The notes beneath the pieces were generated by a model that was not told the origin of the DNA, made no database searches, and saw only the letters and a program-made list of their open reading frames with translations. A stretch of 64,000 nucleotides of DNA from Olsenella sp. oral taxon 807 (lineage in GTDB: Bacteria > Actinomycetota > Coriobacteriia > Coriobacteriales > Atopobiaceae). Location: the NCBI RefSeq assembly GCF_001189515.2, contig NZ_CP012069.2:2852001-2916000 (forward strand), read 5' to 3'. Below, piece by piece: positions 1-64,000 of this stretch (the stretch's first letter is position 1; each line of letters opens with the position of its first letter). The translations under genes were made by a program, and so were the position numbers.

Positions 1-801
1 GCCGACCGCATGCTTGACATGGGCTTCTGGCCCAGCGTTCGCCGCATTGTCGCGGCCTGTCCAAAGAAGCGCCAGACGCTGCTCTTCTCGGCCACCATTC
101 CCCCTTCCATCAAGGGTACGGTCGACGCGATGCTCACCGATCCCGTCACCATCGAGATCGCCCGCATGGGACAAACCGCAGAGACTGTGGAGGAGCATCT
201 TTGTCCCGTGGTCCAGAGCCAGAAGATCCAGCTCCTTGAGGCCCTCCTTAACACGGGTGGCGCCTCGGGAGAGAGGCCCGACCGCGTGCTCGTGTTCTGC
301 CGCACCAAGCGTCGCGCCGATGACCTGGAGAAGCACCTCAAGAAGACAGGCATCAAGGTTGATGTCATGCATGCGGATCGTCCCCAAAAGGCGCGCGAGC
401 GAGCGCTCGAGAGCTTTCGTGGGGGCAAGGTGCAGGTCCTTGTGGCAACCGACGTGATGAGCCGCGGCATCGACGTGAGCGGCATTGACGCTGTCGTGAA
501 CTTTGACGTACCCATGGACCCCGAGGATTACGTGCATCGCATCGGCCGCACGGGACGAGCCGGAGCCACCGGTCATGCCTACACCTTCGTCGCGCCCGAC
601 GAGATAACGCCCCTGCGTGAGATCGAGTACTTTACCAGAAAGCTCGTGCCGCTCTGGGAGCTGGCGGGCTTTGACTACGACGAAACGCGCATCGTCCCTA
701 ACGATCACCGATCCACCACGAAGCCCACGCGCAACCTCTTTAGCGGCTCGCGCGGTCGTGGTCGTGGCTTTGGCGGCGGTCGCTACGGCAGGCACTACTA
801 A
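1..801 (+). CDS. DEAD-box ATP-dependent RNA helicase, C-terminal part (5' truncated by window edge)
   Basis: The reading frame is already open at base 1, so the start and the Walker A/DEAD half lie outside the window. The visible 266 residues hold motif III (FSAT), a RecA-like domain 2 with VLVFCRTKR (motif IV), ATDVMSRGID (motif V) and HRIGRTGRAG (motif VI), then an RG-rich tail (SRGRGRGFGGGRYG). This order and the Gly/Arg tail are typical of RhlE/CshA-type helicases, which unwind RNA duplexes in ribosome assembly, mRNA decay or cold adaptation; the tail probably binds RNA non-specifically. Which paralogue it is cannot be told from this half. The family call is secure. Confidence 0.93.
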   Translation, partial: ADRMLDMGFWPSVRRIVAACPKKRQTLLFSATIPPSIKGTVDAMLTDPVTIEIARMGQTAETVEEHLCPVVQSQKIQLLEALLNTGGASGERPDRVLVFCRTKRRADDLEKHLKKTGIKVDVMHADRPQKARERALESFRGGKVQVLVATDVMSRGIDVSGIDAVVNFDVPMDPEDYVHRIGRTGRAGATGHAYTFVAPDEITPLREIEYFTRKLVPLWELAGFDYDETRIVPNDHRSTTKPTRNLFSGSRGRGRGFGGGRYGRHY

Positions 802-1070
802 GAGAACTGCGGGAGGCGTCTTGGGCACGCCACCGATAGGCTTCCTTACCCGCGCATGCGCCCGAGGAGGGGTGCCTACCCATACCGGCTCCCATCCCTG
901 GTGGGAGCTACCTTATTCGCGTGCGTGCCTGAAGAGGAGTCCATCCCAAGAGGAGCCCGCCTCTTTGCTCAAGACGTTTGTATAAAGAAGGCTCGACGCC
1001 CGCCTACGATAGACGGGCACCGCAATCGTCCCGCGTACACGCATATGACACGTACCACGCGTCTCTTGCG
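802..1070. other. Convergent intergenic region with weak hairpins
   Basis: This lies between the + strand helicase and the - strand cstA, both ending here. It contains a 7-bp stem (GCTCCCA at 888-894 with TGGGAGC at 902-908) and a 6-bp stem (AAGAGG at 948-953 with CCTCTT at 960-965, then TTG). Both could be terminators for the helicase, but neither has a long U tract. No gene is seen. Confidence 0.4.
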
Positions 1071-2957
1071 CTACGCTCCTGTACGAGCGGCCTCGGCGCT
1101 CGCGAGAGTCTCTTGGCCACCTTCGGCTGGAGCCTCGGCCTCGGCAACGTGCCTGTGGCCCAACTCGGACCACTCGGGGTCCTCATCAGGCAGAGAGCCT
1201 GCCTTGGTGGTGAAAAACTCCTTCAGACAATTGTATGTCACGATGATGCCCAGGACCATGAGGAGTACCGCAAAGACGAGCTGCAGCCCCTTGGTAGACA
1301 GCACCTCAAGAGTGGGGCCAGCGGCGAGCGCAACCACACAGCCCCATGCGCTCATTGCGAGCGACGTGAAGGTGCAGGCAAGCAGAAACGCCACTGGCAC
1401 ATAGAGCATGAAGCCCTTACGACCGGTCGCCTTGCAGAAGACGGCGAGCGTGATCATGGTCATGCCACCCAAAAGTTGGTTGGACGCGCCAAAGAGCGGC
1501 CAGATATTGAGGTACCCGCCAAAGGTAAGCGCGCAGCCTACGATCAAAGTGAGAATGGTCGCGAACCAGGTGTTGGTGACAACCCCCATTGCGCCCGTAC
1601 GCCCGGTCTCCGACGAGGCGGCGTCACCGGTCTTGAGAAAGAACTCCTGAAACGAGGTGCGGGCAACACGCGCGACGGCATCGAGCGAGGTGAGCGCCAA
1701 CGCCGAGACATTCATGGTCATAAACACGGTCGAGAAGGTCGCGTCGATGCCAACGGTCCCCATACCCCGCGCGACGCCAGCGGCGAATATCTGAAACGGC
1801 GTACTCGCGGCACCACCAACGTTGAGGGCGCCGGTACCAGAGGTGTTCATGTCACCGAACATGATGCCCGCAACGACGACGGCGAGCACGCCCACAAAGC
1901 TCTCGAGCACCATGGCGCCAAAGCCCACGGACAGCATGTCTGGCTCCCGGGCTATCTGCTTGGAAGAGGTCCCGGAGCTCACGAGGCTGTGAAATCCCGA
2001 GAGAGCGCCACAGGCCACGGAGACAAATAGCAGCGGAAAGAGATAGTTACCCTTTGCGGCAAGCGCAGAGAGCGTCTGGGACGAGACGACCATCGGTGCG
2101 GTCATGGTGGCCCTGCCGTTCACACCCATAACGAAGATGCCTACGACGGCACAGGCGATCATCGCGACCATCATGATGGTCGTGAGATAGTCTCTTGGCT
2201 GCTTGAGCACCTGGATGGGTACGGCACTGGCAAACACAAGATAGACCATCACGACGGCAATCCAGCCGTTGAGGCTCAGGTACAGCGGAAACGCCATGCC
2301 GAGCGCAAACATGAGGGCAATAAGCACGATCGCAAGGGCGAGCTGCCTTGCTCCGGCGAGCTTGAACCTGCGGCTCGCCCAGCCAAACGCGACGGCGACA
2401 AAGGTAAAGAGAATCGAGATCGTACCTGCGGCACCGGCCGCATAGGACTTGGCGACGTCGATGGTGCCCGCCTCGCCAATGGTCATCTTGAAGGTGCCCG
2501 CAACCATAGAGGTGAAGGCGGCGATAACGATGCAACAAAAGAGCCAGATGAAGAGCAGAAACAGGCGGCGTCCCGTTCTGCCTATGTACTTCTCGATGAG
2601 CAGCCCCAAGGACTTGCCGTTGTTCTTGACCGAGGCGTACAGGGCGCCAAAGTCATGTACGGCGCCAAAGAACACGCCGCCGACGATCACCCACAGAAGC
2701 ACCGGTAGCCAGCCGAACATCATGGCCACGATAGTCCCCGTCACAGGACCTGCCCCACAGATGGACGAGAACTGGTGCGCAAAGACCGAGAAACGCGAGG
2801 AGGGAGTGAAGTCCTTTCCGTCCTCCATGCGCACCGCCGGCGTCAGCGCATTCCGGTCGATGCCCCAGGTTCGTGCCATCCAGCGCCCGTATGCGATGTA
2901 CCCGATGATGAGAGCCACCGCCGCAACGATGATGACTATCAGACCATTCACATTCAT
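1071..2957 (-). CDS. cstA: Carbon starvation protein CstA-family transporter
   Basis: A 628-residue polytopic membrane protein whose hydrophobic segments run through nearly the whole length, with an N-terminal signature typical of CstA (SRFSVFAHQFSSICGAGPVTG around residue 55-75). CstA proteins are uptake systems induced at carbon limitation; E. coli relatives CstA and BtsT move peptides and pyruvate. The C-terminus is a charged cytoplasmic tail. The start ATG at 2957 has a good ribosome site (GGGAGGC, 6-7 bases upstream). The gene stands alone, with converging helicase transcription on one side and a repeat-filled intergenic stretch upstream. The family is certain; the substrate (pyruvate or peptides) is not deducible here. 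Confidence 0.93.
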   Translation of the reverse strand: MNVNGLIVIIVAAVALIIGYIAYGRWMARTWGIDRNALTPAVRMEDGKDFTPSSRFSVFAHQFSSICGAGPVTGTIVAMMFGWLPVLLWVIVGGVFFGAVHDFGALYASVKNNGKSLGLLIEKYIGRTGRRLFLLFIWLFCCIVIAAFTSMVAGTFKMTIGEAGTIDVAKSYAAGAAGTISILFTFVAVAFGWASRRFKLAGARQLALAIVLIALMFALGMAFPLYLSLNGWIAVVMVYLVFASAVPIQVLKQPRDYLTTIMMVAMIACAVVGIFVMGVNGRATMTAPMVVSSQTLSALAAKGNYLFPLLFVSVACGALSGFHSLVSSGTSSKQIAREPDMLSVGFGAMVLESFVGVLAVVVAGIMFGDMNTSGTGALNVGGAASTPFQIFAAGVARGMGTVGIDATFSTVFMTMNVSALALTSLDAVARVARTSFQEFFLKTGDAASSETGRTGAMGVVTNTWFATILTLIVGCALTFGGYLNIWPLFGASNQLLGGMTMITLAVFCKATGRKGFMLYVPVAFLLACTFTSLAMSAWGCVVALAAGPTLEVLSTKGLQLVFAVLLMVLGIIVTYNCLKEFFTTKAGSLPDEDPEWSELGHRHVAEAEAPAEGGQETLASAEAARTGA

Positions 2958-3228
2958 ACGCTTGCCTCCCTCACAGGATCACAGCGCAGGTACGCGGGCC
3001 ATGGTACAAACGCCAACCCGTCACGAGCGCCTCTCTTTGACCTTACGTCGTGGCTCAACAGAGCCGTTGCTCGTTTTGCCACGTTGTTGCGTTGGACATG
3101 GTAGGCTTATTGGAGTGAAGACCACTCGCCACTTACCAAACCGAAACGTCCGCTTAATGCAACCCAATCCCAAGCGCAGGACCTGGTGTTTTCGAGGCGC
3201 AGGAAGCGGGACGCTGGGAGTTGAGGTA

Positions 3229-3252
3229 GGGGGTGGGGATGGGGGGTGGGGG
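3229..3252 (+). other. Potential G-quadruplex motif
   Basis: Four G runs of 5, 4, 6 and 5 bases are separated by loops of only 1-2 bases (T, AT, T). This is a textbook intramolecular G-quadruplex pattern on the + strand. It lies about 270 bases upstream of the cstA start on the opposite strand, so the quadruplex would form in the strand that is template for cstA transcripts if they start upstream of it. No function can be read from sequence alone. Confidence 0.6.
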
Positions 3253-3416
3253 TCCGTCGCCCCACCGCAGGAGGATGGTCGCTCGCCTCGCCACGTCTTG
3301 CCGGGTCTCGCCGGGCCTTACTGCGCTGGGGTCACGCTGCGCTGAGCCAGGGTTACATCGGTTTTTGGTAGCCGTCGCGGGGATACAGAGCGCGTCCTTT
3401 GGTGACGGCACGCACG

Positions 3417-3593
3417 CAGAATGCGCTTTTCCGTGAGGCGGGTCGGCGTTTGCGCAGGTGAGGAAAAGCGCACTCTACGGAAAAGCGCATTCTGCAACCC
3501 GTGCTGTACGGAAAAGCGCATACTGTGGTCGCGACGTTACCAAAAGGCGCATTCCGCATCGTATCGATCACGTAGAGCGCGCCTTTGCGTGAG
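3417..3593. repeat. Copy 1 of a 177-bp direct repeat made of GCGC-type 20-mers
   Basis: This block matches 3696-3872 with an offset of 279 bases and only scattered differences. Inside it are several copies, in both orientations, of a roughly 20-base unit resembling CAGAATGCGCTTTTCCGTGA. Opposed copies can pair as hairpins. Confidence 0.85.
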
Positions 3594-3695
3594 CCGTCGG
3601 GGACAGAGTGCGCCTTTGCGTGAGGGCCCACGGCCAGAATGCGGTTTCCGTGAGGTGTCGGGGTCAGAATGCGCCTTTGCGTGAGGTCCCACGGC
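3594..3695. repeat. Further GCGC-type 20-mers between the two large copies
   Basis: Four more directly oriented units (for example CAGAATGCGCCTTTGCGTGA-like at about 3665) are spaced about 30 to 35 bases apart, joining the two 177-bp blocks into a continuous repeat field. Confidence 0.7.
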
Positions 3696-3872
3696 CAGAA
3701 TGCGCTTTTGCGTGAGGCGGGTCGGCGTTTGCGCAGGTGAGGAAAAGCGCACTCTACGGAAAAGCGCATTCTGCAACCCGTGCTGTACGGAAAAGCGCAT
3801 TCTGCGGTCGCAACGTTACCAAAAAGCGCATTCCGTATCGTATCGATCACGTAGAGTGCGCCTTTCCGTGAG
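3696..3872. repeat. Copy 2 of the 177-bp direct repeat
   Basis: Second copy of the block at 3417-3593, 279 bases downstream, followed by the stop end of the DUF4143 ATPase gene about 125 bases away. A related, more diverged field occurs at 6925-7085. Confidence 0.85.
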
Positions 3873-3998
3873 GCGCACTCCGCGCAACCGCCGCGCGCTG
3901 ATGACCCCCATCCAGCAGGATCATCATCCACATCAACTTCCCCCGATGACAAACCTCGGCAGACGAGACGGCGCGACGCAGACACCAATCGCCACCGC

Positions 3999-5275
3999 TT
4001 ATAACGCCCAGACGGGAAACGCCCAGGCACGATCACTCACGGGAAACGTGTCTCCCGTCATGCAGAGTATGCAGCCCGTCCCGATCTTACGCCTAAAAAC
4101 GGAGAGACCCTCGGGTACATCATCAGCGGCAACGGGATCAAGCGCCCCAAGGTTTCGCGCGTCACCCCTGCTAGGAGAGGCCGTCTTCTTGATCTCAATC
4201 GGATAGAGCGTACCATCTCTTTCCATGAGCAGGTCGATCTCCTTCCCGTCGCTGCTCCGAAAGAAGAAGAGAGGGGCATGTCTCCCCGCGTTCGCAAAAC
4301 CCTTGTACACCTCTCCAAAGGCGTAGGTCTCAAAGATCTGTTCACTCATCGCGCCCACCTCAAGCGCCTGCGGGTTGCTCCAGCCAGTAAGGTATGCAGC
4401 AAGGCCGGTATCCAGAAAGTGCATGATTGGCCGCTTGCTCAAGCGCTTGAGCAGGTTGTTCGAGTAGAGCTCGACCAGCTTAATGAGATACGTACTTACA
4501 AGAAGTGAGAGCCAGGTCTTGGCAGTCTTCTCGCTGACGTCGGCGATGCGAGCAAGCTCTGCGTAGACAACGGGCCTCGAGGTAAGCGCCGCGCACGCCG
4601 CCATGAAGTGACGGAACCTAAGCGCGTCTCCCACTTGAGCGAGGTCTCGTATATCCCGCATGACATACGTGTCGAGGTATGATTCGTATCCAGCTGACCT
4701 CAGGTCCTCGGGCAACGCGCGTATGGCCGGCAGTGATCCCGCGCAGATCCGCCCGTAAACCTCGGTGACGTCCAGCGGCGTGCACAGAGCCGCCCGACGA
4801 GTGAAGTAGTCTGGGCTAGGATCATACGGCTCAGAGGGAAGCCCCTCCATCTCTGCATTGGATAAGCCCAGCATCTCGATGATGCCCACACGTCCCGCAA
4901 GTGACTCCGAGACCTCCCTCATCAAATGGAGCGGCTGGGACCCAGTGAGCCACACGCTGCCAAGCTGGGAGGAGGTATCGACAACCTCCTTGATACAAGG
5001 GAGAAGCTCTGGTGCCTTCTGTATCTCGTCGATGAGCACGGGTGGGTGCCAGCGCTGCAGAAAGAGCGCGGGGTCCTGTCTAGCTGTCTGGAGGATGGCC
5101 GTGTTATCGAGCGTCACGTAGGAACGGGGGACACCACGAGGCGCACCTCTTCCATGAGATGCCTGAGCATAGTGGTCTTACCTACCTGACGAGGACCAAC
5201 CACCACGACGACCTTAAAATTGTCAGCGTAGCGACGCACGAGAGGCTCAAGCGAGCGTCGGATGTACTGAGTCAT
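3999..5275 (-). pseudogene. DUF4143-type AAA ATPase, broken by one frameshift
   Basis: The N-terminal frame (ATG at 5275) has a Walker A motif GPRQVGKTT and ends at a stop at about 5114. The rest continues in another frame from about 5135 downward: Walker B-like LIDEIQKAPELL, the ATPase core, then a DUF4143 domain with the nuclease-like EIDLLMERDG...PIEIKKT segment near the end. Together the pieces make one complete archetypal protein of about 425 residues. The break falls at a run of five G (5126-5130, + strand); one added base there would restore the frame, so this is either a slippage mutation, a reversible phase switch or a sequencing error. Members bind ATP and are often considered toxin/defence or mobile-element related; the precise role is unknown. 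Confidence 0.85.
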
Positions 5276-5619
5276 AAGAAAACCTAAGCTCTTTCTCAAA
5301 TCCGAAGCATACTACCTATTTCGAGGCAATTTTCGAGGGGGTTCGCATGACGAGGCAGACGACCTTCCTCGACCAAGGAACGCGGGCCGCAGACACACGA
5401 CGAGGAGGGGTGACATGCAGTGACGCCCCTGTGATAGCTGCACTTGGTAAAATCCCAGGTCACCGCCTCACCCTGGACGTCTCCGGGAAGCGCGCCTCGT
5501 CGTACGCCTCGGCCTCTGTGAACACCCTCATGAGGGCGGGGGCCACACGGCACGCTCGTGCGGGCCCCGACAGCCTCCGGCCGCCGGCGGGTGGGGCGCG
5601 TCACCCCCTGCGGCCGGCC
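5276..5619. other. Intergenic stretch holding an rpn gene remnant
   Basis: Between the ATPase start and the stop of the Rpn-type gene. Apart from the remnant at 5469-5539 no gene is supported. A GC-rich tail at 5575-5625 includes imperfect dyads that may terminate the rpn transcript. Confidence 0.5.
5469..5539 (-). pseudogene. Remnant of a second Rpn-type nuclease gene
   Basis: These 71 bases match 5920-5990 inside the intact rpn gene at 67 positions by direct comparison. Read on the - strand they give ALMRVFTEAEAYDEARFPET followed by a few residues and a stop, the same protein segment as in the intact copy. The rest of the gene is missing, so this is a leftover from duplication and deletion or from replacement of an older copy. 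Confidence 0.8.
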
Positions 5620-6486
5620 TCACCCCTCCGCAGCGAGCGTGCGCCTGATCTCGTCGGCGTCCACCCCCGCCGAGGTGGCGGCGTCCTGCACGCTCACGAG
5701 CCCGTCGCGCACGAGCCGGACGAGCGTCTCGAGCGTCCCCTCGGCCTTGCCCTCGGCCTTGCCCTCGGCCTTGCCCTCCGCGATGCCCTCGGCCTTGCCC
5801 TCGGCCCTGCCCGTCTCGATGCCCTCCGCGATGCACTCCGCGCGGATCTCCTCTCGGATCTCCTCTATGACGCTGCCCATGTCCTCTCGCCCCTCCTCCG
5901 TCTCCCTGAGCCTTCTCTTCACCCTCGACGTCTCCGGGAAGCGCGCCTCGTCGTACGCCTCGGCCTCGACGAACACCCTCATGAGGGCGGAGACCTCGCC
6001 GCCGTCCCTCGCCAGGGCGTTCACGTAGAGCTCCTCGAGGCCGTTGTCGAGCGCACGCCCGCCCTCCCTGACGACCCTGTCCACATGATACAGCGGGCAG
6101 CCCTCCCCGAGGGGGTCGAACTCGCAGACGAGCGCCACGCAGACGTCCGGGACGTCGGCGAAGCGCGCGCCCGGGGGCGTCCTGTCGGTCGTCACGAGCG
6201 AGGCGTAGTAGCGCACCCGCCTCTGGAGGTCGTCATCGTCGGCGCGCTGCACCTCCACGTTCACGAGCCTGCCGTCGGAGAGCTCGCAGAGGGCGTCGAG
6301 GACCGCCGAGCGGCCCCGCGTGTTCGTGACGTGGGACTGCGGGGTGCTCTTCACGACCGTGAGCCCCCTGTCCTGGAGCAGCACCCCCAGGAGCTCCCCG
6401 CAGAAGGCCTCGTCCCTCGCCATCACCCGAAACATCAGGTCGTCTATGGGCCTCAGCTCGCCCATGTCCCGCCTCGCCTGTGCCAT
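5620..6486 (-). CDS. Rpn family PD-(D/E)XK nuclease / transposase-like protein
   Basis: A 288-residue protein with the start-of-family signature RPIDDLMFRVMARDE, followed by a PD-(D/E)XK core (VLDALCELSDG...NVEVQ; Asp, Glu and Gln positions present). The C-terminal half is charged and contains a heptad-like run of GKAEG units (roughly residues 225-250) before a short helical end (ETLVRLVRDGLVSV). Rpn proteins are DNA endonucleases that promote RecA-independent recombination and have been linked to phage defence. Start: ATG at 6486, with AAGGG about 10 bases upstream; an in-frame ATG at 6525 is an alternative. The GKAEG run is DNA-repetitive and may vary in number. Function in this strain is not known. 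Confidence 0.85.
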   Translation of the reverse strand: MAQARRDMGELRPIDDLMFRVMARDEAFCGELLGVLLQDRGLTVVKSTPQSHVTNTRGRSAVLDALCELSDGRLVNVEVQRADDDDLQRRVRYYASLVTTDRTPPGARFADVPDVCVALVCEFDPLGEGCPLYHVDRVVREGGRALDNGLEELYVNALARDGGEVSALMRVFVEAEAYDEARFPETSRVKRRLRETEEGREDMGSVIEEIREEIRAECIAEGIETGRAEGKAEGIAEGKAEGKAEGKAEGTLETLVRLVRDGLVSVQDAATSAGVDADEIRRTLAAEG

Positions 6487-6924
6487 CCGACCACCGCCCT
6501 TCTGTCCGCCTCCGTTTCCTGCCATTACCATAGCACAGGACAAGAACGCATGTTCTCTTCGATTCGAAGGTGTAGAGGTCTCGTGAGCCTGCGCGGGTTC
6601 CGGGCACTCGGGCATAGGGCCCACGGTGCCGTGGCAGTGACATGACCGCCTGCCCACACGGGTTCACAAAGCTTTATTTATACCATAGAGTGCGCTGCCT
6701 TCCTGCCACCCATCACCTGCAGCTTCGGGCCATGCACCTCTCGTCGTTGTTAGCGCCGGCTCGTCACCTATCCTCGTAGTGACACGGAGACTTATTGGTG
6801 GACGCACCCCATATAGCGTGCGTGATGACTAACGGACCTGGGGTCCCAGCGCCAATGGCTTGGCGGCAACACTTCTCTTGCGGCGCGCGCCTTCATATAA
6901 GGCATCCGTGAAGCGCCAGGTCAA

Positions 6925-7085
6925 ACTGTGCTTTCTCGTGAGGACGCTGAGGCAGAACGCGCCTTTCCGTAAGGCGATGTTACGTTTGCCCAGGTGAGGA
7001 AAGGCGCACTCTACGGAAAGGCACATTCTGGCCGCAGGCACTCACGGAAAAGCACATCCCGCCTCGTGGTGGTTACCCGAAAGCG
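6925..7085. repeat. Diverged GCGC-type 20-mer repeat field
   Basis: It contains GAGGAAAGGCGCACTCTACG, nearly the same as in the field at 3417-3872, plus further units in both orientations (ACGGAAAGGCACATTCTG, ACGGAAAAGCACATCC). The copies are more diverged than at 3.4-3.9 kb. Confidence 0.75.
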
Positions 7086-7207
7086 CGCTACGAGGGACCG
7101 CGGCACTCATCAGGACGGCAAACCGCAGTCGCCGAGAACCTCGCGCGCGCCCAGCGGCGGCGAACGGCACTCCTGCCATGCCGCCCGCTGGCGCCGCCGC
7201 GCGCAGA

Positions 7208-7240
7208 GGGCCGCGCCGGGGTCACCCCCGGGCGCGGCCC
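7208..7240 (-). terminator. Strong hairpin downstream of the SLH surface protein
   Basis: GGGCCGCGCC (7208-7217) pairs perfectly with GGCGCGGCCC (7231-7240) around a 13-base loop. It begins about 20 bases after the stop of the giant gene in its direction of transcription. There is no U tract, so it may act as a transcript end stabiliser or a Rho-assisted terminator. Confidence 0.6.
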
Positions 7241-7261
7241 CAGCGGAAGCGTCCGGCGGCG

Positions 7262-10200
7262 CTACCTCCCCATGGCCTTTATCGTCTGGACGGCCATCTT
7301 GGCCATCTGGGCGCGGGTGGCCGTGCCTTGCGGCTCGAGCAGCCCGGTGTCGGCGTGACCCGTCAGCACCTGGTGGGCGTAGCACCAGGCCACGTGCCCG
7401 CTCGCCCAGCCCGAGACGTCCCCGGCGTCCGGGGCGCCCCCGTAGGCGGAGTCGGGGACCGAGTCGCTGGCGCCCTCGAGGGCGGCGAAGCGGTGGACCA
7501 TCGTTGCCAGCTCCTCGCGGCTGATCTCCCTGTCGGGGACGAACCTGCCCGCGTCGGGGCCCGCCGTGTAGCCCGTGACGACCCCCGTCCGGACCGCCCA
7601 GTTCACGGCGGCGGTGTAGTACTGGCCCGACTCGTTGTCGGACAGCGAGGTCGCGTTCTCCGCGTGCGCACCCGTCGTCGTGTCCGTGGAGCCGGGGTTC
7701 GCGCGCCTGTAGAGGACGGTCACCACCTGCGCCCGGGTCACGCCGTCCTCCGGGCCGAAGCGGCCCGTGAGCCTTCCCGTGGCGGGGTCCCCGTAGCCCG
7801 TCATGAGCCCCATCCTGACGACCGCCGCGAGGTAGCTCTCCCCGCCGGCGCCCTCCGCGAGGGCCCAGTGCCCGGCCGGAACGTCCGAGAATCCTATCCT
7901 GAAGGTGACGGACTTGGCGCCCGTGTAGGCCCCCTTCCCGGTGACGGTCACCGTGGCGGTGCCGATGCCCTCGTTGCCCCCGAAGGAGAGCGCGTAGTCC
8001 GTCCCCTCGGAGAGGGTCCTTCCGCCGAGCCTGACCGCGGGCCTCGGCTCCAGGGGGGAGCCAGTGAAGGTCTGGTCGGGGATCGCGTCCACGGACGCCC
8101 GCGAGACGTCGCGCTCCTCCGGCTTGGGCCCGTCCGGGCTCGGCTGTGGCTTGCCCGGGTCGGGCTTCGGCTCGTCCCTCCTCACGATCCTGAACGTGAC
8201 GTCCCTCGCGCCCGTGTAGGAGCCCCTGCCCTCTATCGTGACGGTCGCGGTGCCCGGGTCCGTGTTGTCCCTGAAGGAGAGCACGTAGTCGGTGCCCTCG
8301 GAGAGGGTCCTGCCGCCGAGCCTGACCGTCGGCCTGGGCTCCACCGCGGAGCCCGTCCACGCCTGGTCCGGTATCGCGTCCACGGACGCCTTGGAGACGT
8401 CGCGCTCCTCCGGCTTCGGTTTGTCGGGATCCGGCTTCGGTTTGTCGGGATCCGGCTTCGGTTTGTCGGGATCCGGCTTCGGCTTGTCCGGGTCGGGCTT
8501 CGGCTTGTCGGGCTTCGGCTCGTCCGGTTTCGGCTTGTCGGGGTCGGGCTTGTCCAGCAGGCTCCGGTCGATGCCGTCGCCCCAGGTGCCCGCAAGGCCC
8601 CTCGAGTCGCCGTAGTCGGCCGACCCGTCACCCACCTCCAGGCGCACCCCCACGCCCACCGAGCCATCGTCCAGGAAGGTCTTGCCCGAAGGCGCGGCGC
8701 AGGAGAGCACGGCGCTTCCCCCGGGGGCTATGGCGGGGAGGTCGAGGGTCCCCAGCTCGCCTCCCAGCTCGGGGTTATAGAAGATTGCCCTGCCGGCGGC
8801 GGACGCGACGAGCCCTCGGTTCGTGACGGTCGCCGTCACGGTCTCGGCGCCCCCGTCCATCGACGCGACGGCCCTGACGGAGAGGTGGGCCGCGCCGACG
8901 GTGACCTCCCGCCCCTCGGAGCCGGGCTCTGCGGGCGCGACGCTCACCCTGTACGTGAGCGCCCGGTCGAGCCTGTCCGGCAGGGTCACGCTCACCTTGG
9001 CCTCACCACTCGCGCCGGGTGCGAGGCCAAGGCCCACCTCCTCGGTCGCGACGACCTTACCGCCCTCGTCCCTCACCTCGACGGTGCAGGAGTCGAGCGT
9101 CGCGCCGCCACCGTTCGTGACGCCCACCGTGAGCGGGAGCGCCTCGCCCGGTCGCGCCTCGGACTCGTCGAAGGTGACGTCGTCGAGCGTGGCGAACCGT
9201 GCCCTGCTGCCGCGCGTGCTCCAGAGCCTCGCCTCTCCCGTCTCGGGAGGGGTGGGGCCGGTCGCGTCACCGTACCTGACGGTGGAGAGGGCAAGGAGCG
9301 GGTCGCCCCCGACCATGGCCGCGTCCCAGAACGAGACCGACTCGCCCAGGCCCGTGAGCCTGACCCTGTCGCCCCAGCCGTCGGACGTGCGCCTCACGCC
9401 CCAGACGTCGCACGTGCCGTCGCCCGCCACGGCGAAGCTCGCGAGCGCGTCGCCCGCGAGGTCGCCGGTGAGCCTGTACAGGCTCGTGGGCAGGACGCCC
9501 TCGGCCGTGGCGGCCTCGCCACCGAGCGAGGTCGCGAAGCAGAGGTCGCCGTCGTGCCACCAGGCGAGCGCCCCGGCGCCGCCAGCGGTCGCGAACTGCG
9601 GGTTCGCTGCATTTGCGTCGGCGACGCAGACGGGCTCGCCGCCGCCCGCAGACGCGTACACCCTGGAGTCGCCCGTCGTCGCCGTAGCGCCGTCCTCGTC
9701 GGTCGCCCACGCCACCGTCGGCCTGCCGTCGAGCGCGCCCGCGGCGAGCCCCGTCACGCACCCGTCGCATCGCGCGACGACCTGGCGCGACCACGCGCCG
9801 CCGGACCTCGCGGCCAAGAGGACCTCGTGTCCGCCCCCCATGCCGAGCACGTCGTCGGCGCGGTTCGTGCGCCAGGCTATGGCGGGGCCGCCCCCCGCGT
9901 CCGTGACCTCGGGGCTCGCCTCGAGGGAGGCGTCGGAGTCCGTCACGAACTCGCCCGGGCCGAAGGCGCCCGTCCGGGCGTCGAACGCGGCGTACGCGAC
10001 GTCGAGCCGCCTGGCGACGTCGGCGAGCGTCGCGCCGTCGGCGATGGCGCCCCTGGCGTTGGACCACGCCACGTGCGCGCCGCCCCTGCCGTCGGGCGCG
10101 AGGCTGGGCGTGAAGTCCGCCGTGCCGTCGTCCCACACGGGGCGCGGCTCCGACCAGGAGTCAGACGCCTCGTCATAGCGCGTCCACACGAGGCGGCTCC

Positions 10201-13072
10201 GGTCGCCCGAGGCGCGGGACGGGTCGTCCGCGACGTACACCGCGAGCGCCCCTCCCTCCACCTCGCACAGCTGCACGTCGGTCTGCGGGTAGACCTTGGA
10301 CGCGAGCAGCCTCGCGCCCGCGTGCCCGTCGCCGCCGGACGGGATGCCGCCCAGCCACGGGGCGCCCGCGTCCACGCGATCGCGCGAGACGGGCGGGTAC
10401 GCCCTGTTGGAGTCGACGTCCGTGAGCGCCTGGGTCACGGCGGCGTCGAACGACTCCGAGAGCAGCGTGAGCCTGGGCTTCCCCGAGCTGTCCATGTCCC
10501 GCTTGTACAGGTAGGTCTTCCCGTCCAGGACCGTCACGCGGAATATGTCCCTGCCGAGGGCCTCACCCTTGACGCCGGCCTTCCCCTCCGCAAAGAGCTC
10601 GTCGAGTCCCTGCCGCGCGAACGGGAGCATGGTCATGGTGCCCTCGAGACCCAGGCTGCCCCACACGCCCACGCTCGCCACGTTCGCGAGGCCGGCACCC
10701 GCGTACAGCTCGCCCTTCAGCTTCGGCTTGAGCTGCCAGTTCAGCCCGTCGTCGATGATCCGGGCCCCGCCCCCGTCCAGGAGCCTGAGCCTGAGCTTGA
10801 CCCCTCCGCCTATCTCACCGGACGTCGAGAACCCCACGACCGCGAAGTGATACTGCGTCTGCGCGCCCTTGTGCTCGAAGCCCGCCGACAGCGTGACCAC
10901 GCCCTCGGCGGTCCGCGCGTTCACGTCCATCTCGGCAAAGCCGACGAACTTGAACTTGGGCGTGAGCGTGTCACCCTTAGAGCCGCCCTTTTTCGATCGT
11001 GTCTGTTTCATGGCCTTGCTAAGAGCCTGTTCGGTGAGCTTGTCGCTACTAAGGATGCGAATAATGTTATCGCTATCCTTGTCATTTATGTCAACGTTGA
11101 CTCCAATCTGATACTTGCCGTCCCCCGTGAGCTTGAACGTCAACGGGCCCTTCGCGACGGGAAGCTTCATGCCCCTCAGGAAGGGGAACTTGTCCCCGAA
11201 ATCGAACTCCAGCTCGCCAGGGACGAGGGAGATGGAACTGGCCTTCTTCGCCAATGAGTTCTTGACCGAGATGAGGACCTGCTCCTCGTGTAGCGTCTTG
11301 CCGGCGGCGTCCACCATGCGGACGTAGAGCTTGCTGTTCCTGCCTGCCGGGTCCATGAACTTGGAGTAGGATAGCGTCCCGAAGTCGCCGCCGGCGTCTG
11401 CCGTCGCGATCTCGTATGTCTCACCCCCAAGCACGCCGGAGAGGTCGTCGCCGGGCGCCGGCCCCCACGAGGAGCCACCGCCGCCGCCCACGCCGCCTCC
11501 GGCCTTACTGGTCCCGACCTTCTGGTAGAGGCGGTAGCCCGCCACGTCCGCGTTGTACCTGAGGGGGGTCGCCCTGAGCGTGAACGTGGTGTAGCCCGCC
11601 TGCACGTCTATGGTCTTCTCGCACGTGAGGACGTCGAAGGTGTTGCCGTTGAGCCCCATAACGACGCTCCCGAGCCTGTAGCGGGAGCCCCCCTCCTTGG
11701 GAGTCCGGCCGCCGCCCGTCTCGTAGCTCGTGTACGTGTCCGCGATGCCCTGGCGGTCGGACGAGATCTCCTCAACCGTGAACCACCTGCGGTCGCGCGC
11801 GGAGAACCACCGCTCATGCCTCGTCTCAGGTGAATGATACCGCGTCTCGAAGGCGAGGCTTCGTCCCGTGGTGATGCCCCCGCACTTCCCTCCCACCGTT
11901 ATGGACGAGAGCGAGGAGCAGCCATCGAACGTATCGTACCTAGCTGCACCGTGAAGTTCTAGGGTATCCAGATTGGAGAGATCAAGAGAAGAGAGCGAGG
12001 AGCAGCCGTAGAACATTTGAGACATGCTGATAACTCTAGAGGTGTTAAAGCCTGTAATGTCGAGTTCTTTGAGTGAGGAGCAGCTGCCAAACATCTCATC
12101 CATAACGGTGACGCTCGAGGTGTCGAGGCCCGAGAGGTCCACGGAGACGAGGGAGGAGCAGCCGGCGAACATGCCGCTCATGTCCGTGACCCTGGAGGTG
12201 TCGAGCCGGGAGAGGTCGAGCGACTTGAGCGATTCGCAGCCGGCGAACATGCATCTCATATCCGTGACCTGCGAGGTGTCGAGCCGGGAGAGGTCGAGCG
12301 ACTTGAGCGACTCGCAGCCGGCGAACATGTACCCCATGCCCGTAACCCGCGAGGTGTCCCAGCCCGAGAGGTCGAGGGAGGCGAGCGAGGTGCAGTTATC
12401 GAACATGTGATGCATGCTCACGACACTTGAGATATTAAGTCGAGAGAGGTCGAGGGAGGTGAGCGAGGTACAGCCAAGGAACATATTCTCCATCTCCGTA
12501 ACTCTGGAGGTGTCCCAGCCGGAGATATCGAGGGATTTGAGCGAGTGGCAATCTCTAAACATCTGGTACATATGCATAACATGCGAGGTGTCCCAGCCGG
12601 ATATATCGAGGGAGGTGAGCGAACGGCACATACCGAACATGCTCGACATGTTTGTGACCCTAGAGGTGTCGAGGCTAGAGAGGTCCGCAGAGACCATGTT
12701 AGGCAGGTCATAAAAGAGGAGGCTAGCGTCTTCGGGCGCCTTTACCCCTTTTTTTATGCATATCGACCTAACGACATCATGGTTGATAAGTTGTCCTGCT
12801 GGATAAGAAAGATCACTATGCACCTGGGCCATCTCCCCCGACACGCCGTCCGTGGGGTAGATGGTGAACTTGCCGGAGTCCTCGAGCGTGTAGGAGCAGC
12901 CCTTGCCGATGGTACCCTTCTTCACCTCGGCCCGCGCCGGGGTCGCGCTCAGCGCGAGGGCGAGGGTCAGAAGGACGGCGGCCAGAGCCGCAGGCAGGGA
13001 CGGGAGACGCAGTGGCTCAGAGAACCCCCCCCGCACGAACATTCCCTTGGCCGCCAGCCGCGTCGCACCCAT
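7262..13072 (-). CDS. Giant secreted BspA-like LRR surface protein with C-terminal SLH domains
   Basis: 1936 residues. A signal peptide (charged start, then a hydrophobic LPAALAAVLLTLALAL stretch and ATPARA cleavage site) is followed by about ten 24-25-residue DUF285/BspA-type repeats (SLDLSGWDTSRVT...MF pattern, roughly residues 110-400). A long middle region has beta-rich segments, including CARDB-like modules. Then come a Pro/Lys/Asp linker built of PDPDKPK heptads (about 1500-1560), two repeats of an Ig-like module (DVSKASVDAIPDQ...) and three SLH domains in the last 190 residues. SLH domains bind pyruvylated wall polymer; BspA repeats in other anaerobes bind host fibronectin or fibrinogen. 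The start at 13072 is chosen over upstream ones because GGAGG lies 5 bases upstream and the signal peptide follows at once. Likely an adhesin. Confidence 0.9.
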   Translation of the reverse strand: MGATRLAAKGMFVRGGFSEPLRLPSLPAALAAVLLTLALALSATPARAEVKKGTIGKGCSYTLEDSGKFTIYPTDGVSGEMAQVHSDLSYPAGQLINHDVVRSICIKKGVKAPEDASLLFYDLPNMVSADLSSLDTSRVTNMSSMFGMCRSLTSLDISGWDTSHVMHMYQMFRDCHSLKSLDISGWDTSRVTEMENMFLGCTSLTSLDLSRLNISSVVSMHHMFDNCTSLASLDLSGWDTSRVTGMGYMFAGCESLKSLDLSRLDTSQVTDMRCMFAGCESLKSLDLSRLDTSRVTDMSGMFAGCSSLVSVDLSGLDTSSVTVMDEMFGSCSSLKELDITGFNTSRVISMSQMFYGCSSLSSLDLSNLDTLELHGAARYDTFDGCSSLSSITVGGKCGGITTGRSLAFETRYHSPETRHERWFSARDRRWFTVEEISSDRQGIADTYTSYETGGGRTPKEGGSRYRLGSVVMGLNGNTFDVLTCEKTIDVQAGYTTFTLRATPLRYNADVAGYRLYQKVGTSKAGGGVGGGGGSSWGPAPGDDLSGVLGGETYEIATADAGGDFGTLSYSKFMDPAGRNSKLYVRMVDAAGKTLHEEQVLISVKNSLAKKASSISLVPGELEFDFGDKFPFLRGMKLPVAKGPLTFKLTGDGKYQIGVNVDINDKDSDNIIRILSSDKLTEQALSKAMKQTRSKKGGSKGDTLTPKFKFVGFAEMDVNARTAEGVVTLSAGFEHKGAQTQYHFAVVGFSTSGEIGGGVKLRLRLLDGGGARIIDDGLNWQLKPKLKGELYAGAGLANVASVGVWGSLGLEGTMTMLPFARQGLDELFAEGKAGVKGEALGRDIFRVTVLDGKTYLYKRDMDSSGKPRLTLLSESFDAAVTQALTDVDSNRAYPPVSRDRVDAGAPWLGGIPSGGDGHAGARLLASKVYPQTDVQLCEVEGGALAVYVADDPSRASGDRSRLVWTRYDEASDSWSEPRPVWDDGTADFTPSLAPDGRGGAHVAWSNARGAIADGATLADVARRLDVAYAAFDARTGAFGPGEFVTDSDASLEASPEVTDAGGGPAIAWRTNRADDVLGMGGGHEVLLAARSGGAWSRQVVARCDGCVTGLAAGALDGRPTVAWATDEDGATATTGDSRVYASAGGGEPVCVADANAANPQFATAGGAGALAWWHDGDLCFATSLGGEAATAEGVLPTSLYRLTGDLAGDALASFAVAGDGTCDVWGVRRTSDGWGDRVRLTGLGESVSFWDAAMVGGDPLLALSTVRYGDATGPTPPETGEARLWSTRGSRARFATLDDVTFDESEARPGEALPLTVGVTNGGGATLDSCTVEVRDEGGKVVATEEVGLGLAPGASGEAKVSVTLPDRLDRALTYRVSVAPAEPGSEGREVTVGAAHLSVRAVASMDGGAETVTATVTNRGLVASAAGRAIFYNPELGGELGTLDLPAIAPGGSAVLSCAAPSGKTFLDDGSVGVGVRLEVGDGSADYGDSRGLAGTWGDGIDRSLLDKPDPDKPKPDEPKPDKPKPDPDKPKPDPDKPKPDPDKPKPDPDKPKPEERDVSKASVDAIPDQAWTGSAVEPRPTVRLGGRTLSEGTDYVLSFRDNTDPGTATVTIEGRGSYTGARDVTFRIVRRDEPKPDPGKPQPSPDGPKPEERDVSRASVDAIPDQTFTGSPLEPRPAVRLGGRTLSEGTDYALSFGGNEGIGTATVTVTGKGAYTGAKSVTFRIGFSDVPAGHWALAEGAGGESYLAAVVRMGLMTGYGDPATGRLTGRFGPEDGVTRAQVVTVLYRRANPGSTDTTTGAHAENATSLSDNESGQYYTAAVNWAVRTGVVTGYTAGPDAGRFVPDREISREELATMVHRFAALEGASDSVPDSAYGGAPDAGDVSGWASGHVAWCYAHQVLTGHADTGLLEPQGTATRAQMAKMAVQTIKAMGR
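8408..8545 (-). repeat. 21-bp tandem repeats encoding the PDPDKPK linker
   Basis: A 21-base unit (TCCGGCTTCGGTTTGTCGGG-like on the + strand) is repeated at least three times perfectly and then in degenerate form. It encodes the heptad Pro-Asp-Pro-Asp-Lys-Pro-Lys. Such runs easily change copy number by slippage, altering the length of the wall-spanning stalk. Confidence 0.85.
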
Positions 13073-13105
13073 AGCTTCCTCCGTCCATATAGGGGGTTCG
13101 CCCCA

Positions 13106-13137
13106 GGGCCCGTGGGCGCGCTCACGCCCCCGGGCCC
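13106..13137 (-). promoter_or_regulatory. Strong hairpin in the 5' UTR of the surface-protein mRNA
   Basis: GGGCCCG (13106-13112) pairs with CGGGCCC (13131-13137), and GGGCG (13114-13118) with CGCCC (13125-13129), separated by one mismatch and closing a 6-base loop. It lies between the predicted transcription start (about 13150) and the ribosome site (about 13080), so it would be near the 5' end of the transcript and could stabilise the mRNA or act as an attenuator. Confidence 0.6.
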
Positions 13138-13156
13138 CACCTTCAGCACCTTCCTG

Positions 13157-13185
13157 ATTATACGTTACGAAATCTAGAAAGTCAC
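13157..13185 (-). promoter_or_regulatory. Sigma-70-type promoter of the surface-protein gene
   Basis: On the - strand, GTGACT (13180-13185; 4 of 6 to TTGACA) is followed by a 17-base spacer and a perfect TATAAT (13157-13162). This predicts a start near 13150 and a leader of about 75 bases. Confidence 0.75.
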
Positions 13186-13391
13186 TGGTTTTTCCTGTCT
13201 GCGGCAATGGGACGCCCAATCGCCGACGGATGGTGAAACGGTGAGGCCGCGCCCGCCCCGGGCAAGCCCCCCCGCGTCCCCGCGATGGCCCTCGCGCCAC
13301 CGTGCCGCGCATCTGCCCGCCATCCGGCCGCGGCGAGGCGCCCGGGAGGGAAGCCGGTGCTGAGCGCGCCGGGCCGCGCATGCCCCCTTCC

Positions 13392-13955
13392 TCACGCGCC
13401 GCAGGACGCGCCGGGCGGGCGCGACGCGCGCCTCCTGCGAAAGAAGTCGCGCAGCTGTCGTGCCGCCTCGTCCGCGAGCACGCCCGACCTCAACATGAAG
13501 GAGTGGTTGAGCCTCTCGTCACGGCTCAGGTCATAGAGCGATCCAAGCGCCCCTCCCTTGGGGTCCGCCGCCCCATAGACGCAGCGGTCGATGCGGGCGT
13601 TCACCATGAGCCCCGCGCACATGAGGCAGGGCTCCAGCGTCACGTAGACTGTGCAGCCCGCAAGGCGCCAGTGCCCCAGCGCACGGGCCGCCGCAACCAT
13701 GGCCAGGTGCTCGGCGTGGGCCGAGGGATCCCTGTCGAGCTCGCGGCGATTGTGGGCCCGCGCCAACACACGAGGGGGTGGCGCCTGCTCCCACGCGCCC
13801 TTAGGGTCCTCGGGGCTTATGTAGGCGTCGCTTGCAGGGTCATGCGCCGCCTCGTACACCACGACCGCGCCTATGGGCACCTCGCCTTCCCTTGCCGCAG
13901 CGCACGCCTCGTCGAGGGCCATGCGCATGTAGAACTCGTCTTCCTGCGCTCGCAT
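13392..13955 (-). CDS. tadA: tRNA-specific adenosine deaminase TadA
   Basis: 187 residues of the cytidine/deoxycytidylate deaminase fold. It has the HAE motif (DPSAHAEHLAM), the PCLMC zinc-binding pair (TLEPCLMCAG) and the N-terminal GEVPIGAVVV strand. TadA converts A34 of tRNA-Arg(ACG) to inosine. Between the first strand and the ARAHNRRE segment there is an extra stretch of about 25 residues (EAAHDPASDAYISPEDPKGA...) not usual in TadA. The start at 13955 has GAGGAGGGG upstream; the longer open frame upstream overlaps the tRNA-Ser gene and is not used. The gene reads away from the tRNA-Ser just upstream. Confidence 0.93.
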   Translation of the reverse strand: MRAQEDEFYMRMALDEACAAAREGEVPIGAVVVYEAAHDPASDAYISPEDPKGAWEQAPPPRVLARAHNRRELDRDPSAHAEHLAMVAAARALGHWRLAGCTVYVTLEPCLMCAGLMVNARIDRCVYGAADPKGGALGSLYDLSRDERLNHSFMLRSGVLADEAARQLRDFFRRRRASRPPGASCGA

Positions 13956-14016
13956 CCTTAACACCCCTCCTCGCCACGCCCTCCGATATGTTGTAGGATA
14001 TAGCCTGTGCTCATGC

Positions 14017-14107
14017 GGAGGGGTGGCAGAGTGGTCGAATGCAGCGGTCTTGAAAACCGTCGAGCGGTAACCCCGTTCCGAGGGTTCGAATCCCTCCCCC
14101 TCCGCCA
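14017..14107 (+). tRNA. tRNA-Ser (anticodon UGA)
   Basis: The acceptor GGAGGGG pairs with CCCCTCC, then discriminator G and an encoded CCA. The anticodon loop CTTGAAA carries TGA at 14051-14053. A T arm with GGTTCGAATCC and a long variable arm (CGAGCGGTAACCCCGTTCCG region) are as expected for a class II serine tRNA. Confidence 0.95.
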
Positions 14108-14283
14108 TCATACGCCTGGCACCGCCATACCCAGCCGCATCCGTCTACGTCGCGCCACTCGACTGCATGCCCACGGGCTACTGCGCAACGTCGCTCGGAG
14201 CCAAGGCCCTCTACCTGCGCGGGCACGAGCACCTGCTGTGAGGCGGCCGTGCGCCAAGGGCGCGCCTTGTCGCTCCGGCCCCA

Positions 14284-14313
14284 TTGCCCGAAGAGAGCGC
14301 AACAGGGTATACT
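14284..14313 (+). promoter_or_regulatory. Probable promoter of the lemA gene
   Basis: TTGCCC (14284-14289), an 18-base spacer and TATACT (14308-14313). The predicted start is about 55 bases before the ATG. Confidence 0.6.
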
Positions 14314-14374
14314 GTCCGGCAGTACTAAGTCGACCATCCGGACCGTATCGGTGGCTTGGCAGAGGGAGGATATC

Positions 14375-14929
14375 ATGCTTGTTGTCATTCTGATCATTGT
14401 TGCGATCGTCGCGGCTTTGGCGGTGTGGTTCATCTCGATATACAACAACATCGTAACCAAGGACAACCGCTGCGACAACGCGTGGCAGACCATAGATGCC
14501 CAGCTCCAGCGGCGCAATGACCTCATCCCCAACCTCGTGAACACGGTCAAGGGCTACACGAGCCATGAGTCCAAGACGCTCGAGGCGGTAACGCGGGCGC
14601 GCGCTGCCGTGACAGAGGCGAGCACCCCCGAGGCCAAGATGGAGGCCTCCAATATGCTCACCAACACGCTCAAGACGCTGTTCGCCGTCGCCGAAAGCTA
14701 CCCTGACCTCAAGGCCAATGCCAGCTTCCAGGATCTCCAGAGAAATTTGACCGACACCGAGAACAAGATCGTCTACGCGCGGCAGAGCTTCAATGACTGC
14801 GTCCTCATGTACAACAACGCCATCGAGACCTTCCCCGGCAACGTCGTTGCCGGCAGCAAGTTCAAGGTTCGCCAAGGCTTTGAGGTTACGGACGCCTCTG
14901 CCCGACAGGCGCCGCAGGTCCAGTTCTAG
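14375..14929 (+). CDS. LemA family membrane protein
   Basis: 184 residues: an N-terminal transmembrane helix (VVILIIVAIVAALAVWFISI) and then the helical LemA domain, with the diagnostic NRCDNAWQTIDAQLQRRNDL and IPNLVNTVKGY segments and a YNNAIETFPGN motif near the end. LemA proteins have a short outside N-terminus and a large cytoplasmic helical domain; no biochemical function is firmly established. It is alone here, between tRNA-Ser and a converging PTS operon. The start at 14375 has AGGGAGGA just upstream and begins the membrane helix; the open frame continues further upstream without a ribosome site. Confidence 0.93.
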   Translation: MLVVILIIVAIVAALAVWFISIYNNIVTKDNRCDNAWQTIDAQLQRRNDLIPNLVNTVKGYTSHESKTLEAVTRARAAVTEASTPEAKMEASNMLTNTLKTLFAVAESYPDLKANASFQDLQRNLTDTENKIVYARQSFNDCVLMYNNAIETFPGNVVAGSKFKVRQGFEVTDASARQAPQVQF

Positions 14930-14970
14930 CGGTGAGCCGCACGTAGTGCTCACCGTATGTCTGGTCACTA

Positions 14971-14998
14971 CCCCGTCCCACGAAGCTGTGGGGCGGGG
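14971..14998 (+). terminator. Hairpin after lemA
   Basis: CCCCGTCCCAC (14971-14981) pairs with GTGGGGCGGGG (14988-14998): 11 pairs with one G-T wobble and a 6-base loop. It sits about 40 bases after the lemA stop and may serve both converging transcripts; there is no U run. A weaker stem GGCAAG/CTTGCC (15053-15070) abuts the PTS stop. Confidence 0.65.
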
Positions 14999-15069
14999 CT
15001 AAACGGCAGTACGGGCTGGCAATACGGGCCGCCACAAGGCGGAAACCCTGTGGGCAAGAACCCGCTTGC

Positions 15070-15351
15070 CTAGCTGAGGTGGGCCCTGAGCTTCTCCTCT
15101 AGCTCCACCTTATCAACGATGTTCTTAAGGACGAGCTTCTTCTCGTCGGGAACACCCGCCACGAAGTCGGCAAGATCCCCGCCGACGACAAAGAGGTCGG
15201 CAGATGTCGGGTTGATGTCCGAGACGGTGGTGTGATCAACCTCTATCTCGGGGTGTCCGAGCTTCTTGACGATCTCCTCGGTGTTCATGTGAACGATGAG
15301 GCTGGAGCCCAACCCCGATCCGCATGCGCACATGATCTTACGAATTGCCAT
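15070..15351 (-). CDS. PTS system ascorbate-type EIIB component
   Basis: 93 residues starting MAIRKIMCACGSGLGSS; Cys in CGSGLGSS is the phospho-accepting residue of the lactate/ascorbate-type IIB fold. It receives phosphate from the IIA protein and passes it to the sugar carried by the membrane IIC. It is the last gene of the IIA-IIC-IIB operon. The start at 15351 is set by AGAAGGAG 7 bases upstream. The ascorbate (Ula/Sga) class is clear from the IIC partner; the real sugar could be another acid or pentose. Confidence 0.9.
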   Translation of the reverse strand: MAIRKIMCACGSGLGSSLIVHMNTEEIVKKLGHPEIEVDHTTVSDINPTSADLFVVGGDLADFVAGVPDEKKLVLKNIVDKVELEEKLRAHLS

Positions 15352-15516
15352 GACGCACTCCTTCTCTTGGGCAGCGCCAGCCATATGTCCGGCGCCACAC
15401 AGTGACGATACCTTGATTCTAGCCACTTTAACATCGCTCAAGTCGAGCTTATCGGCCACCGTTCGCCTCTTGTGGAGAAGCGCAAATGGCAAAGACGCGA
15501 GTGGCAAACACGCACC

Positions 15517-16983
15517 CTACTCGACCGTCTCCTCCTGCTTCCTCCCCTTCTTGGGAGCCACGAGGTTATACGCGATGGGAAGGAGGTAGAGGGCCACGCA
15601 CACAAGAGCGAGCGGCAGGCCACCCGCAACGTGAACCACATTGCCAAAGGCTATGCCCATCCAAGAGAAGTCGGCATCCGAGAAGGTCGTCCCGACATAC
15701 CCCAACTGCGTGAAGACGGGCATGCAGATGGCAGGCAAAAAGGTGATGAGCAGTCCGTGGACGAAGGCACCGGCAACACAACCCTTCCATCCGCCCTCGG
15801 CGTTTCCAAAGACGCCAGCGGTGGCACCGCAGAAGAAGTGGGGAACGACGCCCGGCAGGATAAGGGCGACGGGGAAGGCGACGTTGCAGCCGATGAGGAT
15901 GAGCAGGCCTACGATACCGCCGACAAACGAGCTCAAAAAGCCGATGATCACGGCGTTGGGCGCGTACGTGAAGGCGACAGGACAGTCGAGCGCCGGCTTA
16001 GCGCCGGGAACGAGCTTGTCGGCGATGCCCTTGAAGGCGGGTACGATCTCACCGATGATCAGACGAACGCCAGAGAGGATGATGTAGACGCCACCGGCAA
16101 AGGAGAGGCCAGAGATGACACACCACACGACCCAGTTGGTGGTCGTCTCCTGCCCCACGTTGAGCAGGACCGCAAGGTGCTTAAACTGGGGATAGGAAAA
16201 GGCAAGCTCATCGGCGGTGATACCGGCGGGGACGGCGCTCAGAAGGCCGCGAGCAACGGCGACGCCGGTCACGACAAGAAAGAAGAGCACCATAGTGAGG
16301 CCGATGGAAACAGTGGTGTCGCGCAGGAAGATAAGGCGCTTTGGAAAGCTGATCTCCTCCGTGCTTTTCTTGTTCGTAGAGAACAGTCGACCCACCTGAC
16401 CGGCAAGCCAGTAGCCGATGCCACCAAAGTGCCCAAGCGCGATAGCGTCTCCCCCGGTCACTTTGCGATAGGTGAGCTGGCAATACGCGGGCGAAAGAAC
16501 CATGATCAGGCCAAGCAGGCAGCCCCCGGCAACGTACAGCTCGACGCCCACAAGTCTGCCGGCACCGCCGAGGATGACGGCGAGCATGCAGGCCATGTAG
16601 AGCGTATGGTGACCGGTCAGGAAGATGTAAGGCATACGCGAGAAGCGCGCGAGGACAATGTTGAGCGCCATGCCAAGGGCCATGATGATGGCCGAGGCGG
16701 TACCAAAGGTAGTGAGGGCATCGGCGACGACGGCCTCGTTGTTGGGGACAACCCCCTGCATGTTAAAGGCAAAGTTGAAGACCTCGCCAAAGGCGAGCAG
16801 CGAGTCAGACTGCAGAAAGGCGGATCCCGCAGAGAGGACCAGAAAGCCCACGATGGTCTTGAGGGTGCCCTTTATGACGTCCTCGACTGGCTTGCCCTGC
16901 AGACAGAGGCCCAGCAGGGCCAGGAGGCCAACCAGTATGGCCGGGGTCGACAGGATGTTGATGATAAAGCCAAGTGCAGCCAT
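15517..16983 (-). CDS. PTS system ascorbate-type EIIC permease (UlaA/SgaT family)
   Basis: 488 residues with about ten or eleven hydrophobic helices. Signatures of the family include the LVGLLALLGLCLQGK segment near the N-terminus, FLTGHHTLYMA and VVPHFFCGATAGVFGNAEGG near the end. It forms the sugar channel and the phosphorylation site at the membrane. The start at 16983 has a strong AAAGGAGGAG ribosome site. It is second in the operon, with a short gap after IIA (about 60 bases) and about 165 bases before IIB. A homologue in E. coli transports L-ascorbate; the downstream ascorbate catabolic enzymes (UlaDEF) are not in this window, so the substrate is open. Confidence 0.93.
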   Translation of the reverse strand: MAALGFIINILSTPAILVGLLALLGLCLQGKPVEDVIKGTLKTIVGFLVLSAGSAFLQSDSLLAFGEVFNFAFNMQGVVPNNEAVVADALTTFGTASAIIMALGMALNIVLARFSRMPYIFLTGHHTLYMACMLAVILGGAGRLVGVELYVAGGCLLGLIMVLSPAYCQLTYRKVTGGDAIALGHFGGIGYWLAGQVGRLFSTNKKSTEEISFPKRLIFLRDTTVSIGLTMVLFFLVVTGVAVARGLLSAVPAGITADELAFSYPQFKHLAVLLNVGQETTTNWVVWCVISGLSFAGGVYIILSGVRLIIGEIVPAFKGIADKLVPGAKPALDCPVAFTYAPNAVIIGFLSSFVGGIVGLLILIGCNVAFPVALILPGVVPHFFCGATAGVFGNAEGGWKGCVAGAFVHGLLITFLPAICMPVFTQLGYVGTTFSDADFSWMGIAFGNVVHVAGGLPLALVCVALYLLPIAYNLVAPKKGRKQEETVE

Positions 16984-17042
16984 GTGCTCCTCCTTTAAGC
17001 TGTTGTCACACGCGCCACCCGATTTCCACGGCTGATCTTTGC

Positions 17043-17492
17043 TTAGGTGTCACAGTCAACGAACAGCTGGTACACCTCGTCTGCGTCAGCCGCCGTCGCG
17101 GCCCTCTCGATGTTTGCGGGATCCGCAAACATCATGGCGAGGATACGCATCACGTCTATGTGAGAGTCGGGATCTTTCGCAGCGAGCGTGACGAGCACGC
17201 GCACGGGCTCTCCTGGCTTGTACTCGACGCCCGCGCGACAGATCGTGACGGCAAGCTGCTGCTTGATGACGCCCTGCTCGGGGCGGCCGTGCAGCAGTGC
17301 CAGGTCGGGCGCAAGGACAAAGTACGGGCCAAACGTATGGACATTCTCGATAATGCCGTCTATGTACTCACTCTTGACGTAGCCTCCATCCACCAGCGGC
17401 TGCACTGCGACATGGATCGAGTCCTCCCAGCCCTCACAGGAGTCGACGATCTGCACGTTCTCGCGCTTGAGCATGTCTTTCATCGCGCCCAT
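17043..17492 (-). CDS. PTS system EIIA component (mannitol/ascorbate class)
   Basis: 149 residues. The active-site histidine lies in ALLHGRPEQG, the UlaC/mannitol-type HxRPE motif, and the rest follows the PTS EIIA type 2 fold (AKDPDSHIDVMRILAMMF). It is phosphorylated by HPr and hands phosphate to the EIIB encoded two genes down. The start at 17492 has GGGGGAG upstream; the ATG three codons later is also possible. It is first in the operon, with a TATAAT box about 100 bases upstream. No operon regulator is seen next to it. Confidence 0.9.
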   Translation of the reverse strand: MGAMKDMLKRENVQIVDSCEGWEDSIHVAVQPLVDGGYVKSEYIDGIIENVHTFGPYFVLAPDLALLHGRPEQGVIKQQLAVTICRAGVEYKPGEPVRVLVTLAAKDPDSHIDVMRILAMMFADPANIERAATAADADEVYQLFVDCDT

Positions 17493-17934
17493 GGCCAAGC
17501 TCCCCCATCCTTCCCAAGGAAGCCAGGGCTGCGGGCCACCATGGGACTTGTCCGGCCTCACTAATTTTCTATTTACTTCGCAGAACAATCACATTATAGC
17601 GTAGATGAGCGCGAATCTTTGCACGATGAGCTCATCGGCAACCCCAGGCACACCCACATAGCACGACACAGCTGGCCTTGGAGCGAGCCTACCCCAACGA
17701 TGGAGCCCATCCGCGCGAGAAGGGACGAGAGGAACAGAAGTTTTGCGCCCACGGCAACTTTCGCTTCGCGTCAGTGAGTGACTTCTCGGCCGTCATCACC
17801 AATACGAGTGACAACCAGCACGAGTGATAATGACGTCCTCGGTCGTCTGGCGCGCAGCGGGGTGCCCACGCTGCGCGCGGCATGGGGGGGATGATCTTCA
17901 GCCAAACGACGTGACGCTACTGCCCGCGCAGACG
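17493..17934. other. Upstream region of the PTS operon
   Basis: It carries a -10-like TATAAT (- strand, 17593-17598). Beyond it, on the + strand, a 65-codon frame without a start codon (17630-17827) ends before the stop of the converging zinc-ribbon protein gene. Whether that frame is a gene remnant cannot be decided; nothing else is seen. Confidence 0.4.
17593..17598 (-). promoter_or_regulatory. -10 box of the PTS operon
   Basis: Perfect TATAAT on the - strand, about 95 bases ahead of the EIIA start. No good -35 hexamer is found at the right distance, which suggests activator dependence or a weak promoter. Confidence 0.5.
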
Positions 17935-20298
17935 CTATTGCCCGCGCACGTACTCCTTGAGCAGCTTGCCATCATAGCTTACCGCACACACATACGTGCC
18001 CGTGTTTGGCACCCCGGTGTTCTCCATCAGTCCCGAGCCCATCACGATCAGGTGGTCGCCCGCGTCGGCGAACTCGGCATGGTAGTACCCTTCGGGCAGG
18101 GGTATGTCCGTCGTAAACTTGCCGCCCACGGGCACGAACCGGTATTTTGAGGGCTCTGTGAGCTCGCCACGTTTCTTCACCTCGATGTACGCCTTACCTG
18201 CGGCCACCGCCCGAAGCGTCACCCCCTCACTCCCAGTCGCATGGTACACGCTCAACGCGCAGCCATCCTCAAGTGCGATGCTGATCACGGCAGACCCATC
18301 CTCGCCGCGAAGATCGCCCCCCTCCGTAAAGCAGACGCAACCGTCAGAGACCATAGGGACCCCTATATCTCCCCACTCGTTCGTGTACAGCTCGCGAACA
18401 TCACTTCCGTCCAGGTTCTGCGAATAGAGCGTCCCTGTGGATTTGGGTGAGGACGTGTTACCGGTACTCTTATTGCGGACGAAGTAGGCCTTGTCTCTGG
18501 TGAGCGTCACGTTAGAGCCAGATACGGTACCAAGAACCCGTTGGTTTGCCCCATCCTCGTCCATGGCAAGGATCCTGTGCGTTGCATCATGCTCATCGAT
18601 GTTAACTACAACATAAAGCGTGTGATCAAAGATGTAGGCATCCTTCACGTATTCGGTCGAGCCACCCGCGCCGGATGCAAAGACAGTCTTCCTGTCGCTG
18701 CCATCGAGCTTGATGCTACAGACGTCGTACGATCCTCGCATCCCGCTTCCCCCCTCATCAAGGTAGAAGTCATGGGCCCAGCAGAAGAACAGTCGGTCCC
18801 CACTTCTACTGAAGTCCCAGGCAAAAGGTTCGTCAGCCTTCGTACAGTCCACCCATAGGATGCGCTCTGGATCGGCACCGTCCTTCGCGATGCGGCAAAA
18901 CCCGTTCTTTGCGGCAGAGAAGAAGTAGTCCTGGCCATCGACCGCCATGCCGAGCATGCTGTCGGCATGGGCCGCGTCTTGCGTGTCGTCAGCTCCGAGG
19001 CCGACCGCGCTCGCCCCCAGACGCGCATCTGCTCCGTCTCCCGCCGACCGTGCGGTTGGGTCCATCTGGAGCACCTGCCCGTCATAGTCCATCAGGCAGA
19101 CCCTCGTGTGCCTCGTCTCGTTATAGTTGAGCATCGTCACGACCAGCCCCGTGCCGATATCCTCGATGTCGATACCACCACAGGCATCGCAGGGCAAGGG
19201 AACGGTACGCATCGGACCGCCCTCGAGCGGCACAATGCGCAGGTGCGCGATGATCGCGTCGCGCACGACCTTACCTGTGAAGTACGCCCTGCCATTCGCG
19301 TAGACCACATTACCGAGAAAGTTGATCTGATCCTCATCCGACGCGTCCACAGGGTTAAAGTGATATGCTGCCTTCGCGTCGGAGCCGTCAGGCGCGATGG
19401 ACATGAGGGACGTTGGCGTCCCGTAGTCATCCTCGACAAAGCAGATGCGGCCATCATGGGCGTCCAGTGCTCGAATGGTTATGGACGAGCTCACATAGAG
19501 CTGCTTGACGTCACTTCCGTCCAGCTTCGACGAGCAGAGCGTGTTCAGGGAGTCACGATCCTTGCCTTGGACAAAGTACAGCCGATCGTTGAGGACCACG
19601 GCCTCGCCATACGCGTCATAGACCGTCCGCTGGTTAGAGCCGTCCTCCGCCATCGACCAGATGACGTGCGACGTCCCATCAGAGCCTCCATACTGCCGCC
19701 CGACGACATAGAGCTCACGATCGCGCGCATAAAGGTCGATGACCTCGTCCGAGCCTGCGTCGAAGACGGTTGTGTCGTTTCCACCGTCCTCGTTGATGCA
19801 GTGCACATGGTAGGAGCAGTCCTGCTGCTGCGGGGATGCCTGCGTCTCTACGAAGTAGACGCGCCCATCTCCCTCGGCAAGGCAGGTGGGCGTCCTTAGG
19901 CCGTCTTGCGCCAGCTGCGGCAGCGGGCGGATGAGCTCGACGTCCGTCTTGCCCTCCTCGATCCGGCAGACACCTCCCAGCTCCTGCGACACGAAGTAAC
20001 GGTAGCGCGCGCGGCGGGGTACGACAAAGATAGCCAACGCTATCGCCAACGCGGCGGTTGAGGAGACAAGCGCCATGATGAACAGAGCTCGACGTCTGTG
20101 CGAAGTGGCAGGCGCCGGCTGCGCGACGGCTGTGGGGCCGGGGACTGCGGACGACTGTGTAAGGTCCGGTGAGCCGGCGACGCCCGGTACCTGCGCACTA
20201 GCGGCACCTGGCATTTGCACGGCTTCCATCGGCGCGCCACAGCGCGTGCAGAACCGCTGTCCCTCTGATACGAACGCCCCACAGCTCTCACAAAACAT
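17935..20298 (-). CDS. Zinc-ribbon membrane protein with DUF5050-like beta-propeller exterior
   Basis: 787 residues. The first 25 residues form a double-CxxC zinc ribbon (CESCGAF...CTRCGAP), followed by an Ala/Pro-rich linker, one transmembrane helix (FIMALVSSTAALAIALAIFVV, near residues 72-93) and a long extracytoplasmic part of repeated units of the kind YFV...DGSDV...LY. These repeats, each about 45-60 residues with an Asp-Gly turn, look like DUF5050/WD-like propeller blades. A cytoplasmic zinc ribbon with an outside propeller suggests a sensor or scaffold; no enzyme motif is visible. The start at 20298 has GGGAGGC nearby. Neighbours give no clear function. Confidence 0.75.
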   Translation of the reverse strand: MFCESCGAFVSEGQRFCTRCGAPMEAVQMPGAASAQVPGVAGSPDLTQSSAVPGPTAVAQPAPATSHRRRALFIMALVSSTAALAIALAIFVVPRRARYRYFVSQELGGVCRIEEGKTDVELIRPLPQLAQDGLRTPTCLAEGDGRVYFVETQASPQQQDCSYHVHCINEDGGNDTTVFDAGSDEVIDLYARDRELYVVGRQYGGSDGTSHVIWSMAEDGSNQRTVYDAYGEAVVLNDRLYFVQGKDRDSLNTLCSSKLDGSDVKQLYVSSSITIRALDAHDGRICFVEDDYGTPTSLMSIAPDGSDAKAAYHFNPVDASDEDQINFLGNVVYANGRAYFTGKVVRDAIIAHLRIVPLEGGPMRTVPLPCDACGGIDIEDIGTGLVVTMLNYNETRHTRVCLMDYDGQVLQMDPTARSAGDGADARLGASAVGLGADDTQDAAHADSMLGMAVDGQDYFFSAAKNGFCRIAKDGADPERILWVDCTKADEPFAWDFSRSGDRLFFCWAHDFYLDEGGSGMRGSYDVCSIKLDGSDRKTVFASGAGGSTEYVKDAYIFDHTLYVVVNIDEHDATHRILAMDEDGANQRVLGTVSGSNVTLTRDKAYFVRNKSTGNTSSPKSTGTLYSQNLDGSDVRELYTNEWGDIGVPMVSDGCVCFTEGGDLRGEDGSAVISIALEDGCALSVYHATGSEGVTLRAVAAGKAYIEVKKRGELTEPSKYRFVPVGGKFTTDIPLPEGYYHAEFADAGDHLIVMGSGLMENTGVPNTGTYVCAVSYDGKLLKEYVRGQ

Positions 20299-20592
20299 GC
20301 CTGCCTCCCATCAAGCGCCGCCCCGTAGCTAACCCCGCTGACACGGACTTCCTCTCATGGTAGCGCATCCATCAGCATGCTATCAGCCAGAGATTGGCTA
20401 TCGTCGCCCCCTCCCGCCTCCCCAACACCCCGTCGCCTTACCCCGCATCACCCTCGCGCGTATCACCCTCGTGCGCATGCGCAGTTTTACGACCCAACTT
20501 GCCATGTACGCGTGTACAATCGACCGCAGGAGTGGCGCGGGCAGTACGGCACCGACGTCACCCCCATCTGCAGGCAAGGAGAAGGGACTTTG

Positions 20593-20619
20593 ATGAAACC
20601 TCGACCTCACAGTCGATAA
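20593..20619 (+). CDS. Putative 8-residue leader peptide of the magnesium locus
   Basis: ATG AAA CCT CGA CCT CAC AGT CGA TAA encodes MKPRPHSR, preceded by AAGGAGAAGGG 5-15 bases upstream. It lies about 105 bases before the MgtE-like start. Bases 20604-20610 (ACCTCAC, inside the leader codons) pair with GTGAGGT at 20650-20656, so a ribosome on the leader would prevent that stem. Pro- and charge-rich leaders control Mg2+ transporter genes in enterobacteria (MgtL); a similar role here is inference. Confidence 0.4.
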   Translation: MKPRPHSR

Positions 20620-20656
20620 CCCCTCGGCGGCTCCCCCGTTGGTCTCGCCGTGAGGT
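20604..20656 (+). promoter_or_regulatory. Possible attenuator-like stem in the Mg2+ locus leader
   Basis: ACCTCAC (20604-20610) pairs with GTGAGGT (20650-20656); nested inside is CGGCG (20625-20629) with CGCCG (20646-20650, sharing one base). The first arm is within leader-peptide codons. No downstream U run is seen, so control could be on translation or Rho access instead of intrinsic termination. Confidence 0.4.
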
Positions 20657-20724
20657 ACCCCAGGTGATACAAGCGTCGTGCACCCGTGCGAGGCACGTGA
20701 CGCCCAACCAACAGAGGAGCTCGC

Positions 20725-22569
20725 ATGATCTACCTGTCCCAATTGGTGGGAAACCCCGTCTATGACCTTGATGGCGAGAAGATCGGCAGGGTCAATGACC
20801 TTGGCATTGCCACGGGGGAGGTCTTTCCGCGCGTGACCTCGCTTGCCGTGGAGGGTCCCGGCAAGACCCCCTTCATGATTAGTTGGCGCAAATACGTTGG
20901 CAGCTTCAACGAGGACGAGATTCGTCTCAAGGTCATCGCGACAGACATTAGGTTCAGCTACCTACAGCCCAACGAGGTCCTCATTGCTCGCGACCTTCTG
21001 AACAAGCAGATCGTCGATACGCGAGGGGCCCGCGTCGTGCGCGTAAACGACCTCAAGCTCTCTGACACAAGTTCGTCGCAGCTTCGCCTGCTCGGTGCCG
21101 AGGTAGGTATCCGCGGCATCCTGCGATCACTCTCTCCCGCGCTCGAACGCATCGTGCTACACGCCGCACGCGCCCTGGGAAAGCCGCTGCCCGAGCGCAT
21201 CATCGCCTGGAACTACATGGACCTCATCGAGCGGGACCTCTCCAACGTGAAGCTGTCCGTCTCGCACAAGACCCTCGACGAGCTACACCCCGCAGACATC
21301 GCGGACATCATCGAACGACTGGACCCGCGCCTGCGTGGCCAGGTGTTTGCCCAGCTCGATGAGGAGCGCGCGGCTGACGCCATCGCCGAGCTCACCGACG
21401 ACTCGATGGCTGCCGAACTCATGGGCGACCTAAACGAGGATGCCGCCTCACGTCTTCTCTCCGAGATGGATCCCGACGATGCGGCAGAGCTCGTGAGCGA
21501 GCTCGACTACGACAAGGCCGAGAAGCTCCTGCGCCTGATGGGCGTCAAGGAGCGCAGCGCCATCAACCAGCTTCTGGGCTACCGTGAGGACACGGCGGGT
21601 CGTATCATGACCTCCGAGGTTGTCTCGCTCGCAGAGGATGCGACCGCAGCCGATGCCGTGGCAGCCATCAGGGGACTGGACGAGAACTTTGAGTCCGTAC
21701 ACTACGTCTACCTCAAGGACGAGAAGGGCAGGCTCTCCGGCGTTGTGAGTCTGCGGCACCTTATCACGAGCGACAGCGAGACCAAGCTCAGCGACATCGC
21801 CTATGGGGACCTTGTCTTCGCCCACCCCGACGATGACCAGGAGGACGTGTCAAGGGACATCGCCAAGTACAACCTGCTCGCCATGCCTGTGGTCGACGAG
21901 AACAAGAGGCTGCTGGGCATCGTCACCGTCGATGACGCCCTGGATGTCCTCGAGGAAGAGCATGAGGAGGACCTGCAAATCGCAGGCGCAAGACGCAGCG
22001 ACCCGGAGGGCCGTACGGGCTCACACGACATACTCTGGTTGCTCAGAAACGAGCTCTGGTTCTTTGTCTGGATGCTGGGCCTTGCCCTTCTCGCCCTCCT
22101 CATAGGCAGGGAGGGGCGGGGCATCGTCCTTACGCTGGGAGCCGCCATGCCGGCTGCGGTCGTGGCGGCCCTTGACTCGGTGGGCTTCGTCACGAACTTC
22201 TTCATCGAGAACGATCCCAACGACGAGGACACGCCCTCGCTCGCGGGCTTTGCGTTCAAAGGCATTGGCCTTGGGCTCTTGTTCGCGGCCTTCGTGGCAC
22301 TCGTGTCTATGGGGGTCTTCAGCGTGCTCTTTGCGGGCGACGCGTCAACGGCGCACATCGTCCGCATGGGCACCGCCAGCTTTGCCGCAGCAGCCGCGAG
22401 CATCGTGGTGTCATTTGTCCTATGCCCCGTCTACCTCATCGTCCTACGAAGTCGGGACGAGAAGAATCTCGACACTTCGGGCATCGCCCTGCAGGTCACG
22501 TCCATGCTCCTCTCGTTGGTAGTATTTTGCGCCATAGCCTTGGCACTTGCAGGAAGCTGGGGGAACTAG
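20725..22569 (+). CDS. PRC-barrel / MgtE-N / CBS protein with C-terminal membrane domain
   Basis: 614 residues: a PRC-barrel-like N-terminus (VYDLDGEKIGRVNDL) and a second similar segment (VVDTRGARVVRVNDLKL), an MgtE-N helical repeat domain (HPADIADIIERLDPRLR...DDAAELVSELDYDKAEKLLRLM, about residues 190-290), two CBS domains (ITSEVVSLAED to about 410), then five hydrophobic helices. The membrane part does not carry the GGNAGTQ-type segment of real MgtE channels, so it may not be a classic MgtE pore. MgtE-N and CBS domains bind Mg2+ and nucleotides and act as a sensor. It is immediately followed (1 base gap) by an NRAMP-family gene and the two are surely one transcript. Proposed role: partner or sensor for the transporter. 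Confidence 0.85.
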   Translation: MIYLSQLVGNPVYDLDGEKIGRVNDLGIATGEVFPRVTSLAVEGPGKTPFMISWRKYVGSFNEDEIRLKVIATDIRFSYLQPNEVLIARDLLNKQIVDTRGARVVRVNDLKLSDTSSSQLRLLGAEVGIRGILRSLSPALERIVLHAARALGKPLPERIIAWNYMDLIERDLSNVKLSVSHKTLDELHPADIADIIERLDPRLRGQVFAQLDEERAADAIAELTDDSMAAELMGDLNEDAASRLLSEMDPDDAAELVSELDYDKAEKLLRLMGVKERSAINQLLGYREDTAGRIMTSEVVSLAEDATAADAVAAIRGLDENFESVHYVYLKDEKGRLSGVVSLRHLITSDSETKLSDIAYGDLVFAHPDDDQEDVSRDIAKYNLLAMPVVDENKRLLGIVTVDDALDVLEEEHEEDLQIAGARRSDPEGRTGSHDILWLLRNELWFFVWMLGLALLALLIGREGRGIVLTLGAAMPAAVVAALDSVGFVTNFFIENDPNDEDTPSLAGFAFKGIGLGLLFAAFVALVSMGVFSVLFAGDASTAHIVRMGTASFAAAAASIVVSFVLCPVYLIVLRSRDEKNLDTSGIALQVTSMLLSLVVFCAIALALAGSWGN

Positions 22570-22570
22570 C

Positions 22571-23824
22571 ATGGCCGCAGAGGAGAGAAAGGGCCGCCTC
22601 TCTCGCAAGGGGAGGCTCGCGCTGCTTGCCGCCATGGGACCCGGCCTGCTCACCGCCCTTGCGGGAAACGATGCCGGCGGCATCGCCACCTACTCGAGCG
22701 CAGGCGCATCCTACGGCTTTGGCATGCTGTGGACCGTGCCCATCATGTGCCTCTTGCTGATCGTAGTGCAAGAGACCGCCGCACGCATGGGCTGTGCCAC
22801 CGGCAAGGGCTTTGCGTCGCTCATCCGCGAGCAGTTTGGCATCCGCATCTCGGCGGTGGCGATGCTGGCCCTCATCGTATCCAACTTTGCGGTCACGCTC
22901 TCCGAGTTCGCAGGCATCGCCTCGGGTATGGCGCTCTTTGGCATGCCTACCTTCGTCTCGGTGCCCGTTGCTGCCATAACTACCTGGCTCCTCTCGATGA
23001 CAGGATCGTACCGTCGCATCGAGAAGATACTCCTGGCCATAGGCTGCGTCTTCGTGACCTATGTGGTCGCGGGAATTATGGCAGGTCCCAACTGGGGAGA
23101 TGCCCTTTGGGCTACGCTGGTGCCGCAGGTCTCGACCAACCCGGGCTACGTGTCGCTCCTCGTCGCCAACATAGGCACGACCACCTCGCCCTACATGATC
23201 TTCATGGTGGCGAGCAACGTCGTCGAGAAGAACCTCGACGCGAGCGACATCCCGGGACAGCGCGCGGACAATGTCTCGGGTGCCATCGTGGCCGAGATCA
23301 TCACCTGGTTCATCATCATGACGACGGGCGCGGTGCTCTTTCCCGCAGGCATCGCCGTGAACGACGCCGCAGACGCTGCGCAGGCGCTCGTGCCGCTCGC
23401 GGGACAGCACGCCTCCGCCATGTTCGCGGCGGGTCTGGTGGGGGCCTCGTTTCTGGCTGCCTGCGTCATGCCCGGCATCACCGCCGGCGCCGTCTGCGAG
23501 GCATTTGGCTGGGAGCGCGGCGTGAACCGCAGCTGGCGGGAGGCGCCAGTCTACCATGGCACGATAGCGCTCATCACCGCCGCAAGCGCCATCATCGTGC
23601 TCCTTCCGGGAGCCGACCTCTTTGGCATCATGATGGTGTCCCAGGTCATAAATGGCGTGCTCCTGCCGGTGCTTTTGCTCTGCATGGTCAACATCGCAAG
23701 CGACAGGCACGTTATGGGCGCACATGTCAACGGCCGCATCTGGAACGCGCTCACCTGGTTCACGATCGTCGCGGTCATCATCCTGACCGTGGTGATGTTC
23801 GTCTTCCAAGCGCTGGGATATTAG
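22571..23824 (+). CDS. NRAMP-family divalent metal transporter, probably NRMT-type Mg2+ transporter
   Basis: 417 residues, about 11 helices. In classic Mn/Fe NRAMPs helix 1 has DPGN and helix 6 has a metal-binding Met in MPH. Here helix 1 reads AGNDAGGIATYSS and the helix-6 position reads GTTTSPYMIFM, so both the DPG turn and the Met-Pro-His are altered. These changes match the NRAMP-related Mg2+ transporters (NRMT) characterised from Eggerthella lenta, where loss of the Met removes preference for transition metals. Linkage to an MgtE-N/CBS protein supports magnesium. The start at 22571 has GGGGGA 8 bases upstream, overlapping the end of the preceding gene. Mn2+ transport cannot be excluded from sequence. 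Confidence 0.8.
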   Translation: MAAEERKGRLSRKGRLALLAAMGPGLLTALAGNDAGGIATYSSAGASYGFGMLWTVPIMCLLLIVVQETAARMGCATGKGFASLIREQFGIRISAVAMLALIVSNFAVTLSEFAGIASGMALFGMPTFVSVPVAAITTWLLSMTGSYRRIEKILLAIGCVFVTYVVAGIMAGPNWGDALWATLVPQVSTNPGYVSLLVANIGTTTSPYMIFMVASNVVEKNLDASDIPGQRADNVSGAIVAEIITWFIIMTTGAVLFPAGIAVNDAADAAQALVPLAGQHASAMFAAGLVGASFLAACVMPGITAGAVCEAFGWERGVNRSWREAPVYHGTIALITAASAIIVLLPGADLFGIMMVSQVINGVLLPVLLLCMVNIASDRHVMGAHVNGRIWNALTWFTIVAVIILTVVMFVFQALGY

Positions 23825-23889
23825 GGGCTTCGTGATCGTGTACACTGTTGCGCCGCGAGGGTCGCGCGGGCGCCCGGTGGTGACGCAAT

Positions 23890-24484
23890 AGTGTACACAG
23901 ATCGCCGAAAACGGTCTTTCGGCGCCGTTTCGGGGCATTTGTGTACACTGTTGCGGCGCGGGGGTCGCGCGGGCGGCCCGTGGTGACGCAATAGTGTACA
24001 TAGATCGCCGAAAACGGCCTCTCGGAGCCGTTTCGGGGCATTTGTGTACACTGTTGCGGCGCGAGGCCCGCGCGGGAGGCCGGTGGTGACGCAATAGTGT
24101 ACACAGATTGGCGAAAACGGCCTCTCGGAGCCGTTCTGGGCCATTTGTGTACACTGTTGCGGCGCGAGGCCCGCGCGGGCGCCCCGTGGTGACGCAGGGG
24201 GACACAATAGTGTACACAGATCGCCGAAAACGACCTTTCGACGCCGTTCTAAGCCATTTGTGTACACTGTTGCGGCGCGGGGGTCGCGCGGGCGGCCCGT
24301 GGTGACGCAATAGTGTACATAGATCGCCGAAAACGGCCTCTCGGAGCCGTTCTGGGCCATTTGTGTACACTGTTGCGGCGCGAGGCCCGCGCGGGCGCCC
24401 CGTGGTGACGCAGGGGGACACAATAGTGTACACAGATTGGCGAAAACGGCCTCTCGACGCCGTTTCGGGGCATTTGTGTACACT
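23890..24484. repeat. Tandem array of six 60-bp palindromic elements
   Basis: Elements at 23890-23949, 23993-24052, 24096-24155, 24209-24268, 24312-24371 and 24425-24484, each exactly 60 bases. Each begins AGTGTACAYA and ends TGTGTACACT, with an inner dyad (GAAAACGG...CCGTTTC). Start-to-start distances are 103 or 113; the longer period carries a 10-base AGGGGGACAC insertion. The spacers (43 or 53 bases) are themselves conserved and begin GTTGCG and end CGCAAT (or ACACAAT in the longer ones). This is not a CRISPR: spacers are alike. Confidence 0.9.
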
Positions 24485-24555
24485 GTTGCGGCGCAGGCAG
24501 CGTCGAGAGTTGCGCTGCGGGCAGCGCCACAAGCAGCGACGCAAGCTGCGTCGGA

Positions 24556-24637
24556 TGGCACGAGCGCCTCAACGCCATGGTGTGCCGGCGGCGCCCCCTT
24601 GGTGGCCGTCTCAGCCTTGGTCGAGAAAACAGGTTCT
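24556..24637. repeat. Conserved array flank, copy 1
   Basis: These 82 bases (starting TGGCACGAGCGCCTCAAC, with TGCCGGCGGCGCCCCC in the middle and ending in ACAGGTTCT) recur in inverted orientation at 62100-62181, again right beside an array of the 60-bp elements. The flank ends at the stop end of the PRC-barrel gene. Confidence 0.8.
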
Positions 24638-25363
24638 CTACGTCCCGCTGCCTCGGGCCTTCTTGTACTCGTCCATGAACGAGCCAAACATGCCCTTGGT
24701 CTTCCCCAGTTGCCTACCGAGCGCTTTGGAGCCCTTGGCGACGGCCCTCGAGACCTGGGCGTCCACCTTCTTGGCGACCTTTGATCCCTGTGCCTTGGCC
24801 TTGGCATAGCCCTCCCCCGCACGGGCGGCAACGCCACCGGAAAGCGCGAGCCTCTCCGCTGCAGAATCCACCACCATGCAGTTCTTTGAGCAGCCGCGAA
24901 GCATGGAGACGGGAATGGGCAAGGCGCCCACCAGAGTCTCGGCCACAACGCCGTCACCCACAAAGAAGCTCACGACCTGGCCCGTCTCACGATCGAACTC
25001 TGCATCACTCACAAGGCCAAGCCGCTTGCCCTTAGTCGTGCGAGCATCCATACCAATCCACATAATGCAGCGATCCCAGTCAAGCCCAAGGCGCCTTTGA
25101 GCGGCAGTGCCCGTGCCCCATCTTCTGTCTGTGACAACGAGGTCGTCCCCGCGCTGCTCAAGCGCATCGAGGGCAACAAAGCAATCGGAGCGCCTCACCA
25201 AGCCGGCCACGTCAGGCCGCTTAACCAAAAAGCCTACCACACGCCTGCCGTCGGGATCAAAGACCGTCATGTGGATATGGCCAAGGCGCTTGAGCGCGCC
25301 GCTCTCCCCCCTTGGTACATGAACCTTCATGCGCGTGAGATCACTTAGCCTGAGCCTTGCCAC
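24638..25363 (-). CDS. PRC-barrel domain protein
   Basis: About 241 residues. N-terminal PRC-barrel segment (RLRLSDLTRMKVHVP...LGHIHMTVFDPDGRRVVGFLVKRPD), a second PRC-like segment in the middle (GKRLGLVSDAEFDRETGQVVSFFVGDG), then a Lys/Ala-rich C-terminal helix. PRC-barrels occur in RimM and in photosynthetic and Mg-linked proteins and act in protein or RNA binding. The GTG start at 25363 is chosen because AAGGGA lies 6-7 bases upstream; ATG codons at 25390 and 25330 are alternatives. The neighbouring metal locus also contains a PRC-barrel protein, but this gene is on the other strand. Function unknown. Confidence 0.75.
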   Translation of the reverse strand: MARLRLSDLTRMKVHVPRGESGALKRLGHIHMTVFDPDGRRVVGFLVKRPDVAGLVRRSDCFVALDALEQRGDDLVVTDRRWGTGTAAQRRLGLDWDRCIMWIGMDARTTKGKRLGLVSDAEFDRETGQVVSFFVGDGVVAETLVGALPIPVSMLRGCSKNCMVVDSAAERLALSGGVAARAGEGYAKAKAQGSKVAKKVDAQVSRAVAKGSKALGRQLGKTKGMFGSFMDEYKKARGSGT

Positions 25364-25505
25364 GGCACGTCCCTTCACTATGCATCGCATACGGAAGACG
25401 GGCGGACACGCGACTGCGCGTCCACCCGCCAATTTACCTACCCCTTACGACCCACGGCAAGAGAAGTGGGTTGCTCGCCAAGCAGGGATGTTAGATGATA
25501 GTCGG

Positions 25506-25973
25506 CTACTGGCTGTTCTTTGCCTCGTCCTCAAGATCGGTGGGTTCGCTCACATCGACGACCTCCACCTGTACGGACTGCGCCTCCTGCTCGGCAGGAC
25601 GGTCATCCTCTGCACCAACTTTCTCGGCCACAGTGTTGACGGCATCCTGCACCTGGGCTGACGTCGTGTTGACTGCGTCCGAGAGTGAGCTGCGCAGCTG
25701 GTCCATACGCTCGCGCGCAAGATCAACCTTGGCGCGAAGCTCGTCGGTCGTGGCGTCAACGCTGGGCCGGACATTGCTGATCTTATCGCTGACAACGCGA
25801 GAACCACGCTCGTACGCATCGACTGCGCTATCCCAAGCATCGTTCATGGCGTCGGCAGCCATGGCACGACTCTCGGCCCCGGTGCGAGGGGCGAGCAACA
25901 AGCCGGCGGTGGCTCCAGCAACAGCCCCGACGATACTACCAAGGATAAAACCCAACGTTCCCTTTGCGCTCAT
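25506..25973 (-). CDS. YtxH-like membrane-anchored stress protein
   Basis: 155 residues: N-terminal glycine-rich membrane helix (GFILGSIVGAVAGATAGLLLAPRTG, the YtxH signature), then an amphipathic helical region and an acidic tail. YtxH/general stress proteins are small, single-pass and of unknown biochemical role, often induced by salt or phosphate stress. The start at 25973 has AGGAGG 6 bases upstream. No operon partner close by. Confidence 0.85.
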   Translation of the reverse strand: MSAKGTLGFILGSIVGAVAGATAGLLLAPRTGAESRAMAADAMNDAWDSAVDAYERGSRVVSDKISNVRPSVDATTDELRAKVDLARERMDQLRSSLSDAVNTTSAQVQDAVNTVAEKVGAEDDRPAEQEAQSVQVEVVDVSEPTDLEDEAKNSQ

Positions 25974-26075
25974 GATATCCTCCTGTCGGTTTCTGACTTG
26001 CCACGCCTACCTACGCACATAGTAATCACTTGATGGTATCGAAGGCAACGTCAATCCCAAGCCTCCCTGCATACT

Positions 26076-27803
26076 TTAGCGCACTCTGTGCGGTCCGGGA
26101 ATGTACTCCTCATACGCAGGGGCGGACGTCTCGTTTGTATCATCATCGACTCCTCCCTCATCGGAATCCGCGACTATGACGTCCTCATCATCACCAGAGG
26201 ACTCGCTTGACTCATCGTCCGAAACAGCCTCCCATTCCGCGAGCGGGATCGAATCTGTCTCAGGCGGCTCTTGGCTCCGCCTCAGGCCGCTGCCCTCAAG
26301 TGTACTACTTCGCTCCACGGCTCTCTCGTAGATGGCCGTGGCCTCCTCGTAGATGGCCGTGGCCTCCTCGTAGATGGCCTCGGCCTCTCTGCCAGAATGG
26401 CCCTCGTGGGCAAGGCGAGTGTCATCGCTCACAGACGTCCTCGCCCGGTGGCGAGCACTGACCCGAGGACGCGACCTGAAGACATCTCCCAATCGGGCCG
26501 AGTGCTCGCTGTCAGGCACGTCGCTTTCATCATCGCGTACAGCGACGTGTGCTGCGGAGACGGCCGGCTCAAGCTCATCCTCGCCGTCTTGGTGCCCTGA
26601 TGTCCCTGCCTCGTCGCTCGCTCCGATATGGGGTCTTCCCGCCACCTCGTCCGACACGCCCGCCGCATGCTTGGGATCGGGTGCAGGCTCCACGCGATCG
26701 GCACGATTGGGTTCCCTGCGATCGTACCGAGCAGCTGAGGCAAACTCGCTGGATGCACTCACTGCAGCGGGCTCTGCGCCTGCGGCATCCTGTTTGTCCG
26801 CACCCTGCTCGTACTTGCCCCTATCCTCTGAGGCGTCTTGCTGGTGCTCCTCAGGCTCGGCCTGATCTGTCCGTCCTCGCTCAGCCTGCCGGCGACGCTC
26901 CCAGTCCTCCTGGCGGCGCCGGTCCTCCTCATACTTCTGCTCGGCCTGGCGACGACGCTCTGCCTCCTGACGGCGGCGCTCCGCCTCCTGGCGCGCCCGC
27001 TGTGCCTCACGCTCGGCTTCTGCGGCTGCCTCCTCCTCTTTGCGACGAGCGTCCTGCTGACGCTCATACTCGTCGAGGTCGACCACCCATGAGGGCATGG
27101 CGGCCTTACGAGCCGCCTCCTTCTCCTCGGCGATACGGCGAGCCTCCTCCTCGGCGGCCTTGCGAGCCGCCTCGGCCTCGGCCTTGACCTCTGCCTTGAC
27201 GGCAGCGATCTCCTCCTCGCGCTTGGCGATCTCCTCCTCGCGCTCCTTGAGCATACGCTGGTACTCGGCATTGACCTCTGCCTGCAGCTCCTCCTCGACC
27301 TGCTGACGGTAGGTCTGCTCGTGAATCTCGCCAATGCTGTCCACCATATTGGTCAGGCCGCCCACAATGGCGCTGACATCGGGCTGCGGTTCTTCGCCGC
27401 CGCCAAAGGCCCAGTTCGCAATCCACACCGCGCTCGAGAGCGCCCCCATCACCAGCACGTCGTCAGGACAGGAAAGCTCGATGTCAAAGCTGCGCTCGTC
27501 TCCCTCGACGGGATAGGTACGCCCCGAGGTGATGGCAGACGAGGCGCTCGACTGCGAGAGAAGCTCGACCGTCATGTGCTCGAGCAGGTGGGCGACCTCA
27601 GTATCACCCATGGCATCCTTGAAGGTCTCGCCCCTGTCGCCCATACATACGTGCTCGATGATATGGGGCATGAGATAATAGATGCGCGTCGTGGCAACGA
27701 GATCCTCGCTGGTCATAAGTGGAGCTCCCTCGACGATGCGCACGCGCGCGGTCAAGTCCTCCAGACCAACCCTGACCCTCTTGATTTCTATGATCTGTGC
27801 CAT
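26076..27803 (-). CDS. Cyanophycin-synthetase-N-like domain protein with long charged coiled coil
   Basis: 575 residues. Residues 1 to about 130 contain GDTEVAHLLEHMTVEL, SGRTYPV and SFDIELSCPDDVLVMGALSSA, a pattern similar to the N-terminal domain of cyanophycin synthetase (GHIVEHVALELQ...GRTRET). No ATP-grasp or Mur-ligase domain follows. Instead there is a strongly charged coiled coil (about residues 170-330, rich in Glu-Glu/Arg/Ala), then a low-complexity acidic region with a 7-residue repeat (EEATAIY, three times). A stand-alone CphA-N domain has no known activity; the coiled coil suggests assembly with other molecules or a scaffold. The link to cyanophycin is an inference from motif similarity only. 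RBS (GGGGAAGG) lies just upstream. Confidence 0.6.
   Translation of the reverse strand: MAQIIEIKRVRVGLEDLTARVRIVEGAPLMTSEDLVATTRIYYLMPHIIEHVCMGDRGETFKDAMGDTEVAHLLEHMTVELLSQSSASSAITSGRTYPVEGDERSFDIELSCPDDVLVMGALSSAVWIANWAFGGGEEPQPDVSAIVGGLTNMVDSIGEIHEQTYRQQVEEELQAEVNAEYQRMLKEREEEIAKREEEIAAVKAEVKAEAEAARKAAEEEARRIAEEKEAARKAAMPSWVVDLDEYERQQDARRKEEEAAAEAEREAQRARQEAERRRQEAERRRQAEQKYEEDRRRQEDWERRRQAERGRTDQAEPEEHQQDASEDRGKYEQGADKQDAAGAEPAAVSASSEFASAARYDRREPNRADRVEPAPDPKHAAGVSDEVAGRPHIGASDEAGTSGHQDGEDELEPAVSAAHVAVRDDESDVPDSEHSARLGDVFRSRPRVSARHRARTSVSDDTRLAHEGHSGREAEAIYEEATAIYEEATAIYERAVERSSTLEGSGLRRSQEPPETDSIPLAEWEAVSDDESSESSGDDEDVIVADSDEGGVDDDTNETSAPAYEEYIPGPHRVR
26328..26390 (-). repeat. 21-bp tandem repeat in the coiled-coil protein gene
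   Basis: The unit GTAGATGGCCGTGGCCTCCTC is present twice and a third time slightly altered; it encodes EEATAIY. Copy number may change by slippage. Confidence 0.75.
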
Positions 27804-27936
27804 GAGCTGGAACCTTCCCCTTCAAGCTCGCGTATACATAGAATGCATTGTACCAGTGCGCCTACAAAAATGCCGCCATTACCGCTACATCGTAACGCAC
27901 GAAACACCGCATGGTGAGAAGACAACACGCCACGTG

Positions 27937-29283
27937 TTAGCGATTTTCTCCCTCCTCGTCCTGCTCACCACCGACTACCTGCTCTTCTGCGGTATCAGTG
28001 GACTCTGGGGCGCTCACGCGCAACAACGAGACGCGCCTCCTGCGCATGGACTGAACGTGAAAGACATATCCATCGACCGTGAACTCGTCGCCGGGCCTTG
28101 GCAGGCCGTCGGCCACATCGATCACGAAGCCGGCGATCGTCTCGTACTCGTCGCTGTCCCTAATGGGCCACCCCAGCTCTATGGCGTCGTCCACCGAGAA
28201 GCGCCCGTCCACGAGCCACTCGCGCTCACCCAGTTGCGTCAGATACTTGTTGTCAGGGTCAAACTCGTCTTCGATCTCGCCGACGACCTCCTCGACGATG
28301 TCCTCGACGGTGATGACGCCAGCAGTACCCCCATATTCGTCCACCACGATCACCATCTGGTCATGTGCGCCGCGCATCTCGGAGAGGAGCGGAATGATGT
28401 CTTTGGTATCCGGTACGAAGTCCGGTTTGCGCATGTACCGCTTGATGCCCTCGCCTGCGGCATGATGGTCTATCGTGGGGCCTATAAGATCCTTGATGTG
28501 GGCGATGCCCACGATGCGGTCAATGTCCCCATGATAGATGGGGATGCGTGAGTAGCCAGTCTTGCGCATAACATCGAGCACGTCGCCAAGCGTGGAGTCA
28601 TCCTCCATGAACGTCACGTCCACGCGCGGCACCATGACCTCGCGCGCCTTCGTGTCGCCAAGGTCTATGACCTCGTGAATCATGGACTTCTCCTCATCAC
28701 TGAGCTCGTCGGAGTCGGTGACCATGTAGCGGATCTCGTCCTCGGAGACCTCCTGACGGTCATCGGTACTCTTGATGTGCAGAAGCCGAGCCACGGCGTT
28801 TGCGGTCGAAGCGGTGAGCACGACGAGGGGACGTGTGAAGGTCGAGAAGCCGTTGATGGGACCAGCAACCTTCTTGGCCACGGCCTCAGCGTCGGCCATG
28901 GCGATGCGCTTGGGCACAAGCTCGCCCACCACTGTCGAGAAGTACGACACGACAAGGGTGATGATCACCGTGGCAACGCTGCGAGAGATGCCGCTGTCCA
29001 TTCCCAGGGACTCCATCCAGGCCCCAAAGGGCTCTGAGAGGCTCGTCGCGGCAAAGGCCGAGCTGAAGAAGCCCAAGAGCGTGATGGCCACCTGTATCGC
29101 GGCAAGAAAGCGTGCGGGATGCTCGACGACGTCGGAGGCGATGGCGGCACGCACATCCCCCTCCTCTGCCTCGTGGTCGAGGAGGACCTTCTTCGCCGTT
29201 GACAGTGCCATCTCGGACATCGAGAAGTACCCATTGGCGATGGTGAGCAGGATGGTGAAGATGATCGAGAGTGCTATGTGCAT
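27937..29283 (-). CDS. CNNM/CorC-type (hemolysin-like) transporter-associated protein
   Basis: 448 residues: an N-terminal DUF21 (CNNM) membrane domain with four helices, two CBS domains (DVTFMEDDSTLGDVLDVM and FVPDTKDIIPLLSEMRG...VIVVDEYGGTAGVIT) and a C-terminal CorC_HlyC domain. Members are Mg2+/Co2+ exporters or regulators of efflux; several bind Mg-ATP in the CBS pair. The start at 29283 has AGGAGG 14 bases upstream, a long spacing. Close to the other magnesium-type genes (20.7-23.8 kb) but not in one operon. Confidence 0.9.
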   Translation of the reverse strand: MHIALSIIFTILLTIANGYFSMSEMALSTAKKVLLDHEAEEGDVRAAIASDVVEHPARFLAAIQVAITLLGFFSSAFAATSLSEPFGAWMESLGMDSGISRSVATVIITLVVSYFSTVVGELVPKRIAMADAEAVAKKVAGPINGFSTFTRPLVVLTASTANAVARLLHIKSTDDRQEVSEDEIRYMVTDSDELSDEEKSMIHEVIDLGDTKAREVMVPRVDVTFMEDDSTLGDVLDVMRKTGYSRIPIYHGDIDRIVGIAHIKDLIGPTIDHHAAGEGIKRYMRKPDFVPDTKDIIPLLSEMRGAHDQMVIVVDEYGGTAGVITVEDIVEEVVGEIEDEFDPDNKYLTQLGEREWLVDGRFSVDDAIELGWPIRDSDEYETIAGFVIDVADGLPRPGDEFTVDGYVFHVQSMRRRRVSLLRVSAPESTDTAEEQVVGGEQDEEGENR

Positions 29284-29495
29284 GCGCGGATGCGCAACCT
29301 CCTAGGCAGGGTGCCCGAGGCGGCGAGCGCAGGCAGCGCCACCCTGGTGGGACGAGTCTGGCTGTAGTGTAGCAGAGCTGGAGACCGCACGCGGTCCGGG
29401 CGCAAGTCGTGTCACACAAACGCGCGGAAAGCCCCATGCTCAATGCTCTCCGGCACGGGTGAGTACCGAGCGCGGACCCATAGGAATGGAAGCCC
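29284..29495. other. Short intergenic region
   Basis: Lies between the start of the CNNM gene and the stop of the ATP-grasp gene, both on the - strand. No gene or clear hairpin seen. Confidence 0.4.
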
Positions 29496-30722
29496 TCAGC
29501 TCACCCGAACCCTCACGAGCTCGCCCATGCGATCCAACGCGTCCTCCATCTGGCCCACCGACCCAAAGCGCAAGAACATGATGCCCACGGCTTTGTCGGC
29601 CCCGTCAAAGCGTCCCACGCGCCCACCGGGCCTTACGTAGGCAACCGTGCGATAGACCTGCGGCAGAAGTTCCGGCGCCACGTCAACGCCGTCGAGCAGG
29701 CCGTCTCGCGGGGCGTGGAGCACATAGCTGCACGTGACGGCCTTCCCACCTCCAAAGTCAACATCCATGGTGCCACCCATGGCAAAGCGGACGTTGGCCT
29801 CCACCAAGTCTATGCCCGAGATGTCCGAGAGCTGGACGGGGATCATGTTGCCACCCGCCCTCGCACCCAGCTCCAAGAAGTGGGGTGTACCACCCGCGTC
29901 GATGATCACCTCGACGTTGAGCTCACCAAACTCCATGCCCAGTTCGCTCACCAGACGCTGCACCTGCTGGCGCACGGCGTCCTCCTGTGTCCTCGCGAGG
30001 CCCGACGGGTAGCGCTCCCCCACCGGGACCAGTCCGCCCAGGGACTCGTCGCGCAAGCAACTCATGAGCCCCCAAAAGGTCACCCGCCCTCGGACGACGA
30101 AGACGTCTCCACCTATCACGCGCGGAAAGCCAGGGCGTATGTACTCCTCAAGTACGATCGTCCCGTTGCGCGAGTACTCCCTCGCATGTGCAAGCGCCCG
30201 CTCAAACATCGCCACATCAGGCTCGTCCACACGTGTCACGCCCTTCGAGCCAGATGAGTCCGTGGGTTTGAGCATAAGCGGATAGCTCAGCGCGTCTGCC
30301 ACCGCCAGCAGTTCAGCGGCGGGGATGTCCGCCCTAGCCACCCGCACTTGCGGACAAGGAAAACCATGTTGAGCCAAGAAGCCCCTAAATAGGTGCTTCT
30401 CTGAGAGCGTCTCCACGGATGCGAGGGGGTTCGTTGGCAGCCCAAGACGCTCGGCGACATAGGCCGCCGTCGGGGCTGCGGGGTCAGACGCATAGGCAAG
30501 CACCCCCGACACGCCCTCCCGCCGCGCTACCTGGAGAACGCGCTCCCGGTCGGTCGTCGACTCCAGGTAGGAGACATCCGCATACCGCTGGCCCGGGTTA
30601 TCTGGGAGGTAGTCGCACAGGACGGTCCTGTATCCCAGGCGCTTGGCAGTCTTGATGGCGATGACCTGCTGCCGAGACCCTCCCAAAAGGAGAATACCTG
30701 TGGGTCGTCTTGCCCCCGCCAT
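29496..30722 (-). CDS. ATP-grasp ligase A (carbamoyl-phosphate-synthase-like fold)
   Basis: About 408 residues. N-terminal Rossmann-like pre-ATP-grasp segment (GILLLGGSRQQVIAIKTAK), ATP-grasp core with PLMLKPTDSSGSKGVTRV (nucleotide loop), FGELNVEVI and LELGARAGGNMIP (metal-binding Glu/Asn). It resembles amino-acid ligases that join carboxylate and amine with ATP. It is about 60% identical by eye to the second ligase at 32954-34195. The start at 30722 is preferred because it clears the upstream stop; an ATG at 30752 is the alternative and would overlap it by about 17 bases. Linked to a sugar-transfer ATP-grasp gene and, nearby, to amino-sugar transaminases. Suggested role: acylation of an amino sugar or lipid-linked amino group. 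Confidence 0.85.
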   Translation of the reverse strand: MAGARRPTGILLLGGSRQQVIAIKTAKRLGYRTVLCDYLPDNPGQRYADVSYLESTTDRERVLQVARREGVSGVLAYASDPAAPTAAYVAERLGLPTNPLASVETLSEKHLFRGFLAQHGFPCPQVRVARADIPAAELLAVADALSYPLMLKPTDSSGSKGVTRVDEPDVAMFERALAHAREYSRNGTIVLEEYIRPGFPRVIGGDVFVVRGRVTFWGLMSCLRDESLGGLVPVGERYPSGLARTQEDAVRQQVQRLVSELGMEFGELNVEVIIDAGGTPHFLELGARAGGNMIPVQLSDISGIDLVEANVRFAMGGTMDVDFGGGKAVTCSYVLHAPRDGLLDGVDVAPELLPQVYRTVAYVRPGGRVGRFDGADKAVGIMFLRFGSVGQMEDALDRMGELVRVRVS

Positions 30723-30735
30723 GCCCACACGCCGC

Positions 30736-31890
30736 CTAGCGCCTGATGGCACTTCTGGCCTCTCGCTCGGCCTCGTCGAGGGCGTCTAGGGCGTCGAGCT
30801 TGGCCCGGAAGTAGTCGCCAAGGTACGCGTCGGTCATGAAGGGGCGAAACAGCTGCAGGTACTTGCATCCAGAGTGCGAGTTGATCTCGAGGAGCCTAGG
30901 GCCCTCCGGCGTCACGCAGACATCGAGGCCCATGTACTCCACCAGCCCCAGGTACAGGGCAAGCCCCTCACAGAGCTCCCGCACCTGCGGCCAACAGTCA
31001 ATCGTGCCCGCGCAAGGCACCCCCGTATCAGGATGGATGCTGGAGCAAACGACGTGGTTACCATACACCAAACGACCGTCGCCAAAGCTGCCGTCCTCCA
31101 TGTCAAGACGCAAATTGAGCGAGCACACCCCCGCCTGTTCGGGAGGGCGGTAATTTGGCTTGCTGTCATCCCCTCCTACGCCTGTGGCGAGGCGGAGGTA
31201 GCATGCTGCAAGCACCGGCTCGGTCGCCGTCGGGTTCACGGTCAGGACTCTCAGCGTGTGCACCACGGGACTTATGCGCTCGAGGCCGCCTCCGGCATGG
31301 AAGAACTCCGTGTAGATGTCGTTGGGGTGTTCCCGCACGAAGCGCCACACGGCGTCGGCGTCGGCCTCCCTGTTGTTGATGAGGTAGGTTCCCCCCTCGT
31401 AGCCAAGCTTGTTGAAGCCAACCGAGTGCTCCCCGTTACAGGGCTTGCAGGCGAGCTCGCCCACCTCACGAAGGGTCCCAAGAAAACCGTCGCGCGTACC
31501 GCGCGCCCGTGCGTCCATAAGCGGCACTGGACCGCATGCGCCAGCATAGAAGTAGTACTTGGGAAGGAGGTCCCCCCACGGGGTGCCCGCAAGCAGGTAC
31601 TTAAGCGTGAGCTTATCATTGATCCACACGCGCTGCCAGCCATTGAGAGGCCATACTCGTGCGTAGTCATAGTCGCTCAGGAAGTCCCGCGCATTTGACT
31701 CGGTGAGCCCGTAGGCAGAGGCCGACTCGGCGCTGAAGCCAAGGGCATGCGCCCACACGCGAAAGTCATCCTTGAACAGGGGGCTGGCATCCTCGCGAGC
31801 CAGGACGTCAAGGTACTCCTGCCCCATCCTGCGAGTGAACCCCTGGGCGACAAGGGTCTCAATGGAAGTACCAACCGTATGGAGACTCAC
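30736..31890 (-). CDS. Sugar-transfer-associated ATP-grasp protein
   Basis: 384 residues resembling the ATPgrasp_ST family (PF14397): N-terminal helical segment, then NDKLTLKYLLAG, CKPCNGEHSVGFNKL, TEFFHAGG (ATP-grasp core) and LEINSHSG near the C-terminus (metal ligands). Members occur in surface-polysaccharide clusters and are predicted to ligate a carboxylate to an amino sugar or peptide. The gene is directly upstream of ATP-grasp A (short gap) and divergent from the PLP gene at 31953. The start at 31890 is the first ATG; no strong ribosome site is obvious. Confidence 0.85.
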   Translation of the reverse strand: MSLHTVGTSIETLVAQGFTRRMGQEYLDVLAREDASPLFKDDFRVWAHALGFSAESASAYGLTESNARDFLSDYDYARVWPLNGWQRVWINDKLTLKYLLAGTPWGDLLPKYYFYAGACGPVPLMDARARGTRDGFLGTLREVGELACKPCNGEHSVGFNKLGYEGGTYLINNREADADAVWRFVREHPNDIYTEFFHAGGGLERISPVVHTLRVLTVNPTATEPVLAACYLRLATGVGGDDSKPNYRPPEQAGVCSLNLRLDMEDGSFGDGRLVYGNHVVCSSIHPDTGVPCAGTIDCWPQVRELCEGLALYLGLVEYMGLDVCVTPEGPRLLEINSHSGCKYLQLFRPFMTDAYLGDYFRAKLDALDALDEAEREARSAIRR

Positions 31891-31952
31891 CCGGCACCCT
31901 CCTAGCGTCTACAATGGGACCGACCTCTTTGATGATAGCGCAAGGAGCGCAG

Positions 31953-32939
31953 ATGACCACTGGCATCACACGTGAAATAGGCGGGTACCTCGAGCTGGAG
32001 CACTTCACCGGAAGCGAGTACCACCCCGGGGCCCTTGCCCTCAACTGCGCGCGAGCGTGCCTGGCCTACCTCATCGAGGCGCGGAACATCAAGGAGCTGT
32101 GGGTGCCCGAATTCATCTGCGCCTCCGTTGACGACACCGCGAGCGCCTCGGGAACACGGCTACGCAAGTACCCCATCCTACCCAACTTTGAGCCTGACCT
32201 GGGTGGGATCGACCTCGGCGATGCGGACTACCTCTACCTCGTTGACTACTACGGACAGCTTTCCAAAAAGAGGATGTGCGCCCTGCAAGAGTGGGCACAC
32301 GGCCGCATCATCACGGATGAGGTCATGGCGTTCTTTCGCAGGCCACTCGGGGGCGTTGACACGATATACTCGTGCAGGAAGTTCTTTGGGGTGCCCGACG
32401 GCGCCTACCTCTTCACAAACGCCCACATCGACAGACGGCTCCAGACGGATGCGTCACACAAGCGCATGGGCTTCGTCTTGGGGCGCTTTGAGGGTCCCGC
32501 CAACGACTTCTATCCCCAAGCCGCAGCAAACAACGCGCTCTTCGCTCATGAGCCCATAAAGCTCATGTCCCCGCTCACGCATAACCTCTTACGTGCCGTC
32601 GACTACGAACGGGTCGCTCGGAAGCGCGAGGAGAACTGCGCCTACTTGGCCCGACGCCTCGCACCCCTCAACGAGCTGGATCCCGTCACGCGTCGCGGCA
32701 CCTTCATGTACCCGCTACTCATCAAGGACGGCCAAAGGCTACGCAAGGAGCTGCAGGCACGCGGGATCTACGTCTCCACCCTTTGGCCCCACGCCGTGGG
32801 GTGTGCGGGTGTGGCGGGTAGGTACGCCCGCGACATCCTACCTCTGCCCGTGGACCAGCGCTATGGGCGCGATGATATGGCATATGTCTGTGACCTGGTG
32901 GAGGGTCTGGCTGGCTGCCTGCGATCAGGGAACTCGTAG
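31953..32939 (+). CDS. Diverged DegT-type PLP-dependent aminotransferase-like protein
   Basis: 328 residues. It keeps the fold-type I outline: WVPEFICASV early, ITDEVMAFF (the Asp that binds the pyridine N), SCRKFFGVPDGAY with the probable PLP lysine, then a C-terminal small domain (GIYVSTLWPHAV). It is shorter and more diverged than the WecE gene next door, so substrate may differ, and no amino-sugar signature can be named. The start at 31953 is supported by AAGGAG 7 bases upstream; a longer frame (31914) lacks it. Transcribed alone, opposite to the ligases on both sides, and ends just before the stop of ATP-grasp B, so the two genes converge. Confidence 0.75.
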   Translation: MTTGITREIGGYLELEHFTGSEYHPGALALNCARACLAYLIEARNIKELWVPEFICASVDDTASASGTRLRKYPILPNFEPDLGGIDLGDADYLYLVDYYGQLSKKRMCALQEWAHGRIITDEVMAFFRRPLGGVDTIYSCRKFFGVPDGAYLFTNAHIDRRLQTDASHKRMGFVLGRFEGPANDFYPQAAANNALFAHEPIKLMSPLTHNLLRAVDYERVARKREENCAYLARRLAPLNELDPVTRRGTFMYPLLIKDGQRLRKELQARGIYVSTLWPHAVGCAGVAGRYARDILPLPVDQRYGRDDMAYVCDLVEGLAGCLRSGNS

Positions 32940-32953
32940 AAAAGAGCGGATCC

Positions 32954-34195
32954 TCAAGCGACGATGACCTTCACCAGATCCCCTACACATGACATCAGCT
33001 CGCGCATCTGACCGGGCGTGTCGAATCTCAAGAAGATGACCCCTATGGCTTGGCTGCCGTTCTCCAGGCGCTCGACTCGGTCGCCTCTCCTCACGTAGAT
33101 CATCTCTCGATAGATGTGCCCCCTCAGCTCGGGTTCACACTCAACGCCCATGAACGAGCCGCTCCTGCACGCATGCAGAACGCTCGTGGCAACGCACTCG
33201 TCGTTGCCGTCAAAGCTGACGTCCGTGGGCTTATCTCCCATGGCGGCGCGCACACTTGCCTCCGCCAGGTCAATGCCCGAGATGTCCTCAAGCTGGACGG
33301 GGATCATGTTGCCGCCCGCACGGGCCCCCAGCTCGAGAATGTAGGGCACGTCACCCGGTGCAAGGATGACCTCGACGTTCATCTCGCCAAAGCGCAGGCC
33401 GAGGCTTGACACCAGACGCCGCAGCTCCGACCTGACAACCCCCATCTGCCCTTGGTCCAGCGCCGTAGGGTAGGCCTTACCGACGGGCACAAGCCCTCCC
33501 AGGCGATCGTCGCGCAGGCAGTCCATAAGGCCCCAGAAGCACACCTCGCCCCCCTGCACAAAGATGTCCCCACCGATCAGCCGAGGGTAACCGTAGCGTA
33601 TGAGCTCCTCAACGCAGAGGACGCCGTTGCGCGAGAAGCGTCGGGCGCTGGCAAGGGCATCGTCAAGGTCGCCCACATCAGGGGCAACCACGACACTCAC
33701 GCCCTTCGACCCCGAGGAGTCCGTTGGCTTGACCACCACCGGAAACGCCATGCCCTCACAGATGTCAAGCAAGCTGGTTCCTGGCAGGTCGGCGGGAAAC
33801 GACGCGGACCTAGGACAGAAAAACCCATGGGTCTTGAGGTAGGGTCGCATGAGCCCCTTGTCGCTCAGGATCTCGACAGCGGCAAGGGGATTGGTGGGAA
33901 GCCCCAGTCTCTCCGCCACGTAGGCGGCGCTGGGGTTGGCCGCGTCCGACCCAAACGAGATGATGCCACCGATGCGCTCGTGACGCGCAATCTGGAGCAT
34001 CCTCTGACGATCGGTCGTGCTCTCTAGGTAGAACACGTCCGCCATATGCCGTCCGGGGTTATCGCTCAGGTAGTCACAAAGCACGGTGCGGTACCCCACC
34101 CGCTTGGCCGCCTCTATCGCGCACAGCTGGTGGCGAGAGCCGCCCAGAAGCATGAGCGTCCTCGTATGCCGAGCATCCTCGCCACACTCACCCAT
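32954..34195 (-). CDS. ATP-grasp ligase B, paralogue of ligase A
   Basis: 413 residues, same architecture as ligase A (LMLLGGSRHQLCAIEAAKR; PVVVKPTDSSGSKGVSVV; FGEMNVEVI; LELGARAGGNMIP). The ATG start at 34195 overlaps the stop of the WecE-like gene (ATGGGTGA), indicating coupled translation. Coupling to an amino-sugar transaminase suggests it uses the amine that enzyme makes. The substrate acid or amino acid is not identifiable from sequence. Confidence 0.85.
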   Translation of the reverse strand: MGECGEDARHTRTLMLLGGSRHQLCAIEAAKRVGYRTVLCDYLSDNPGRHMADVFYLESTTDRQRMLQIARHERIGGIISFGSDAANPSAAYVAERLGLPTNPLAAVEILSDKGLMRPYLKTHGFFCPRSASFPADLPGTSLLDICEGMAFPVVVKPTDSSGSKGVSVVVAPDVGDLDDALASARRFSRNGVLCVEELIRYGYPRLIGGDIFVQGGEVCFWGLMDCLRDDRLGGLVPVGKAYPTALDQGQMGVVRSELRRLVSSLGLRFGEMNVEVILAPGDVPYILELGARAGGNMIPVQLEDISGIDLAEASVRAAMGDKPTDVSFDGNDECVATSVLHACRSGSFMGVECEPELRGHIYREMIYVRRGDRVERLENGSQAIGVIFLRFDTPGQMRELMSCVGDLVKVIVA

Positions 34196-35318
34196 AGAAC
34201 GCCCTCACGGCAGAGACGACGGTCTGCCTGTCTGCCGGAGTCATGCCGTAGTACAGAGGCAGGCGGACGAGCCTCTCGCTCTCACGCGTGGTGTACTCGT
34301 CCTCACCGTCAAAGCGTCCAAAGCGCCGGCCGGCCGGCGAGCTATGTAGTGGGACATAGTGGAAGACCGCCGAGACGCCCTGTTTCCTGAGGTGGGCGAT
34401 GAGCTCGCCCCTCTCCTCGAGGTCCGCACATTTGAGATAGAACATGTGGGCATTGTGCACGCAGCCGGCAGGAACCGTGGCAAGCTCCAGCCTGCCTGCC
34501 ACCTCAATCGGCGCGAGCTCGTCGCGATAGAACCGCCAGGCCTCCAGGCGGTTGGCATTTATCTTGTCGGCTACCTGCAGCTGCGCCCACAGGTAGGCCG
34601 CGTTGAGGTCGCTCTGCAGGTAGGAGCTTCCCCTATCCACCCAGGTGTACCTATCCACCTGCCCGCGGAAGAAGCGCTGACGGTTAGTGCCCTTCTCGCG
34701 GATGATCTCGGCGCGGTCGATGTGCTCGGGGTTGTTGATGATGAGTGCCCCGCCCTCACCCATGGAATAGTTCTTGGTCTCGTGGAACGAATAGCAGCCG
34801 AAGTCGCCAAGCGTGCCAAGGGCCCTGCCCCTGTACGTGCTCATGACGCCCTGGGCGGCGTCCTCTACGACCATGAGGTCGTGCCTGCGCGCGATCCTGA
34901 TGATCTCGTCCATCTCACACGAGACACCCGCGTAGTGGACCGGCACGATCACCCGGGTCCGCTCGGTGATGGCATGCTCGATCTTGGACTCGTCCAGGTT
35001 GAGGGTGTCCGGGCGGATGTCTACGAACACGAGTGTCGCTCCCTCGGCCACGAACGCGGTCGCCGTGGACGAGAAGGTAAAGCTCGGCAGGATGACCTCA
35101 TCACCCGGCCTCAGTCCACAGAGCGTCGCCGCCATCTCGAGGGCCGAAGTGCAACTAGTGGTGAGGAGTGCCTTCTCGGCACCAAAGCGCTCCTCCATCC
35201 AGGCGTGGCACTTACGCGTGAAGGGTCCGTCCCCACAGATCTTGCGATTGACCTCTGCCGCCTGGCGCACGTAGCCCATCTCGGTACCGACGTAGGGCGG
35301 AACGTTGAAGTTGATCAT
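34188..35318 (-). CDS. wecE: dTDP-4-amino-4,6-dideoxygalactose transaminase (WecE/RffA family)
   Basis: 376 residues, DegT/DnrJ/EryC1/StrS fold. VEDAAQGVMSTYRGRALGTLGDFGCYSFHETKNYSMGEGG carries the Asp, Gln and the PLP lysine (HETKN) and is highly typical of WecE, which transaminates dTDP-4-keto-6-deoxyglucose to dTDP-Fuc4N. The start at 35318 (MINFNVPPYVGTE) matches the family start; the frame extends 15 codons further. First gene of a coupled pair with ATP-grasp B; divergent from the YfhO-like gene. dTDP-sugar synthesis genes (RmlA, RmlB) are not in the window. Confidence 0.9.
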   Translation of the reverse strand: MINFNVPPYVGTEMGYVRQAAEVNRKICGDGPFTRKCHAWMEERFGAEKALLTTSCTSALEMAATLCGLRPGDEVILPSFTFSSTATAFVAEGATLVFVDIRPDTLNLDESKIEHAITERTRVIVPVHYAGVSCEMDEIIRIARRHDLMVVEDAAQGVMSTYRGRALGTLGDFGCYSFHETKNYSMGEGGALIINNPEHIDRAEIIREKGTNRQRFFRGQVDRYTWVDRGSSYLQSDLNAAYLWAQLQVADKINANRLEAWRFYRDELAPIEVAGRLELATVPAGCVHNAHMFYLKCADLEERGELIAHLRKQGVSAVFHYVPLHSSPAGRRFGRFDGEDEYTTRESERLVRLPLYYGMTPADRQTVVSAVRAFYG

Positions 35319-35421
35319 CGGAGGGTCCAATCCGGGTTCGTCTTGGCGGGTAACCGCATACACTATAGCCTAGGCCCCTATCGGACCGACGTCTGCGGCA
35401 AACGGGATAAGGAAACCATCT

Positions 35422-37926
35422 ATGAGCTGGCTGGACTATGGCTATCTGGCACTTGTTCTCATCGCCTGCGCAGGTGCGCTCGCGCTGCTCGGGCGTCGCC
35501 TGCCCCTACTCGCCACGCCCCAGGAGGGTCGCAGGAGGCCCCGCGCGGAGTTGGGCTTTCTGGGACTCATACTCCTGCTAGGGCTTGTCGCCATCTATGG
35601 AAACTACTACGTGGGGCGTTCTTGCTTCGCGTACGCTGACGTGGGGTCTGACACGCTCGAGCAGTACGTACCCTACTACCTCAACCTGCTCGACTCCGTC
35701 CGAAACGGCAACCTTGGCGTGTGGAACTTCGACTTTGGGCTAGGAGTCAGCTTCACGTCGTACCTCTCGTGGACACTCGACCCTTTTAACCTAGCCCTCA
35801 TTCCCATGGGGCTCCTTCTGGGAAGTGCGCGGCTGAGCCTAGCCCTTGTCCTTGTGCAGTCGCTGAAGATCGTGCTCGCGGGGTTCATCTTTGATCACCT
35901 GCTCACGTTCTACTGTCAGACCCCGCTGGGGCGCATGCTCGGTGCGGTGCTCTTCGCGTTTGGGGGCTACCTCATGCTCTGGGGGCAACACTATTGGCTT
36001 GGCAGCGCCTACGTCATGTGTGCCACCGTCCTGCTCATGCTGGAGCTTCACCTAGAGCGTCGGTGCGCCCCGACTTTCGCGGGGCTCGTCCTCGCAGTCG
36101 CGCTCAGCGTCATGATGAGCGCCTACTCTGGCCTCATGATCATGCTCATGGCAACCCTGTACGCCCTGCTTCGCGTTGGCCACATGCCCACGGTCAGGTC
36201 GGCGCGCGGCTATGCCTTGGCCTTCGCGTCGCTCGCCGCACCCGTAGCCTGCGGCATCCTCATGTCCTGCCTGACTTTGGTCCCTTACGCCCTCGCCATG
36301 TCAGCCGACTCCAACCGCATCGTCGCCGCAGGTAATGCCACACGTCTTGGCAGCGCCCTCGCGTACCTTGGGGATTTCGTACCCCTTCGCTGGCTTCTCC
36401 CAATCCTTAGCCGTGTGCTCGCAGATGGCCTCATCAGCAGCGGAGAGCCCATCCCCCCGTCGGTCATCCCGCCAACGGAGAGCTTTCGCTTCGTGAATGT
36501 CTACGAGTTCATCGCCGTCGGCAGCTCTGGCGCCGCCTTCGTTCTGTTATCGCAGTTCTTCCACTGGGTCTGGCGCGATGCGACACGCAGGGACAAGGTG
36601 CTCGTCGGTGTTGCGACAGCACTCGTCGTAGCTTATTGCACCAACGGCTTCCTGCCGGCCCTCACCAACGTCTTCGCCGCCCTCCGCTACCGCTCCTCCC
36701 TCATGGTGGTCATTCCCATCTGCCTGGCAATGGCGGTCGGCTTCGAGAGGCGCCTCGTCCTTGGCTCCGTGGCCCTGCGACCATTCTTCGCGTCCGCTGC
36801 ACTCACGGCCCTCGTCATCGTCTGGTCCCTGCTCCATACGGTCAACGGCAGGCTCCTCTGTCTCCTCTACCTTGTCGCACTGGTGGCACTGTCCGTTTTG
36901 GTCGTCCTAAAGAGGAGGGGGGTCGCGAAGGGGCTGACCTTGGCGATGGCTTGCGCCTGCATCGTGACAACCTCCGTCGCCGACGGCTTCTTTGTGACCA
37001 ACAACAGGGCATTCTGCACCCAAGATAACTTTCCCGCAGCCAACGCTGCCATAGGCGCAGACACCGTGCACGCGCTAAACTACCTTCGTTCGCACGATGA
37101 CTCGTTCTACCGCATCGAGAAGCTCTACACCGATTGGACCGACTATAACGACGGCCTCGTTCAGGGCTACTCGAGCGCGACGTCCTACAACTCGACGCTC
37201 GACAATGACGTTTGCGACTTCTACGAGACCGTATGGCCGCAGACCCTCGATGGCGATATTGCCTACCAGCGCTATCCTAACGCACCAGACTCCCTGCCCG
37301 TCCTCAATCTCCTAAGCGTCAAGTACATCCTGGCAAGGGACGAGTTGAGTTACCCCTGGGTTGATCAGATCGCTCAGTTTGGGGACGTACGCGTCTACGA
37401 GAACGCTCGGACCTCATCGCTGGCCTCGGTCCGCGAGAGCTACGTGAGCGAGTCAGAGATCGAGGAGCTCAGTTCCAAGGATGAGTTCCTCTCTGCCAAT
37501 GCCATACTTCCCGACGAGGTTGCCTCAAACCTCAGGCTCGACACGTCAGTGGGAGCCGACGTCACCTACGAGTTCCACGCCCCGCAGTTCAGGAGGGAAG
37601 GCACGTCCACGCTTGTCGGAACCGTATCGAACATCACGGATGGCGTCGTCGTGCTCTCGGTTCCCAATGCGCTGGGCTGGCAGGTAAGCATCGACGACAA
37701 GCGGGTTGACACGTTTCGTGCCGACTACGGATTTGTGGGGCTGGTAGTACCTGCGGGGACCCATGAGATCAAGGCGACCTTCGTTCCCGCAGGCGTTGGC
37801 ACAGGCGGCTGCCTTTGCACCGTCGGACTTGGCCTCGCCTGCTTTGGTTGCGTCGCACTGCACCACAAGAACAGACGCAGAGGACGCGCATCTGCGCCGG
37901 GGGCGCCGGGGGTGGAACTCTCGTAG
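35422..37926 (+). CDS. YfhO-family multi-pass membrane protein
   Basis: 834 residues, about 12-13 helices and a large C-terminal extracellular domain. The opening (GRSCFAYADVGSDTLEQYVPYY), LGVWNFDFGLGVSF and the following helices follow the YfhO family, implicated in glycosylation of lipoteichoic acid (B. subtilis YfhO adds GlcNAc). Acidic residues in the first loop (YADVGSDT) occupy the position typical of GT-C catalytic Asp. The ribosome site AAGGAA precedes ATG by about 8 bases. Divergent from wecE, so both may be regulated from the same 100-bp region. Acceptor and sugar are not known. Confidence 0.85.
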   Translation: MSWLDYGYLALVLIACAGALALLGRRLPLLATPQEGRRRPRAELGFLGLILLLGLVAIYGNYYVGRSCFAYADVGSDTLEQYVPYYLNLLDSVRNGNLGVWNFDFGLGVSFTSYLSWTLDPFNLALIPMGLLLGSARLSLALVLVQSLKIVLAGFIFDHLLTFYCQTPLGRMLGAVLFAFGGYLMLWGQHYWLGSAYVMCATVLLMLELHLERRCAPTFAGLVLAVALSVMMSAYSGLMIMLMATLYALLRVGHMPTVRSARGYALAFASLAAPVACGILMSCLTLVPYALAMSADSNRIVAAGNATRLGSALAYLGDFVPLRWLLPILSRVLADGLISSGEPIPPSVIPPTESFRFVNVYEFIAVGSSGAAFVLLSQFFHWVWRDATRRDKVLVGVATALVVAYCTNGFLPALTNVFAALRYRSSLMVVIPICLAMAVGFERRLVLGSVALRPFFASAALTALVIVWSLLHTVNGRLLCLLYLVALVALSVLVVLKRRGVAKGLTLAMACACIVTTSVADGFFVTNNRAFCTQDNFPAANAAIGADTVHALNYLRSHDDSFYRIEKLYTDWTDYNDGLVQGYSSATSYNSTLDNDVCDFYETVWPQTLDGDIAYQRYPNAPDSLPVLNLLSVKYILARDELSYPWVDQIAQFGDVRVYENARTSSLASVRESYVSESEIEELSSKDEFLSANAILPDEVASNLRLDTSVGADVTYEFHAPQFRREGTSTLVGTVSNITDGVVVLSVPNALGWQVSIDDKRVDTFRADYGFVGLVVPAGTHEIKATFVPAGVGTGGCLCTVGLGLACFGCVALHHKNRRRGRASAPGAPGVELS

Positions 37927-38024
37927 AGTTGTCATCGGCCAATAGCCATCGTGGCGGCTAGCGGCTGACGTGGAAAGTCTGAATCTTGCCACACGCCCCT
38001 CGCCTACCGTCACGACACATGCGA

Positions 38025-38052
38025 CCGCGCACTCGAGGCACCGAGTGCGCGG
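38025..38052. terminator. Strong bidirectional terminator hairpin
   Basis: CCGCGCACTCG (38025-38035) pairs perfectly with CGAGTGCGCGG (38042-38052) around a 6-base loop, between the converging YfhO-like and L,D-transpeptidase genes. No U tract on either strand, but the stem is 11 perfect pairs. Confidence 0.8.
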
Positions 38053-38107
38053 CCTATCAACGCTCATGCCTTGGCATTCCCCACCTAGCCGTTACACAAG
38101 CTCCCCG

Positions 38108-39826
38108 CTAGTCAAAGCTGTGCACCGCAGAACCAATGGGAACGTTGTCATAGATCCAGCGTGCCTCATGGAGGGCGACGCGCACGCAGCCATGGGACGA
38201 TTTGGCACCACGACCATCCTCATACACCGGACCGGGATTGTCGGGATCACGCCTGCCCGTGTACAGAATAGAATGGAAACGCTGCCCCTCGCCTGTGGGG
38301 TCCGCGCCATTGTTGAAGAACTCGGTCCAGAAGTACTCATAGGGGTCCCAGCCCATGACCCTTCCCTTGCTGAGTATCCGGCTGTAACCACGGAAGGTCG
38401 AGCCAAGGCGGGGGTTACCAACCGCGCACAGGAAGTCCTTGACGGGGGCCCACTGACCGTCCACACGCGTGAAGAAGACGGCGCGGTAGTTCGAGTTGTC
38501 TATGGTCGCGTAAAAGTTAGTAGCACTCCTGTTGTTCCTGATGCGCAACCACGCGCTGTAGGCCGCCTGCGATTCGGTGATCTTCTTTCCCGTATACTTG
38601 TCAAAGTAGATCATCTTCCCATCGGCATTCGCCCACTCATGGGCCATCTTACCTGAGCCGCGCGCATAGTAGACAGTCTTGCCCTGCCTCTCGATACGCT
38701 TGTACCCATAGGTCGTGGCGCCGGTGTGGTCATCAAAGTAATACCAGTACCTCGATCCCGTGCCCTGGTTGTTATCGTGGAGAAAATGCTCGCCATAGAG
38801 CATCCAGCGCATCACATCATCGTAATAGACCCACTTGTCCTGACTGCCGATATAGTTCCACTTGTTCAGTGCGGCCCCCGTATGTTGGTCGAAGAGGTAC
38901 CAGTGATAGTCGCCATCCTTTGCCTGGCTGCTCCAGTTGCTGTTGTTCACATTAAAGCGCACGTTCTGCTGGTTGTACTGCATCTGGCTCGTGTTGAGAT
39001 CGTAGTAGACCCACTTGTCTTGGCTCTTGATGTACTTCCACCCCTTGGTCGCGATCCCGGTCGCGTCATCAAAGTAGTAGTAGTGCCTCTTGTCCTCTGC
39101 GCTGTGGGTCTCCTTGTTGTCTGCGTAGACCCTCTGCTGTCCCTTGAGAGGGTCTCCCTTGGCGTCAAAGTAGTACCAGTTGCCCTCATGGGCCTGCCAG
39201 CCGGTCTGGACCCTACCTTGCCTATAGAGGCGCCAAACACCATCAGCTCCCCTCACCCAGCCGTCCGTGGTTTGGGCGCTCCCGCTACCTGCCTGGGTCG
39301 CAAGCTTCTCGGATCCAGCGTCATCCACGGCCCTTTGGGTCTCCTTGGCCTGGGCGGTCGTTTCCTCGCCAGTGACGCCAGCGGCCCTCACGCCGTCCGG
39401 CATGGGCGTAGGTGTGGCGTCTGCCCCCGGGGCGACCTCGGATTTCAGGGTAGTTTCTGCCTTTGGGACGGTCTTGGTATCTGCCCCCGGAATGGCCGCC
39501 TCCTCACCGACGACTGCCGGGACAGTACCCCCTTCTTCTTCCTGACCAACGTCAGTGGTAGATGTGGTCGGATGTACCTTCTGCGTGGCGGCTTCGCTGT
39601 TCACTGTGGGGGTAGATTTTGGTGACTGCTCCCGCTGAGTGGTCGCCCCAAGCTCGGGCTGGGCCGTCGCAGCTGGCTGCCCAGTCTCGGCGACGACTGG
39701 CTGCGCCACGCCGGCGACCCCGTCCGCATCAGTACAAGCGTCCTTCGCAAGGGCGGGCGCAGCGAAGAGCATCACGCTCAGCGACAGGCCCGCCACCATA
39801 GCGGCACCCGCGATTCTACATCTCAT
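38108..39826 (-). CDS. L,D-transpeptidase with cell-wall-binding repeats (LDT1)
   Basis: 572 residues: signal peptide (AGAAMVAGLSLSVMLFAAPALA), a long Thr/Ala/Glu-rich linker, about six cell-wall-binding repeats (WYYFDAKGD, WVYYD, YYYFDDATG pattern) and a C-terminal YkuD domain with the canonical SSHGCVRV motif, where Cys is the nucleophile. It forms 3-3 cross-links or attaches proteins to peptidoglycan on the outside. The start at 39826 is set by AAAGGAG 5 bases upstream and the signal peptide. Ends next to a strong terminator shared with the opposite gene. Confidence 0.92.
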   Translation of the reverse strand: MRCRIAGAAMVAGLSLSVMLFAAPALAKDACTDADGVAGVAQPVVAETGQPAATAQPELGATTQREQSPKSTPTVNSEAATQKVHPTTSTTDVGQEEEGGTVPAVVGEEAAIPGADTKTVPKAETTLKSEVAPGADATPTPMPDGVRAAGVTGEETTAQAKETQRAVDDAGSEKLATQAGSGSAQTTDGWVRGADGVWRLYRQGRVQTGWQAHEGNWYYFDAKGDPLKGQQRVYADNKETHSAEDKRHYYYFDDATGIATKGWKYIKSQDKWVYYDLNTSQMQYNQQNVRFNVNNSNWSSQAKDGDYHWYLFDQHTGAALNKWNYIGSQDKWVYYDDVMRWMLYGEHFLHDNNQGTGSRYWYYFDDHTGATTYGYKRIERQGKTVYYARGSGKMAHEWANADGKMIYFDKYTGKKITESQAAYSAWLRIRNNRSATNFYATIDNSNYRAVFFTRVDGQWAPVKDFLCAVGNPRLGSTFRGYSRILSKGRVMGWDPYEYFWTEFFNNGADPTGEGQRFHSILYTGRRDPDNPGPVYEDGRGAKSSHGCVRVALHEARWIYDNVPIGSAVHSFD

Positions 39827-39875
39827 CAACACTCCTTTCGATAGCCTTACTGCATCCGTAGGTGATAGGAGACCA

Positions 39876-39905
39876 ATTTTACTATAAACCTGAACAGACG
39901 GGCAA
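39876..39905 (-). promoter_or_regulatory. Probable promoter of LDT1
   Basis: On the - strand TTGCCC (39900-39905), an 18-base spacer and TAAAAT (39876-39881), about 50 bases ahead of the ATG. It shares the TTGCCC hexamer and spacing with the lemA promoter. Confidence 0.55.
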
Positions 39906-40007
39906 GCCAAGGCACCAACGCAACCGACGTCTCTTTGGCGGGGTCTCCTGATAGGCCATCGCTGGCGTCCAGGCGCGGCGCAACGGATAGCCCGGCGACA
40001 GCAGTGC

Positions 40008-41063
40008 TTACCACTTGATGTCCGTACCGAGCGTCGAGAGCGCAAGACGATACGCGGCAAGAAACGGCCGCATCAAATGGGCCTTGTAGAACCACGAGGC
40101 AACAGCCAGTCTCCTGAAGGCAGGGCCGTGGCTCATAGCATAGCTCAAACTTGTGTATGGGGACCTACGCCAACTGGGAAAATGCGCGTCCAAGTATGAT
40201 GTCGTGTCGCGCAGGGAGGCGCCAAGATCCACGCCATGCAGGCAGGAAAGCCTGAAGCTCATAGAGATGCCCAGATGGAGGAAGGCGCTCGCATCGAGCA
40301 TCTGGCAAAGTCCCGTCGAGGCGCCGACTCGCCCATAGGCGCTTCGCACTTCGAGCAGCATGCGCTTGACGGTCTCGACCTGCTCGATCGTCACGGTGTT
40401 GATCATGGAGTCCTGATGCACCACGTAGCGGTACAGGGGCAAGGGAACGAAGGCGATGGTGCCACGCATCACCAGGTAGAACAGGAGGGAGAAGGCAAGG
40501 TCCTCAAGGATCGAGGGCGGCTCCTCCAGCGCTGCCATCCTCTGCACGCTCTCCAGCCTAAAGCACTTGTTGCACACGCTCGGGTTGATCCCCACAAGCG
40601 CACCGGGATCGACAGAGCTGCTGAGCAGGGGGCGGGGTTGGCAGAACTCCCGCGTCATGACCCTGCCACTCGCGCGGTCGACTCTCGACAGTCCGCATAC
40701 CACGAGTTCCGCACCGCTTTGTGTCGCGGCGTTATAGAGTCTCTCCGCCCAGTCGCTCGTAACCTCGTCGTCCGCATCCACAAAACCTATGTACTCGCCG
40801 GACGCTGCCTCGATACCGCTCCTGCGCGCACTCCACAGACCACCGTTCTCTTGATCCACGACCTTGACGCTGCCGGAATGTCGCCTCTGGTACGACCGCA
40901 TGATCTCGAGGCTCCCGTCGGGCGACCCGTCGTTTACGCAGATAATCTCAAGCCCGTCGAGCGTTTGGGACAGGAGAGAGTCAAGGCAGCCCCTTAGGCA
41001 GGACTCCACCTTGTAGCAGGGAACGACGACGCTGAACCTATGCGTACCGGCCATGCCGCCCAT
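40008..41063 (-). CDS. Glycosyltransferase family 2
   Basis: 351 residues, GT-A fold: SVVVPCYKVESCLRGCLDSL at the start, ICVNDGSPDGS (nucleotide-binding) and FVDADDEVTSDWAERL with the DxD-type metal site. The C-terminal half is helical and poorly conserved. Such enzymes add single sugars to a lipid-linked chain; the donor is unknown. The start at 41063 has AAGGGG about 8 bases upstream. Divergent from the next glycosyltransferase gene (41160). Confidence 0.88.
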   Translation of the reverse strand: MGGMAGTHRFSVVVPCYKVESCLRGCLDSLLSQTLDGLEIICVNDGSPDGSLEIMRSYQRRHSGSVKVVDQENGGLWSARRSGIEAASGEYIGFVDADDEVTSDWAERLYNAATQSGAELVVCGLSRVDRASGRVMTREFCQPRPLLSSSVDPGALVGINPSVCNKCFRLESVQRMAALEEPPSILEDLAFSLLFYLVMRGTIAFVPLPLYRYVVHQDSMINTVTIEQVETVKRMLLEVRSAYGRVGASTGLCQMLDASAFLHLGISMSFRLSCLHGVDLGASLRDTTSYLDAHFPSWRRSPYTSLSYAMSHGPAFRRLAVASWFYKAHLMRPFLAAYRLALSTLGTDIKW

Positions 41064-41159
41064 CTTATTGCCCCTTCCCTGTTTTTGTCGGGATTATACA
41101 CAAGGCCCCGTAGCCCCTACAATCAAAGGCACGTCATCGGACGCCGTCAAAGGAGTGCC

Positions 41160-42065
41160 GTGAGCATCACTTCCCCACGCATAGCCGTTGCACTCTCGAC
41201 CTATAACGGCGAGCGCTACCTAGAAGAGCAAGTTGACAGCATCCTAGCCCAGGACGTCTCGGATCTGCGACTTTTCGTACGCGATGACGGCTCGACCGAC
41301 GGCACCGTCGCGCTGCTCAGACGCCTTGAGCGACGTGAGGACATCACCCTGCTCATCGGCAAGAACGTGGGGTATACCCGATCCTTCCTGCATATCGTGA
41401 GGTCCATCCCCAGAAGCTTCGACTACATCTCCTTTTCGGACCAAGACGACATCTGGTTGCCCGGCAAGCTCAGCCGGGCAGTCTCCGTCCTACGACAGCA
41501 GGATGAGTCCATACCCCAGCTCTATTGCGCAGAATACGAGTACTGCGACGTTGATCTGAGGCCAAAGGGCCGATCGCGGCTCAACCGCACGGGCGTCACG
41601 TTCTCCAAGATGCTCTACGAAAATGTAACATCGGGCAACACCCAGGTCATGAACCGCAGGCTTGCCGACGCCATCAATTCGAGCGATGCGCGCGATGCGT
41701 TTGGGCACGACTGGTGGGTTGCGCTGGTTGCCACGGCACTGGGTGGACTTTCCTACGATGACTTCGTCTGCCTCAAGTATCGCCGCACGGGTGACAATGC
41801 CAGCGCAAGCGGCACGGATCGCCTCCGGGTGCTCCGGAACCGCATAGATCGCTTCGTGAAAGGAGGACAGCTCAGGTGTGTCAGCGCCATGCTAAAAAAG
41901 CTCGATGCCTGCTTCGGGGACCAAATGGCCCCCGAAAGGCGCAAGGTGCTCAAGCTATTCCTCGAGGGATCTCGCACCAGAAAGGCGCTCGCCCCCCTGC
42001 GGCTGCGACAGAGCCTACGAGGGGAGCTAGTCGTCCGGCTGCTCTTCCTGCTCGGCGCGCTCTAG
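41160..42065 (+). CDS. Glycosyltransferase family 2 (rhamnosyltransferase-like)
   Basis: 301 residues. Start RIAVALSTYNGERYLEEQVDSI, RDDGSTDGT for nucleotide binding and SFSDQDDIWLPGKL with the metal site; this SDQDD block is common in rhamnosyltransferase-like members. The GTG start at 41160 has AAAGGAG 6 bases upstream. It is the only + strand glycosyltransferase here, and its 3' end overlaps the end of the DUF2304 gene by 39 bases. Confidence 0.85.
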   Translation: MSITSPRIAVALSTYNGERYLEEQVDSILAQDVSDLRLFVRDDGSTDGTVALLRRLERREDITLLIGKNVGYTRSFLHIVRSIPRSFDYISFSDQDDIWLPGKLSRAVSVLRQQDESIPQLYCAEYEYCDVDLRPKGRSRLNRTGVTFSKMLYENVTSGNTQVMNRRLADAINSSDARDAFGHDWWVALVATALGGLSYDDFVCLKYRRTGDNASASGTDRLRVLRNRIDRFVKGGQLRCVSAMLKKLDACFGDQMAPERRKVLKLFLEGSRTRKALAPLRLRQSLRGELVVRLLFLLGAL

Positions 42066-42389
42066 CCCGTCACCCAGGACTCCTTCCTGCGCAAGCTCCT
42101 CAACCTTGTGCCTCAGCAGCGATATCTCGCAGGAGTTGTGAAAGATCTTGAGCAGCAGGAGCGCTATGACACCTAGGAACACGAAGTTGCTGGGTGATAG
42201 GAATCCCAGCTCATAGGCAAGCCAGATAACGGGACCGGGAACGAGCGCGACCAAGAGCATCAGCAGGGACAGAATGATCCAGTAGATGGCGTCCTGCATG
42301 AGGATCTTGTCTTTCTTGATCCGGCTGCCGATCATCATGAAGACCAGGACAGACCCAATGACCAAAAGGACTCTGAGCACAGTGGACAT
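42027..42389 (-). CDS. DUF2304 family membrane protein
   Basis: 120 residues with three hydrophobic helices (VLRVLLVIGSVLVFMMIG; YWIILSLLMLLVALV; NFVFLGVIALLLL) and a charged C-terminal helix (ISLLRHKVEELAQ). DUF2304 proteins usually sit next to polyprenyl-phosphate glycosyltransferases and are thought to assist them in the membrane. The start at 42389 is chosen for the GGGGG 5 bases upstream; it directly follows the GT2 gene. Its 3' end overlaps the converging glycosyltransferase gene by 39 bases. Confidence 0.88.
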   Translation of the reverse strand: MSTVLRVLLVIGSVLVFMMIGSRIKKDKILMQDAIYWIILSLLMLLVALVPGPVIWLAYELGFLSPSNFVFLGVIALLLLKIFHNSCEISLLRHKVEELAQEGVLGDGLERAEQEEQPDD

Positions 42390-42397
42390 GCGGCCCC

Positions 42398-43081
42398 CTA
42401 GCGATACCATTGGAACAGCAGAATGGAGAGGCAGGTGCGTGACATATAGCGTATGACATTGCCCAAGCTGAGGTAGCTCTCCCCACCTTGGCGCTCTCGC
42501 ATACGCGCCTGCACCTCTACCACGCGCCCGCCCTTGCGCGCAATGAGCGCAAGGGCGTCCGGCTCGGGAGCGAGGTCGAAACCGGTGGCGAAGAGCTCTA
42601 CCATACGACGGCCGTACATACGCATTCCCGAGGTGGGATCGGTGATCCGCAGGCCCGTGGTCAATCTGATAAGCACCGTTATGAGTCGAGAACCGATACC
42701 ACGTGCCCCGATCGGCCTTTGCGTGCCGTCCAGGTAGCGCGAGGCAATGACGACGTCCGCATCGCTGTGGGCCAGTGCTTGCGCCATGGGGTCGATGTAG
42801 GACGGGATATGCTGGCCGTCCGCGTCAAACTGAATCACCGCGTCATACCCCCTACGAAGGGCATACTTCATGCCCGTCCGAAAGGCCGACGCCAGACCCG
42901 TGTTTATGGGCAGGCTCACACCATTGAGGTTGTGCTCACGCATGACGTCCCTCGTAGCGTCAGAGGAGCCATCGTCGATGATGAGGTAGTCAACGTCGGG
43001 GCACGCCTGGCGTAGCTCGGCGACGGTCTCGGCCAAGCAGTCCTCCTCATTGAATGCCGGTATGATTGCCAGAATGCGCAC
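42398..43081 (-). CDS. Dolichyl/polyprenyl-phosphate mannosyltransferase-like GT2
   Basis: 227 residues: ILAIIPAFNEEDCLAETVAEL, IIDDGSSDATRD and VIQFDADGQHIPSYI, all typical of DPM1-type enzymes that charge a polyprenyl phosphate with a sugar from a nucleotide donor. It ends without extra membrane helices. Followed at once by a DUF2304 protein and preceded by a DUF6541 membrane protein, a set that likely loads a sugar on the carrier lipid and transfers it outside. No strong ribosome site is visible for ATG 43081. Confidence 0.9.
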   Translation of the reverse strand: MRILAIIPAFNEEDCLAETVAELRQACPDVDYLIIDDGSSDATRDVMREHNLNGVSLPINTGLASAFRTGMKYALRRGYDAVIQFDADGQHIPSYIDPMAQALAHSDADVVIASRYLDGTQRPIGARGIGSRLITVLIRLTTGLRITDPTSGMRMYGRRMVELFATGFDLAPEPDALALIARKGGRVVEVQARMRERQGGESYLSLGNVIRYMSRTCLSILLFQWYR

Positions 43082-43138
43082 GGTACGTCGAGGCTCGATT
43101 CTCTCTAGGCATGGGTCTCGTGTCTGGGTCCTAGTCTC

Positions 43139-45238
43139 CTAGTCTAGCGCTATCCTATACAATCGCAGTTTGCCCGCGACAAGAACCCTCTCGAATCCCG
43201 GCGTATCGTCGCTGACGGACTCAATGCCGGCGAAATCTACGAAGTTGAGGTCCTCTCGCAAGTTCACGAACGAGACGTCGGCATATGCGAGGTCAAGCTT
43301 CAGAACGTATTGGGCATCGAGCTCCCTGATAGCAGCCCGTACGTCCGGTCGAGTGGCGGCCTCAGACAGGTGCAATCGCACGAGCTTGCTCGCCTCAGTT
43401 TCGTTCGTGTCGCCAACGCCCACGAAGCTGCGATAATAGCACCTCACGCCGCAGACGGGATAGGCCAGGAAGCTCCCGTCCATGGGATCGTTGATAACGA
43501 GGGAATCACCTGTGATCTTCCGCGCGCGGTCGGCAAAAGCCCGCTCGTTCTTGAAGAGGGGCGAAGCCAAATCAAAGAGCTCGTCGGTAGCCAGCCTCCA
43601 GTCGCCAAAGGCCGTATGCACGTTGGGGATGGTAAGACTTCTCTTGAGAACGCTCCCGGTGTCAGACGCATAGTTGATCATCCTATATTTTGGGGCATCT
43701 GACCAGGGGAGATCAAAACCTGGCATGAAGACGAGCACAAAAAAGAGCGCGGCCAGAAAACAAGTTGCCTTCGTGGGATGTGTCTGATGGCCACGCCAGC
43801 GGTTGTAGCGCCGCACAAGCTCCAAAACGAGCTCGTGCGTCCACCTGATCCCAAGCGTCGCGAGTGGAACGGCAGCCATGGCAGCGCAGGCCGCCACGCG
43901 CACAGGATCAGTGTACCAAAAGCCCGTGAGGACGGTCTTGAGCTCGCCATCGCTCGTCGCACCGACAAAGCACATGTAACACCAGATGACGTAGGTCGCA
44001 CACAGCCAACGACGCTCCCTGTCGTGCAAGGCACAGGCAAACCCCACAAGCACCATGGCAGCAAGAAGGAGCTGGTACGAGAACGTACATGGCAGCATGT
44101 CAAACGTAAATGCAAGGCCCAGTATGTTCACGAGCTGCTGCCTCGGAACGGCGAACGAGGGCCAGTTCTCCTGCAGCATCTCCGAGAAGAGCGGCAGCCT
44201 GAGGCAGAGTGCCCAGAAGCCTATCGCGAGCAAGAAAAGCGACAAGGGCGCCATCAGGCGCAACGTGACCTTGCGCTCCCGCATCCAAGGAAGGTCCCAC
44301 AGGCGCCACAGACAGTAGGGCAAGAGGGTGACTATCGCGGCAAAGACGGTGTTGGGATGCATGAGCGCCAGGGCAGTGGCCGACAGCGCCAGCAGCGCTA
44401 CCAGACGGACGCGCATACGGCCATCACCACGATCGACAAGGGTAAGGCCCATGAGGATGGACGATGCGCAGGGCAGCAGCGCCATGCCCGCGAGGTTAGG
44501 GTATATGGGTCCCCAGATGATGACAACCCATGGGAAAGAGACGAGCGAGCAGACGACCAAAGCCCCCGCTGCCTGTGCCTTGTCTAGGCCCCTGAACGCC
44601 ATCGCCAAAAACGAGAGCATAGCGAGAGGGTACACGAGAAACGAGAACGCAAAGGTAGCGGCGTTGAGCGCGACGGGCGCCCTCACGCCAAGAGCCTGGG
44701 TTGCCAAGGCGCAGATGCTGTGATATGCCGCAGGATAGAACGCATGATTGGGTGTTGGATCAATCGCCATGTCCGCAGCCGTCAGGTACGGACTTGTCTC
44801 CAGCGAGGACATGTGCCCTGATTGCGAAAACGCAGTCGTGAGGTTCAAGTGCTGCATCACGTCGTACTGGGGATACACGTAATCGCCTGCCGGCAGTTGG
44901 CGCACAAAGAGCAGATACCCCACAATCACCCCAACAGCCGCATAGAGGATCACCACACGCAACCGTATCTGCGGAAGTCCAGGCTCCGCGAGCCTAGGCC
45001 CAATGACGATGCGCGCCAAGACGCCGAGCACGACGATGGGCAACAGCACGGTCCACGGAGAAGCGAAGACTCCCACGAGGGCAAGTGCCTGACACCACAG
45101 GGCAATGGCACCACAACTGACTGACGGAGCCCAACAGAGGGACCACGAGCGAGAAATCCGCAGGCCGCGCAGGACAAGATACCCGGGCACCAGAAGCTCC
45201 GCCAGTACGAACAGCGTTGTCAGTCCCAACCATGCCAC
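43139..45238 (-). CDS. DUF6541-like multi-pass membrane protein (GT-C style)
   Basis: 699 residues, about 14 helices, then a C-terminal soluble part. Near residue 115 is DYVYPQYDVMQHLNLTTAF, a loop with acidic residues after helix 3-4, as in lipid-linked sugar transferases. Similar proteins with DUF6541 are found in actinobacterial cell-wall glycan clusters. The start at 45238 follows LDT2 with a gap of 24 bases; GGAGGG lies upstream. With the DPM-like and DUF2304 genes downstream it probably forms the last steps of an extracytoplasmic sugar addition. Confidence 0.75.
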   Translation of the reverse strand: MAWLGLTTLFVLAELLVPGYLVLRGLRISRSWSLCWAPSVSCGAIALWCQALALVGVFASPWTVLLPIVVLGVLARIVIGPRLAEPGLPQIRLRVVILYAAVGVIVGYLLFVRQLPAGDYVYPQYDVMQHLNLTTAFSQSGHMSSLETSPYLTAADMAIDPTPNHAFYPAAYHSICALATQALGVRAPVALNAATFAFSFLVYPLAMLSFLAMAFRGLDKAQAAGALVVCSLVSFPWVVIIWGPIYPNLAGMALLPCASSILMGLTLVDRGDGRMRVRLVALLALSATALALMHPNTVFAAIVTLLPYCLWRLWDLPWMRERKVTLRLMAPLSLFLLAIGFWALCLRLPLFSEMLQENWPSFAVPRQQLVNILGLAFTFDMLPCTFSYQLLLAAMVLVGFACALHDRERRWLCATYVIWCYMCFVGATSDGELKTVLTGFWYTDPVRVAACAAMAAVPLATLGIRWTHELVLELVRRYNRWRGHQTHPTKATCFLAALFFVLVFMPGFDLPWSDAPKYRMINYASDTGSVLKRSLTIPNVHTAFGDWRLATDELFDLASPLFKNERAFADRARKITGDSLVINDPMDGSFLAYPVCGVRCYYRSFVGVGDTNETEASKLVRLHLSEAATRPDVRAAIRELDAQYVLKLDLAYADVSFVNLREDLNFVDFAGIESVSDDTPGFERVLVAGKLRLYRIALD

Positions 45239-45262
45239 AGGATCCCTCCGACAGATGCGGCA

Positions 45263-46594
45263 TCAGAAGACATGGACCGTCGAGCCGACGGGCACATTGT
45301 CGTATATGTACTTTGCCTCAGACATGGACAGGCACGTACAGCCGGCCGAGTTATATCCCGGGCGATCCCCGTCAAAGCCGTAGTGGAAGCCCTGGCCATC
45401 GTCATACATCCCGTTCCACGGGTTCATGTGACCGTCATAGTCGCTTTCACTCCCACAGGGCAGGTAACAGGTCCACCAATCGTTGATCCCGATGCCATCG
45501 CGCCAGTAGGCCCGAGACTTGTGATCGACCGTGCGGGTTCCCGTAAAGGTCGGCGTGCTACTCTTGCCTAAGTTCGCATTGGCCGTCAGCTTCACCTGCC
45601 AGGACGTGCCGCTTCTCTGGAGCACCACGACGCGGCAGTTTGACGTGTCAATGGTGCAGAACCAGCCCGTCTCGCTACCTATGCTTCGCGCATGGCCCAT
45701 CATCTTCTTCACATAGGCGTCATCATCCCAGATGTTGGAGCCCCCGACGCTCTTATCGTCATTCTTGCGCTCCTCACCGTTATTCTTGCGCTCCTCGCCG
45801 AGGAGGTTTCCGTTCCCCTGATCAAAGCGATACGTGGATCCATCGATCAAGACGGTCCCCTTTACCATTCGCCCGGTGCTCTTGTCATAGAAGCAACGTC
45901 GCCCGTCCTCCATGGTGCGCCAGCCGTACTGAGTGGCCCCGGTCGCCTCGTCGAAGTAGCACCAGCCCGGCAGGTCGCCCTCAACGTAGCGCTCGCCCTT
46001 GGCCATGCGGCCGGTCGTGGGGTCGTAGTACACCCACTTGCCGCCACTGGAGGAGAGGTGCATCCAGCCGTACCGGGTGGCCCCGGTCGCCTCGTCGAAG
46101 TAGCACCAGCCCGGCAGGTCGCCCTCAACGTAGCGCTCGCCCTTGGCCATGCGGCCGGTCGTGGGGTCGTAGTACACCCACTTGCCGCCGCTGGAGGAGA
46201 GGTGCATCCAGCCGTACCGGGTGGCCCCGGTCGCCTCGTCGAAGTAGCACCAGCCCGGCAGGTCGCCCTCAACGTAGCGCTCGCCCTTGGCCATGCGGCC
46301 GGTCGTGGGGTCGTAGTACACCCACTTGCCGCCGCTGGAGGAGAGGTGCATCCAGCCCTTCGCATATGAGCCGTCAGCATTGACGTAGTACCAGCTGCCC
46401 TCCCTGCAAACCTCACCCTCCGTCACCGAACTCGCCTGCACGAGCTCGTTCTCCCGCGCGGGCGCGCTCGCGCGCACCGGCACGTTTGTGCGGACAAGCG
46501 CGAATACGCCCATGAGCGCTGCGATGACGACCAAGCCACAGAGGGCGTGAGCGCCCTTGACCCTGATCGTCCTTCCCCGCGTCTGCACATCCAT
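45263..46594 (-). CDS. L,D-transpeptidase with 48-residue cell-wall repeats (LDT2)
   Basis: 443 residues: signal-anchor helix (ALCGLVVIAALMGVFALV, near residue 20), five or so cell-wall-binding units, three of which form nearly identical 48-residue modules (GWMHLSSSGGKWVYYD...EGDLPGWCYFDEATGA), a short charged linker and a YkuD domain. The active-site block reads NSAGCTCLS instead of the usual SHGCVR: the nucleophile Cys remains, and a His 15 residues earlier (GFHYGFDGD) fits the catalytic His, but the SHGC His and the following Arg are replaced. Activity is likely but altered. The start at 46594 has AAGGAG 7 bases upstream. First gene of the LDT2-DUF6541-GT2-DUF2304 operon. Confidence 0.88.
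   Translation of the reverse strand: MDVQTRGRTIRVKGAHALCGLVVIAALMGVFALVRTNVPVRASAPARENELVQASSVTEGEVCREGSWYYVNADGSYAKGWMHLSSSGGKWVYYDPTTGRMAKGERYVEGDLPGWCYFDEATGATRYGWMHLSSSGGKWVYYDPTTGRMAKGERYVEGDLPGWCYFDEATGATRYGWMHLSSSGGKWVYYDPTTGRMAKGERYVEGDLPGWCYFDEATGATQYGWRTMEDGRRCFYDKSTGRMVKGTVLIDGSTYRFDQGNGNLLGEERKNNGEERKNDDKSVGGSNIWDDDAYVKKMMGHARSIGSETGWFCTIDTSNCRVVVLQRSGTSWQVKLTANANLGKSSTPTFTGTRTVDHKSRAYWRDGIGINDWWTCYLPCGSESDYDGHMNPWNGMYDDGQGFHYGFDGDRPGYNSAGCTCLSMSEAKYIYDNVPVGSTVHVF
45924..46355 (-). repeat. Three tandem 144-bp repeats in LDT2
   Basis: Units begin at 45924, 46068 and 46212, with a period of exactly 144 bases (48 codons). Differences between them are few, including third-position changes and Gln/Arg at one place. 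The high nucleotide identity indicates recent duplication or conversion. Confidence 0.9.
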
Positions 46595-46840
46595 AGCTGA
46601 TCTCCTTCCAGAAAATTTACACCAAGGCCAAGCTCCATGGTGTGACATCATCGTCCGGGCAAGCCTGCCTAGGAGCACTCGCCATGCGCCAAACCCATGT
46701 TCGACGTTAGATGGCGATAACACCGCGCGCTCAACTTACTTGTAATATATATAAGAATACCAAATTCGATAGCACAGGTACAGCCTGCCGTCCCAAGGGC
46801 CGGAGTTCACGGGCGAGCGGTCCATCACCCCTTAAATCCG
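46595..46840. other. Upstream region of LDT2 with AT-rich patch
   Basis: An AT-rich stretch at about 46738-46775 (AATATATATAAGAATACC on +) stands out from the GC-rich surroundings and probably carries the LDT2 promoter, though no unique -10/-35 pair can be chosen. No gene seen. Confidence 0.5.
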
Positions 46841-47773
46841 CTACTCATCGAGGTTCACCGTCTCTCTCACAATATATTGGGGAGAGCTGTTCACAGAGAG
46901 AACCATGTCTCCCAGATACTCACCGATAATCCCCAGCACCAGGAGTACCAGGCCAAAGAAGAGGAGCATGATGCTGATGATCGATGCCCAACCGGCGGCA
47001 ATGCTTGGGTCAAGGAGCTTTCGAAGCACTGTGACGACGAGTGCCACGAAGCCAGCCAAGGCGCAGGCGACGCCCATGCCAGAGGCCAGGCGCAGCGGCA
47101 ACACGGTGTAGTTGAAGTACGAGAGCCACAGCCTCACCAGCTTGCCGAGGGTGTATCCCGACTCCCCGTACGCACGCTCGTGATGCTCGATCTCGACGTT
47201 GCCCACGTGAGTGGTGAGCCTGGTGAAGAGGGCGTCAAGCTGAGGATTGTAGTTAGTGTACAGGATGACTTGATCGCGCAGCTGGCGCGTGATGCACCAG
47301 AAGTTACTCGATCTGATACCCTTGGGCCTCCCGAGGAGCTTGCGAGCTGTGACCTTGTTGAGCCAGCTCGTGAAGTCCTTGGCCAAGCCGTTCTTAGACT
47401 CGGGGTACACCCCATACACCACGTCGAACGTCCCCGACGCCATCGCCTCGAGTATCGTGGGAATCTGCGAGGGATGCGTCTGCAAGTCATCGTCCATCCC
47501 CAGGACTAGCTCTCCCTTCGCGTACCCCAGGCCGCACATCTGCGCGTTGGGCTGCCCAAAGTTGCGCATGAGGTTGACGCCGTGCACGCAGCTGTGGCGC
47601 AGCGCCAAGCCCCTGATGGCACCATAGGTGTCATCAGAGGGCGACCCATCGTTGACGAGTACGAACTCGCACTCAAAGTCAGCAAGGCGGTCGAACTGCG
47701 CTATCGTCAGCTCGACGACCTCGGCGATGGATCGCTCGGAGTTGTAGCAAGGTATGACGACCGACACCAGCAT
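46841..47773 (-). CDS. Membrane-anchored GT2 (GtrB/ArnC-like)
   Basis: 310 residues: MLVSVVIPCYNSERSIAEVV, LVNDGSPSDDTY, GMDDDLQTHPSQIP, and two C-terminal membrane helices (VACALAGFVALVVTVL and IISIMLLFFGLVLLVLGIIGEYLGDM). This is the GtrB/ArnC/PglC-partner type that makes polyprenyl-phosphate sugar. The start at 47773 has GAGGG 8 bases upstream; a GTG at 47797, overlapping the previous stop, is possible. Last gene of a run starting at 53401. Confidence 0.9.
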   Translation of the reverse strand: MLVSVVIPCYNSERSIAEVVELTIAQFDRLADFECEFVLVNDGSPSDDTYGAIRGLALRHSCVHGVNLMRNFGQPNAQMCGLGYAKGELVLGMDDDLQTHPSQIPTILEAMASGTFDVVYGVYPESKNGLAKDFTSWLNKVTARKLLGRPKGIRSSNFWCITRQLRDQVILYTNYNPQLDALFTRLTTHVGNVEIEHHERAYGESGYTLGKLVRLWLSYFNYTVLPLRLASGMGVACALAGFVALVVTVLRKLLDPSIAAGWASIISIMLLFFGLVLLVLGIIGEYLGDMVLSVNSSPQYIVRETVNLDE

Positions 47774-47793
47774 GGCTTTCCCTCGTGTTCTCC

Positions 47794-48780
47794 TCACAGG
47801 TCAACCGGGCGCCCCAGGAGCCGCCTCAGGCCAAGCACCGCATACCACCTGACCCAACTATAGCGATAGCGCAACTGGCGTGCCTCACGGCGAAGCTCGT
47901 CTAGGCATGCGCTGCGACTGAACGCCCAAGGCATGCGCCGACTCCACTTGAGATAGCAGCGATAGTACTGGAGCTTTGCCGCGTCAAGCGCCTCGACACT
48001 CTGCCGCAGCTCGGCATAGTCGAGACAGGCCCTACAGAAGAGTAGCTCGTTGCGGGCATAGTCCTCATCTATGCGCACCGTCGCGGAGTAGCTGCTGCCA
48101 CCAGTGACGACATGGCGGTAGGCGCTCCAGGCCTCTGGTAGACAGCGGACCTTCCCCTCGCAGAGCATGAGGAAAGCGTTGCGGCGATCGCCGGCATACG
48201 AGTCATAGCGTGCCAGCGCCATAAACTCGTCGCGGGCGCGCCTGTAGGGCTCCCTTCTCACGAGCGAGGTCCCCAGCTGCCCCGGTAGACTGCGGTAGAA
48301 GTACTCCCTAAAGGAGTATTCCCTCACAGGGCACTCCGGATAACGCTCGCCGTTTGGCCGGGAGTCGGCTCCAACCACCTGGCACCGGTGATAGCAGGCA
48401 ACGTGATCCGCATGCCCATCAAGGAAGTCGACCTGCGCCTGGAGCTTCCCGTCATAGGTCCAGAAGTCATCTCCCTCCAAGAGAGCAAGGTAGGTCCCCC
48501 TCGCCCTATGCAGCATATCCTCATTGTTCCTCTCCCCTCCCTTGCCCATATTTTGCTCCCTGAGGAGGAAGTGGAAGTCAGAACGGCCTAAGCCCTCCTC
48601 AAGCAGGCGCAGGACATCCCGGGTCCCATCAGTTGAGGCGTCATCGCCGATGAGAACCTCAATGGGAAAGCCAACTCTCTGCATGGCTATGCTGCGCACG
48701 GCGCGTTCGACATACTCTCGCTGGTTGAAGGTAGCCATGATGACTGTAACCTTGGGTGCGACACCTCCCGACCCACTCAT
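47794..48780 (-). CDS. Glycosyltransferase family 2
   Basis: 328 residues with KVTVIMATFNQREYVERAV, GDDASTDGTRD and LLEGDDFWTYDGKL (metal site). The C-terminal half is basic and helical. Its ATG overlaps the stop of the aminotransferase (ATGA), so the two are translationally coupled; this suggests the enzyme transfers the amino sugar made by that transaminase or a closely linked step. Confidence 0.88.
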   Translation of the reverse strand: MSGSGGVAPKVTVIMATFNQREYVERAVRSIAMQRVGFPIEVLIGDDASTDGTRDVLRLLEEGLGRSDFHFLLREQNMGKGGERNNEDMLHRARGTYLALLEGDDFWTYDGKLQAQVDFLDGHADHVACYHRCQVVGADSRPNGERYPECPVREYSFREYFYRSLPGQLGTSLVRREPYRRARDEFMALARYDSYAGDRRNAFLMLCEGKVRCLPEAWSAYRHVVTGGSSYSATVRIDEDYARNELLFCRACLDYAELRQSVEALDAAKLQYYRCYLKWSRRMPWAFSRSACLDELRREARQLRYRYSWVRWYAVLGLRRLLGRPVDL

Positions 48781-49943
48781 GCGCTGCCGCGCCCAAGGCC
48801 TAGTAGGATATCGCAGATGCGGTCGACGTCCTCAAGGGCAAGGTCAGCATAGATGGGAAGGGCGAGCACACGCTCAGCCACCCATCGCGCAACGGGCGTC
48901 TCGCGCGAGTCGAAGCGGCCCCGATAGCACTCGAAGTCACTCGTAAGAGGGTAAAAGTACTTGCGCGAGTATATGTGCTGGCGGGCCAATGCATCACGAG
49001 CCTGGTCGCGCGAGGCGCCGTAATCATCCTCGAACACCACAGGCAAATAGGCATAGTTGTGGTGCACCCGTGGGCCTGGCAAGCAAAGCCTGAGGCCGCG
49101 AGCAGCTTCGAGGCGCTCCCAGTAGCGCTCGGCCACCAGCCTGCGCCTTGCTATCTCGGCGTCCAGGTGGCGCAGGTTGCAGATCCCCATAGCTGCCGAG
49201 AACTCGTTCATCTTCGCATTGCCTCCCACGTACTCGACGCTCTCGAGTCCCGTGATGCCGAAGTTCTTCCACTGGTCGAGTCTCTCCTTGAGGGAGGGAT
49301 CGCAAAAGCACACGGCACCGCCCTCTATGGTGTTGAACACCTTGGTAGCATGGAAGCTGAACATGGAGGCGTCACCGAACGCGGCCGATGACACGCCGTC
49401 CCTCGTAACGCCAAAGGCATGAGCCGCGTCATAGATGACGACAAGCCCATGACGGTCGGCAACCTCTTGGATCGCGTCCACGTCACAGAGGTTACCGTAT
49501 ACGTGGACAGGCAGAATGGCGCAGGTGCGGGGCGTAATGAGCGCCTCAAGACCGGAGGGGTCCATGGTATAGTCGTCGGCCCGTACGTCAGCGAAGACGG
49601 GCGCGAGTCCCTTGCGCACGATCGCGTGGGTCGTGGAGGCAAAGGTGAAGGGCGTGGTGATGACCTCGCCCTCGAGCTGCATGGCCTCAAGGACGCACTC
49701 GAGCGCCAGGTGCCCGTTCACGAAGAGTGCGATGCCATTGACGCCTAGGTAGGATCTGAGATCACTCTCGAGCTGGGCATGCTTCTGCCCCATGTTCGTG
49801 AGCCAATGGGTCTGCCAAATGGAGCGTATCTCGTCTACATATTCATCCAGGGGCGGCAAGGACGAGCGAGCGACGAGAATGGCCCTCTGCTCATGCTGGA
49901 CAGACATGACAGCACCCCAATCGACTGCGTGGCGACCCAACAT
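48777..49943 (-). CDS. DegT/DnrJ/EryC1/StrS sugar aminotransferase
   Basis: 388 residues. VIYDAAHAFGVTRDG (Asp/His of PLP binding), SMFSFHATKVFNTIEGG with the PLP lysine, and a C-terminal NYAYLPVVFEDDYG domain. Close in pattern to FdtB/QdtB-type 3-amino sugar transaminases acting on dTDP-3-keto-6-deoxyhexoses, but the exact regiochemistry is inference. GGGAGG lies 11 bases before ATG 49943; an ATG at 49907 is an alternative. It lies between a flippase and a glycosyltransferase in one operon. Confidence 0.85.
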   Translation of the reverse strand: MLGRHAVDWGAVMSVQHEQRAILVARSSLPPLDEYVDEIRSIWQTHWLTNMGQKHAQLESDLRSYLGVNGIALFVNGHLALECVLEAMQLEGEVITTPFTFASTTHAIVRKGLAPVFADVRADDYTMDPSGLEALITPRTCAILPVHVYGNLCDVDAIQEVADRHGLVVIYDAAHAFGVTRDGVSSAAFGDASMFSFHATKVFNTIEGGAVCFCDPSLKERLDQWKNFGITGLESVEYVGGNAKMNEFSAAMGICNLRHLDAEIARRRLVAERYWERLEAARGLRLCLPGPRVHHNYAYLPVVFEDDYGASRDQARDALARQHIYSRKYFYPLTSDFECYRGRFDSRETPVARWVAERVLALPIYADLALEDVDRICDILLGLGRGSA

Positions 49944-49983
49944 ACATAAGGATACCTCCCGCAGACAGTCGCAGCGCCCACGT

Positions 49984-51456
49984 TCACGAATCCTCCCTTC
50001 CGCCCATTGCCTGCTGCGCCACGCGCAGCAGGTAGTAAAGCTCCTCCACCCTCAGGAGCCAAGCCATGAGGAGGTAGGTAGCCGAAAACGCGAGCAGTTG
50101 CAGCGCGACCGTGCCAGCCGCGCCAAGGGCACAGGACCCCAGGGGCCAGGCGGCTGCGGTCGCCAGCGCCGCGAGACCAAAGGCAGGGGCAATGTCCCTC
50201 AGCTGGCGCAGATACGGGTAGCCCACGACCCTCTTATTGGGAAACGCGTTGATGAAGGTGCAGATCATATTGGACAGGGCTGCGGCGAGGACTATTGCAT
50301 AAATATTCCTGAAGGAATATACCGCAACCACCAATGCAAACAGCCCTATCGCTACCTTGATGACCTCGAGCCCTAGGAAGATATCGCTCCTCCCCATGCC
50401 ATTGAGCACTTGAAGGTTTGTGGTGTGGATGGGCAGCAGCGCATATGCAAGGCAGTAGACACGCAGGAACGGAACTGCAGAAGCCCACTGTGGCCCCAAG
50501 AGAGCGGGCACCAGGATCGGGGCAACAAGAGCGAAGGCGCACATGGATGGCGCCACGATGAAGGTGCTTGTCTTGAGGGCACGTCGCATCAGGCGCCGCA
50601 CCCTGTCCGTGTCATCCTGCACGCGAGAGACGGCAGAGAGCATCACGGGTTGGATCACGCTATCAAGAAGCGTACCCAGCTGCTGGGGATACTTCTTCCC
50701 CTGGGAGACGAGCCCTAGCTCCCCGCTCGCGAACACACGACCGATGATCAGGTCGGAGACGCTTTGCGAGAGCTGATCGAGCACTCCTGAGGCCAGGAGC
50801 TTCCAACCAAAACCGAAAAGCACCCAAGCGCGCCCACGCCTGAAGGCGGGCCGCGGCTTCCACGGTATCTGCACTGCGAGGGACAGGCATTTGGTAACCT
50901 GATATGAGAGCTGCTGGATGACAAGGGCCCAGAGGCCGCCCCCCATGAGTGCGCACCCCACGCCTAGCGTCCCCGAGACGACCGCCGCCACGACGGTCGA
51001 ACGGAAGGTCTTCTGGAAGTCGAACCCGCGCGCAACGATAGCCTCCTGTATGGCGTTATACGCATTAACCACGAGCACCAGCACAAGAACCCGCAGCGGC
51101 GTTACGAGGAACGGCAAGCCATAGAAGTCGCCAATGACCGGAGCGCCCGCGAACACCGCCAAATAGAGCACCAGCGAGATGGCAAGGCTCATCCAGAAGA
51201 CAGTGTCAAAGTCCTCGTCCGTCACGTCGGGAGCCTGGATGATGGCCGTGTTGAGCCCAGACTGCACTACCACGTTGCCGACGTTCACGAAGACTAGCAT
51301 GATGGCAAGGGCGCCGAACTCCGATGGAGTGAGCAGACGCGCCATGACGACCTGCACCACGAGTTGGATGATGGCGGACCCGCCCTGCTCGAAGAGCCTC
51401 CAGACGAGTGATCGTATGGTCCTCGATCTGAGGTCCGTCTCGGTCACGCTAGCCAC
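49984..51456 (-). CDS. Wzx-type polysaccharide flippase
   Basis: 490 residues with about 12-14 hydrophobic helices of the MATE/Wzx (polysaccharide biosynthesis protein) fold, starting SLVWRLFEQGGSAIIQLVVQVVMARLLTPSEFGALAIM, a signature of the RfbX/WzxC/TuaB group. It moves lipid-linked oligosaccharide across the membrane. GTG starts at 51456 and 51447 are both possible; the second has AAGGTGG 5 bases upstream. Downstream of a GlfT2-like gene with a 13-base gap, so in the same operon. Confidence 0.9.
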   Translation of the reverse strand: MASVTETDLRSRTIRSLVWRLFEQGGSAIIQLVVQVVMARLLTPSEFGALAIMLVFVNVGNVVVQSGLNTAIIQAPDVTDEDFDTVFWMSLAISLVLYLAVFAGAPVIGDFYGLPFLVTPLRVLVLVLVVNAYNAIQEAIVARGFDFQKTFRSTVVAAVVSGTLGVGCALMGGGLWALVIQQLSYQVTKCLSLAVQIPWKPRPAFRRGRAWVLFGFGWKLLASGVLDQLSQSVSDLIIGRVFASGELGLVSQGKKYPQQLGTLLDSVIQPVMLSAVSRVQDDTDRVRRLMRRALKTSTFIVAPSMCAFALVAPILVPALLGPQWASAVPFLRVYCLAYALLPIHTTNLQVLNGMGRSDIFLGLEVIKVAIGLFALVVAVYSFRNIYAIVLAAALSNMICTFINAFPNKRVVGYPYLRQLRDIAPAFGLAALATAAAWPLGSCALGAAGTVALQLLAFSATYLLMAWLLRVEELYYLLRVAQQAMGGREDS

Positions 51457-51469
51457 CTTGGTCGCCGTC

Positions 51470-53401
51470 CTATCCCATGCCCAGGTAGCTCTTCCAGAAG
51501 CCCAGAGACGTCAGGCGATCAGCCTCTGCGGAGTACTCCTTTAGGAGACGGTCCTTGTGCGCACGGTAGTAGCTCATGGCGCGCTTATAGCGACCCCAGG
51601 TCTCGCGAAAACGCCTGCGGTCCATGTGCCGTATGACGCCGCGTCGGTTCTCGAGGTCCACGGCCACGATGGTGTCCTTGCGACGGATCTCGGACGACGG
51701 GTAGAGCCAACCGGCGACGTCGATGTAGGCAACCGCACCCCTCTTGACATAGCCGAGGTCTATGCGCTGGCCATTGAAGCTCACAAAGTCAACCAGACGC
51801 TGCCCGAGGCTTCTGAGCTCGGGTGGGGTCCTGTCCTTGGGCGTATCTGTACGCGTGATGCCTGACAGGTCAATACCCTCGCTCTGGGCCTGCCTCTGCA
51901 GTTCATCGTAGGGCAGGAGCCTCTCCGCCCGCCTATTTGCCTCCATGAAGGCCCGCTCGGTAGCACCAGGCTCCTTGATAAAGCTGGGACCTTTGAGAAA
52001 GTCCTCGAAGCCATCGAGCGCGAGGTTCGCGTTGGTATAGTTGAACTTCTTGAGCTCGAGCTGCACCAGATGGTAGAGCTTCATCTCGAAGTCCGCCCGA
52101 GGGGCCATCCCCATGGCGAAGCGCCCTATGAAGGAGTTACGCACCACCTGATAGCGCTCGACGGCAGCATTGTAGCGGCGTGCGAAGGAGGGATGCCACA
52201 GGCAGATCCCATTCATCGTTATGAATCTTGCCTGACAACGGATGCCGTACTCGATGTCATCGTAGCGCACGAACACCGGCAGTGGCAGGCCGTGTTTCTC
52301 GATGGCGGACATGGGAATGACGCAGTACCACCAGCCGGCATAGGACTGCGTGTCTAGTAGCTGCTGGTCGACCTTGGCGGGTAGGGGTGTGGGGAGCTCG
52401 TTTGTCACCACGCCATGCAGCTGTCCCATGGATGCGTTCACCTTAAGCGGTACGCAGTCGCCGTCGGGCGTCACGAAGCCCGTGTCCTCCCACCGAAGAT
52501 CGGGTTCGAAAAGGTCCATCATCGCACCAGAGACGAACCAGTCCCTGTGCCCCTCGTTGAGGATAGACAGCAGGTTGAAGGTACGCCTAATACTTTCCGG
52601 AGAGATGACCACGTCATCATCCATCAGGAGCACATGGGTGGCCTTGGGTACCTGGTCCATGGCCGCGAGCATGCCGCGAGCGTAGCCACCCGCCCCGCCC
52701 ACATTGGCGTTAGGATAGACGTGCACGCGCTCAGCCTCGAGCGCGTGCACGTCCAAGGTCCTCCCGTTATCCACGACATGCTGCGTGAAGTGTGCGGCTA
52801 TGGGATCGTCTCCAGCAAGGATGTCCCCCTTCACCAAGGCGATGTTGCGCTCGATGTAGGACTCCTTTTTGAAGGTGGTCGTGCAGAGGGCAAGCTCGAC
52901 GGGACGTAGGTCCCCCTCGTCCACGTGCGTAAAGTAGTAGCAGCCTCGAAGGTACACGGGCTCGTCTTTTGGCACGTCCAGCATGAACCCCTCGATGACA
53001 TCGTCCTGGTCAGACCGCATCGCGAGATCAGCGACCTGCCAGGCATCGCTTGCCGCAAAATCCTGGGAAACGCCGCCCACGAACTCAGCGTCCCAGCTAA
53101 AGAGGTCAGCGCGCGTCTGCCTGAGCGTAAATGCCCCTCCCCGGTACTCCAGGTGCAGGAAGAACTCCTTGGCAACGGTGTACTCCCGCCACCGCCGCAC
53201 AGACAGCGCGTTGAAAAACGTCGTGAAGTCATGTGTGCCAGGCCCAAGGAACACCCATGAACCGTCCTCGCCCCCGGTACTGTGAAAAGGCGCCGTGGAG
53301 CGGCAGAGCAGAAGCGGCTCCGAGAGGAACTGCGGCGTGTCCTCAAGGACTATGTTTGCGAGCTTAACCTGTTGCAAACCATCTTCTCCAAACCCTGTCA
53401 T
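51470..53401 (-). CDS. GlfT2-like galactofuranosyltransferase family protein
   Basis: 643 residues. An N-terminal beta-sandwich domain is followed by a GT-A domain with CTTTFKKESYIERNI, NVGGAGGYARGM and LLMDDDVVISPESI (metal-binding Asp triad), and RYDDIEYGIRC...LWHPSF later, which matches the GlfT2 catalytic core. GlfT2 polymerises galactofuranose from UDP-Galf; UDP-Gal mutase (glf) is not in this window. The C-terminal part has helices and ends LGFWKSYLGMG. The start at 53401 has CAGGAGGG 4-5 bases upstream. First gene of the long - strand operon down to 46841. Confidence 0.85.
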   Translation of the reverse strand: MTGFGEDGLQQVKLANIVLEDTPQFLSEPLLLCRSTAPFHSTGGEDGSWVFLGPGTHDFTTFFNALSVRRWREYTVAKEFFLHLEYRGGAFTLRQTRADLFSWDAEFVGGVSQDFAASDAWQVADLAMRSDQDDVIEGFMLDVPKDEPVYLRGCYYFTHVDEGDLRPVELALCTTTFKKESYIERNIALVKGDILAGDDPIAAHFTQHVVDNGRTLDVHALEAERVHVYPNANVGGAGGYARGMLAAMDQVPKATHVLLMDDDVVISPESIRRTFNLLSILNEGHRDWFVSGAMMDLFEPDLRWEDTGFVTPDGDCVPLKVNASMGQLHGVVTNELPTPLPAKVDQQLLDTQSYAGWWYCVIPMSAIEKHGLPLPVFVRYDDIEYGIRCQARFITMNGICLWHPSFARRYNAAVERYQVVRNSFIGRFAMGMAPRADFEMKLYHLVQLELKKFNYTNANLALDGFEDFLKGPSFIKEPGATERAFMEANRRAERLLPYDELQRQAQSEGIDLSGITRTDTPKDRTPPELRSLGQRLVDFVSFNGQRIDLGYVKRGAVAYIDVAGWLYPSSEIRRKDTIVAVDLENRRGVIRHMDRRRFRETWGRYKRAMSYYRAHKDRLLKEYSAEADRLTSLGFWKSYLGMG

Positions 53402-53532
53402 GCCCTCCTGCCAACTCCGCAAGCCTGGCATAGGGGTTGTCCAAGACCCGTGGTCAGCGTGCAGGCCACTGGGCCACCTCGAAAGTGATCCCTTGGGGGC
53501 GACACCCGCCACAAGACGGGTGCCGCGTACTC

Positions 53533-55608
53533 CTAGCGCCCCTCGGCACGACGCTGCGCGTACTCCTCCGCAAGCCGCTCCTGCACATCGTGGGGAACCT
53601 GCTCGTAGCCAGATACCTCCATCTCGAACTCGCCTGTGCCGCGCGAGAGCGAGCGCAGGCGCGTCGCGTAGTCGGTGACCTCGGCATAGGGAACCGTAGC
53701 CTCGATGGTGGTGTGGCCAGCGGTGGCACCCTGGTCGGATGTAGCTGACATGCCCTCGACACGACCGCGTGACGCCGAGATGTCCCCCATCACGGAGCCT
53801 GCATAGCTGTCCGGCACCGTGATCGAGAGGTGTGCCATGGGCTCAAGCAGCACGGGCTCGGCCTGCGCGACCGCCTTCTGGAAGCCAATGCGGGCAGCCG
53901 TCTTGAAGGCCATCTCGTTGGAGTCTACGGGATGATAGGAGCCATCGTACACGGCGACCTTCACGTCGATCATCGGATAGCCGGCGAGCACGCCGTCAAC
54001 CATCGTCTCCTGCACGCCCTTGTCAACTGCGGGGATGAAACCGCGTGGGATGTGACCACCCACGACCTCGTCCACAAACTCGTAGCCACCCTCGGGGTTG
54101 GGCTCGATGCGCAGCCAGCAGTCGCCGTACTGGCCTGCGCCCCCGGTCTGCTTCTTGTGCCGACCCTGGGCGCTCGCCACGCGACGGATCGTCTCTCGAT
54201 AGGGGATCCTCAGCTTGACGGTGTGAGCCTTGACGCCCGTGCGCCCCTCAAGGCGGTCGAGGAGCACGGAGACCTGCGCCTCGCCGATGGCAGAGACCAC
54301 GGTCTGGCCGGTATCCTCATCGCGCTCGACGCGCAGGGTCGGGTCAGCGTCGGCGCTCTTCTCCAGGAAGGAGTAGAGCTTGCCCTCGCCACCGCGCTCG
54401 TCCGCCTCGATGGCGACGCGGTAGAGGGAGTTGGGAAAGCGAAATGCCGCAGCCTCGACCTTGCCGGTGGCCGAGAGCGTGTCGCCCGTGAGGGCGTCAA
54501 GCTTGGGCACAACGCAGATGTCGCCTGCCGCGACCTCCTTGAGGTCGCTCATCTCGCGCCCCATCATCTGGTAGAGGTGTCCGAGTCGCTCGGTCTTGCG
54601 TGTGCGCGCGTTGATGAGCTCCGTACCGGGGGTGATGGTACCCGCAAGCACCTTGATGAAAGACAGCTTGCCATTCTGCTGGTCATGCAGGCTCTTGAAC
54701 ACAAAGGCCACAGGACGCCCGTCGTCCGGCGAGATGTCGAGCTCCTCCCCATTCACGAGCGGCACGCGCCCATAGTCCGACATCGTGGGGAACCACGCCG
54801 CGATGTCCTCCATGAGCGAGATGACACCCTCCTCCCTCACGCAGGAGCCTGCGAACACGGGAACGAAGACGCGCCCTCGGATCGCCTTTCCAAGAAGCCC
54901 CTCGAGCTCCTCGGTCGTGACCTCCTCGCCCTCGAGGTACTTCATCATGAGCTCGTCGTCTGCCTCGACCACAAGCTCTATGAGCTGCTCGCGTGCCTTG
55001 GTTGCGGCGTCGGCAAACTCTGCCGGGACGTCACTCGCGACGGGCTTCCCATCCTTGAGGTGGCGGGCCTTCATGTGTACGACATCGATGATGCCCGCAA
55101 AGTCGTCGCCCGATCCCATGGGCATCGTGACGGCAGCCAGGCGGTTGCCGTAGCGCTCCTGGGCGGCTCGCAGCGCAATGTCCCAATCGGCGTCGGGACG
55201 ATCCAGGCGATTGATGAAGAGCGCGCGGGCTATGGAGAGATCCTCGGCCGCGTACCAGAGCCGTGTGGTGATGGTACCTGGGCCCGACGCCGCGTCGACA
55301 ACGAAGACGGCCGTCTCGGCTGCGGCAAGCGCACCATAGGCGTCACCCACGAAGTCAGGATAGCAGGGCGCGTCGAGCACGTTGATGCGACACCCGCCGT
55401 ACTCGATCGGTGCGATGGTCGTCGAGATCGAGAAGCCGCGCTCCCCCTCCTCGACATCATAGTCAAGCGTGGGCTTGGTGCCGGCGTGGCCACCCAGACG
55501 GGTCGTCTTGCCCGTCAGGTGCAGCATAGCCTCCGCCAGCATGGTCTTGCCCACGCCACCTTGGCCCACGAGCGCAAGGTTCTTTACGTTCTGAGTACGT
55601 GCAGCCAT
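53533..55608 (-). CDS. Elongation factor G-like GTPase (FusA2 type)
   Basis: 691 residues with GTPase G1 (GQGGVGKTML), G3 (DAPCYPDF) and G4-like FINRLD, followed by EF-G domains II-V (RGRVFVPVFAGS..., QTGGAGQYGDCWLR..., VMGDISASRGRVEGM). The G1 loop differs from true EF-G (AHIDAGKTT), matching the FusA2/EF-G-like subgroup widespread in actinobacteria and clostridia, whose role is not translocation in the ordinary sense and remains unclear. The start at 55608; the promoter is not obvious. Confidence 0.9.
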   Translation of the reverse strand: MAARTQNVKNLALVGQGGVGKTMLAEAMLHLTGKTTRLGGHAGTKPTLDYDVEEGERGFSISTTIAPIEYGGCRINVLDAPCYPDFVGDAYGALAAAETAVFVVDAASGPGTITTRLWYAAEDLSIARALFINRLDRPDADWDIALRAAQERYGNRLAAVTMPMGSGDDFAGIIDVVHMKARHLKDGKPVASDVPAEFADAATKAREQLIELVVEADDELMMKYLEGEEVTTEELEGLLGKAIRGRVFVPVFAGSCVREEGVISLMEDIAAWFPTMSDYGRVPLVNGEELDISPDDGRPVAFVFKSLHDQQNGKLSFIKVLAGTITPGTELINARTRKTERLGHLYQMMGREMSDLKEVAAGDICVVPKLDALTGDTLSATGKVEAAAFRFPNSLYRVAIEADERGGEGKLYSFLEKSADADPTLRVERDEDTGQTVVSAIGEAQVSVLLDRLEGRTGVKAHTVKLRIPYRETIRRVASAQGRHKKQTGGAGQYGDCWLRIEPNPEGGYEFVDEVVGGHIPRGFIPAVDKGVQETMVDGVLAGYPMIDVKVAVYDGSYHPVDSNEMAFKTAARIGFQKAVAQAEPVLLEPMAHLSITVPDSYAGSVMGDISASRGRVEGMSATSDQGATAGHTTIEATVPYAEVTDYATRLRSLSRGTGEFEMEVSGYEQVPHDVQERLAEEYAQRRAEGR

Positions 55609-55951
55609 ATTGCCTCCTCAAGTCTGCATTCGTCCATGGTGGACGCGGCGCCGAAACGACACGACCTTCTTAACATAGCCATGAAGCCTCCCGCTGTCTT
55701 GCACGTTTCGGGAGACGCGCGCGCAGCTGCGGTGGGCGCACGTGGCAGCATCTGCGCCGCATGCCGCAGCGGCTGCGGAAACGTGGCTGCTCGACAGGCG
55801 GCTCTCCATAGAATACACATGATCGTGTACCCGTACGCAGCCACGGAGTCTGCGAGCGTGTACGAGCGCCTACGGGCACTGGGCGGCGCAGGCGCAGCCA
55901 TGGAGGCCTGCAAGGCGAGATACCCGTGGGAGGTACCAGCTACACCACCGG
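55609..55951. other. Intergenic region upstream of the EF-G-like gene
   Basis: 343 bases between two - strand genes. It contains several imperfect GC dyads (for example CCGCAGC/GCTGCGG near 55770) but no gene. A single clear promoter could not be chosen. Confidence 0.45.
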
Positions 55952-56911
55952 CTACCAACAGCGGATCTTCTCGATGTTCTCTTGGATGTGCCTGCAGCTG
56001 GCATGGAACTTCTCCTGCTCGTCTGCGGACAGCTCGAGCAAAAAGAGCTGCTCGGCGCCGTCTGCGCCCACGACCACCGGAACCGACGTGAAATGTCCCG
56101 CCTCGTCGTAGTAGCCCTCGTCAGGCAGCAGCGTCCCACAGGGCGTGATGAGCTTCGAGTCCTGGACCATGGCCTTGACTAGCTCCGTCGCGGCGTTCGC
56201 GATGGCGTACTCCGTGCAGCCCTTGCCCTCGTAGGTCACATACCCTCCCTTGCGGGCAGCCTCTTCCACTGCGTCCTTGTCAAACGAGAAGCGCCCGGGG
56301 TCCGTGCGCTCAAGCTCGGCAAGGGGCGTCGCGCCAAAGAAGACGTGGGACCACGCCGCGAACTGGCTGGAGCCATGCTCGCCGAGCATCCAACCAGTGA
56401 TCGAGCTGGGGCTATAGGCATGGCCCGTCTGCTCCCAGAGCGCATGGCGCAGACGCGACGAGTCGAGCGCCGTGCCAGAGCCTACGATCTGGTTGGGTGC
56501 GAGCTCGGCGAGCTTCCAGATCATGGTCGCAATGACGTCACAGGGGTTGGCGATGCTCACGATGAGCCCCCTGTACCCTTTGAGTCGCGGGGCCCATTTC
56601 TTGGTCTCGTCGGCCGTCACGAAGAGCTCCCCATCGCGATTGGTAGCGGCCGCAGCCACATGCCCGGCGGCATTTACCACAATGTCGCAGTCAAGAAGTG
56701 CCTCGTAGTCACAGTGGCAGTTATAGACGCGAGCCTGGCGCGGGTAGAACGGCATCGCGTCCTGAAGGTCATTGACCTCGCTCACGACCTTAGCCTCAAG
56801 GGCGTCTACGCAGTAGATCTCGGCTGCAAGTCCCTGGTACAGGATCGCGTTGGCGACGTGCGTCCCAACGTGGCCCATCCCAAGTATGCCGACCCTCGTG
56901 ATATTGTCCAT
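55952..56911 (-). CDS. L-lactate / L-2-hydroxyacid dehydrogenase
   Basis: 319 residues: NAD-binding GILGMGHVGTHVANAIL, VVNAAGHVA loop, IVSIANPCDV, SGTALDSSRLRHAL and the catalytic His in LGEHGSSQFAAWS. This is the LDH/malate dehydrogenase fold; the GEHGSSQF block resembles L-2-hydroxyisocaproate dehydrogenases as much as lactate dehydrogenase, so substrate could be a branched 2-oxo acid. It regenerates NAD+ in fermentation. The gene stands alone on its strand. The ATG at 56911 follows GAGGGGAAG at 6-7 bases. Confidence 0.88.
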   Translation of the reverse strand: MDNITRVGILGMGHVGTHVANAILYQGLAAEIYCVDALEAKVVSEVNDLQDAMPFYPRQARVYNCHCDYEALLDCDIVVNAAGHVAAAATNRDGELFVTADETKKWAPRLKGYRGLIVSIANPCDVIATMIWKLAELAPNQIVGSGTALDSSRLRHALWEQTGHAYSPSSITGWMLGEHGSSQFAAWSHVFFGATPLAELERTDPGRFSFDKDAVEEAARKGGYVTYEGKGCTEYAIANAATELVKAMVQDSKLITPCGTLLPDEGYYDEAGHFTSVPVVVGADGAEQLFLLELSADEQEKFHASCRHIQENIEKIRCW

Positions 56912-57149
56912 GTATTACTTCCCCTCTCTTGCTCAGGACGCGCGCTATCCCACTCCCTTGCAAACGACTTCGCTCAAGCTCCGCAGTCATAACGGACCCG
57001 CACGCGATCGGACTACCTCGGGGCGCAGGGTGCATCAAGGCGATGGCGCCATATTGGCGCTAGTCTAGCAGAGACGTGCGGGACAGACGACCAGCCTCCT
57101 ATAATAGAGTCCCAAAAGACGGGATACTCCGCACCTTGCAGCTAACCCG
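56912..57149. other. Intergenic region between ldh and purF
   Basis: 238 bases. A small perfect stem (GCGCCA/TGGCGC, 57046-57060) could end the purF transcript. No gene seen. Confidence 0.4.
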
Positions 57150-58721
57150 TCAGCGACGGCCCGCCGGTCCAACGCCAACGGGCGTCGGCCTGATGAGCGC
57201 CGACTCCAGGGCAGTGGGCCTTGTGACGGGCGTCGGCTGCGCGGTGGCGGGCGTCGGCTCGACAGCCGCTGGCTGCTGGGCAGGGGAGGTCGGCTCGGCG
57301 ATCCGTGGCTTATATCCCGGCAGGAACTTCTCCTCATAGAACGAGCGTGGGATCGCCACGGGATAGTCACCCGTGAAGCAGGCGCGACAATAGCCGCACG
57401 GGGGCACACACTTCATGAGCCCCTCCGTAGAGAGGAACGCCATCGAGTCGGCCCCTATGTACTCTCGCACCTCGCCTACGGTCTTGCTCGCGGAGATGAG
57501 CTGGTCTTGCGTCGCGGTATCGATGCCATAGAAGCAGGGCCACACGACCTCGGGAGACGCCGAGCGCATGTGCACCTCGGTCGCGCCCGCCTCACGCAGC
57601 ATACGCACTATCTGCCTAGATGTCGTGCCGCGCACCACAGAGTCATCCACGATGAGCACGCGCTTTCCCGCCACGACATCAGAGAGCGCCGTCAACTTGA
57701 GCCGCACGCCCATCTCGCGCAGCTCCTGCGTGGGCGCGATGAACGTACGGGCCACGTAGCGGTTCTTAATGAGCCCCGTCGCAAACGGCAGGCCCAGCTC
57801 CATGGCAAAGCCCTCTGCGGCAGGCGTGCCGCTGTCTGGCACGCTTGTCACCAGATCAACGTCTGCAGGTGCCTCCCGGGCAAGCTGCCTTCCCATCTCG
57901 TGGCGAACCATGTAGAACGAGCGACCGTCCTGCATGGAATCGGGACGCGAAAAGTAGACCTCCTCGAAAATGCACTTGGCCTCACCCACCTGCGGCAGGC
58001 CCTCCTCGCTCATGAACCCCCCGTCCGAGATGCGCAGGATCTCGCCGGGACGCACCTCTCGCACGAAGGTCGCCCCAACGATATCGAGGCCACAGGTCTC
58101 GCTCGCCACGACCCATTCATCCTCATCAAGCCTTCCAAGGACAAGAGGTCGTATGCCCAGCGGATCGCGAAAGGCATAGAGGGCGTTCTCCCGTACCAGC
58201 ACCATGGCATACCCGCCCTCGATCATCTGCATGGTTCGTCGAATGCCCTGGCTCAGGTGAGAGGTCCGGTGCGTGAAGTAGCCGATGAGGCGAGCCGCCA
58301 CCTCGCTGTCCGTATCCGAGCGAAAGGGAACGCCCGCCTCTATCAGCTCGTGGCGCAGCTCGTCGAAGTTGACGAGCGTCCCGTTATGGGCAAGGGCGAT
58401 GACCACGTCACCGATCGCCGAGAGGTGCGGCTGGGACGACTCCCAGCCCTTCGCGCCTGCGGTGCCGTAGCGGCAGTGGCCTATGGCGACCCTGCCCTGC
58501 ATGGCCTGCAGGTCCTCGTCCTTGAAGACCTCCGTAACCAGGCCAAGGTCCTTACGAACGAGCACGGTCTTTCCGTTGCCGACGGCGATGCCCGCCGAGT
58601 CCTGGCCGCGATGCTGAAGCGCCCGCAGGGCAAAGTAAGTCATGCGGGACACGTCACGGCCAGGAGCCCAGATGCCAAAGACGCCACACTCCTCACGAAG
58701 CTCGGGGGCGTCGATATCCAT
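57150..58721 (-). CDS. purF: Amidophosphoribosyltransferase PurF
   Basis: 523 residues. The N-terminal glutaminase nucleophile is Cys12 after an 11-residue propeptide (MDIDAPELREE-C-GVFGIW), as in the Bacillus-type enzyme. RGTTSRQI and VLIVDDSVVRG are the PRPP site; CVPPCGYCRACF near the end has the cysteines of the 4Fe-4S cluster. It catalyses the first step of purine synthesis. A Pro/Thr-rich extension of about 45 residues follows the usual C-terminus. The start at 58721 has GAGGGG 6-7 bases upstream; ATGs at 58802/58805 would add a longer leader. Divergent from the rRNA methyltransferase gene. Confidence 0.93.
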   Translation of the reverse strand: MDIDAPELREECGVFGIWAPGRDVSRMTYFALRALQHRGQDSAGIAVGNGKTVLVRKDLGLVTEVFKDEDLQAMQGRVAIGHCRYGTAGAKGWESSQPHLSAIGDVVIALAHNGTLVNFDELRHELIEAGVPFRSDTDSEVAARLIGYFTHRTSHLSQGIRRTMQMIEGGYAMVLVRENALYAFRDPLGIRPLVLGRLDEDEWVVASETCGLDIVGATFVREVRPGEILRISDGGFMSEEGLPQVGEAKCIFEEVYFSRPDSMQDGRSFYMVRHEMGRQLAREAPADVDLVTSVPDSGTPAAEGFAMELGLPFATGLIKNRYVARTFIAPTQELREMGVRLKLTALSDVVAGKRVLIVDDSVVRGTTSRQIVRMLREAGATEVHMRSASPEVVWPCFYGIDTATQDQLISASKTVGEVREYIGADSMAFLSTEGLMKCVPPCGYCRACFTGDYPVAIPRSFYEEKFLPGYKPRIAEPTSPAQQPAAVEPTPATAQPTPVTRPTALESALIRPTPVGVGPAGRR

Positions 58722-58939
58722 CTGCCACCCCTCGCGATGAGCCCGCCGCGACGTGACGCAGTGAGCGGTCGTGTCATCCTCACCCGTTGTTGATGCAGGC
58801 ATCATATCCCCCTTGCATACGCTATAGAATGGAATGAGATGTGCCATCCTCCGAGCGACGTACGCTCGACCTTCGTTTGTCCAAGCATAGTGTATGCCAT
58901 AGGGGGACACGTTTTGTGCGTGGTTGGAAAGGGAAACAC

Positions 58940-60145
58940 ATGGGTTACCGTACCTATACATGTCCCATCTCGCGGCGTTGCGGTGGCTGCGAGTGGCTCT
59001 CTGTTCCCTACCCCATCCAACTCAGGCGCAAGCAGGAGGAGGTAGAGCGCCTCTTTACGGGCGTATGCCGGGAGGATGGCTGCACGGTAAGTGCGATTCG
59101 CGGCATGGACGAGCCCTGCCGCTTTCGCCAGAAGGCTGCAGCGCCTTTTGCCCCCGGCAAGGGCGGGCGCGTGCGGTCGGGATTCTATGAGGGCAACTCA
59201 CACCGCATCGTCTGGTGTGAGAAGTGCCTCGTTGAAAACCCGCAGGGCCGCACTATCCTGAACGATGTGGCACGCGTGACTGAGCAGCTGCGGATCCCCG
59301 CCTATGAGGAGGATCGGGGCAGGGGCGTCCTGCGCAATGCCGTGGTGCGCTGCGGATACGCGACCGACGAGGTCCTCCTTACCGTTGTCACCAATGGGGA
59401 GAGGCTCCCCCATGCCGAGCGCTTCGTGCGCATGTTGCGGTCAAGACATCCCGAGATCACGAGCATCGTGCAGAACGTGAACTCCCGGCGCACCAACGCG
59501 ATCCTTGGTAGGAGCTGCGTGACGCTCTGGGGACCGGGGGTCATGCACGATGAGCTACTTGGCTGTCGCTTTGAGATCGGACCCACGAGCTTCTATCAGA
59601 CGAACCCCGCCCAGACCGAGACCTTATACGAACTGGCTATCGAGAAGGCTGGACTGCACGAGGGTATGCGCGTGCTCGACGCCTACTGTGGGACGGGCAC
59701 CATCGGGATCTGCATGGCAGCCGCAGCGCGAGACGCCAGGATTGATGGCGTACGGGTCACAGGCATCGAGCAAGTTGGTGCAGCCGTGAGCTGTGCACGA
59801 AGAAACGCACAGGCCAACGGGCTGAGCGCCACCTGCTCCTTCGTATGCGCCGATGCGACGGCCTACCTGCGCACAGGCCGCAGAAAACACAGCAGGCGGC
59901 ACTACGACGTCGTGGTCATGGATCCGCCGCGAGCCGGGTCAACCCCAGAGTTTCTCGCGAGCGTCGCTGGGCTGTCGCCCATGCGCATCGTGTACGTGAG
60001 CTGCAACCCCAAGACCCAGCTACGCGACCTGACGGAGCTGCGCAGGCATGACTATCACGTTGACTCGATCGAGCCTGTTGACATGTTCCCCCATACCAAG
60101 CATGTGGAGACGGTGGTGCTGATGACAAGGGCTGAGGGCGCATAG
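58940..60145 (+). CDS. 23S rRNA (uracil-5-)-methyltransferase, RlmD/RumA family
   Basis: 401 residues. N-terminal iron-sulfur cysteines (CPISRRCGGCEWL and a later WCEKC), an SAM-binding core (VLDAYCGTGTIGICMA), DPPRAG and the catalytic VSCNPKT. This is a TrmA/RlmC/RlmD class enzyme that methylates C5 of uridine in 23S rRNA. The TRAM domain at the N-terminus of RlmD proper is absent or very short. The start at 58940 has AAAGGGA 8 bases upstream; the longer frame from 58841 is discarded. Confidence 0.9.
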   Translation: MGYRTYTCPISRRCGGCEWLSVPYPIQLRRKQEEVERLFTGVCREDGCTVSAIRGMDEPCRFRQKAAAPFAPGKGGRVRSGFYEGNSHRIVWCEKCLVENPQGRTILNDVARVTEQLRIPAYEEDRGRGVLRNAVVRCGYATDEVLLTVVTNGERLPHAERFVRMLRSRHPEITSIVQNVNSRRTNAILGRSCVTLWGPGVMHDELLGCRFEIGPTSFYQTNPAQTETLYELAIEKAGLHEGMRVLDAYCGTGTIGICMAAAARDARIDGVRVTGIEQVGAAVSCARRNAQANGLSATCSFVCADATAYLRTGRRKHSRRHYDVVVMDPPRAGSTPEFLASVAGLSPMRIVYVSCNPKTQLRDLTELRRHDYHVDSIEPVDMFPHTKHVETVVLMTRAEGA

Positions 60146-60844
60146 CCACAACAGGTCAGTAAGGCTGAGGCTTGCGGGCAATCGAGCAAGTTGGGCGCCC
60201 ACCAGGCAGGAGGCGTGTAGCTTGAGTTGTCAGAGCCAGAGACCAAAGGCCTGGGGTCCAGGAAACGAACATGAGCTTGACCCGTCAGAGTTCATGTGTG
60301 AAGAAAACGTGAATACTCATGAATTTGGGGAGAGACCCGATGTGCCCCTGTAGCTGTGCAGGCATTTTGGGCGTCAGGGTGCTGTGGAGCATATTCGACC
60401 CGAGAAGTACACGGACAACGATTTTAGCCACATCAAAGAGGCCTGGCGAGGGAGGGCGTCGAGGGATCCAGGAGACGCGACGCCCGCGCCGCGCGCCCGA
60501 TGCTCACCGTGTCGTTCGGCGACGCGCTCCCGCCGGGCTCGTTCCTGCGCTCGAGCGGCCTGATGGCCTACGCCGACGCAGGGCCACCGCCGCGACCAGG
60601 GAGATGCCGGACATGCTGGCCTCGCGCAGGACCTCGCCTGCGGTCGAGTCGATGCCGGAGATCCCGTGCGAGCAGCGCGCCGTGGAGTACGACGGGCGGC
60701 TGATCAGCTCCGGGCCAACCAGAAAGATGGGTGAGGCGTACAGGGCCTTCGGGATCAAGTGCTCGAACACCGTCAGGCTGCCAGTCATGGGCTCAGGGAG
60801 TGCCGGGGGCTCAGGGTAAGATAGCAGCTGGGAGGTGATCTGGG
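60146..60844. other. Degenerate stretch between RlmD-like gene and fic
   Basis: About 700 bases. It holds a broken partial copy of the alpha/beta hydrolase gene (60295-60443, listed) and then about 380 bases that read like eroded coding DNA in changing frames, with no recognisable family. A good ribosome site (GGGAGGTGAT) for fic is at its end. Confidence 0.6.
60295..60443 (+). pseudogene. Fragmented remnant of the alpha/beta hydrolase gene
   Basis: 60295-60330 resembles 63007-63042 (start of the hydrolase: GENVTIHEFG region), and 60371-60443 resembles 63442-63514 (the RALRSMFDPEKYTDDD region) at roughly four of five bases. The piece between them (about 400 bases in the intact gene) is missing, and one base is lost in the CCC run near 60396, shifting the frame. 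Confidence 0.75.
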
Positions 60845-61936
60845 GTGAATAACGATCCCTTTAAGGAATATATCAAAGAATCTGAACCTAATAAACGAGT
60901 GAAGGGGTATGCGTGGCACACGGCCATCGGCCTACAGGCAGTTGACGGATTGGAGACATCAGAATATCTGGCGCATACCGCTGCTCGTAATATTGAAGGT
61001 GAGATATCCTTTGACGAGGTAAGTGCACTTCTTCAAGCTTATTATAAGGAGAACCCTGCCCGTGATGCGGGAGATCGCACCGAGGAAGCAGACAAGGTTT
61101 CGGCCAGAATCGCAGCACTCCTTTCCGAGAGGGCGTTCAGCTTTACACCAAATGAATATCTTTCCATTCACAGAAGCTTATTTGCAGGTATCTTTTCTCA
61201 CGCAGGGTGCATCAGGGGTTATAACATCACAAAGAAGGAATGGGTGCTTAACGGTGCAACGGTGCTTTATGGCAGCGCCACAGAGCTGCAAGCAACTCTG
61301 AACTATGATCTTTCCGAAGAGAGGAAATTCTCCTACAAGAATCTCTCGATGAGTGAGGTTATTCATCATCTCGCTATATTCATCTCGAGGCTGTGGCAAA
61401 TACATGTGTTTAGTGAAGGTAATACCAGAACGACAGCGGTATTCTTCATTAAATATCTACGTACATTGGGTTTCGATGTAACAAACGATATCTTTGCTGA
61501 GAATGCATGGTACTTCCGTAATTCACTTGTCCGGGCAAACTACAATGATCTAAAAAATGGTATCCATGAAACGACAGAATTTCTAGAGTTGTTCTTAAGA
61601 AATCTTCTTTTAAACGAGAACCATCCGCTCCATAATCGGACATTGCACATCAGTGGTACGTTCAAAGCGGCAAAAACACCGGACATTAAGACCTCAAAAC
61701 CGGACATTGAAGCATTAGAAGCGAACATTGAGACTGTATTCCAGTCAAAAACGGTAAGCCATATTCTGAAACTCCGCAATGCATTCCCTGATCAGACAAT
61801 CTTTGGACGTTCGGATGTGATGGGAGTGATCGGCATTAAACCATCAAGGGCATCGGATCTTTTGAAAAAGATGGTAGAACACGGAGTCATTGAACGGGTA
61901 CCTGGTCATGGCAAAGGAAAATACAGATTTCGGTAG
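60845..61936 (+). CDS. Fic domain protein (AMPylase-like) with C-terminal winged helix
   Basis: 363 residues. The Fic core carries HVFSEGNTRTTAVFF (variant of HxFxEGNGR; Asn-Thr-Arg instead of Asn-Gly-Arg); a beta-hairpin flap precedes it. The N-terminal helical part (TAARNIEGEISFDEV) resembles a self-inhibitory region but lacks a clear S/TxxxE at the expected place. The end (FGRSDVMGVIGIKPSRASDLLKK) looks like a winged-helix. Fic enzymes transfer AMP or other moieties to proteins. GTG start with GGAGGTGAT 8 bases upstream. The gene is visibly AT-richer than its neighbours, indicating transfer. Confidence 0.88.
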   Translation: MNNDPFKEYIKESEPNKRVKGYAWHTAIGLQAVDGLETSEYLAHTAARNIEGEISFDEVSALLQAYYKENPARDAGDRTEEADKVSARIAALLSERAFSFTPNEYLSIHRSLFAGIFSHAGCIRGYNITKKEWVLNGATVLYGSATELQATLNYDLSEERKFSYKNLSMSEVIHHLAIFISRLWQIHVFSEGNTRTTAVFFIKYLRTLGFDVTNDIFAENAWYFRNSLVRANYNDLKNGIHETTEFLELFLRNLLLNENHPLHNRTLHISGTFKAAKTPDIKTSKPDIEALEANIETVFQSKTVSHILKLRNAFPDQTIFGRSDVMGVIGIKPSRASDLLKKMVEHGVIERVPGHGKGKYRFR

Positions 61937-62099
61937 CGTTCGGGTTAAAGCGATGAAATTCCATGTGTTCATGGAGGCGGGCGAGGGTTGAGGCGACCGT
62001 CCTCTCTGCTTTGAAAAGATCCCATTTCTGGCTCTTCAGGGGTTCGTGTGGGTTGACGCCTTGGCGAAGATGCCAACCTGGCAGCGGTGCCACTCGCGC

Positions 62100-62181
62100 A
62101 GAGCCTGTCTTCCCGACCAAGCGAGAGGGGCCAGCGAGGGGGCGCCGCCGGCACGCCGTGGCGGTTGAGGCGCTCGTGCCA
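62100..62181. repeat. Conserved array flank, copy 2 (inverted)
   Basis: Inverted match to 24556-24637: the shared core includes TGGCACGAGCGCCTCAAC and GTGCCGGCGGCGCCCCC on the - strand. In both places the flank stands about 60-70 bases from the nearest 60-bp element. Confidence 0.8.
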
Positions 62182-62240
62182 CCTGGCGCTACTCGCGTCG
62201 CGATTCGTATCGCGACTCGCGTCGCAACTCACGTCGCAAC

Positions 62241-62506
62241 AGTGTACACAAATGCCTCGAAACGGCGCCGAGAGGCCCGATCCTCCCATTTGTGTACACT
62301 CCTGCGTCCCCACGTCTGTCCACAACAGCGCAACAGCCCAACAGTGTACACAAACGCCCCAAAACGGCGCGGAGAGGCCCGATCCTCCCATTTGTGTACA
62401 CTATTGCGATCCCAAGGCCACCCACAACCCAAGCCCACGACCCAACAGTGTACACAAATGCCCCAAAATGACGCCGAGGGGCCGTTTTCGCCAATCTGTG
62501 TACACT
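62241..62506. repeat. Three 60-bp palindromic elements
   Basis: Elements at 62241-62300, 62343-62402 and 62447-62506, each exactly 60 bases with AGTGTACACA and TGTGTACACT ends. Inner arms vary more (GAAACGGCGCCGAGAGG etc.) than in the array at 24 kb. Start-to-start distances are 102 and 104. Confidence 0.9.
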
Positions 62507-62864
62507 GTTGCGTCGTCGCCCTGGCGGTGAGGCCCACGTCGCCAGTGCGGTGACGCAACCGCCCACCCACACGAATTCACGAAGCTTCCCATTTCTTGCG
62601 GGTCTCCAGCAATCTTTGATATGTTTGCGCGAATGAATAGGAAGGGAGACGAACTATTCACTTCTGAATATTTTTTGATGTGGCCAAATAGGATTCACTC
62701 CTGCGAGCGAGGCCTTTGACATTAAAGTGGACGTGCCAAGCCATGCGGTGTCCCCATGCCAGGGCCGGAAGCTACGTGACTCCGAAAAGCATCCGTTATC
62801 CGTTTGTACATGTACAGCTCATATCCTTGTTCCAGCTCGTGTGCGATAAGCTATCCTTGTCCAT

Positions 62865-62926
62865 AGTCCCCGCCCTTCCCGGACGGCGCAGCCGCCCCTC
62901 CGCACCTCCATGGTAGGGCGGGGACT
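62865..62926. repeat. Long inverted repeat (12 perfect pairs)
   Basis: AGTCCCCGCCCT (62865-62876) pairs with AGGGCGGGGACT (62915-62926) around a 38-base loop. It may be a terminator or the end structure of a lost mobile element. Confidence 0.75.
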
Positions 62927-62965
62927 GTTATTACAGAAGGACGATAGGGTGGAGCCACCGTTAGC

Positions 62966-62986
62966 ACCACTGGCTTAGCCAGTGGT
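62966..62986. repeat. Perfect 9-bp hairpin before the hydrolase
   Basis: ACCACTGGC-TTA-GCCAGTGGT followed by TTTG. GGTGG/CCACC on either side can extend the fold. It overlaps the proposed first codon region of the hydrolase gene. Confidence 0.75.
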
Positions 62987-63791
62987 TTTGCCACCAGAAT
63001 CAAGGTCTGTGTATGGAGAAAACGTGACCATTCACGAATTTGGGAAGGAAAATGAGAGTCTTCTTATTTTATTCCATCCACTCGGCGTGCACTGGGATGT
63101 TTTCAATTATGTGGTACCCCTATTGAAAGATGGCTATCATCTCGTTATTCCCGCACTACCTGGCTTTGATCCGGACGCGCCGGAGGCGGATTTTACCAGC
63201 GTGGAGCAGATTGCCGACGAGATGGCCACGTGGCTCATAGAGCGCAACCTCAGCAACATCACATGCCTTTACGGTTGTTCCATGGGTGGAGGCATCGTAA
63301 CGCGGATGCTAGCGGTTGGGAAGGTAGACGCTAGCTGCGCCGTGATAGACGGTGGCATGACCCCGTACCAACTCTGGAAGCCGCTGACCTACCTCATTGG
63401 CGTCCGTGACTTCGCAATGGTGGAGCTTGGCAAGCATATGAGCGTCAGGGCGCTGCGGAGCATGTTTGACCCCGAGAAGTACACGGACGACGATCTCAGG
63501 TACATCAAGAAGGCCATGCATAGCATGAGCGCGAGAACCATCTGGCGCTCGTTCTACTCCTGCAATAACTACTCCATGCCAAAGCCCGTCCCGCCCGTCA
63601 GGTGCCGCATAGCATATTGGTATGGCTCTGATGAGAAACGGTCACGAAAATGGGACATCGCGTATGTCCGCAAAACGTTTCCCCATGCGCTGGTCGTCGA
63701 GAACGCAGGGATGGGTCACGCGGAATTCTTCACCCTACATCCAAGGGAGTTTTGCGAAAAGTTGATCGCATGGATTCGCTTGTCGGGATGA
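62982..63791 (+). CDS. Alpha/beta hydrolase
   Basis: 269 residues from the GTG at 62982, or about 260 from a GTG at 63009. GCSMGGG (nucleophile elbow, Ser), a His in GMGHAEFF near the end and an acidic residue in YGSDEKRS form a likely catalytic triad; strand-turn LLILFHPLGVHWDVFNYVVPLL is the usual start of the fold. Substrate unknown. The true start is uncertain: neither GTG has a strong ribosome site, and a hairpin lies across the proposed start, so the gene could be truncated. A broken copy of the same gene is about 2.7 kb upstream (60295-60443). Confidence 0.8.
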   Translation: MVLPPESRSVYGENVTIHEFGKENESLLILFHPLGVHWDVFNYVVPLLKDGYHLVIPALPGFDPDAPEADFTSVEQIADEMATWLIERNLSNITCLYGCSMGGGIVTRMLAVGKVDASCAVIDGGMTPYQLWKPLTYLIGVRDFAMVELGKHMSVRALRSMFDPEKYTDDDLRYIKKAMHSMSARTIWRSFYSCNNYSMPKPVPPVRCRIAYWYGSDEKRSRKWDIAYVRKTFPHALVVENAGMGHAEFFTLHPREFCEKLIAWIRLSG

Positions 63792-63795
63792 CGCG

Positions 63796-63945
63796 CATGT
63801 CCCAATACGGCTCTGAGGGGCCATTTTCTCCGATCTGTGTACACTCCTGTCCCCACGTTCGCTCGCGTGACCTTCGCGTCGCAACAGTGTACACAAGTGC
63901 CCCAAAACAGCTCCGAGAGGCCATTTTCTCCAATCTGTGTACACT
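63796..63945. repeat. 60-bp element cluster at window end (one truncated, one complete)
   Basis: A copy lacking its first end (63796-63845, TCCCAATACGGCTCTGAGGG core) is followed by a full 60-bp copy at 63886-63945. The cluster may continue beyond 64000. Confidence 0.85.
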
Positions 63946-64000
63946 CCTGCGCCCCCTCACAACCGCTCGCACGACTGGGTGGGGCCACAGGTCCCACGAC
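63946..64000. other. Window end
   Basis: Fifty-five bases of GC-rich sequence after the last element. No gene seen. Confidence 0.4.

Follow-up and report, generated by a model that had tools for sequence, protein, structure and literature searches.

A family of ISL3-type MITEs carrying exactly spaced paired sites in Olsenella sp. oral taxon 807

An array of six 60-bp units beside a PRC-barrel gene

The window analyzed here is a 64-kb stretch (64,000 nucleotides) of the genome of Olsenella sp. oral taxon 807 (contig NZ_CP012069.2, positions 2,852,001 to 2,916,000), and coordinates are those of the window unless called genome coordinates. At 23826 to 24637, it holds a degraded MITE, copy A, which reaches the stop codon of a PRC-barrel gene; a neighboring gene encodes an Nramp-like protein, whose closest solved structure is entry 7qia, from Eggerthella. 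In a relative of the same genus (G001), the Nramp and PRC genes adjoin without a repeat between them. The features of copy A were read from the sequence or, for the lone site, located by a site search:

23826-24637, plus strand: copy A, degraded MITE with six-unit array; left terminal repeat cut down to GGCTTCGTGA, right one lost; matches other MITE right arms up to 24637
23826-23835, plus strand: remnant of the left terminal inverted repeat, GGCTTCGTGA, joined 2 bp ahead of a lone GTGTACAC
23838-23845, no strand: unpaired GTGTACAC site ahead of the array
23890-23949, plus strand: 60-bp paired-site unit 1
23993-24052, plus strand: 60-bp unit 2, first site changed to GTGTACAT
24096-24155, plus strand: 60-bp unit 3
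24209-24268, plus strand: 60-bp unit 4
24312-24371, plus strand: 60-bp unit 5, first site changed to GTGTACAT, as in unit 2
24425-24484, plus strand: 60-bp unit 6
24485-24637, plus strand: truncated MITE right arm, cut at the PRC-barrel gene (24638), at its stop codon; matches other MITE right arms

An initial annotation, made from the letters alone, had reported six 60-base copies at 23890 to 24484 with a period of 103 or 113. These coordinates are confirmed: the units begin at 23890, 23993, 24096, 24209, 24312, and 24425, with periods, in order, of 103, 103, 113, 103, and 113 and spacers of 43 or 53 bp. It also described unit ends that are exact or carry one change, as holds for units 2 and 5, in which AGTGTACATA replaces AGTGTACACA, and spacers that start with GTTGCG, as all do, and mostly end in CGCAAT (three end so and two in ACACAAT). 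The spacer that follows unit 1 is identical to the one after unit 4, and the spacer after unit 3 to that after unit 5; because units 2 and 5 also share the altered site, the sequence points to growth of this array by internal duplication of its own units.

The further full copies that had been noted near 62.2 to 63.9 kb are four in number (at 62241, 62343, 62447, and 63886), with one truncated unit ending at 63845. They belong to copies B and C, listed here with features from duplication comparison (target-site duplications), an end-pattern search (right terminal repeat), and the sequence (copy B units):

62022-62029, plus strand: target-site duplication CCATTTCT, 8 bp, left copy
62030-62588, minus strand: copy B, 559 bp, a complete MITE: two terminal inverted repeats, three units, perfect target duplication
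62030-62052, minus strand: copy B right terminal inverted repeat (GGCTCTTCAGGGGTTCGTGTGGG)
62241-62300, minus strand: 60-bp unit, copy B
62343-62402, minus strand: 60-bp unit, copy B
62447-62506, minus strand: 60-bp unit, copy B
62566-62588, minus strand: copy B left terminal inverted repeat, read as GAAGCTTCGTGAATTCGTGTGGG on the minus strand
62589-62596, plus strand: target-site duplication CCATTTCT, 8 bp, right copy
63797-63845, minus strand: copy C truncated unit, cut at 63797; the MITE right arm is absent from this copy
63886-63945, minus strand: 60-bp unit of copy C, whose left terminal repeat falls just outside the window (genome 2916075-2916097)

Each 60-bp unit contains two 8-base words, GTGTACAC, at an exact spacing of 50 bp. 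The window contains 20 GTGTACAC words versus 0.53 expected from dinucleotide shuffles (maximum of 3 in any shuffle). A search of the window against Rfam matched a tRNA only.

Paired-site units are dispersed through one genome

The single 3.21-Mb contig contains 148 exact-ended 60-bp units, whereas the reversed control pattern gives none. The loci fetched, which were partly chosen by exact sites, comprise 76 arrays with 145 units. Of 136 steps of 50 to 51 bp between neighboring GTGTACAC words in the first loci fetched, 134 are exactly 50 bp from center to center, and the steps from unit to unit are mostly 44, 52, or 54 bp. The site extends beyond the GTGTACAC core, to about CAAYAGTGTACACARATG / CAAYAGTGTACACARAT.

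No exact-ended unit turned up in 59 relatives, 4 of them of the same genus, and the array did not match any plasmid or phage record. The one match among viral contigs (L054) differs in its interior and reads as chance. The genome collection searched contained no match to the unit ends or to the MITE end pattern, in line with the initial annotation, which had recognized no known MITE in the repeats, and none of the papers listed reports the repeat from Coriobacteria-like genomes; publications matching GTGTACAC were unrelated by title. A role in guiding replication finds no support: array orientation along the chromosome does not clearly follow GC skew.

Most of the units are carried by a MITE with 8-bp target duplications

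When the flanks of 71 arrays were oriented, they shared a left end, GAGGCTTCGTGAGTTCGTGTGGG, and a right end, CCCACACGAACCCCCGAAGAGCC, which are mutually inverted over 23 bp with mismatches. These imperfect 23-bp terminal inverted repeats (GAGGCTTCGTGAG... / GGCTCTTCGGGGG...) delimit an element to which 66 of the 76 fetched arrays (126 of 145 units) belong: 86 units lie between both ends, 40 have a recognizable arm, and 19 have none. The 54 fetched copies with both ends range from 191 to 1048 bp (median, 485), and the number of units per element varies between copies from one to five. One copy without a left arm, at genome position 92854 (L060), lies within a long reading frame predicted at 91885-94404.

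With two extra bases included at the left end, the flanking 8-mers are alike at 7 or 8 of 8 positions in 32 of the 54 copies. Among 2000 shuffled pairings, the mean was 0.8 and the maximum 5, and other offsets gave 0 to 3. Because the terminal repeats are flanked by 8-bp duplications at one exact offset, we conclude that the element around the units is a transposon, apparently a non-autonomous one (a MITE), which has spread to dozens of sites in the genome. It constitutes a new MITE family of the ISL3 type, whose unusual cargo would be pairs of protein-binding sites.

The genome has four ISL3-family (PF01610) domains, none of them inside a listed MITE copy; most copies are shorter than 700 bp. 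One complete ISL3 element, at genome positions 530327 to 531749, has a full reading frame (PF01610, E=3e-61) and is flanked by an 8-bp duplication, TATTTTTT, the classical target duplication length of ISL3 (PMC7643977). A search with the end pattern of the MITE, at 3 mismatches, picks up its ends, and GTGTACAC is absent from it. As its ends (GGCTCTTCGGGGTTTTTGGTGGG) closely resemble those of the MITE, this is likely the element that moves the MITE. A second ISL3 element, at 869.3 to 870.6 kb (L129), has different ends (GGCCCCTCRCGG) and was rejected as the favored helper; it lies ∼50 to 80 bp from a MITE copy.

The initial annotation had treated the 60-bp units themselves as the elements and had named a mobile element that moves by a helper as one of three possibilities. 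The units are real, and both transposition with 8-bp duplications and a likely ISL3-family helper bear out this possibility, but what moves is a larger MITE, with terminal inverted repeats of its own around nearly all units, which had been overlooked.

The paired sites are probably conserved for something other than transposition

Units found by their interior alone, in first loci that were partly chosen by exact ends, have 12.7% mismatch to the consensus in the interior and 0.34% at the ends. One reading of such a difference is that the units are neutral passengers, the seeming conservation of their sites reflecting only a recent origin of the MITE copies or the choice of loci by exact sites, which did partly guide the fetching. 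The terminal-repeat census speaks against this: in 46 copies chosen by their terminal repeats, a method blind to the sites, site mismatch is 0.16%, interior mismatch is 12.3%, and the arm beside the terminal repeat diverges by 28% pairwise. We regard the passenger explanation as very improbable.

In ten copies, a unit is split by an inserted array of ∼22-bp repeats. Split copies have perfect target duplications, for example at genome positions 870687, 2653283, 3159659, and 839115; thus, the paired sites are dispensable for transposition. Sites are intact in 154 of 156 cases in normally spaced units versus 10 of 20 in split units (Fisher p 1.8e-9). The altered right site GTGTACGC recurs in several split copies, perhaps through one ancestral change; counted by distinct form or position, there are at least five alterations. 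Since the words decay once split, yet split copies have transposed, the data point to selection on the pair itself for something besides transposition. Split units thus offer a natural experiment that separates the needs of the transposon from whatever maintains the paired sites.

The ∼22-bp repeat (CAGAATGCGCCTTTCCGTGAGG) is a second repeat family, found in arrays that are often inserted within the 60-bp unit of the MITE; loci include L129:4340-4560, L136, and L132 and the vicinities of genome positions 385790, 1681242, 2084386, 2480336, and 2953880. A further repeat, around CACTGCCACTCGG/CGAGTGGCAGTGC, forms intergenic arrays at L129:4770-5200 and near genome positions 628386 and 1302908.

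Our preferred explanation, which we consider probable, is that an ISL3-type MITE carries the units and that each unit is a functional pair of sites for a putative host protein. The MITE has spread by transposition with ISL3-type 8-bp target duplications, probably through the transposase of the element at 530327 to 531749. Each unit would present two facing 8-bp dyad sites, 50 bp apart from center to center, to a sequence-specific host protein, probably dimeric, that requires the two at this distance. The pair may let the protein bind across inserted DNA or may serve chromosome organization. Of the possibilities first listed for the repeats, sites for a DNA-binding protein are thus the best inference for the units, given the conservation of sites relative to interiors; the exact spacing and the recurrence of the word in fixed-geometry palindromes of other genera also favor it. 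A simple model of binding on the same face of the helix is not obviously right, because 50 bp corresponds to 4.8 helical turns, which is not a whole number. By carrying protein sites in strictly spaced rows, such a MITE would offer a route for multiplying the sites of a binding protein genome-wide.

Hairpins and units outside the MITE

Stable RNA hairpins had also been suggested. Under this explanation, read-through transcripts of the units would fold to stop transcription or to shield mRNA 3′ ends. Consensus units have predicted stems of about −30 kcal/mol, and in MITE units, 87% of interior positions pair versus 32 to 53% when slid, with two-sided changes in 6 of 11 pairs. Pairing is thus real in MITE units, for which a hairpin role is possible, and it is strong in other genera (see below). 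Ten arrays (19 units) lack any MITE arm and, by rough gene calls, never lie between divergent genes, which favors the hairpin view. In these units, however, interior pairing is weak (58% versus 35 to 49% slid, with z scattered around zero), while both sites and the 50-bp spacing are kept, some interiors being only 32 to 56% like the consensus; as these units were found by exact ends, their sites were partly preselected. Moreover, a stem does not require letter-for-letter conservation of the sites, and a terminator has no need of an exact 50-bp spacing. We therefore judge transcript folding to be quite unlikely as the main explanation.

The arm-less arrays also bear on whether the inverted pair is a REPIN-like unit, that is, a small hairpin-forming mobile unit that was trapped in the MITE, coamplified with it, and conserved as a replicating unit. 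Their position outside the MITE arms would fit, and the conserved inverted ends, the variable interior of fixed length, and the decay on breakage match reports on REPINs, which are RAYT-linked REP doublets (PMC3116915). Yet the two Y1 copies in the genome, with frames of 158 and 155 aa, look IS200-type and are free of GTGTACAC to a distance of 1.5 kb; RAYT-length Y1 genes in several genomes of other genera are unflanked by sites, apart from one lone site (L192); and hairpin pairing is weak outside the MITE. We hold this origin to be unlikely. The Y1 transposase element itself, at genome positions 1897213 and 2547829 (L055 and L056), is 677 bp long, 91% alike between copies, probably IS200-type, and unrelated to the units.

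The same word recurs in other genera with fixed spacings

Pairs of GTGTACAC at gaps of 12 to 42 bp occur in 22 of 140 family genomes, the present genome counted, and in none with the reversed control. Intergenic GTGTACAC repeats with fixed spacings were seen at L149, L150, and L153 to L172 (genomes G093, G095, G096, G099, G116, G124, G129, and G130). The spacing depends on the genus, with 19- and 21-bp steps in genus g4 and 33-21-33 in genus g27. Among the fetched examples, G096 has four sites at 33-21-33, and in G093 the inner two sites are 21 bp apart and the outer ones are altered; both forms are near-perfect palindromes of ∼95 to 107 bp with 42 to 44 pairs predicted and two-sided changes at 7 pairs in each.

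As a tentative proposal, which we think somewhat less likely to be right than wrong, GTGTACAC would be the word of an undescribed DNA- or hairpin-binding protein, used family-wide in a fixed, genus-specific geometry, and an ISL3-type MITE would have acquired and spread the paired site in the present genome. If so, the MITE seeds the chromosome with binding platforms at dozens of loci. Being common to other genera, the word offers a direct bait for finding the binding protein.

Comparison with known systems

The initial annotation saw no match to CRISPR. The spacers are not unique, as they would be in a CRISPR array, but fall into a few recurring types. Unlike integron attC arrays, the arrays have no gene cassettes: their spacers, mostly 34 to 44 bp, are too short for a gene. 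The GTGTACAC forms of other genera presumably resemble ERIC/CIR-type palindromes in being intergenic, long, and imperfect; they differ in that one 8-bp word recurs exactly, several times, at a fixed spacing specific to the genus.

Like REPINs, the units have short, conserved inverted words, and intact doublets are better conserved than broken ones; unlike REPINs, they have no linked RAYT, their word is an exact palindrome without a GTAG tag, and they were spread by a transposon that makes 8-bp duplications. The element also resembles ISL3-family insertion sequences and their MITEs: its ends are of the GGCTCTTC type, its target duplications are 8 bp long, as in ISL3 (PMC7643977), and the genome contains a complete ISL3 element as well. 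The ends of that ISL3 element and of the MITE match imperfectly (19/23), and whereas the complete element is without paired-site units, the MITE carries one to five of them internally.
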